Assembly: GCA_022572805.1 (NCBI GenBank)
Contig: JACZVF010000004.1
Coordinates: 1-32,978, forward strand
From: Chloroflexota bacterium
GTDB lineage: Bacteria; Chloroflexota; Dehalococcoidia; Lucifugimonadales; JADFKI01
DNA: 32,978 nt
Direction: 5' to 3'
The notes beneath the pieces were generated by a model. It was not told where the DNA came from, did not search any database, and saw only the letters and a program-made list of their open reading frames with translations. Positions 1 to 32,978 of the stretch are shown piece after piece. The position numbers and the translations under genes are program-made. Position 1 is the stretch's first letter, and every line of letters begins with the position of its first letter.

Positions 1-422
1 CAGGCCTCCTTCGAACCGATGGCCACTGCAATGCGATGAAATCTTAGATCCTCAGTTTGAGGTAGTACGATCGGAAATGGCTCTCTGCAGGCTGGGTCCA
101 AGAAAATACGATGCGGAAATTCCTTTATCCACCGCTCCGCCCCGTGTAACTGATCAACAGACTTTGTAATGGTCTTTCTATACCAGCGATTCCAATCCAC
201 CGACAAACGTCCAGTGTCTTTATATTCACACGACTTATCTGAAAACAAGATGACATCGTTGCCGAATATCACCAGAAGATCGCATAATTCTTTACCATGC
301 CCTTTGTCGTCATCGACTCCTCTATTGTTATATAGGTTGGGAAAGCTCCACAGGCTAAGAAACGATTTGGTACACAAATGGGAAAGGTATCGCTCTGAAG
401 GTGTTGTTCCACCGGATGGCAT
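1..422 (-). CDS. Partial conserved protein of unknown function (C-terminus beyond left edge)
   Basis: Manual translation of the minus strand from ATG (complement of 420-422) stays open for about 140 codons to the window edge: MPSGGTTPSERYLSHLCTKSFLSLWSFPNLYNNRGVDDDKGHGKELCDLLVIFGNDVILFSDKSCEYKDTGRLSVDWNRWYRKTITKSVDQLHGAERWIKEFPHRIFLDPACREPFPIVLP... It has no in-window stop, so the ORF track omits it. The CDLLVIFG..VI.FSDKSC and GAERWI..FP.RIFLD blocks look like a conserved family. Confidence 0.72.
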   Translation of the reverse strand, partial: MPSGGTTPSERYLSHLCTKSFLSLWSFPNLYNNRGVDDDKGHGKELCDLLVIFGNDVILFSDKSCEYKDTGRLSVDWNRWYRKTITKSVDQLHGAERWIKEFPHRIFLDPACREPFPIVLPQTEDLRFHRIAVAIGSKEA

Positions 423-597
423 CTCAACGTCCCCAAGATTAAGATATTGTTCCTACCAATGAATTCATTATGCCACAATCTTCCTCATCAAATCAGTAGC
501 GGAAAACACACTTCCGAGGATTGGAAAATAACTTGCCCCAAGTTTCAACGCATCCGCTAAAATAGGCCAACACCACCCTGAACCCATTTAAAACAAA

Positions 598-3195
598 ATG
601 ACGACACCAGCACGCAAACAGTATCTAGATATAAAAAAGGAGCATCAGGACGAGATTCTGATGTTTCGCATGGGGGACTTTTACGAGACCTTCGACGACG
701 ACGCGCGCTTGATTTCCAGGGAGCTGGAGATCGCGCTGACGTCGCGCAGCTCCGGCAAGGGCGGCGAGCGCGTGCCGCTGGCGGGCATACCCTACCACGC
801 GCTGGAGTCTTACCTGGCCCGGCTCATCAAGAAGGGCTACAAGGTGGCCATCTGCGAGCAGACCAGCGACCCGGCCGAGTCCAAGGGCATCGTGGACCGG
901 GAGGTGGTGAGGGTGGTCACGCCGGGCACCGTGTTCGAGGACTCGCTGCTGGACCAGAAGGCCAACAATTTCCTTGCCGCTGCGATCATCGACGGGGAAA
1001 CCGCCGGCCTGGCATACGTGGACATCACCACCAGCGAGTTCGCCACCACGCAACTGCCGCTGTCGCACCTGTCGGTGGAGCTGGCCCGCCTGTCGCCCTC
1101 GGAGCTTCTTGTCCCCGAATCGTCCGAGCCGCCTTTAGTTGAGCAAGCAACTACCGTTACGGAGATCCTGCCCGACGCCTTTCAGGCGGCGTGGGCGCGG
1201 GAGTCGCTGCTGGAGCACTTCGGCGTCGCGTCTCTGGAGGCATTCGGCTGCGAGCGCCTGCCACTGGCCGTCCGGGCCGCCGGCGCTATCGTAGACTACC
1301 TGGCCCGTACCCAGAAGGGCTCGGTGGCGCAGATAACCACGCTTACTACCTACTCAACCTCCGACCACATGGTGCTGGACCCGCAGACTCGCCGCAACCT
1401 GGAGCTTTTCGAAGGCGGGCGCTGGGCGGCTACCGACGCGTCGCTGTTCTCCGTGCTGGACCAGACGAAAACGCCCATGGGAGGCCGCCTGCTGCGCCGT
1501 TGGCTGGGCCAGCCCCTGCTGAGCGTGCCTGAGCTAACTCAGCGGCAGGACGCCGTGTCCTGGTTCCACCGCAGCGCCCTGCGCCGGGAGCGTGTCGTCA
1601 TGCTGCTGGAGGAGGTCTCCGACATCGAGCGGCTCATCAACAAGGTGCGTGGCTTCAACGCGACCCCCCGCGACCTGGTGGGCCTGGCATACAGCCTGGA
1701 GACCGCGCCACGGATTAGAGAGTTGCTTACCGAGGACGAAGACTTAGATAAAACAGAGTGGATAGCTCGAAATCTGAAAGACCTGCCGGAGGTCGTGGAC
1801 CTGATACACAGGGCCATCAACGACGACCCTCCGCCGTCCGTGGGCGACGGCAAGGTGATACGCGAGGGCTTCTCGCCGGACCTGGACGAGGTGCGCGACG
1901 CCTCCCGCAACGCCCAGGGCTTCATCGCGCAGATGGAGCGCAAGGAGCGCGAGCGCACGGGCATCAAGTCGCTAAAGGTGGGCTACAACAAGGTTTTCGG
2001 CTACTACATCGAGATCAGCAAGGCCAACGTGGACCGGGCCCCCGACGACTACGTGCGGCGGCAAACGCTGGTGGGCGGCGAGCGTTACATCACGCCGGAG
2101 ATGAAGGAGTACGAGTCGCTAATCCTTAACGCCCAGGACCACATCAGCGAGCTTGAGAGCGCACTGTTCAAGCAGGTGTGCGCCCAGGTGGCTGCCGAGG
2201 CATCGGAGGTCTTGGAGACGGCCAGGTCCATCGCCCTTGTGGACGCTTTCGCCTCGCTGGCGGAGGTGGCCTCCAAGCAGGGTTACGTGCGCCCGGAGCT
2301 TAACGACGGCGACGCCATCGAGATAAGGCAGGGCCGGCACCCCGTGGTGGAGCGCATGTTGCAGGCCGGGGAGTTCGTGCCCAACGACACCTCACTGTCG
2401 TGCAGCGACCAGCAGCTGGTGATGCTGACAGGCCCCAACATGGCCGGCAAGTCCACGTACATCCGGCAGGTGGCCGTCATAGTGCTGATGGCGCAGATAG
2501 GCAGCTACGTGCCTGCGGAGTCGGCCGGCATCGGCGTCGTGGACCGCATCTTCACCCGCGTGGGCCTGCAGGACGACCTCGCCATGGGCCAGTCCACGTT
2601 CATGGTGGAGATGGTGGAGACGGCGGCCATTCTAAACCACGCCACGCCTCGCTCCCTGATAATCCTGGACGAGATTGGCCGGGGGACCAGCACCTACGAC
2701 GGGCTGGCCATTGCGAGGGCCGTGGCGGAGCACATACACAACCACCCCGGGCTGGGCTGCAGGACGCTGTTCGCCACGCACTACCACGAGCTAACGCAGT
2801 TGGCGGAGACGTTGCCGAGGGTGCGCAACTACAACGTCGCGGTATCCGAAGACAATGGCCACGTGGTATTTCTGAGGCGAATCGTGCCCGGAGGCGCGGA
2901 CAAGAGCTATGGCGTTCACGTGGCCAGGATGGCCGGCATTCCGGGCAGCGTTGTTAATCGGGCGTGGGAGTACTTGAGCTACCTGGAGGCCCAGGGAACC
3001 GGGAAGGTTGGGAGTCGAGCGGGCAAAGGCTCTTCGAGGCGTGGGGAGCCTCATCAGCAGTTGCCGTTAATGCAGATGACCCCCGCGGTTATCGAAGAGT
3101 TGCTGGGTATGGATGTGTCTTCGATCACGCCGCTGGAGGCCATCAACCGTCTTTACGAATTAAAGGAAAAGGCGAAAGCCGATTCCGAAATGTAG
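598..3195 (+). CDS. mutS: DNA mismatch repair protein MutS
   Basis: 865 aa. N-terminal MGDFYETF motif, Walker A TGPNMAGKSTYIRQ, DEIGRGTSTYDGLAIA and ATHYHELTQL motifs. Confidence 0.98.
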   Translation: MTTPARKQYLDIKKEHQDEILMFRMGDFYETFDDDARLISRELEIALTSRSSGKGGERVPLAGIPYHALESYLARLIKKGYKVAICEQTSDPAESKGIVDREVVRVVTPGTVFEDSLLDQKANNFLAAAIIDGETAGLAYVDITTSEFATTQLPLSHLSVELARLSPSELLVPESSEPPLVEQATTVTEILPDAFQAAWARESLLEHFGVASLEAFGCERLPLAVRAAGAIVDYLARTQKGSVAQITTLTTYSTSDHMVLDPQTRRNLELFEGGRWAATDASLFSVLDQTKTPMGGRLLRRWLGQPLLSVPELTQRQDAVSWFHRSALRRERVVMLLEEVSDIERLINKVRGFNATPRDLVGLAYSLETAPRIRELLTEDEDLDKTEWIARNLKDLPEVVDLIHRAINDDPPPSVGDGKVIREGFSPDLDEVRDASRNAQGFIAQMERKERERTGIKSLKVGYNKVFGYYIEISKANVDRAPDDYVRRQTLVGGERYITPEMKEYESLILNAQDHISELESALFKQVCAQVAAEASEVLETARSIALVDAFASLAEVASKQGYVRPELNDGDAIEIRQGRHPVVERMLQAGEFVPNDTSLSCSDQQLVMLTGPNMAGKSTYIRQVAVIVLMAQIGSYVPAESAGIGVVDRIFTRVGLQDDLAMGQSTFMVEMVETAAILNHATPRSLIILDEIGRGTSTYDGLAIARAVAEHIHNHPGLGCRTLFATHYHELTQLAETLPRVRNYNVAVSEDNGHVVFLRRIVPGGADKSYGVHVARMAGIPGSVVNRAWEYLSYLEAQGTGKVGSRAGKGSSRRGEPHQQLPLMQMTPAVIEELLGMDVSSITPLEAINRLYELKEKAKADSEM

Positions 3196-3200
3196 GGATT

Positions 3201-3374
3201 CTAGGCAGTCTTCTCTTTCACATCAACATCCGCGTCGAAGAGGCCTTCCTGTTCTTGCTGTATTGTTGGGTAGCTGACGTACCCGCAGGCGAGGCACAGT
3301 ATGTAGTAGCCGTAGAGGTCCTCCTCCAGTGTCCGGTCTCCCGAACACCTGGGGCATGACTTAAAGAGCACCAT
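3201..3374 (-). CDS. Small zinc-ribbon protein
   Basis: MVLFKSCPRCSGDRTLEEDLYGYYILCLACGYVSYP: CxxC...CxxC zinc ribbon. The internal Met start (3374) is preferred over the ORF-track start at 3512. Confidence 0.6.
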   Translation of the reverse strand: MVLFKSCPRCSGDRTLEEDLYGYYILCLACGYVSYPTIQQEQEGLFDADVDVKEKTA

Positions 3375-3556
3375 GTTAACTCCTGATACAGCTCCCATCT
3401 TTTGGCGCTTGCCCATTTCAGGCATGCCTGGGAGGCATTTAGACGAACTATCGGCGGGAATGTCCCTCGACAGCCGTGTGTTGTTTACCCAAGCAGGGTG
3501 TGGCCCCGCCATTGGCGAAACCGCACCCTACCCGGTTGAGTTCTCAGGTCTTGTCG

Positions 3557-4456
3557 CTACCTGCGGGACCTGCTCGAGCTTGGCCGACTGGAAGAGGCCC
3601 TGCCGTTGGACGATCGGCTGGCGGGCTTACTGGGGCTCTTCTTCGCCGCCGGGGCAGACGCCTTCGGTCGGCTTGCAGCGGCGGGCTTGGGCCGGCTGCC
3701 GGAGTTGGATGCTGATGCCTTGGGCCGGCTGGCTTCAGACGGCGCCGAGGCGGAAGCCACAGGCCTGGGATCGCCGGCGTAAACCTCGTTGGGATGCGTT
3801 CCCCAGTAGTTCTGCAGTCCGGACTTGCTGCCGAGATGCTCCACGACCTGCTCTGCGGGCGCGTTGAGCAGCCAGCGCGATGTAGCCTTGATCTTGGAGA
3901 TGTTTGACAGTATCTTCTGGGTCTCGACTTCCTCGTCGGCCAAGGACCGCATGCTGTCGACGCGGCCGAGAACGCCCTTAATCTCCTTCAGCGCGTGACG
4001 CCGAAGCTCCGTGGTTTCGCGCTTGGCGATGTCGTGGGCGCCTTCGATAATCGACTGGGCCTTCTTCTGGGCCTCGGCTATGATCTGAAGACGCTCGGTA
4101 TCCGCCTGGTCTCGGCGCTCCTTGGCCTCTCGAAGCTCCTCCTCGGCATACTGCCGGTTCTTCTCGGCCTCCATCTTGGCCTTCTTCGTCTCCTGGAGCT
4201 CTAGCTCGGCCTCGGTGCGCATTCGCGCGCAAAGAAGCTGCGTGGTCCGGATGGCCTCCATTTGCGCCTGCTCGCGGGCGGACTCCGCCTGTGCTCTGCG
4301 CGACTTCGCATCCGACAGATCGCTGTCACCAAAGGACTTATACACCATGAGCTGACGCCACAGAGCATCTACCTTCTCCTGCTCGGTCCCGTCATCCAGG
4401 CGTATTGCCTGCAACACTTCAAGGTTATCCTTGAAGCTAACCTGTTCCTCGGGCAT
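3557..4456 (-). CDS. Coiled-coil protein with basic Ser/Lys/Arg/Pro-rich C-terminal tail
   Basis: 299 aa ORF. Central Glu/Lys/Arg/Ala-rich coiled coil (AEAQKKAQSIIEGA), low-complexity tail (RPKASA..SSSRPSSSRSRR). Confidence 0.75.
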   Translation of the reverse strand: MPEEQVSFKDNLEVLQAIRLDDGTEQEKVDALWRQLMVYKSFGDSDLSDAKSRRAQAESAREQAQMEAIRTTQLLCARMRTEAELELQETKKAKMEAEKNRQYAEEELREAKERRDQADTERLQIIAEAQKKAQSIIEGAHDIAKRETTELRRHALKEIKGVLGRVDSMRSLADEEVETQKILSNISKIKATSRWLLNAPAEQVVEHLGSKSGLQNYWGTHPNEVYAGDPRPVASASAPSEASRPKASASNSGSRPKPAAASRPKASAPAAKKSPSKPASRSSNGRASSSRPSSSRSRR

Positions 4457-4691
4457 AAGACTCCTCCTATTTTGGTAGGCGAACTGCGGATTCGCGCTAC
4501 TCTGTTTGACCCGCGTCCCGACCTATTTACAGGCGTGGACCCCTCTATATGATTTGCCTAAAACCCCACAGTCCAATAGAAAGGGGGCCATCAATTACGA
4601 TGGCACAATCAACAATATAACCAGCGACTTGCCTTCCAAAACATGATTTGAGGGGATTTCCAGCAATCGGAATTCAGTCTTGAAGAAAAGC

Positions 4692-4724
4692 AACAGGGAC
4701 AGGTCGGTTTAACCTGTCCCTGTT
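4692..4724 (-). terminator. Strong hairpin, likely intrinsic terminator of the minus-strand response regulator gene
   Basis: Perfect 13-bp stem aacagggacaggt / acctgtccctgtt with 7-nt loop. On the minus strand it is followed by GCTTTTCTT. Confidence 0.75.
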
Positions 4725-4809
4725 ACATGCTTATGTCACACATACGTGTTGCTTGTAAAGGATGGCCTCAATCTACCGGAGGCTTGATGCCTACAAAAAG
4801 CCTTCGACT

Positions 4810-5529
4810 TCAGGGGGAGACGAGAGTCTCCTGCCGAGACTGCCCAGTGGCTTTCAGATACGCCAACACCGCCTGCACACGGGCATGCTGGCCATTCTCC
4901 GGAGAGATACCCAGTTTGCTGAATATGCTGTTAATGTGATGTTCCACTGTGCGGGGCTGAATATAGAGGATGCTCGCTATGGTGGCGTTGGTGCAGGCCT
5001 TGGCCATAAGCGACAGCACCTCCAACTCCCTTCTCGTCAGGTCTTTCAGAGGCGAATTTTCGGATATGCCCTTCTGCTGGGTTAGCTTTTCCACCATGAT
5101 CGGGTCCAGAACCGTACGCCCGGAAGCCACGTCGTGAATGGTGCGGATTAGCTCATCCATGGTTCCCAGGGTGTGCTTGAGTAGGTAGGACTTGCCACTG
5201 GGGTCGTCCTTAAGGAATTCCCGGATGTATTCGGAATCATCGTAGGCCGATAGAAGAATGATGCCAATATCGGGATGGGTCTCCCGGATTTGCTGGGCGG
5301 CGGCTATGCCATTTAGGCCCGGCATCTTGACGTCCATGATAACCACGTTAGGATTGAGCACCGGAATCATTTGGACTGCGCTTTCGCCGTCGCCTAGAAC
5401 GCCCACCAGGTCAACAGTCTCATCACTGTCCAGCAGCATGCCAAATGCTTCACGGATGACCTCCTGGTCATCCACGATGAGCACCTTGATCTTGGATGTG
5501 CCTTTGTTTGTAACCATTACCTGCCCCAT
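4810..5529 (-). CDS. NarL/LuxR-family response regulator
   Basis: N-terminal REC (VLIVDDQEVIREAF, VVIMDVKMPGLNG) and C-terminal LuxR HTH (LTRRELEVLSLMAKACTNATIASILYIQPRTVEHHINSIFSKLG). Confidence 0.93.
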   Translation of the reverse strand: MGQVMVTNKGTSKIKVLIVDDQEVIREAFGMLLDSDETVDLVGVLGDGESAVQMIPVLNPNVVIMDVKMPGLNGIAAAQQIRETHPDIGIILLSAYDDSEYIREFLKDDPSGKSYLLKHTLGTMDELIRTIHDVASGRTVLDPIMVEKLTQQKGISENSPLKDLTRRELEVLSLMAKACTNATIASILYIQPRTVEHHINSIFSKLGISPENGQHARVQAVLAYLKATGQSRQETLVSP

Positions 5530-5714
5530 TTTGAACAGTCATTGAATAGGAAGCGAGATGTGGCGGACCCCAACGCCATCGACATGTCCCTGCTTTTATC
5601 ATGGCCAGACTGCCACGATGTCTAACCTCGAAGACGGACAGAAACCCGGCGCGCCAAATCTGTCGGCTAGTCGCGCGCTGTTACCTGCGACGGCTACCTA
5701 CCCATATAAACCGT

Positions 5715-5766
5715 TCCTAGGTGTAATTACCAACACGCTTTCCTGGGTGTAATTACCAACACGCTT
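5715..5766. repeat. Tandem direct repeat, 2 x 26 bp
   Basis: tcctaggtgtaattaccaacacgctt followed directly by tcctgggtgtaattaccaacacgctt (one mismatch). Each unit contains palindromic GTAATTAC. Confidence 0.9.
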
Positions 5767-6110
5767 AGGATGCAACCCGTAGGTATCCGTATGTAGCTCG
5801 ATGTCCATTATTGGGTAGCCACCCGGTTTCTGCTTTGAGGCAGTAAAGAATAAGCTAACTTTACTGTGGTTTAGTGTCAAGCCAAGAACAGTCCATGAAG
5901 CGGCGGATAGCTAATGTGGTGTGCGGGATCTGGATGGCTGGACGCCCAATCGACCTGGAATCCGAGTAGCGATATAAGAACATCGAAACCCGGGAGCTTG
6001 GTAGACCAGGGATATATCAAGATTGGCAAGTCTGCCTTTTCCATTGCGACATCGTGGAGAGATAGATGTTCAGGGGCTGGGCGGTCAGAAAACACAGGGG
6101 GAGTAGAGCA

Positions 6111-7202
6111 ATGAAAAACCTAGGCAGTGTATTTGACACGACGAATTCTGCAAGTCGGCTGCTCCGCAGGTCGGAGCGCGGCGTCACCGGCCTGGAGACG
6201 GCCATCATACTGATCGCGTTCGTCGTGGTCGCGTCCGTCTTCGCCTTCACCGTTCTGTCAACGGGTATCTTCTCGGCAGAGCGCGGTAAGGAAACGGTGT
6301 ACGCAGCTCTGGAACAGGCCCGCGGCAGCATAGAGCTCAAGGGTTCCGTCATCGCCAACGGCATACCCGACATAACTTTGGACGACGGCGAAGACGTTTG
6401 GGACGACCCAGGCGCGAACCTCGTGCTTTCGTCGGAGACTGTGGACAAGAAAGAGGGACTCGCCAGCAGTGCGATCCTGGTGCAGTCCGCCTTCACCACC
6501 GGCCTGATCGGCTCGGAAGTCATAACTCCCTCGGTCGACTTGACGAAATACGACTCGATCTCCTTGTGGATAAAGTCAGAAGTGGTAACTGCGGCTGGTC
6601 AGTTGCAGCTAATAATCGATGATTCCGCCGGCTGCGGCAGCGCATCGGAGACCATCGACCTGCCTGTGCTGGCAGCCGACACATGGAAGGACGTGACCCT
6701 GGGTATCAACTCGGCCACAACGCGTAACGCTATAGCATGTGTGGGCCTGAACGTGGCGACCGACTTGTCCACAAGCACCGACGTTACCATCCATATCGAC
6801 GACATAGAGGCCCAGGGACAGATCACAAGCCTGATAATACTGGTCGCCAACTCGGTCAAGGGCGAGCCCATCGACCTAACCGAGCCCGCCGACTCCAATA
6901 ACGACGGTATCGCCGACTCCGAGGACAGGCGCCACAAGGTCTTGATTAGCTACAACGACAACTTCCAGCTCAGGAGTGACATGTACTGGACCAAGCAGTT
7001 TGTGGGCGCCGACGACGGCGATGACCTGATGGAAGAGGGCGAGCGGGTTGAGTTGACCATCAGCATGCAAGGTCTGGACCAGTCGACGCCTCTTGGAAAA
7101 AGCACCCAGTTCACCCTGGAGGTGAAGCCCGCATCCGGCAGCGTGCTTGTGATACAGCGCACCACGCCGGACCAGATCAGCACCGTGATGAATCTCAAGT
7201 AG
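6111..7202 (+). CDS. Archaellin-like (archaeal flagellin-type) filament protein
   Basis: Class III signal peptide-like N-terminus RRSERGVTGLETAIILIAFVVVASVFAFTVLSTG; archaellin-like C-terminus STQFTLEVKPASGSVLVIQRTTP. Start at 6111 has upstream GGGGGAG and fits better than the 6066 track start. Confidence 0.9.
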   Translation: MKNLGSVFDTTNSASRLLRRSERGVTGLETAIILIAFVVVASVFAFTVLSTGIFSAERGKETVYAALEQARGSIELKGSVIANGIPDITLDDGEDVWDDPGANLVLSSETVDKKEGLASSAILVQSAFTTGLIGSEVITPSVDLTKYDSISLWIKSEVVTAAGQLQLIIDDSAGCGSASETIDLPVLAADTWKDVTLGINSATTRNAIACVGLNVATDLSTSTDVTIHIDDIEAQGQITSLIILVANSVKGEPIDLTEPADSNNDGIADSEDRRHKVLISYNDNFQLRSDMYWTKQFVGADDGDDLMEEGERVELTISMQGLDQSTPLGKSTQFTLEVKPASGSVLVIQRTTPDQISTVMNLK

Positions 7203-7350
7203 GCAAGCGAATCTGTGTGGGGCGGCCGCCGGGGCAACCCGGAAGGCCGTCCCAGGCCACACGCCGGAACTCATTAGGTAAGAATCAGCGCTCTCCCTGA
7301 AATCACCAGTCCAAGGGCGTGCTGACGCGAGGTCCCCTGAAGGGGTTTCT

Positions 7351-8694
7351 ATGGACATGACCAACCAGACTGGGCATATCGACGAGGAGCTTCAGCTTCT
7401 CAAGACCGAAATCAAGCAGGTCCTGCATAACGTCCAGGAGAACGTCTTTAACGCCCAGGACCCCTTTGGCGACCTGCCCTCCGCCAATGCAACGCAGGAG
7501 TTCGCATCTCTGGCTGAAAGCCAGGGGGCGGACGCCCACGCAGATTTCGTTGCCGGCGCGGGCGGTGGAAACGGACAGGCAATTCCGGATTTTTCACCGG
7601 CCACAGAAGGCCAGCCGCCGAGTTCCGGCACGGCGGAGCGCGATGGAGGAATAGCTCAGGCCTCGCCTGCCGAGCTCTCCGATTTTCTCGCCTCCGACGG
7701 CAATCAGGTTGCTGCGCCTGCGGGACCCGTGAGGCCCGGGCCGGCACAGGAGCCGGACCCAGGGCCGGGCTCAACGGAGGCAGCAGGAGACCTGAATGAG
7801 ACATCCCAGTCACAGGACTCCCCATACCGAGACATGAACGCTGGCAGGTCAACCGCGGAGGCGCCGTCCCAGAGTACGCCTAACTCGGCGTTATCTTCCA
7901 GCCCGGGATTCGAGGTATCCGCAATGGAAACTGCGGATGCTCCCGTCGATACCGTGCAGCAGGTGCATTCAATGTCGGAGCCGCAAATGGCGATAACGCC
8001 TAAAGATCTCGAAATGGACCCACAAGCGTCGATTGACGCGCTATTGGCCCAGCAAACGGCAAATCCGCCGCCTGAGACGGTCCCGGAGCCGCCGATGCAA
8101 GATGCCTCGGTCAATGTGGGACTCGATAACCCCGCTGAGCACGCCGAGGCCGGATTGCACATGAACGGCCTTCCCAACGACGAGGACCCCAACACGGGCA
8201 GTGTGCCTCCTTCGCATACGCCAAAGCCCCTTGATGTCCCGGACGCCGTAGAGGATAACAACCATCAGCCCAAGAGACCTCCGCCGCAGGACACGTTCTC
8301 CAGGGCGGCGCTTACTTACGCCTTGAGCCCTTCACATGGCGGAGGCCACGGCGAACAGAAATCGGGCGACGAGTCCATGGACCTGCTGACTATCGCAGGC
8401 CTGGCCCAATGGGCACACGGAGTCCTTCAACGTTACGGAAAAGAGTACCTGTCGGCAATACTGGAGATATCCCAGCTGACCGGCCGCATTACCAAGGAAA
8501 CTCAGGAAATCATAATGGCCATCGCGCCACTGCTTGAGTCCGTCGCCACCGATAAGGCTATCCCGGCCAAGCAGATCGTTTCCATGTTGTTGCAGCTGGA
8601 CGCCTTCCTGGGAACGGTTTCCGCCAGCGACAGCCGGCTGCTTCCGTTTCTGCTGCAGGATGACATGGAGGTGTTCCCATTAATCCGGCCATAA
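7351..8694 (+). CDS. ArlD/E (FlaD/E)-domain protein with long disordered N-terminal region
   Basis: C-terminal LLTIAGLAQWAHGVLQRYGKEYLSAILEISQLTGRITKETQEIIMAIAPL resembles the archaeal FlaD/E domain; N-terminal region is Pro/Gln/Ser/Glu-rich. Located in the archaellum-like cluster. RBS AAGGGG precedes ATG 7351. Confidence 0.72.
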   Translation: MDMTNQTGHIDEELQLLKTEIKQVLHNVQENVFNAQDPFGDLPSANATQEFASLAESQGADAHADFVAGAGGGNGQAIPDFSPATEGQPPSSGTAERDGGIAQASPAELSDFLASDGNQVAAPAGPVRPGPAQEPDPGPGSTEAAGDLNETSQSQDSPYRDMNAGRSTAEAPSQSTPNSALSSSPGFEVSAMETADAPVDTVQQVHSMSEPQMAITPKDLEMDPQASIDALLAQQTANPPPETVPEPPMQDASVNVGLDNPAEHAEAGLHMNGLPNDEDPNTGSVPPSHTPKPLDVPDAVEDNNHQPKRPPPQDTFSRAALTYALSPSHGGGHGEQKSGDESMDLLTIAGLAQWAHGVLQRYGKEYLSAILEISQLTGRITKETQEIIMAIAPLLESVATDKAIPAKQIVSMLLQLDAFLGTVSASDSRLLPFLLQDDMEVFPLIRP

Positions 8695-8699
8695 GCACA

Positions 8700-9209
8700 A
8701 TGATGCTCACCATAGCCGGAATAGCCAGCCTGGCGGCGGTTTTCAACGCTATTTTCCCCGCGCTGACCAGAAGCTCGGGGGCGATAGTAACCTCCAGCGC
8801 AAAAATCGATGAACGCCTGAGAAGCGATATCGAAATCATACATGCCGTGGGCGAGCTCGACTCCAGCGGTTCGTTTGCCGATTCCAGCCCCACCAACGGC
8901 GTTTTTGAAATTTTCGTCTGGGTAAAGAATGTAGGCGATACTCGGATAACTTCCATCGAAAACACAGATGTGTTCTTTGGGAAGGTCGGTAGTTTTTCCC
9001 GCATACCTCACCTTGTGGAGGTAGAAGCAGGCGTCTACCCCAGATGGAGTCACGATGTGGAAGGAAGCGCCAACGACACCGAACTCAACCCCAGGGATAC
9101 GTTGAAAATAACCATCGACTTCGACACGGTCACACAGAGTCAGGGGAGCTACGACATAAAGGTAACGGTCCCTAACGGTGTCACAGACGAATATTTTTTC
9201 AGCATGTAG
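8700..9209 (+). CDS. ArlG/ArlF-type archaellum protein
   Basis: N-terminal TM segment then beta-rich region with FVWVKNVGDTRI..IENTDVFFGKVG.FSRIP, characteristic of archaeal FlaG/FlaF-type proteins. The true start may be ATT at 8679. Confidence 0.78.
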   Translation: MMLTIAGIASLAAVFNAIFPALTRSSGAIVTSSAKIDERLRSDIEIIHAVGELDSSGSFADSSPTNGVFEIFVWVKNVGDTRITSIENTDVFFGKVGSFSRIPHLVEVEAGVYPRWSHDVEGSANDTELNPRDTLKITIDFDTVTQSQGSYDIKVTVPNGVTDEYFFSM

Positions 9210-9271
9210 GAACGTGGCCGCACAAATCGGCCATGTGGACCCGCCGTTTTGATAGCTAAGGGTTCGCCAAT

Positions 9272-9808
9272 ATGACCAACGTAATCATCGGTGCATTCGT
9301 AATAGCGGTGATTTTGGGCGCCTCAATGTTGCTTGCAAACGCTGCATTGTCTTCGGTAAGCAACTTGGCCGTCGGCTGGGACAGGATGATGGACCGCAAG
9401 GAGGACATAACGAGGACCAAGTTGACGTTGTTGTCCGTTGACCCCAATGCATCCAGCACGATTATCGAGGTGTCCATTCGAAATTCGGGGCAAACGTCTC
9501 TGGGTAATTTCGACAAGTGGGATGTGATGATTCGGTACTATGCCACATCCAACGACACCGATCTTAACTTGGAATGGATGTCCTACGTGGCTACCAGCAC
9601 GCCGGCAACGCTCCAATGGACCGTCGAGGGAATCTATTCAGACGCCGCGACCAGAGTGAAGGAGACATACGAGCCCAATCTGCTCAATCCAGGCGAAGAG
9701 ATGATATTGCGTGCCAATGTGACGCCGGCGATCCCTGCCGGCACCAACAACGCAATAAGTATTGGAACGCCCAACGGTGTCTCGATACCAGCGCCATTTT
9801 CACGTTAA
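9272..9808 (+). CDS. ArlF/ArlG-type archaellum protein
   Basis: N-terminal TM (VIIGAFVIAVILGASMLLANAALSSVSNLAVGWDRMMDRKED) followed by a beta-rich domain (IIEVSIRNSGQTSLGNFDKWDVMIRY). Cluster context between ArlG-type and ArlJ-type genes. Confidence 0.7.
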   Translation: MTNVIIGAFVIAVILGASMLLANAALSSVSNLAVGWDRMMDRKEDITRTKLTLLSVDPNASSTIIEVSIRNSGQTSLGNFDKWDVMIRYYATSNDTDLNLEWMSYVATSTPATLQWTVEGIYSDAATRVKETYEPNLLNPGEEMILRANVTPAIPAGTNNAISIGTPNGVSIPAPFSR

Positions 9809-9832
9809 CACCGGACTTAATATCAAATAGCC

Positions 9833-11404
9833 ATGGTAACCTCAATTAAATTGCCAATAAAGTTCTGGAAGAAGGACTCCGGCGTTGCGGAGCCCTCTGA
9901 AGCCGCGCGCAAGCCGAAACAGAAAATCAACAAGCCCAGCGATCGCAACCTACAGTTCGACCTCTTCGCTCAGTTGACGTACATGGCGGCCATAGCCACG
10001 GCGCGTATTTCCCGCTCGGAGCTATTTGAAAGCGCCTGCAAGCTGCCTTACTCATCCACGCCCTACTTTCGGCAGGTTCACTTCCTGGCCGAAAAGGTGG
10101 GGATCGACTACGCCGAGGCGTGCCGTATGATCGCCGAGCGCACGAAGGTTGAAGAGATTAGAGGTTTCCTGCTAAGACTTTCCGGCGCGTTGGCATCCGG
10201 CGAAGACGAAGAGGAGTTTCTGAAGCGCGAGGCCGGCGTTATCGCCGACAACTTCACCAACCGCTATGAGCGGGACGTGGAGTCCCTGAAGAAATGGACA
10301 GACGCCTACGTCACGCTGGTCGTGGCGGCCGGCCTTATCGTGATCGTATCGGTAATTTCGATGATGATTTACGACGTAGGCACCGGCATGATCGTAGGGA
10401 TAGCCTTCACCATGGTGTTGGTAACCTGCCTGGGTGCGTGGATTCTGTATATCAGCTCGCCTCATGAGGTGAAAACAAGGGTTAAAGGCCCGACCTCCAG
10501 GTTGCAAATAATGGCGACGAAATTATTCGTCATGTTGGGACCGCTGGCTGCGACCGTGGCGGCGCTGATGTTCCTGGCCGGTTTTAGCCTGGGCTCCATT
10601 TTGATAGCAGGTGGAGCGATCCTGTTCCTGCCAGGATTCTTGATGAACAGGAACGACGGCAAGCTTAGCAAAATAGACTATGACATTCCCACAGTCGTGC
10701 GGGTGTTAGGCGGGGTAACGTCTGCCATCGGCACCACGGTTACGCAGGCGCTGGGACAGATAGACAAGCGTTCCATGGGTGTGCTCACGCCTGAGATGAA
10801 CCGTCTACGCTACCGATTGGACGCAGGCATAGACCCAAAGGCGTGTTGGGACAGGTTCGTCGATGAGACCGGGAGCGAGCTGGTAGAGCGCACGATATGC
10901 ATGTTCTGGGACGCCTTGAGCATGGGCGCGGACCCGGGGAAGGCCGGCGAGGCATCGTCGGTGTTCGCCGCTAGAATAGCCCACCTTCGAGCCACGCGAA
11001 GCATGGTTGCCGTCACGTTCCAGTGGCTTATTCTCCCCCTGCACATCGCCATGGTGGGTCTGATGCTGTTCATACCGCAAATCATGACAATGTTCACGGA
11101 GATGATCAACCAGAGCGCCGAGGTGCTCACCAGCAATTCGAACTCCAGCCTACCCAACTCCAGCGTGCCCATTGGGGAACTGTTTGCATTCGGCAACGTG
11201 GACCTGACGATTATTAACATCCTGGTCACCTTCGTAGTGCTGGTGCTGACCGCAGCAAACGCCTTCGCGCCCAAGGCCGCGGGCGGTGGGCATAATCTAA
11301 GGATCGTTTACAACCTCTCAATCATGATGATTATCACCGGGGCGCTGATGCTGGCGATCCCCGTATTCACCAGGTCCATTTTCCAGTCCATAGTTGATAC
11401 GTAA
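9833..11404 (+). CDS. ArlJ (FlaJ)-type archaellum membrane platform protein (T2SF/TadC superfamily)
   Basis: 523 aa with multiple TM segments and duplicated T2SF-like cytoplasmic helical domains (FAQLTYMAAIATARISRSELFE..; VRVLGGVTSAIGTTVTQALGQI..), typical of FlaJ. Confidence 0.87.
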   Translation: MVTSIKLPIKFWKKDSGVAEPSEAARKPKQKINKPSDRNLQFDLFAQLTYMAAIATARISRSELFESACKLPYSSTPYFRQVHFLAEKVGIDYAEACRMIAERTKVEEIRGFLLRLSGALASGEDEEEFLKREAGVIADNFTNRYERDVESLKKWTDAYVTLVVAAGLIVIVSVISMMIYDVGTGMIVGIAFTMVLVTCLGAWILYISSPHEVKTRVKGPTSRLQIMATKLFVMLGPLAATVAALMFLAGFSLGSILIAGGAILFLPGFLMNRNDGKLSKIDYDIPTVVRVLGGVTSAIGTTVTQALGQIDKRSMGVLTPEMNRLRYRLDAGIDPKACWDRFVDETGSELVERTICMFWDALSMGADPGKAGEASSVFAARIAHLRATRSMVAVTFQWLILPLHIAMVGLMLFIPQIMTMFTEMINQSAEVLTSNSNSSLPNSSVPIGELFAFGNVDLTIINILVTFVVLVLTAANAFAPKAAGGGHNLRIVYNLSIMMIITGALMLAIPVFTRSIFQSIVDT

Positions 11405-11482
11405 TTGGGCTAGCCACCGCATTTCGCTGCCGGCGGGATGAGCCGGCCAAGGGTACCGGTCGATTCCGGTAGAGGTGACAAG

Positions 11483-11887
11483 ATGCCGATGTTCGGCCAA
11501 AAAAAGAAAGACAAGAAGGAAAAGACCGGTCAGGGCTCCTCTCCTGATGTCGACAACGTAGACGACTCGTCGCTAGAAAACGACGAAGACGACGATGATA
11601 ATGGCATAAACGACCTGTTGGGCAACGCCGATGAAGACGGCTCCTCAGGCGAAGGCTCCGGTGAGGACGAAGACGGCAATGACGCTCTCGCAGGAATCGG
11701 CATGGATGATGACGATGACGATGACGGGATGGATTCCGACCTCATGGATATTTTCAGCAGCGAGGCCGAGGAGGCTGACATCGACCTCGCCGCCCTGACA
11801 AGCGGACTGGAACCTGTGGATGCGTCATCCCTGCTAATACAGGCGCAATCAGTAGTGGCAGCCCTACGAAGAAAGCTGTACGGCTAA
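11483..11887 (+). CDS. Highly acidic Asp/Glu-rich protein with short helical C-terminus
   Basis: MPMFGQKKKDKKEKTG..DDDDNG..MDDDDDDDGMDSD..DIDLAALTSGLEPVDASSLLIQAQSVVAALRRKLYG. RBS AGAGGTG before ATG 11483. Lies tightly between arlJ-like and kinase genes. Confidence 0.65.
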   Translation: MPMFGQKKKDKKEKTGQGSSPDVDNVDDSSLENDEDDDDNGINDLLGNADEDGSSGEGSGEDEDGNDALAGIGMDDDDDDDGMDSDLMDIFSSEAEEADIDLAALTSGLEPVDASSLLIQAQSVVAALRRKLYG

Positions 11888-11909
11888 TAATCTCGCAAGG
11901 TTGAAAGCA

Positions 11910-13538
11910 ATGAATGACTTTGAAGGAAACAGAACCTCCCGGTCAGGCGCCCCCGAACAGATAGCCGCGCCGGACGTGGACAATGATAGGCCTGGGGCGA
12001 ATAATAAGTTCATGCCCGAGATGGTGAAACAAGTAGAGGCCCTGAGCGAGGCGAACATGCTAAGCCGGGCCATCATAGACCACTTGAGCCACGCCCTGGT
12101 GGTGGTGGACAGGTCCATGCGTGTAATCCACACCAACCTGCGGTTTAGAAGTCTATTCAGCGTGAACGAAGATGTCGCGCAGATGGGGATCACGATAGGC
12201 AAGGTCATGGATGACGAGTCGTTGACCGGCATCATTCAGCATTGCGTGAAGTCCGGGGAGCCTTTGCGGGAGATGGAATACACGTGCAGCGCCAGGGCCG
12301 ACGAGGAAGCCAGACAGTTCCTGCTGGACATATCTCTTTTCGTAATACCGTCGAACAAGGAACGGATACTGCTCTCTTTCGACGAAATTACCGAGTGGAA
12401 GCAGCGCCAGAACCAGGTGACGGAGGCAAGCCGCCTCGTTTCGATCGGGGAGATGGCAGCCGGCATCGCGCACGAGATAAACAACCCTCTGGCAGCCGTC
12501 ATGGGCTTCGCCCAGCTAGCAATGCGGCGGAACGTGGATGATTCTATTCGGCGAGACCTGGACAAAATACTGGCCGAGTCCAAGAGGGCTTCGAAGATAA
12601 TAGCCAATCTTCAGTCGTTCGCCAGAAGGTACAAACCCAGGCAAGAGCCGGTCAACGTGATTGAAATCCTTCAGAAGGTGCTTGAGTTCCGGTCCTACGA
12701 GTCGCAGGTGAGCAATATTGCCGTGGCGATGAAGTTCGACCCGCGCACACCCCTGGTCATGGGCGACGAGCACCAGTTGGACCAGGTATTTCTCAACATA
12801 GTGATTAATGCCGAACACATGATGTTCATAACCAACGGCGGCGGCAACCTGAATATCGAGATTGGACTCCATGACGATAAAGTATTCATCTCTTTCGAGG
12901 ACGATGGCCCCGGCATAGAGCCGGATGTCCTGCCCAAGATATTCGATCCCTTCTTCACTACGAAGGAGGTCGGCAAGGGCACGGGGCTTGGCCTGAGCAT
13001 CTGCTATGGCATAGTCCACGAGCATGGCGGAATCATCCGGGTGAGCGGCACACCCGGCAACGGCGCGACATTCGTGGTGGAGCTGCCGGCGCCGGAAGTG
13101 GAACCCGGCGAGGAGTCCGCCGCCAAAGATAATACCCCAGAGACAGACAACGCCTGCAGACCGCTAAACGTGCTAATCGTGGACGACGAGCCCCTGGTGG
13201 TGGAGTTCCTGTCCAGAGTCCTGACGGAGTTTGGACACACTGTCGCGATGGCGGAAAACGGCAACTCCGTAATGGAAATGACCGATCTGGACAAATACGA
13301 TCTCATAATGCTGGACGTTCGTATGCCCGGCGTCGGAAGCGAAACGCTCTTCGATCATATCCGAGGGGTCTCAAACGACATTTCAAACCGGATATTGTAC
13401 ATAACAGGAGACGCAACTAATCCCGACACCCGAGCGTTCATTGCCGCGACGGGCAGTCCTGTGCTAACCAAGCCGTTCACGATTGAGGACCTGCTGACGG
13501 CGGTACGGCGTATAGCGGGCAAGAATCCGCCAAGTTAA
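11910..13538 (+). CDS. Soluble PAS-type hybrid histidine kinase (HisKA, HATPase_c, C-terminal receiver)
   Basis: H-box GEMAAGIAHEINNPLAAVMGFAQLA; N/G boxes DQVFLNIVINAEHM, FEDDGPGIEPDVLPKIFDPFFTTKEVGKGTGLGLSICYGIV; REC VLIVDDEPLVVEF..LIMLDVRMPG..LTKPF. Confidence 0.95.
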   Translation: MNDFEGNRTSRSGAPEQIAAPDVDNDRPGANNKFMPEMVKQVEALSEANMLSRAIIDHLSHALVVVDRSMRVIHTNLRFRSLFSVNEDVAQMGITIGKVMDDESLTGIIQHCVKSGEPLREMEYTCSARADEEARQFLLDISLFVIPSNKERILLSFDEITEWKQRQNQVTEASRLVSIGEMAAGIAHEINNPLAAVMGFAQLAMRRNVDDSIRRDLDKILAESKRASKIIANLQSFARRYKPRQEPVNVIEILQKVLEFRSYESQVSNIAVAMKFDPRTPLVMGDEHQLDQVFLNIVINAEHMMFITNGGGNLNIEIGLHDDKVFISFEDDGPGIEPDVLPKIFDPFFTTKEVGKGTGLGLSICYGIVHEHGGIIRVSGTPGNGATFVVELPAPEVEPGEESAAKDNTPETDNACRPLNVLIVDDEPLVVEFLSRVLTEFGHTVAMAENGNSVMEMTDLDKYDLIMLDVRMPGVGSETLFDHIRGVSNDISNRILYITGDATNPDTRAFIAATGSPVLTKPFTIEDLLTAVRRIAGKNPPS

Positions 13539-13597
13539 CAATCTACCGGGGCCTACCACCGATCCATGGGTAGCCGCGTTTGAACAGGAGGATCACA

Positions 13598-13993
13598 TTG
13601 GTCTCCAGAACAGTCAGGCAAGCGTTGATCGTCGAGGACAATAGTGAAATCGCCGAAGAACTGAAAACCATCCTCAGCGACATGGGCTATAAGGTAACGA
13701 CTCTGGATAATCCCGCGGAGGTAACGGACACTCTGGGGACGCATCAGTATGAGGTGGCACTGCTGAATATGCAGTTGCCGGACATGAGCTGGCGCGGAAC
13801 GTTCAATGCGATAAAGAGCGCCTCGCGCAGCACCACCGTGATCATGATGTCCAAAGAGGTCGACGAAGAGGCCAAGAGGACGGCGTTAACAGCGGGGGCC
13901 TACGTCACAATGGAAAGGCCCCTGGATGGGGCCAGACTCGTCAACCTGATATCTCCGAGGAACGACGGGATGTTCGTATCCCTGAAGAGCTAG
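13598..13993 (+). CDS. Stand-alone receiver-like protein with non-canonical phosphoacceptor site (pseudo-receiver)
   Basis: ALIVEDNSEIAEELKTILSDMGY..YEVALLNMQLPDMSW..VIMMSKE..AGAYVTMERPLDG: REC fold pattern, with Asn (AAT 13766-13768) at the usual Asp. TTG start at 13598 preceded by AGGAGG. Confidence 0.85.
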   Translation: MVSRTVRQALIVEDNSEIAEELKTILSDMGYKVTTLDNPAEVTDTLGTHQYEVALLNMQLPDMSWRGTFNAIKSASRSTTVIMMSKEVDEEAKRTALTAGAYVTMERPLDGARLVNLISPRNDGMFVSLKS

Positions 13994-14008
13994 CAGGTAC
14001 CCGGCTTA

Positions 14009-15472
14009 TCAGTCCGAAGTCGGCCGCGGCGGGCTATAACCAAGTGGGGTAGTCCCGTCAGCCTCACTCGGCTTGACCGCCTCACCATCGGAATCGTGGC
14101 CAGCCAGCCGTCCCGTGCCCACGACGCTGCCGACCAGGGACCCGATTCTGGCCCTATCCCAGGCCACGACTACGGCGGCCAGGCCTACGTAAATGCCGGC
14201 CATGAGCCCGGGGACCAGCGCGTTTCCGCCCTGCGGGTACAGATACATCAGCATCCTGTGAGCGCAGAAGGTGACGAGCAGCGCTGCTGCGCTCCTCCCG
14301 GTCAGGGACAGCCTGGAAAGCAATATCACCGCCAGCAACGCCTGGGACATGGCCACAAGCACCTCAAGCCTCTGATGTTCTCCCAATGTCAGCACCTCCG
14401 GCGAGCCGTAGAGCGCGCCTCCGATTAAGGGCGCAAAGGGCAGCACTCCCAACACCAGCGTCCACAACGCCACCACGGTCAACACCAGTATCGATGTGGC
14501 CAAGGCGATGCGCCCATTCCAGACCATCATCGCCATCACAGCCACCAGCGGAGCCTTGGTCAGTATCGGCATCAGGTCTTGCAAATATGTGAAACCACTG
14601 GCGCCCCCACTTGCGCCGAGGCCCAGCGCATACATGCCGTCAGCAAATGTCGGCACCGCAAGGTAGACCACCGCGGTGGCGTACAGAACCAGCAGCGGCA
14701 TCACCCCAGGCGGAGATGACGGGACGGCATGAATGGGGTCGGCACGACGCTGGAACGGCCGCAAGCGAACCTGAGCGCTTCGATATTGCTGGAAGCCTTT
14801 CCAGGCCAGCACGCCGAACAAGAGCAGAAGCACAGGGGTGTCCAACGGCCAGACGTAGCCCTTAACGTAAACGAGGAATCCGTAAAAGACGACCATCAGC
14901 AGCAGGAGCAGCTCTATTCCCTGTGAGCTATGCAGCTCCAGGCGCGTACCGCCAGTTCGCAGCCTGTTGACCAGGTATAGCGCCGGCAGACCCACGCCAA
15001 TCAGATAGAAGCTAGAGCCGGTGATAGCCGAAAGGGATAAACCGCCGAAATCAGCCGAAAGCGGGCTGACGCCCATCCAAGCGTAGTAAGTATCGGAAGA
15101 GAACTCCGGCAAGACGGCCACGAATGCCACCATCAACAGGGCGGCCGCCCTGGGCAATCCGTCGATTCGATACAGCGACAGCGCCAGCACGACGGATGCC
15201 CCAAACATGGCGATGGCGGCGAGCATCGTGACGGCTGTCAACCCCAGGGATAGGCCACCAAAGACAGCAACGGCCAAGCCCGGCACCGTAAGCACCACGG
15301 CAACCGAAATCACGCTGAAGGAGTCGAATGAAAGGTTCTTCAATACGCCCGATCTCCACCACACCATTGCAACCGCGAGATTCCGCAATTGCGGAGCCGC
15401 CTGCACCCAGGCGCGGAGGATGTCTACACCCAGCAATAGTGGGTGGCATCCCCCTGCAAAGCATCGCAGCAT
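14009..15472 (-). CDS. Multi-pass integral membrane protein, possibly Ca2+/cation antiporter-like
   Basis: About 10+ hydrophobic segments. VAFVAVLPEFSSDTYYAW...SLSAITGSSFYLIGVGLP is weakly reminiscent of CaCA/NCX alpha-repeats. Start codon uncertain. Confidence 0.6.
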   Translation of the reverse strand: MLRCFAGGCHPLLLGVDILRAWVQAAPQLRNLAVAMVWWRSGVLKNLSFDSFSVISVAVVLTVPGLAVAVFGGLSLGLTAVTMLAAIAMFGASVVLALSLYRIDGLPRAAALLMVAFVAVLPEFSSDTYYAWMGVSPLSADFGGLSLSAITGSSFYLIGVGLPALYLVNRLRTGGTRLELHSSQGIELLLLLMVVFYGFLVYVKGYVWPLDTPVLLLLFGVLAWKGFQQYRSAQVRLRPFQRRADPIHAVPSSPPGVMPLLVLYATAVVYLAVPTFADGMYALGLGASGGASGFTYLQDLMPILTKAPLVAVMAMMVWNGRIALATSILVLTVVALWTLVLGVLPFAPLIGGALYGSPEVLTLGEHQRLEVLVAMSQALLAVILLSRLSLTGRSAAALLVTFCAHRMLMYLYPQGGNALVPGLMAGIYVGLAAVVVAWDRARIGSLVGSVVGTGRLAGHDSDGEAVKPSEADGTTPLGYSPPRPTSD

Positions 15473-15802
15473 ATCTAGGTGTCGTCAACCGGCAACCCTT
15501 CTGAGCTGGTTAATCATGTGTTAGCTTTTGTTGATGTGGCCTTCCACGCCGTACCCGCAGAGCGATTGCGTGTTGAGCGCCTTGCGGTGGGTGCATACAT
15601 TAGCGATTCGTCAGAGACCCCGTGATAGGCTGGAAACATTAAGAAAAGGCCCTTTCGACATGCCGTTGTTTTAAGACTACAGCAAGCGAAAGCGCCTCTA
15701 CACGAATCCCCGCCCAGTGATTAAGCATCTCCGCGGCCGGAGCCCGGATGATCACTGAACGGGAGACGCGCGTCCGATAATATCGGAGGATGGATCTACC
15801 TT

Positions 15803-16714
15803 ATGTTTGAGCTGGATTTGCATCGGCTGGCCGTCTTCTATACGGTCGTAAACGAAGGCACGCTCTCAAAGGCCGGTGATAGCCTCTACATGAGCCAGCC
15901 CGCCATATCAGCCCACATCAAGGCCTTGGAGCAGCAGTTGGGCGTTCCCCTCTTCTACCGCGTGGGCAGACGCTCCGTTGTGAACAAGGCCGGGGAAGTC
16001 CTGTACCGGAAGGCCGAACAGCTCTTCTCCGTGGCTGACGAGCTCAAGGCCGAGATGGATGAGCTGAAAGGCATGTCCATCGGCCGGCTGAATCTGGGCG
16101 CTTCCGTGGACTGGCAGTACAGGCTCCCCGACGACCTGGACAAGTTCAAGCAGAAGTTCCCAGGGGTTGAGCTTTCCATGAACCTGTTCACCGAAGACCG
16201 CATCGAGCGGCTGGTGCTGGACAGGACCCTGGACATGGGATTCGTGGGACACGTCCCAACCCGCCCGGAGCTGGTGACAGAGCACCTTGGCGACGACGAC
16301 CTGGTGCTCATCTGCAGCAGGACTCACAGGCTGTTCAAGAAAGCCAGGACCCGGCCATCCGATCTTGCACATGAGGCCCTGATAGTCAGAGAGCCGGATT
16401 CAGCCGCCAGGCTCGTAAGTGACGAGATTCTCGAGTCCCAAGACCTCATGGACGGCATTTCCATGGAGCTGGGGAGCTACGAGGCCATCAAGAGGGCCGT
16501 TATGGTGGGCAAGGGCGTAGGCCTCGTGGCGCGCCAATCGCTGGGTGCGGAGATTCAGGCCGATCTTCTGAAGGTGCTGGATGTCGCGGAGATGAAGGCG
16601 ACCATACAGCTTCATCTCATCTACTTGAGGGACAAGAAGATGACTACCTCTCAGAGCGCCTTCATGGAGATTGTCGCGCCGCGCACCACGTTGGCGACCG
16701 CGGTAGAGGCCTGA
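15803..16714 (+). CDS. LysR-family transcriptional regulator
   Basis: N-terminal wHTH LHRLAVFYTVVNEGTLSKAGDSLYMSQPAISAHIKALEQQLGVPLFYR; substrate-binding domain follows. Confidence 0.95.
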   Translation: MFELDLHRLAVFYTVVNEGTLSKAGDSLYMSQPAISAHIKALEQQLGVPLFYRVGRRSVVNKAGEVLYRKAEQLFSVADELKAEMDELKGMSIGRLNLGASVDWQYRLPDDLDKFKQKFPGVELSMNLFTEDRIERLVLDRTLDMGFVGHVPTRPELVTEHLGDDDLVLICSRTHRLFKKARTRPSDLAHEALIVREPDSAARLVSDEILESQDLMDGISMELGSYEAIKRAVMVGKGVGLVARQSLGAEIQADLLKVLDVAEMKATIQLHLIYLRDKKMTTSQSAFMEIVAPRTTLATAVEA

Positions 16715-17408
16715 TAGATTCCACTCGGCTCGACACCGGCAAGTGCCCATTGCCGACCCTCTCTACGCGTGTACGGGTCTGTTACGCCTGAGCCCAACTG
16801 CTCAAGGAGCTTGAGCCCCCGTCGGGCCAACGTCTGAATCAGGTCCACGTTGGATCGCCTGATGAGTTCCGCCTCGCCGACCTGGACTGGGACGAGACGG
16901 CCCTTCATCAGAGCAGTCCCCCCCGGCGCCAATCGCCCCGTCGGCGCTCCCGTGAAACAGGCCCGGCCATGCGCCGTTTGCGAAAGCCACTTCGTCCGGA
17001 GCTCGAAGGTTATCGTCGCGTTCCCTACCGTTCAGCGTGCCGGAAGTGGTCATCGCTGCCCTATTCCCTGGTGTCGCCCAATCAATTAAGGGGCCGAATT
17101 TCAGCAAACTCAGACAGCTGCGGACCGTACCTACCTTATGGACAGACGCCACGGCTGCGTCAGCTACCGTCGTGCGCCCAGAACCCGGAATCCCGCTTAC
17201 ATTCGCAGCGGTCCAGGTTGCGCTAATCAGGTCCCATGCGGCCCCCGTGCCGGCAGTAACGGCTACCTTGACTAGTATAGGAATGGGATTTACCCTACGT
17301 CTGTCTTTGTTGGGCACGGCGGGACGAGCGCGGTGGCACATGTGATAGGCTCGACGGATGCCAAGCGCCTGCCGTGACTTTTAGCGAAACACGAAGAGGG
17401 GGATCAAG

Positions 17409-18203
17409 ATGCAGCTTACCGCATTGCCGGATAGTCCTGACGAGTTACGCGGCCTTATTAGAAAGGGTGAGCTGGTGCATCCCACCAGCGGCATGGCCCC
17501 GGGCCGGGTGCAGGCCAACCTGGCCATACTGCCCAGGGACCTGGCCTTCGATTTTCTCCTGTTCTGCCAGCGCAACCCCAAGCCTTGCCCCTTGCTGGAG
17601 GTGGTGGAGGCCGGCGAGACGGAACCGCGACATTTCGCCCCGGGCGCCGATATTCGCACGGATGTTTCGCTCTACAGGGTGTATCGGGACGGGAAGATGG
17701 TCTCCGAGGTGGAGGACCTTTCCGAATTCTGGCGAGACGATCTGGTGTCGTTTCTGCTGGGGTGCAGCTTCTCCTTCGAAACGGCCTTGATACGGGCCGG
17801 CATTCGCATGCGGCACATGGAGTCCGATACCAACGTGCCCATGTTCATCACCAATATCGCCACAACGCCGGCGGGGGCGTTCTCCGGCCCAATGGTTGTC
17901 TCCATGCGGCCCATCCCCCGCGAACAGGTAGTCCGGGCCGTCCAGGTGACATCGCGCTTCCCCGCGGTTCACGGAGCGCCCGTGCACCTGGGTGACCCGG
18001 AGGCCATAGGCATCGCAGACATAACCAGGCCCGACTTCGGCGAGCCTGTAGACTTCGAGGAAGGCGACGTGCCCGTGTTCTGGGCGTGTGGCGTAACCCC
18101 CCAGGCCGTGGCCATGAGCGTAAAGCCGCCGCTGATGATAACCCACGCTCCCGGTCACATGTTCATTACCGATAAGAAGGACGAGGACCTGGCTGTTCTG
18201 TAA
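17409..18203 (+). CDS. DUF1445-family putative hydro-lyase (N-terminal half of D-glutamate cyclase type)
   Basis: Family-typical HPTSGMAPGRVQANLAILP, FLLGCSFSFETALIRAGI, NVPMFITNI, FSGPMVVSMRPI, VFWACGVTPQAVAM..ITHAPGHMFITD. Confidence 0.92.
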   Translation: MQLTALPDSPDELRGLIRKGELVHPTSGMAPGRVQANLAILPRDLAFDFLLFCQRNPKPCPLLEVVEAGETEPRHFAPGADIRTDVSLYRVYRDGKMVSEVEDLSEFWRDDLVSFLLGCSFSFETALIRAGIRMRHMESDTNVPMFITNIATTPAGAFSGPMVVSMRPIPREQVVRAVQVTSRFPAVHGAPVHLGDPEAIGIADITRPDFGEPVDFEEGDVPVFWACGVTPQAVAMSVKPPLMITHAPGHMFITDKKDEDLAVL

Positions 18204-18261
18204 AGCACCGAAACAACCCTGCCAAGACCGGGTTACCATTTACTCCTAAAGGAGCCTCAAA

Positions 18262-19113
18262 ATGACTGTAGAAGATATCATACTGGACCGGGACCGCCGT
18301 GGAATATCCAAGCTACGGCCTCACCTGCCTGCCGATTTTTGCGGTCAGGCCGCCCAGCTAATTCTGGACAATCCCGGCACCGCCATCATCATCACAGGCT
18401 TCTACATACTGGATGCGGGAGTGGTGGAGACGGACGGGCCTCCCGGCGCCGTTAGCATAGGCAACGCACTGGACAAGCTGGGTTACGACGTGGTGTACGT
18501 CACGGACCGGCACGCAGCGCAAATTATGGATGGCACAAAGGGCGCGGGCTCCCGGCTGGTGGAATTCCCTATCACCGACGATGAGACCAGTAAGGCGTTC
18601 GCAAAGGACCTTCTGGAGCGCCTTAACCCGTCGGTCGTCATCGCCATCGAGCGGTGCGGCTTCACGGACGAAAAGATGTATCTGAATATGCGGGGCAGGG
18701 ACATCACGCCGTACAACGCCCGCATAGACTACCTGGTGACCGATCACCCCAACACAGTAGGCATAGGCGACGGCGGCAACGAGATCGGCATGGGCAACCT
18801 GGCCAAAGAGGTAACGACGGTGGATTCGCTCGTCAAGGACCCTTGCGTGACAGGCGTGTCCAAGCTGATACTGGCCAGCGTATCCAACTGGGGCGGCTAC
18901 GGTCTGGTGGCGTCACTTTCGAAGCTTTCCGGCAAGAGCCTCATGCCCACCGTCGAAGAGGACATGGCCTTGATCCGGCAGACAGTGGACCTGGGCGCGG
19001 TGGACGGCATGAGCAACAAACAGGAGTATAAGGTGGACGGCTTTACGCTGGAAGAGAACGCCGAGACCATCACGCAGCTGCGGGAGCTACTCGCTCGGGA
19101 AGGCATCAGGTAA
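18262..19113 (+). CDS. DUF4392-family protein (C-terminal half of D-glutamate cyclase type)
   Basis: AIIITGFYI, ETDGPPGAVSIGNALDKLGY, AIERCG, MRGRDITPYNARIDYL, TVGIGDGGNEIGMG motifs. Adjacent to DUF1445; RBS AAGGAG before ATG 18262. Confidence 0.9.
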   Translation: MTVEDIILDRDRRGISKLRPHLPADFCGQAAQLILDNPGTAIIITGFYILDAGVVETDGPPGAVSIGNALDKLGYDVVYVTDRHAAQIMDGTKGAGSRLVEFPITDDETSKAFAKDLLERLNPSVVIAIERCGFTDEKMYLNMRGRDITPYNARIDYLVTDHPNTVGIGDGGNEIGMGNLAKEVTTVDSLVKDPCVTGVSKLILASVSNWGGYGLVASLSKLSGKSLMPTVEEDMALIRQTVDLGAVDGMSNKQEYKVDGFTLEENAETITQLRELLAREGIR

Positions 19114-19186
19114 TCTGGCAGGGCAAGACGGCTCAGGCGTAAGGGCTCTCCCGAATAACGCGTTGTTTGCCTGCCATGCGAAAAGG

Positions 19187-20026
19187 CTAGGTGGCGACCT
19201 TTGTGCGGGTCCTGGTCCTAGCCTTGGGCACTTCGTCCGGGGCCGCCAGCGCCGCCGAGTTCTTCTGCAACACTCCGCGCAGCTTCTGAAGGGCGGCGCG
19301 CTCCAGCCTGGAGACGTGCATTTGGGAGATGTCGATTCGCTCGGCTATCTGCCGCTGAGACATGCTCTTGTAGAACCGGAGCTGTAGAATGGTCTTCTCG
19401 CGCTCCGGCAAGGTGTCCAGCGCCGTCGCCAGCGTCAGCCTGTCCAGGGAGAGGTCAAACTCCTTATCCACGGACCCCACGTAGTCGGATAGGGATACGG
19501 TGCCATCGGAGTCGTCGGTGTCAACACTCTCATCCAGGGAGCGGGGGTCGCCGATGCGTCCCAGCTCGGTGGCGGCGGTGACCTCCTGTTCGGTGAGATC
19601 ACAGGCCTCGGCCAGCTCGGTCATGTTGGGCCAGCGGCCCAGGGAAGAGGCGATGGACTCTGCAACTTTGTCCAGCGTCAGCTTGTTGCGCCGCAGGGTA
19701 CGGGGTATCTTGATGAGGCTGCCGTGGTCCCGAAGGTAGTTGAGTATGGCGCCGAGAACCTCGGGGATGGCAAGGGATGAGAAGCTGGTGCCCCTCTCCG
19801 GATCGAACTTTTCGATTGCGTTCAAGAGGCCGATCATGCCTATTTGGAACAGGTCTTCTTGGGGCTCCCTGGAGGTCCTAAATCTTCTGCAAAGCCTGCG
19901 GACCAGGGGCACGTAGTTTGTGACTAGCTGTTCACGAGCTTGTGGGTCTGATGTTTCACGGTATGCTTGAAGCAGCTTGAGCGTCAGTGTGGCGGAGTTA
20001 TTCGCCATGTCCTGGCTGGCCCCCAT
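19187..20026 (-). CDS. RNA polymerase sigma factor, SigB/SigF/SigG type
   Basis: Region 2 EDLFQIGMIGLLNAIEKFDPERGTSFSSLAIPEVLGAILNYLRDHG; region 4 LPEREKTILQLRFYKSMSQRQIAERIDISQMHVSRLERAALQKLR. Start uncertain (20026 or 20008; the ORF opens at 20203). Confidence 0.93.
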   Translation of the reverse strand: MGASQDMANNSATLTLKLLQAYRETSDPQAREQLVTNYVPLVRRLCRRFRTSREPQEDLFQIGMIGLLNAIEKFDPERGTSFSSLAIPEVLGAILNYLRDHGSLIKIPRTLRRNKLTLDKVAESIASSLGRWPNMTELAEACDLTEQEVTAATELGRIGDPRSLDESVDTDDSDGTVSLSDYVGSVDKEFDLSLDRLTLATALDTLPEREKTILQLRFYKSMSQRQIAERIDISQMHVSRLERAALQKLRGVLQKNSAALAAPDEVPKARTRTRTKVAT

Positions 20027-20534
20027 CAGATATTGACAGCACGTAACGTCGCCCTGCCTGAAGTTAGTCGCCTTAGCGCGACTTTCGATTGGCGTATCTG
20101 CTAAATGGCGTACCCACGAGGGTATTTGTAACCGACAACGTAAATGCGAATTAAAGGTATTATGGCTTTCGCAATCGCTGTACCGGGTTAGCACGCAATT
20201 CATACTGTGGCTAGCCCCTATTGATTAAGACATTCCATAGATACATACGCTTTTTCTTCGCTTTTCGTTTAATTTATTTCTAATACTTGTCAAATACCCC
20301 ACCAGAGGCATAATAGTCATGCAGACCTTTATCATCGGCTCGGCGGCCTCAAGAAAATCACGACCGCGTTAAAAATGCGGAATCATTCAAGTGGAAAACA
20401 GCCTGAAAAGCTTGATGGGCCACACGCATTGTTTTCTGGGTGAAAGCACCCATATCAAGTGTGGATTACCCTAAGTTGACGTGCGGCGGAAAACTGAGAC
20501 GCCGGACGTCCGCCAGGCACAAGGAGAGGATATT

Positions 20535-21968
20535 TTGACGAAGCTTGCAGGTGTGATCATCGACGAGACTACTGGAGAGCCAGTCGCCGCTCGAGTACAG
20601 GTGCTGGACTCCAGGGGCGTGTTCATTCACCCGCCGAACGCCATACTCAAGGTTGGCCCCGGCGCACCCTTCTTTTACAGCGACGGGGCCTTCGACGTGG
20701 ACATCACCCGCGGCCCCACACAGGTCATAGTAGAACGGGGCACGGAGTACGCGCCTGCCATCGTTAAGCTGGACGCGGCCCCGACCGGCACGGAGGCGGT
20801 GGAGATCGCACTTAGGCGCTGGTCCGACCTGGCGCAACAGGGATGGCACCCCGGCAACACGCACATCCACTACGACGAGAAGGAGGGCCGTCCCGACGAG
20901 CGCCTGCAACTGGACCCACGGGTTGAGGACTTGCGAATGACGGCCGTGAGCATCCTCAAGAGAGGAGAGTTGGAGTACGCCACCAACAAGTATCCTATCG
21001 GCGTCCTAACCGATTTCTCGTCTGCCCACCACCACGTGCAGTGCGGCGAGGAGTCCCGCCATAATCGGGAGCCCTGGACCATCGGCTACGGCCACATCAT
21101 GCTGCTGAACATACGCAACGCCGTCGAACCCCTGAGCCGCGGAGTGCTGGTGGACGCATTCGAGCCCGACTACCCTCCCCTTTCATATGCCTGCGACGAC
21201 GCCAGACGCCAGGGGGGACTGGTCATCTGGTGTCACAACGGCCAGGGCATGGAGGCGCCCGTGGCAGCCGCGCTGGGCAAGCTGGACGCCTTCAACCTGT
21301 TCGACCCGAGTTGGAACGACGCGGAGTACGACATTTACTACCGTATGCTGAACGCCGGCATGCGCTTGCCTGCATCTACCGGCTCCGACTGGTACATTAG
21401 CTCGGCCAACCGGGTTTACAGCTACACAGGCGGCGCATTCGACTACGAGGTGTGGCTGCAGGCGCTGCGTGAGGGCCGGACGTTTATTACCAACGGCCCG
21501 GCGCTGCACCTTGACGTGGACGGACAGGCGCCCGGCAGCGAAATCGAGAGCAGCGTCGGCAGTAAGCTGGGCGCAACGGTCCGGTGGCAGTCCCACTACC
21601 CCGTGAGTCGGATCGACCTGCTCTACAACGGCAACGTTGTCGCGTGCGAGGCCTTCAAGGAAGGCTCAACGGCCGGGGAGTTAGTGGCCGATATCGACGT
21701 GAACGCCGATGGGTGGATTGCAGCGAAGGCCTCCAGCGACGCCAGGGACAGCTTCTTCCAACCGGTATTCGCCCATACCAGTCCGATATACGTCAAGGCG
21801 GGCAGGCATAGCGAAGAGAAGAAGGCTGCGGCAGCCTGGTTTGACGACCGCATCGAAACGTCTCTGGAGTGGGTGCGGGCCAAGGGCCGATTCTACACCG
21901 ACCGGCAGCGCCAGGAGGTCGTAGACCTGTTCCGCCAGGGTCAGCAGGTCTACCGGGACATGATGTAG
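20535..21968 (+). CDS. CehA/McbA (PHP-like) family metallohydrolase
   Basis: GNTHIHYD, SAHHHVQCGEESRH, GHIMLLN, GLVIWCHNG and PASTGSDWY motifs. TTG start at 20535 with AGGAGAGG upstream. Confidence 0.8.
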   Translation: MTKLAGVIIDETTGEPVAARVQVLDSRGVFIHPPNAILKVGPGAPFFYSDGAFDVDITRGPTQVIVERGTEYAPAIVKLDAAPTGTEAVEIALRRWSDLAQQGWHPGNTHIHYDEKEGRPDERLQLDPRVEDLRMTAVSILKRGELEYATNKYPIGVLTDFSSAHHHVQCGEESRHNREPWTIGYGHIMLLNIRNAVEPLSRGVLVDAFEPDYPPLSYACDDARRQGGLVIWCHNGQGMEAPVAAALGKLDAFNLFDPSWNDAEYDIYYRMLNAGMRLPASTGSDWYISSANRVYSYTGGAFDYEVWLQALREGRTFITNGPALHLDVDGQAPGSEIESSVGSKLGATVRWQSHYPVSRIDLLYNGNVVACEAFKEGSTAGELVADIDVNADGWIAAKASSDARDSFFQPVFAHTSPIYVKAGRHSEEKKAAAAWFDDRIETSLEWVRAKGRFYTDRQRQEVVDLFRQGQQVYRDMM

Positions 21969-22121
21969 CTTCGAGCTTAATGCGGCGGGAGATGCGTTGG
22001 TTTTTTGACGCCGGAATCTGCCTTATAATGGAAGGCGGACAAGTTTGAGCATTAATTAATCAACGGTCGGCCCTGCCGACGAAAGCCGGTGAGGGGCCCT
22101 GTCCTAAAACCAGGCGTCGCG

Positions 22122-22194
22122 GCCTTGCACATAAATGACCGAATTTGGGCCATCTGCCCTTCGACAGGCATTAATGCGACATTTTGTGCAAGGC
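22122..22194. repeat. Long imperfect inverted repeat / stem-loop upstream of rsgA
   Basis: Arms GCCTTGCACATAAATG (22122-22137) and CATTTTGTGCAAGGC (22180-22194), complementary apart from one bulge. Confidence 0.7.
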
Positions 22195-22252
22195 TAGGCG
22201 TCGCAGGGACCGAATCGCGGCAGCCCATCGGGAATCATTCTGGAGACCATAT

Positions 22253-23473
22253 TTGGATAGCGCCAAGGACACGCCGGAGCAACGCAAGCCCGTGCAGCAG
22301 CAAGAAGGCGGCACGGCAGGCGACGCTCGCAAACGTCGCAGCCGCAGCGGCAAGAGGGGCCTGAGGCGAAACATCCGCAGCACCACGCCTCGAAATCAGG
22401 ACTGGGGCTCCGGCGATGTCGAGGAATGGGACGAATCCGAGCACCTCGAGCGCGACCGCATCATGCCCGAGGACGAGCGTGACCGCAGGCGTCGGATTCA
22501 GCGGGAAGCCTTGGGTGATGACACGGGGTCAACCTCAGCGGGTGGGGCGGAGCATCTGGTTCGCGGGGGGGTTCAGGGTGTAGTCGTGTCCGTAACGACG
22601 GCCATGTGCGACGTCGAACTGGAGGGGGGAGTCCTGCGCTGCCGTTTACGGGGCAGGCTTAGCGGCCTGGAAACCGGCTTCACCAACGGTGTGGCCGTGG
22701 GTGATGTCGTAGTCGTGAGCGAAACGGACCAAGCTCAGGGCCTGGTCGAGGAGGTGCTGCCCCGGCGCACCATGCTCACGCGTCCCGACGCCTTCAACGT
22801 GAATCGCAGACAGCTGATGGTTGCCAATGCCGACCAGCTTCTCATCGTCTCCTCCTGGCGAGAGCCGCTGCTGTGGCCGGAGCTTATCGACCGCTGTCTC
22901 ATCGCGGCCGACATCAGCGAGCTGGAGCCCGTTATATGCGTGAACAAGGCCGACTTTATCGAGGATGATACGGACTATATGGAAACGATGCGGGTATACG
23001 AGGAGCTGGGTCATCAGGTAATAAGGACCAGCGCCAAGACAGGCGAGGGGGTGGAGAAACTTGCCTCCACCCTGGAGGGCTGCCTCACTGCGCTGTCGGG
23101 GCTATCCGGCACAGGCAAGTCCTCGCTCATATCCCGGCTTCAGCCTGGCCTGGGCTTGCGCACCGGCGAAATAAGCGAGTGGAGCGGCGAGGGCCGGCAC
23201 ACAACCTCGCGGTACACATTGCACCGGCTGGACATCGGCGGCGCGGTGGTGGACACGCCGGGCATTCGGGAGTTCGGGCTTAGCGGGCTGCGCAAGGCCG
23301 ACCTCGCGGACTGGTTCCCGGATATGGCGGATTTCGCCGCCGCATGCCGCTTCAACAATTGCACTCACCTGATAGAGCCCGGCTGCGCGGTGTTGGACGG
23401 GGTGGCCGAGGGCGCCATCGCCGAAAGCCGGTACCACAGCTACGTGATGATATACGACACGCTGCCGGAGTAG
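22253..23473 (+). CDS. rsgA: Ribosome small-subunit-dependent GTPase A
   Basis: Circularly permuted GTPase order: NKAD, then GLSGTGKSSLIS, then DTPGIREFGL. C-terminal Zn site CRFNNCTHLIEPGCAV. TTG start 22253 with GGAG upstream; unusually long basic N-terminal extension. Confidence 0.93.
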   Translation: MDSAKDTPEQRKPVQQQEGGTAGDARKRRSRSGKRGLRRNIRSTTPRNQDWGSGDVEEWDESEHLERDRIMPEDERDRRRRIQREALGDDTGSTSAGGAEHLVRGGVQGVVVSVTTAMCDVELEGGVLRCRLRGRLSGLETGFTNGVAVGDVVVVSETDQAQGLVEEVLPRRTMLTRPDAFNVNRRQLMVANADQLLIVSSWREPLLWPELIDRCLIAADISELEPVICVNKADFIEDDTDYMETMRVYEELGHQVIRTSAKTGEGVEKLASTLEGCLTALSGLSGTGKSSLISRLQPGLGLRTGEISEWSGEGRHTTSRYTLHRLDIGGAVVDTPGIREFGLSGLRKADLADWFPDMADFAAACRFNNCTHLIEPGCAVLDGVAEGAIAESRYHSYVMIYDTLPE

Positions 23474-23569
23474 ACGGACCTCCTTCCTGTGTAACCTTCC
23501 CGGGCCGCCTGCTCAGAGCGGCGCCCCCACGTCCCGCATCCCACATCACTGGCCACTGCCAACGCGCCC

Positions 23570-23618
23570 TTGACAGCGTATACCTCCGCGAGTAATATAT
23601 AGCCATCCAATATATTGG
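23570..23618 (+). promoter_or_regulatory. Sigma70-type promoter with overlapping palindromic operator
   Basis: TTGACA (23570-23575), 17-nt spacer, TAATAT (23593-23598), then the perfect palindrome CCAATATATTGG (23607-23618) at the expected start site, about 35 nt before the PadR start codon. Confidence 0.72.
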
Positions 23619-23652
23619 CCAAATAGGTATACCCCCAATACATAGATCGAGG

Positions 23653-24063
23653 ATGAGTATGGTTACTGCTACAAGGCCCGACATGGTGTCCGAGGAGTAT
23701 TGGGAGAACCTCATCAAAAAGAGCGCGTCCCGTTACTTCTTGCTGGGCATGCTGTTCCGGAAGCCCATGCACGGCTACGAGATTGCGAAAACGATTGAGG
23801 ACTGCTGCGAGGGCTGGTGCAAACCAACCGACGGCATGATCTACCCCACCCTCAAGGAGATGGTGGCCGGCGGCTACATCGAGTGCGAAAGCGAGGTTAT
23901 CGATGGCAGGGTGCGAAAGGTCTGCCACCTCACAGACAAGGGCCGGGAGGCCTACAGGTCTGCGGCGCGGGTCTGGGCTAGCGTGCTGCCATACCTGAAT
24001 AATTCGGTTAAAGAGGCCGGAGCGACGGTGGATTCCGCGTGCGGCTGCTGTGGCGGCGACTAG
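23653..24063 (+). CDS. PadR-family transcriptional regulator with cysteine clusters
   Basis: YFLLGMLFRKPMHGYEIAKTIEDCCEGWCKPTDGMIYPTLKEMVAGGYIE.. VCHLTDKGREAYR; tail ACGCCGGD. Confidence 0.93.
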   Translation: MSMVTATRPDMVSEEYWENLIKKSASRYFLLGMLFRKPMHGYEIAKTIEDCCEGWCKPTDGMIYPTLKEMVAGGYIECESEVIDGRVRKVCHLTDKGREAYRSAARVWASVLPYLNNSVKEAGATVDSACGCCGGD

Positions 24064-24118
24064 ACGCAGGCCGCAAAACCTACGGATCGCCTTATGAAAA
24101 AACAACGGGAGGAATCTA

Positions 24119-24865
24119 ATGGCTGAAATGACGGATGCGGAAGTGAAGGACCTGGTAAGGGAAAACTATGCGCAGGTGGCCCAAGGCGCCACTGCCTGCT
24201 GCTCCAGCGACTGTTGCAGCGAGCCAAACAAGCTTTACGACGTCGAGGAGATAAAGGACCTGCCGGCGGAGGCTGTCATGGCCTCTGCGGGGTGCGGCAA
24301 CCCGACGGCAATCGGAGAGCTGGCTTCCGGCGAGACGGTGGTGGATTTCGGCAGCGGAGGCGGCATCGACTGCTTCATCGCGGCCAAGGCTGTGGGTCCC
24401 GAGGGCAAGGTCATTGGCGTTGACATGACCGAGGACATGGTTAACCTGGCACGCACCAATGCGGCGAAGCTGGGCCTGAGCAACGTGGAATTTCACCTGA
24501 CCGAGATGGAGCACACGCCCATCGCGGACGGCTCGGTGGATGTGATCATATCCAACTGCGTCATCAACCTGGCGCCGGACAAGGGCGAGGTATTCCGGGA
24601 GGCGTTCCGAATCCTGAAGCCGGGGGGCCGGGCCTACATCTCGGACATGCTGCTGGTGAAGGACCTTCCGGAGGAGGCGAAGGCGGATAGGAAAAACTGG
24701 GTCATGTGCCTCTCCGGCGCAGAGCGCAAGGACGTTTACCTGGGCCGAATGCGGGACGCCGGCTTCGTGGACACGCAGGTCCTGGAGGACAAGCCGTGGG
24801 ATGGCCCGGAGAGCTGGGCCTCGGATGTGCATAGCATGAACATCCGCGCATACAAGCCCGTTTAG
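24119..24865 (+). CDS. arsM: Arsenite S-adenosylmethionine methyltransferase
   Basis: CCSSDCC N-terminus, ASAGCGNP, VVDFGSGGGIDCFIAAKAVGPEGKVIGVDMT, ISNCVINLAPDKGEVFREAFRILKPGGR. RBS GGGAGGA. Confidence 0.95.
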   Translation: MAEMTDAEVKDLVRENYAQVAQGATACCSSDCCSEPNKLYDVEEIKDLPAEAVMASAGCGNPTAIGELASGETVVDFGSGGGIDCFIAAKAVGPEGKVIGVDMTEDMVNLARTNAAKLGLSNVEFHLTEMEHTPIADGSVDVIISNCVINLAPDKGEVFREAFRILKPGGRAYISDMLLVKDLPEEAKADRKNWVMCLSGAERKDVYLGRMRDAGFVDTQVLEDKPWDGPESWASDVHSMNIRAYKPV

Positions 24866-24888
24866 AGACGCGGCCGGTTGATAAATGT

Positions 24889-24913
24889 GGGCCCGACTGT
24901 AAAAGTCGGGCCC
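24889..24913. terminator. Hairpin terminator between converging arsM and coiled-coil gene
   Basis: Perfect 10-bp stem gggcccgact / agtcgggccc with 5-nt loop, between convergent genes. Confidence 0.75.
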
Positions 24914-24936
24914 TCTTCAATTTCGGAGGAGAAAGG

Positions 24937-25548
24937 CTATGCGGGAATCTTCTCCACGCCGTTGCCGAACTGGTTTAGCTGCTGCTGCTTCTTGGATGCC
25001 TCAGTCTCCAGCTTCAGCGCGTCGATGCCTCGGCGCACCTGCCCCAACACCTCCGCCATCTGCTCCTCCAGGTTGAACAGCACCTCGCGGGCGTATTGGT
25101 CGGCCCCGTCTCTTCGGCTCGTGGAAGCGCCTTCGGCCTCGTTGATTATGCGGTAAGCCTTGCGCTGGGCATCCTGCAAAATCTGCTGAGCCTCGGATGC
25201 GGCCTCTTCCCTAATCTCCTGACCCTTTGACTCCGCAGCCTTCAGGATCTCCGAATCGTCGACCTTGGACGCATGCTCTTCTTGAGCGGCCGATGTCAGC
25301 GCCCCGGCCTCCTCTTCGGCCACGCCCCGAATACGCTTGGCCTCCAGGTACGACTGGTTGATTATGCTCTCCTTCATCTTGATGACCTCGGAGGCCTCCT
25401 GGATGTCGGCGGGCACGGACCTGCGCAGTTCATCGCCCAGAGTTATCATTCGGTCGATATCGACCATCACCTTACGGCGGAAACCGGGTACCCTGGTGCC
25501 GGTGCTGGCCAGCAGTTTTATCTCATCCGCGATATGTCCAATTTCCAT
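24937..25548 (-). CDS. DivIVA-like / coiled-coil protein
   Basis: 203 aa, heptad-rich (EAASEAQQILQDAQRKAYRIINEAEGA). Function not resolvable from sequence alone. Confidence 0.75.
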   Translation of the reverse strand: MEIGHIADEIKLLASTGTRVPGFRRKVMVDIDRMITLGDELRRSVPADIQEASEVIKMKESIINQSYLEAKRIRGVAEEEAGALTSAAQEEHASKVDDSEILKAAESKGQEIREEAASEAQQILQDAQRKAYRIINEAEGASTSRRDGADQYAREVLFNLEEQMAEVLGQVRRGIDALKLETEASKKQQQLNQFGNGVEKIPA

Positions 25549-25603
25549 ACAGCTTCCCCCAATACTGGATATTCGTCGCCTACTTATTTAGCCTATTTGT
25601 GGA

Positions 25604-26077
25604 CTAGAGTTTTTCCTTCAGCGCGGCGGCAACGTGGGCCGGCACGAGGTTGTCGACATTGGCGCCCAATTTCGCCACCTCTTTGATGCGGCTGGAGTAC
25701 ACGAACTGGTAAGCCAGCGAACTCATCATGCACACCACGTCGATGTCCGGGGCCACGTTGCGCCACATCAGCGCCATCTCAAATTCCAGTTCAAAGTCGA
25801 ATCCGGCGCGCAGCCCTCTGAGTATGAATTCCGCGCCCAACTCCCTGGCCACGTTGGGCGCCAGGCCCACGAAGGTCTGCACCCGGACGTTGGGCAGGTG
25901 TGTAACAGATTCCCGAAACAGGTCTACGCGCTCCTCGGTCGTAAACATCAGGTCCTTTGACGGAGTGTCGTATACGCCAACGATCAACTCGTCGACCAGC
26001 TTTGACGCCCTCTCTACGATGTCCACATGTCCGTTGTGGACGGGATCGAAGCTGCCGGGATACAAAGCCTTAACCAT
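25604..26077 (-). CDS. coaD: Phosphopantetheine adenylyltransferase
   Basis: ALYPGSFDPVHNGHVDIVERA; LRGLRAGFDFELEFEMALMWRNV; YSSRIKEVAKLGANVDNLVP. Confidence 0.97.
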   Translation of the reverse strand: MVKALYPGSFDPVHNGHVDIVERASKLVDELIVGVYDTPSKDLMFTTEERVDLFRESVTHLPNVRVQTFVGLAPNVARELGAEFILRGLRAGFDFELEFEMALMWRNVAPDIDVVCMMSSLAYQFVYSSRIKEVAKLGANVDNLVPAHVAAALKEKL

Positions 26078-26633
26078 CCATCGCTCCAGCCCCGTAGATT
26101 GAGACCGAGGTATCGCCGTAGCGCCGTCGGGTAACGAGCTTCAGCCTTTTATGCACCTCAGCGAGTTCGGTATCGTGCCGATGTTCTATCACCACGACAC
26201 TCTCATCACATAATGTACCTTCTCTGTTAAGCAGCTCCTGCAGCTGCGCCAGGTTGTCCACCGCATAGGGTGGGTCGGCCAGCACAAGACCGTAGCCGCC
26301 CGGCAGCCCCTCCACCACCGCTTCGACCTTGCCTGTGTAAACCTTGGCCCTGCCGGACAGGCCCAACGACTCCAGATTGGCGCGCAACTGCTGCGCCCTC
26401 CGCCCGTTGGCTTCCACAAAATCCGCCCAGTCGGCGCCTCGGCTCAGGGCTTCAATCCCCAATGCTCCGGTTCCCGCGTATAAGTCGAGAACCCTGACGC
26501 CCTTCAACAGATCCGGTCCGAGGATCGAAAATATTGCTCCTCTGACTCTGTCGGAGGTGGGCCTAAGGTCCGCGCTCTTCGAAACTCTTAAACGGCGGCC
26601 GCGGTGCTCTCCTCCCGTAATCCTTAGCGTCAT
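26070..26633 (-). CDS. rsmD: 16S rRNA (guanine966-N2)-methyltransferase RsmD
   Basis: MTLRITGGEHRGRRLRV..LRPTSDRVRGAIFSIL; VLDLYAGTGALGIEALSRGA; LADPPYA. Overlaps coaD by 8 bp. Confidence 0.95.
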   Translation of the reverse strand: MTLRITGGEHRGRRLRVSKSADLRPTSDRVRGAIFSILGPDLLKGVRVLDLYAGTGALGIEALSRGADWADFVEANGRRAQQLRANLESLGLSGRAKVYTGKVEAVVEGLPGGYGLVLADPPYAVDNLAQLQELLNREGTLCDESVVVIEHRHDTELAEVHKRLKLVTRRRYGDTSVSIYGAGAMDG

Positions 26634-27310
26634 GACCGGGCCCTATCTCCTCAACGCCGGCATATCGCCGTGCTTTTCCCGGCCGCCTCGGCGTTCCCAA
26701 GCCGGCGACTAGAATGGCGTGAACGGAGTATAACCCAACCGTTCAGAAATGCTAGCACTACTCCCAATTGGCCTTAAAGCGAAATCCTGACATCTTTTCA
26801 AGCATTGAACAAATCTTATCATTGTCAAAAGCAACAACGGTATTTCCGGCATCAGTAATTGGTCAACGTAGCTGCCGGTTAAGCCTGGCCAACACCTGGC
26901 CCATCGCAGGATTCGACGACAAATTTAAGGCAGGGCTTGTTGCCCCGAGGAAACAGACGGTGCGGGCTAAATGAATATGCAGTCAACGGCGCATCAGCGA
27001 ACGCCGTTCGTGGCCGTGGGGATGGCGGACCTGACGCCGTGGTTTTTCAGGGCACAACGGGTCATTTACAAACTGTTGTGCCGTCTTCAGCTTCGGGTCA
27101 AGGCCGTTCCCCTCGTGTCGATAAATATCCTTGCAGCGTTGCCACAATTAATGCTTAAACCCGGCGACATAGGTTTACCTATAACGATGCATCCGTGGCC
27201 GGGTTACCCGGAGCAGGTTACCGCCTGCCCCCGGGCGTCGGAGCAAAGTCCACCAAGCTAAAGTCGTTAGGCGGCATAGACGGGAAATCGAGTTACCGGG
27301 AGGTGCTGAA

Positions 27311-27817
27311 ATGCCACTGCTTTACGCCGATTTGAACAGTGTGCGCAAGACCATCAGCGGTCTTGCCGCAGATTTCAAATCCCCCCGAAAGCTACCGTGG
27401 CGGATAGAGGACAAAACCAGCACGTCTGAGTCCAGTCTCAAGATTCGAGCCTGGGACGCCTCCACCAAAGATGACCACAAATGCTGGATCCTGTTCGAGG
27501 CCGCCAAAGTCGAGCGGGGCACGACTGTCGAAGTGTCCATCTGCCAGAAGCTTCACTACGTGGGCAAGTTCCTGAGTGCCTCCCTGGACACGTTACTCAG
27601 CCTTCACGGCAGTCCGCCACAAAAACAAGCCGAAAAGACAACGTTGTCCGTTCCCGCTCCTGCCGCACCAACGCCTGTAAGGCCGTCTGTTTCTCCTGCG
27701 GCCCGACCGCCCGCTCGACCACCCGCCCGGCCACCCGTTCGGCCGCTCGCCCGGCCGGCGGCTACTCGCCCCAAATTACATCCAGCCTTTATAAAGCGGC
27801 CAACCAACCAGCGGTAA
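27311..27817 (+). CDS. Hypothetical protein with Pro/Arg-rich repeat tail
   Basis: 168 aa ORF with upstream GGGAGGTG RBS-like sequence; tail RPPARPPARPPVRPLARPAATRP encoded by about 12-bp degenerate repeats. Confidence 0.6.
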   Translation: MPLLYADLNSVRKTISGLAADFKSPRKLPWRIEDKTSTSESSLKIRAWDASTKDDHKCWILFEAAKVERGTTVEVSICQKLHYVGKFLSASLDTLLSLHGSPPQKQAEKTTLSVPAPAAPTPVRPSVSPAARPPARPPARPPVRPLARPAATRPKLHPAFIKRPTNQR

Positions 27818-28026
27818 CGGCTGGACTGCGGCTCCGATAGTTCCAATCCGACCACACAATTTCTGGGTGTCCCTCACGGGGCGGCCTACTCCAGCTTTTC
27901 GCCTTTTTGGCAGAGTCCCGTACGGATTTACAAATCCATAGGGCGAGGCTACAATGAACGATATGGGCTGAGTGAGTTGCTGCCGTGGGGCGGTCTCCTG
28001 GCTCTTTTATTTTTGGGAGCTCCGCC

Positions 28027-28494
28027 ATGGTACAGAGGGAAACTTACCTGACCGAGGAAGGCCTGAAACTGCTCCAGGACGAGATGAGGCACCTCCGAGG
28101 CGCCCGGCGACAGGAGGTGGCCGCCCGAATTCACAGGGCCATCGAGTCTGGAGGAGCGGCACACAACGCTCAGTACGAAGACGCCAAGAGCGAACAGGCC
28201 TTTGTGGAAGGGCGAATTCTGGACGTCGAGAGCATTCTCGCCAACGCGGTCGTGGCCTCCCACGATAAGAAGTCCCGGACCGTGGAGATTGGTTCGACTG
28301 TCACGGTGGAAACGGAACAGCACAAGAAAGAGAGCTACATCGTCGTAGGCAGCGCGGAGGCCTCGCCTCTGGATGGCAAGATCTCCAACGAGTCGCCGGT
28401 AGGGCGGGCGATCATGGGACACAAAGTCGGCGACGTGGTGCAGGTTGAGACCCCCTCCAAGGTGATCAAGCTCAAGATCACGAAGATGAAGTAG
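28027..28494 (+). CDS. greA: GreA/GreB-family transcription elongation factor
   Basis: YLTEEGLKLLQDEMRHLRGARRQEVAARIHRAIESGGAAHNAQYEDAKSEQAFVEGRI; C-terminal SPVGRAIMGHKVGDVVQVETP. RBS GGGAG. Confidence 0.95.
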   Translation: MVQRETYLTEEGLKLLQDEMRHLRGARRQEVAARIHRAIESGGAAHNAQYEDAKSEQAFVEGRILDVESILANAVVASHDKKSRTVEIGSTVTVETEQHKKESYIVVGSAEASPLDGKISNESPVGRAIMGHKVGDVVQVETPSKVIKLKITKMK

Positions 28495-28524
28495 AGCTTA
28501 ATCACCCCAGGAGGAGACAACCGA

Positions 28525-30003
28525 ATGACACAGCCGGAAAACGAGCTAATACGGGTGCGGCTCGAAAAGCTCGAAAGGCTACGGGAGAAGGGCATCCAGC
28601 CCTACCCCAACAAATACCACAGGTCCCACACCTCACAGCAGGCCAAATCTCTATTCGAAGCCGCGGAGGCCGAGAACTCGGAGGACGCACGCACCGAGGA
28701 GGTTACCGTGGGCGGGCGCCTGGTCGCCTTCCGTGGCATGGGCCGCGCTTCCTTCGGAGACCTGCTGGACGGCGAGGGCCGCGTGCAGGTGCTTTTCCGC
28801 CGCAACACCCTCACCGACACCTACGAGCTGCTGCAGGAACTGGACGTAGGGGACTGGCTTGGCGTACGCGGGCCTGTGTTTCGTACGCGCACCGGCGAGA
28901 TAACGGTCGAGGCCAAGGAGTTCACAATTCTCTGCAAGGCGATTCGCCCCTTGCCCGAGAAGTGGCATGGCCTGACAGACGTGGAGACCCGCTTCCGCCA
29001 ACGCTACCTGGACCTTATCGCCAACCCAGAAGCCCGTCGTGCGGCCGTAATGCGCAGCAACATCGTAGCAGGCATCCGCGCCTTCATGACCTCCAGGGGT
29101 TTCCTGGAGGTCGAGACGCCCATCCTGGTGTCGGTTGCCGCCGGGGGCATGGCGCATCCCTTCGTGACACACCACAACCAGCTTGGCCGCGACCTGTACC
29201 TGCGCATCGCCACGGAGCTCCACCTAAAAAGGCTAATAATCGGCGGCATGGAGAAGGTCTACGAGATCGGCAAGATCTTCCGCAACGAGGGAGTGGACCA
29301 GACCCACAACCCGGAGTTCACGACGATGGAGAGCTACGAGGCTTTCGCCGATTACAACGACGTAATGTGCATGGTGGAGGATATGGCCCACACAGTAGCG
29401 CGGCAGGTACTTGGCAGTTCCGTATCGGAATTCGACGGCCACCGTCTGGACTTCACGCCTCCATGGCCTCGTCTGAGCCTGCTGGACGAGATCAAAAAGT
29501 ACAGCGGAATCGACGTTCCCGCCCATTCGGATATCGAATCGATGAAGTCGGCCATGGCGGATATAGGAATCGAAGTCAGCCAGCAGATGAGCTGGCCCGG
29601 CCTGATGGATAAGCTCATCTCTTCCAAGGTCGAGCCCAACCTGATTCAGCCGTGCTTCCTGATGGACTACCCCGTGGAGATGTCTCCTCTGGCCAAAACC
29701 AAGAGCGACAATCCCAGGCTGGTGGAGCGCTTCGAGGGCTTCGCGGCCGGTATGGAGATCTGCAACGCCTTCACCGAGCTGAACGATCCCATCGATCAGA
29801 GGGAGCGCTTTCAACAGCAGGAGGAGTTGAGATCGCAGTTCGCCGGGGAAGAGACGGACCGACTGGACGAAGACTTCCTGGTGGCCATAGAGCATGGCAT
29901 GCCGCCCACGGGAGGCCTGGGAATTGGGATCGACAGGCTGGCAATGCTATTTTCAGGACACAAGACTATCCGAGAAGTGGTACTGTTTCCTCAGATGAGG
30001 TGA
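28525..30003 (+). CDS. lysS: Lysyl-tRNA synthetase, class II
   Basis: FRQRYLDLIANPEAR (motif 1 region), IGKIFRNEGVDQTHNPEFTTMESY (motif 2), GIGIDRLAMLFSG (motif 3). RBS AGGAGGAG. Confidence 0.98.
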   Translation: MTQPENELIRVRLEKLERLREKGIQPYPNKYHRSHTSQQAKSLFEAAEAENSEDARTEEVTVGGRLVAFRGMGRASFGDLLDGEGRVQVLFRRNTLTDTYELLQELDVGDWLGVRGPVFRTRTGEITVEAKEFTILCKAIRPLPEKWHGLTDVETRFRQRYLDLIANPEARRAAVMRSNIVAGIRAFMTSRGFLEVETPILVSVAAGGMAHPFVTHHNQLGRDLYLRIATELHLKRLIIGGMEKVYEIGKIFRNEGVDQTHNPEFTTMESYEAFADYNDVMCMVEDMAHTVARQVLGSSVSEFDGHRLDFTPPWPRLSLLDEIKKYSGIDVPAHSDIESMKSAMADIGIEVSQQMSWPGLMDKLISSKVEPNLIQPCFLMDYPVEMSPLAKTKSDNPRLVERFEGFAAGMEICNAFTELNDPIDQRERFQQQEELRSQFAGEETDRLDEDFLVAIEHGMPPTGGLGIGIDRLAMLFSGHKTIREVVLFPQMR

Positions 30004-30012
30004 TAGACAATT

Positions 30013-30228
30013 ATGGGAATTGGCTTTCAGATTATCTCATGCCCTATCGGCGGCGAGCCCACAGCCGTCACCACGGATGACGATTACGGTATGGTAATCA
30101 TATCGGAGATTCCGCACCTTGAACTGGATTCTCAGGAGTTCGAGGGCGGCCTCGGCAAAGAGGTCGCCTGCCCCGAGGGACATACCTTCTACGTGTACAC
30201 CGTGCCCAGCGGCATGATTTCCCTTTAA
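30013..30228 (+). CDS. Small hypothetical protein downstream of lysS
   Basis: 71 aa ORF 9 bp after lysS stop, GC-rich coding-like composition; no recognised family. Confidence 0.45.
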   Translation: MGIGFQIISCPIGGEPTAVTTDDDYGMVIISEIPHLELDSQEFEGGLGKEVACPEGHTFYVYTVPSGMISL

Positions 30229-30410
30229 CTTGAGCCTGCCTGAATTCTAACTAGGCGAAGGTTGCATCAGACTCGACGCCAGCCGAGTAGGCGGGCGTTT
30301 TTGGCGTAGTCATGCGTCGAGGTTCCTGGTCAGCCCTTCTACCTCGTCCCTTGCGCCGTCCGTCTGAAGCACAGCATTAGACATCAACGCTCATCCTTCC
30401 CTTTAGAGCC

Positions 30411-30492
30411 TGTCTCAAAAAAGCGGATGCCTTGTCCGCGCCCGCCCACCCTGGGGGCTCTTGTTCCTGGAGGCGCATACCCCAGGCCCTCT
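30411..30492 (+). repeat. Interspersed repeat, copy 1
   Basis: tgtctcaaaaaagcggatgccttgtccgcgcccgcccaccctgggggctcttgttcctggaggcgcataccccaggccctct, clearly homologous to 32901-32978, same orientation. Confidence 0.85.
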
Positions 30493-30792
30493 GCCGGAGG
30501 GGAAAGCCCCTCTGGACTACCCCATGACGATTTTAAGATAGCGACTTAATCACAGCAGGTCTCGCCCCAAGGCCCAAGGGCGACTCGACACCAGCACACC
30601 CTGTTTTGCCATCGTGACGGCTCCCCGGCCCCTTCCCATCCGATCCATCGATGGGTGGCCGAGCCCGGCGGCAGCCGCCCATCCCATCCAGCCACCGATA
30701 GCAAAGCCACGTGGCGGGCCGTTATGCCAACGCCCGCTTCTGTTTATCTACAAATCGACAACAGAAAATACCGAGGCGCCACAATACCTTCG

Positions 30793-31737
30793 ATGCGAAA
30801 TCTAGTCCTTCTAATAATGCTGACCGGCCTGGTCACCACCGCCTGCTTCTTCGGCGGCGACGATGACGAGACGGTCGAGGCACAGGAGCAATCAGACGCA
30901 GAGAGTGGCGATGCGGAAGACAAAGACGGCGGCGACGACGAAAAAAAGCAAGATGAAGACTCGGGGGCCGATGTAATTGAGGGGCCTCAGGGCCCGGCTG
31001 GGCCTCAAGGCCCGGCGGGGACTCAGGGACTACCCGGCCCTGCTGGAATTTCCGGGCCACCGGGAGCACGAGGAGCGCAAGGCCCTCCCGGCGAGAATCG
31101 CGGTCCGCTTGGCCCCCCGGGTCAGCAAGGGCCTCCGGGTCACTTGGGAGGGAAGGGCCCCCAAGGGATAGCCGGCGAAGAAGGCCCGATGGGTATTCGA
31201 GGGCAGATTGGACCACAAGGAGAAACCGGCGGCGCCGGGGACAAGGGCCCAACGGGTGATCAGGGCACACAGGGCGGGACTGGAGTGCAAGGCCCCCGAG
31301 GTGTACAGGGGCTGTCCGGCCTTCAGGGTCCCGCTGGTCCACAAGGCCCCGTCGGACCGCAGGGAATTCAGGGGACACCTGGCACGCCGGGCGGTCCTAA
31401 AGGCGACAAGGGCGACAAAGGCGACAAGGGCGGCAAGGGCGACAAAGGGTCCAAGGGCGACGAAGGCGACAAAGGCGACAAGGGCCAGCCAGGAGGAGTT
31501 GGCGGCTGGACTTACGTCGCTGAGGTAGACGACTCAGACGATGTCGACCGGACCATTGACGCCGTGTGCCCTGTGGATAGGGTGGTGATTAGTGGCGGAT
31601 TCAGCATCAGCGAAGAAGAGGCTGTCGTTATGCAAAACCTGCCCTTAAAAGACGGCACCGCCTGGCGGGTTAGGGCTGTTGGCCCCGACTACAACTGGCG
31701 TCTCCGAGTCTACGCAATCTGCGTGGACGAACGGTAA
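30793..31737 (+). CDS. Collagen-like (Gly-X-Y) lipoprotein
   Basis: Lipobox-like LVTTAC after a hydrophobic segment, acidic stalk, about 55-60 Gly-X-Y triplets ending in (KGD)n, then a C-terminal domain with [32 protein letters not shown] 30793 preferred over 30655. Confidence 0.9.
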
Positions 31738-31804
31738 CACGGTAACCAGGACCACGGCCGTCGCGCTTTCACAGGTCCTGCCATCCAAACATCGAATGTA
31801 CAAA

Positions 31805-31840
31805 ATGGGCCTGGTCACCAGGTATCGTGGCCAGGCCCAT
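31805..31840 (+). terminator. Stem-loop, likely terminator of collagen-like gene
   Basis: ATGGGCCTGGTCAC / GTGGCCAGGCCCAT: 14-bp stem with one wobble, 8-nt loop, about 70 bp after the stop. Weak T-tract. Confidence 0.6.
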
Positions 31841-31886
31841 CATACTTTGCGAAAACTGCGGTCGAAACGCGCCGGCGCATTTGCGG

Positions 31887-32399
31887 CTACGCAACGTCCG
31901 TGTGGTCGCACTGGTTATGGCCGAAGAAGGAAATCTCCCGCTGGTTTATCAGGGCGTCTATGGTGTGACGAAGCCTGCGGGACATGATTTCCGCTAAAGC
32001 CATCGTTACCTTGCATCCCAACGCCGGGTAGATCTGAAGAGCCATGCGCAGTGTCTCGGCGTCGATCTTGATTAGCTTGCTGGAATTCCATGCCACTGCG
32101 GAGAGCGTGTACTTGAATGGGTCCACCAGCGCCGACCAACCCACGGTCTCGCCAGGATAGCACAGCGTGATAGTCGTGCGCCTGGAGTGCCTCGCGTGGG
32201 GGGCCCTGATGTGTCTTTGCAAAGCAACTTTGCCTTCGGTAAGCACGTATATGTGGGAAGCGTCCTGCCCTTCGTTGAAAATCATCCCGTCTTCCGCCAC
32301 GACCGTATCGGCACAGAAGGGCATCAACACACAGAGTTCGTCTTCCGTAAGCTCACTAAACAACTCACTTCTTCTCAATAAATTTATGTGTTGAATCAT
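31887..32399 (-). CDS. Cyclic-nucleotide-binding-domain protein (Crp-like sensor domain without evident HTH)
   Basis: LFSELTEDELCVLMPFCADTVVAEDGMIFNEGQDASHIYVLTEGKVALQ...CYPGETVGWSALV: cNMP-binding fold. 170 aa ends without a recognisable winged helix. Confidence 0.82.
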   Translation of the reverse strand: MIQHINLLRRSELFSELTEDELCVLMPFCADTVVAEDGMIFNEGQDASHIYVLTEGKVALQRHIRAPHARHSRRTTITLCYPGETVGWSALVDPFKYTLSAVAWNSSKLIKIDAETLRMALQIYPALGCKVTMALAEIMSRRLRHTIDALINQREISFFGHNQCDHTDVA

Positions 32400-32855
32400 C
32401 TATCTTCGAAATTCCTCTCCGGCTCAATTCACGCCAAACGAAAAAAGCCGGTCCATTGCCCTGCAAATCGGGCTTGGTCGGCTTTTGCGTCTGATATCTT
32501 CTAAACGCTACCCCAGCTTCCCTTAATGAAAGCGTCCACGCGGTATTGATCCATCCACACTAATAAAAGATATTGATATAGGTTGTTAAAGTAGGACGTT
32601 AGATTTCTAAAGGAAAATAAACTACCGGCCGAAATTTGTCAACATTGTGTTTAGCTTCACAATATTGGCATAACAAACGTATTCCTGACCTTTGCTACGT
32701 GGCTATGATGCCTGACCCACAATGAATATGAGGCAGGACTGGTGGTCCCGCCTCAATTGTGCGGCAGAAAAACCATGACTCGATTGCCATAAATTCAAAC
32801 CCAGGGCGTCTGCAGGCGGGTTGCCGTTTCAGACATGATATTTTCAACCTCATCA

Positions 32856-32879
32856 TTTTTCACCTCAAATGGTGAAAAA
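32856..32879. repeat. Short perfect hairpin in intergenic region
   Basis: tttttcacc tcaaat ggtgaaaaa: 9-bp perfect stem, 6-nt loop. Confidence 0.6.
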
Positions 32880-32900
32880 CGAAAATAAAGACTAAGTAAC

Positions 32901-32978
32901 AATCTCAAAACGGCGGATGCCTTGTTCCCACCTACCCTGGGGGCTCTTGTTCTTGGGGGCACATCCCCCAGGCCCTCT
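32901..32978 (+). repeat. Interspersed repeat, copy 2 (truncated by window end)
   Basis: aatctcaaaacggcggatgccttgttcccacctaccctgggggctcttgttcttgggggcacatcccccaggccctct. Homologous to 30411-30492; contains CCTGGGGG...CCCCCAGG complementary arms. Confidence 0.85.

Follow-up and report, generated by a model that had tools for sequence, protein, structure and literature searches.

A cysteine-bearing PadR regulator as a likely arsenical-responsive switch of arsM in Chloroflexota

We describe a padR-arsM gene pair from a Chloroflexota bacterium that is likely controlled by a PadR-based, arsenical-sensing switch separate from ArsR. Our comparisons show a clade of related PadR proteins, its linkage to arsM, the conservation of its cysteines and an array of sequence boxes at its promoters; repression rather than activation, the nature of the ligand and the allosteric step are all inferred, in the absence of data on binding, expression or structure. 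ArsR is the textbook regulator of arsenic operons and also the part used in arsenic biosensors. If our reading is true, cysteines that sense arsenicals from beside a recognition helix arose separately from those of ArsR, the control of a set of uncultured Chloroflexota arsM genes is accounted for, and biosensor design gains a new part whose operator is defined: the system consists of one protein, a 65-bp promoter and three cysteines. The stretch of DNA that we analyzed (‘the window’; 32,978 nucleotides) is contig 255 of a 2.87-Mb source genome in 316 contigs (89.6% complete, 6.6% contaminated).

The padR open reading frame (23653–24063, + strand) encodes a protein of 136 amino acids, assigned as a PadR-like regulator from its Pfam profile (PF03551, 62.4 bits against a cut-off of 27), its cysteine inventory and an AlphaFold model. 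The true start is likely the second ATG, at 23659; judging by eye, we favor it because a GAGG motif is normally spaced before this codon, whereas the first ATG abuts GAGG. The next gene, arsM (24119–24865), starts 55 bp past the padR stop on the same strand, and encodes an arsenite S-adenosylmethionine methyltransferase whose membership in NF008823 is met by score (299.7 bits, cut-off 263), arsenite methylation itself being inferred. The solved structures nearest to this ArsM are arsenic methyltransferases. Its cysteines lie at positions 27/28 (or 32/33), 59, 147 and 197; C59, C147 and C197 are kept in all 34 of the 34 PadR-linked ArsMs that we compared, and C27 in 32 of them. A sigma-70-type promoter (TTGACA, 17 bp, TAATAT; 23570–23598, + strand) with 10 of 12 consensus matches lies upstream of padR, and a terminator-like hairpin with a 10-bp stem and a weak T tail follows arsM (24889–24913, + strand). 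The hairpin is weak evidence by itself, because one was found against 1.0 expected in shuffles; taken together, the promoter before padR and the hairpin after arsM make the pair look like one two-gene operon.

Elsewhere in the window we noted an archaellum-like cluster (6066–11404), an observation in a Chloroflexota genome that rests on two Arch_flagellin matches (1.1e-19 and 8.2e-10) alongside FlaF-like and T2SSF/FlaJ-like proteins, and a gene for a 360-residue collagen-like GXY repeat protein (30655–31737; Pfam Collagen, 2.4e-22). The source genome also holds an ArsM-like methyltransferase gene (L231:1336–2140; C46) with an in-frame TGA at approximately the position of the catalytic C197 of ArsM: it reads LWTG*IAGAL where ArsM has WVMCLSGAE, and T and G stand in place of C59 and C147, respectively. 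This gene could be a selenocysteine relative or a pseudogene. A single TGA also occurs in several other ArsM matches of the class; in one of these (L058) it is not at the C197 site.

The regulator belongs to the PadR family and not to ArsR: Pfam returns PadR and HTH_34 only, with no HTH_5/ArsR profile, and the protein fails ArsR/SmtB membership. That it works like ArsR, with DNA release dependent on an arsenical, is inferred. In the AlphaFold model (pLDDT 87.9; helices 41–51, 60–72 and 95–121; strands 76–83 and 86–93), a winged helix-turn-helix is followed by a long dimerization helix. The top fold matches of this model are PadRs, with Rv3488 first; against the Rv3488 regulator model (NF053635), the window protein scores 29.6 bits and does not meet the equivalog cut-off of 140. 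PadRs touch DNA through two tyrosines (PMC6457526), and the residues that align with these, Y42 and Y64, are invariant across our PadR alignments (one row from N-containing DNA was left out whole from the alignment used for structural work). The protein carries eight cysteines, which fall at three sites. C51, C52 and C56 occupy the α2-α3 turn, within a D50-C-C-E-G-W-C56 motif that immediately precedes the recognition helix (in the model, α2 stops at residue 51 and the recognition helix, which contains Y64, begins at 60). C78 and C91 lie in the wing strands and face each other across the hairpin in the model, a pairing that we deduced from the strand limits. The tail reads C130-G-C132-C133.

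A preliminary description of this locus had reported the DCCEGWC motif beside the winged helix, the CGCC tail, arsM 55 bp downstream and no visible ArsR, and each of these statements held. No ArsR is visible within the window. In the source genome, 89.6% complete, the four HTH_5 matches are either Lrp/AsnC-like or regulators in which a CxC site is lacking, and probing with a canonical CCVC ArsR gave no match.

We collected relatives of the window PadR from 294 genomes of the class and, in a wider scan, from 84,980 species genomes. The class genomes yielded approximately 25 matches at E<1e-20 with 37–59% identity, generic PadRs appearing only at E>1e-15; the additions from the wider scan were nearly all Chloroflexota, plus one contig labeled Eisenbacteria (L108). 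Once identical proteins were removed, 46 distinct PadRs remained, nearly all from uncultured Chloroflexota. They form a single group in the tree (support 96/91), within which an arsM-rich sub-clade is supported at 99/96. In 38 of the 43 members with room to judge, arsM lies downstream on the same strand; the other five have no adjacent arsM, and a further three members run off their contigs. Among background PadRs with room, the count is 0 of 42 (Fisher p about 5e-19, a nominal value only because clade sequences are related). The padR-arsM gap has a median of 58.5 bp, ranging from −4 to 359 bp in 37 loci and reaching 1528 bp in L098. The interval in that locus (L098:3961–5429) encodes a PLP enzyme of Cys/Met metabolism and part of a methyltransferase that bears a CC motif; these may be additional genes for arsenic or sulfur, or may have been inserted recently. 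Pairwise distances of PadR and ArsM correlate over 34 loci (r 0.81; permutation maximum 0.205), to which shared organism phylogeny contributes.

Could the neighborhood simply be a coincidence, or the hitch-hiking of an unrelated regulator? Three clade members (L074, L078 and L089) that lie beside non-arsenic genes speak for this possibility. Against it, the linkage holds at 37–67% PadR identity to the window protein, across many families of the class and in the Eisenbacteria contig, and a conserved operator, with a single site in the source genome, is found at the shared promoter. We consider coincidence to be all but excluded, and regulation of arsM by PadR to be well supported by comparison and likely, in the absence of expression data. 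This control has a limited reach: arsM is present in 185 of the 294 class genomes, and is so common there that most arsM genes must use another control. ArsR-like genes occur near 7 of the 30 best arsM loci in the class. The source genome has a second PadR (C60), which is of the typical type and only 27% identical to the window protein.

Another key feature of the clade is its cysteine site. The preliminary description had named a lack of Cys conservation among arsM-linked homologues as grounds for refutation, a test that the protein passes: at least two cysteines are present in the α2-α3 turn (window residues 49–58) in 45 of 46 members, the exception (L112) having one, and the wing cysteines are retained at C78 in 37/45 and at C91 in 38/44. 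The turn cysteines move between lineages, from CCxG to GCC arrangements, and by window column are found at C51 in 17/46, C52 in 32/46, column 55 in 29/35 and C56 in 33/45. Over these four columns and the two wing columns, 47 background PadRs have one cysteine in total. The weight that had been given to the CGCC tail is what needed correction. Tail cysteines occur in 12 of 13 members that lack C55/C56 (the C51/C52 type) and in 8 of 33 otherwise (p 3e-5, nominal), so we regard the tail as a lineage-specific extra. It may be that a tail cysteine serves as a compensating third ligand; the data suggest this without proving it, as the lineages are related. We tried and rejected the CGCC tail as the core sensor, since it is found in only part of the clade. 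The conserved part is the turn cysteines, and the tail is variable.

The promoter regions of the clade share a further signature. TTGACA, on either strand, is found upstream of 24 of the 46 padR genes (2.2 expected), ATATATAG in 28 of the 46 loci (1.6 expected) and ATACCTA/TAGGTAT in 25 (2.0 expected). Pairs drawn from ATATAT, ATACCT and AGGTAT are spaced exactly 15 bp apart, start to start, in 30/46 upstream regions, against 0.02 in shuffles, and 30 bp apart in 18/46. The exact 15-bp pair is absent from 15 of the 46 regions, in some perhaps owing to a misassigned start. In the window, four boxes at exact 15-bp steps make up a putative PadR operator (23580–23630, no strand assigned): ATACCT at 23580–23585, ATATAT at 23595–23600 and again at 23610–23615, and AGGTAT at 23625–23630. 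We have no binding data for it. This array overlaps the −10 element and probable transcription start of the near-consensus promoter, and the exact half-site ATATAT-N9-AGGTAT occurs only twice in the 2.87-Mb genome, both times at this operator. The Acr3 gene, on another contig (L232; TIGR00832, 439 bits), and the second ArsM-like gene (L231) have no exact operator and were dropped as extra targets. Searching the class with the full 36-bp operator (ATACCT-N9-ATATAT-N9-AGGTAT, graded by mismatches) retrieved, at 0–1 mismatch, padR-arsM in four genomes as well as sites in G021 and G188, the former directly upstream of another PadR match. We drew no regulon, because matches with two mismatches were near the level of a backwards-pattern control. 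The box words also lie near a few other PadRs (G021, G268), and therefore the boxes partly reflect general PadR recognition.

The operator bears on whether the protein might instead be an activator (MerR-like) or need another effector, its cysteines serving stability only, with no arsenical-driven release. In favor of this alternative, the four-box array exceeds a simple operator in length, and the PadR family includes activators and proteins with organic ligands. On the other hand, the boxes cover the −10 element and start, where bound protein would block RNA polymerase, and LmrR and other characterized short PadRs are autoregulatory repressors (PMC4534193; PMC6457526). We find the activator model very unlikely.

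Repression relieved by an arsenical remains our preferred reading, and members with partners other than arsM are instructive in this respect. An ArsP_1 permease gene lies downstream of PadR in L087 (3.5e-61), in L229, which comes from elsewhere in the phylum (6.6e-52; an ArsR-type regulator with ECVC is nearby), and on a Cupriavidus basilensis plasmid (9.9e-56), whose promoter holds ATACCT-N9-AGGTAT by eye. On Roseomonas mucosa plasmids, PadR is followed by a Cys-rich flavoprotein and an ArsK-like MFS pump (241.8 bits, cut-off 400); these plasmid-borne PadRs, from Cupriavidus and Roseomonas, are basal members. In L230, a divergent CCVC ArsR adjoins PadR, and the same 12-kb contig carries an ArsC-like LMWPc protein and ArsM. 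Scores below curated equivalog cut-offs leave the substrates of the ArsP_1 and ArsK-like partners uncertain. The ArsP link agrees with a predicted interaction network in Exiguobacterium that connects an ArsP_1 protein to a PadR (PMC6016940). Partner swaps stay mostly among arsenic-type genes, which lends independent support to an arsenic role. As a separate observation, the flavoprotein between the GCC-type PadR and the ArsK-like pump on the Roseomonas plasmids (L239:6440–7894) has several CC motifs and is only distantly ArsO-like (40.7 bits, cut-off 425); it is a possible candidate for a new arsenical-processing enzyme. L074 and L078 are close paralogues with a GCC turn beside acyl-CoA metabolism genes (acyl-CoA dehydrogenase and amidohydrolase-like genes, named by eye) and no arsM, and L089 adjoins an MFS gene; none of the three has an obvious arsenic partner. 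L074 and L078 might be orphan regulators or have an altered ligand. These three neighborhoods count against our preferred reading, as do the uncertain partner substrates, the moving turn cysteines with only one in L112, the upstream regions without an exact 15-bp pair and the lack of such an operator at the Acr3 gene.

The same data allow another alternative, that PadR does control arsM while its cysteines sense a different thiophile (Cd, Zn, Hg, Cu or Sb), respond to redox or electrophiles, or hold a structural metal, arsM being induced within a broader thiol-stress response. Several points favor it: the closest solved fold is that of Rv3488, two entries of which are complexes with ligands that we take to be metals; efflux models for Cu/Zn and SaoE are the best-scoring ones for the ArsP_1 permeases; the cross-strand C78/C91 pair in the model wing could be a disulfide or a structural site; and the PadR protein ChrI is induced by chromate (PMC2936356). 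Against it, the main partner is arsM (38/43), an enzyme that is largely arsenic-specific; no Cd/Zn/Hg/Cu pump lies immediately downstream in the loci inspected; and C78 and C91 are both absent from L076, L087, L088 and the Cupriavidus protein. We judge this alternative to be unlikely. The earlier proposal that the PadR may sense As(III) or another thiophilic metal is supported by Cys conservation, the ArsP-family and ArsK-like links and the conserved operator at the padR-arsM promoter; without binding data, the ligand, be it As(III), methylarsenite or another thiophile, stands as an inference only.

We hypothesize that padR-arsM is an autoregulated two-gene operon for arsenic detoxification. 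A PadR dimer would bind the tandem/inverted, 15-bp-spaced boxes over the −10 element and start, and so repress its own promoter. The turn thiols C51, C52 and C56 would bind a trivalent arsenical (As(III), plausibly methylarsenite), with help from tail or wing cysteines in certain lineages; the bound arsenical would shift the recognition helix beside the DNA-contacting Y42 and Y64, the repressor would release DNA, and ArsM would be produced and arsenic methylated. In type 1 ArsR, As(III) is bound by three cysteines of the DNA-binding domain; SpArsR has two cysteines and responds to methylarsenite only (PMC11868830). Methylarsenite is a plausible ligand here, given the members with two cysteines and the partners of the ArsP family. 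A bolder reading, which taken as a whole we think slightly more likely to fail than to hold, is that the PadR fold independently gave rise to a second class of arsenical repressors that work through thiols, spread over at least three phyla and plasmids; their turn site of two or three cysteines would respond to methylarsenite at least as well as to arsenite, and a 15-bp-periodic operator would let them control arsM and genes of the ArsP-family and ArsK-like types. We found no PadR arsenic sensor in the literature searched; many subscription papers lay outside that search, and the absence is weak. With that reservation, the switch is likely previously undescribed.

The clade can be compared with several known systems. 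With the ArsR/SmtB types considered (R773, AfArsR, CgArsR, SpArsR and ArArsR; PMC11868830), it shares a winged-helix repressor gene heading an ars operon and vicinal cysteines in or near the DNA-binding domain; ArArsR also heads an operon that contains arsM (PMC11868830). It differs in being PF03551 rather than PF01022, in its operator, and in placing its cysteines in the PadR α2-α3 turn, as CC-x-G-x-C or C-x-G-C-C. The short PadR-2 subfamily (LmrR, LftR) resembles it in fold, size, signature tyrosines and autoregulatory promoter position; in contrast to the conserved Cys site of the clade, the known members have a dimer cavity that takes up aromatic drugs or dyes. Rv3488 of Mycobacterium tuberculosis is likewise a short PadR and the best solved fold match; Rv3488 binds metal. 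It is just 24–25% identical to the window PadR, and is not known to be linked to arsM. Finally, the gene for ChrI, the PadR of chromate operons, similarly precedes a metal resistance gene and shares its regulation (PMC2936356); in that case the partner is chrA, and ChrI is proposed to recognize its oxyanion by basic residues rather than by cysteines (PMC2936356).
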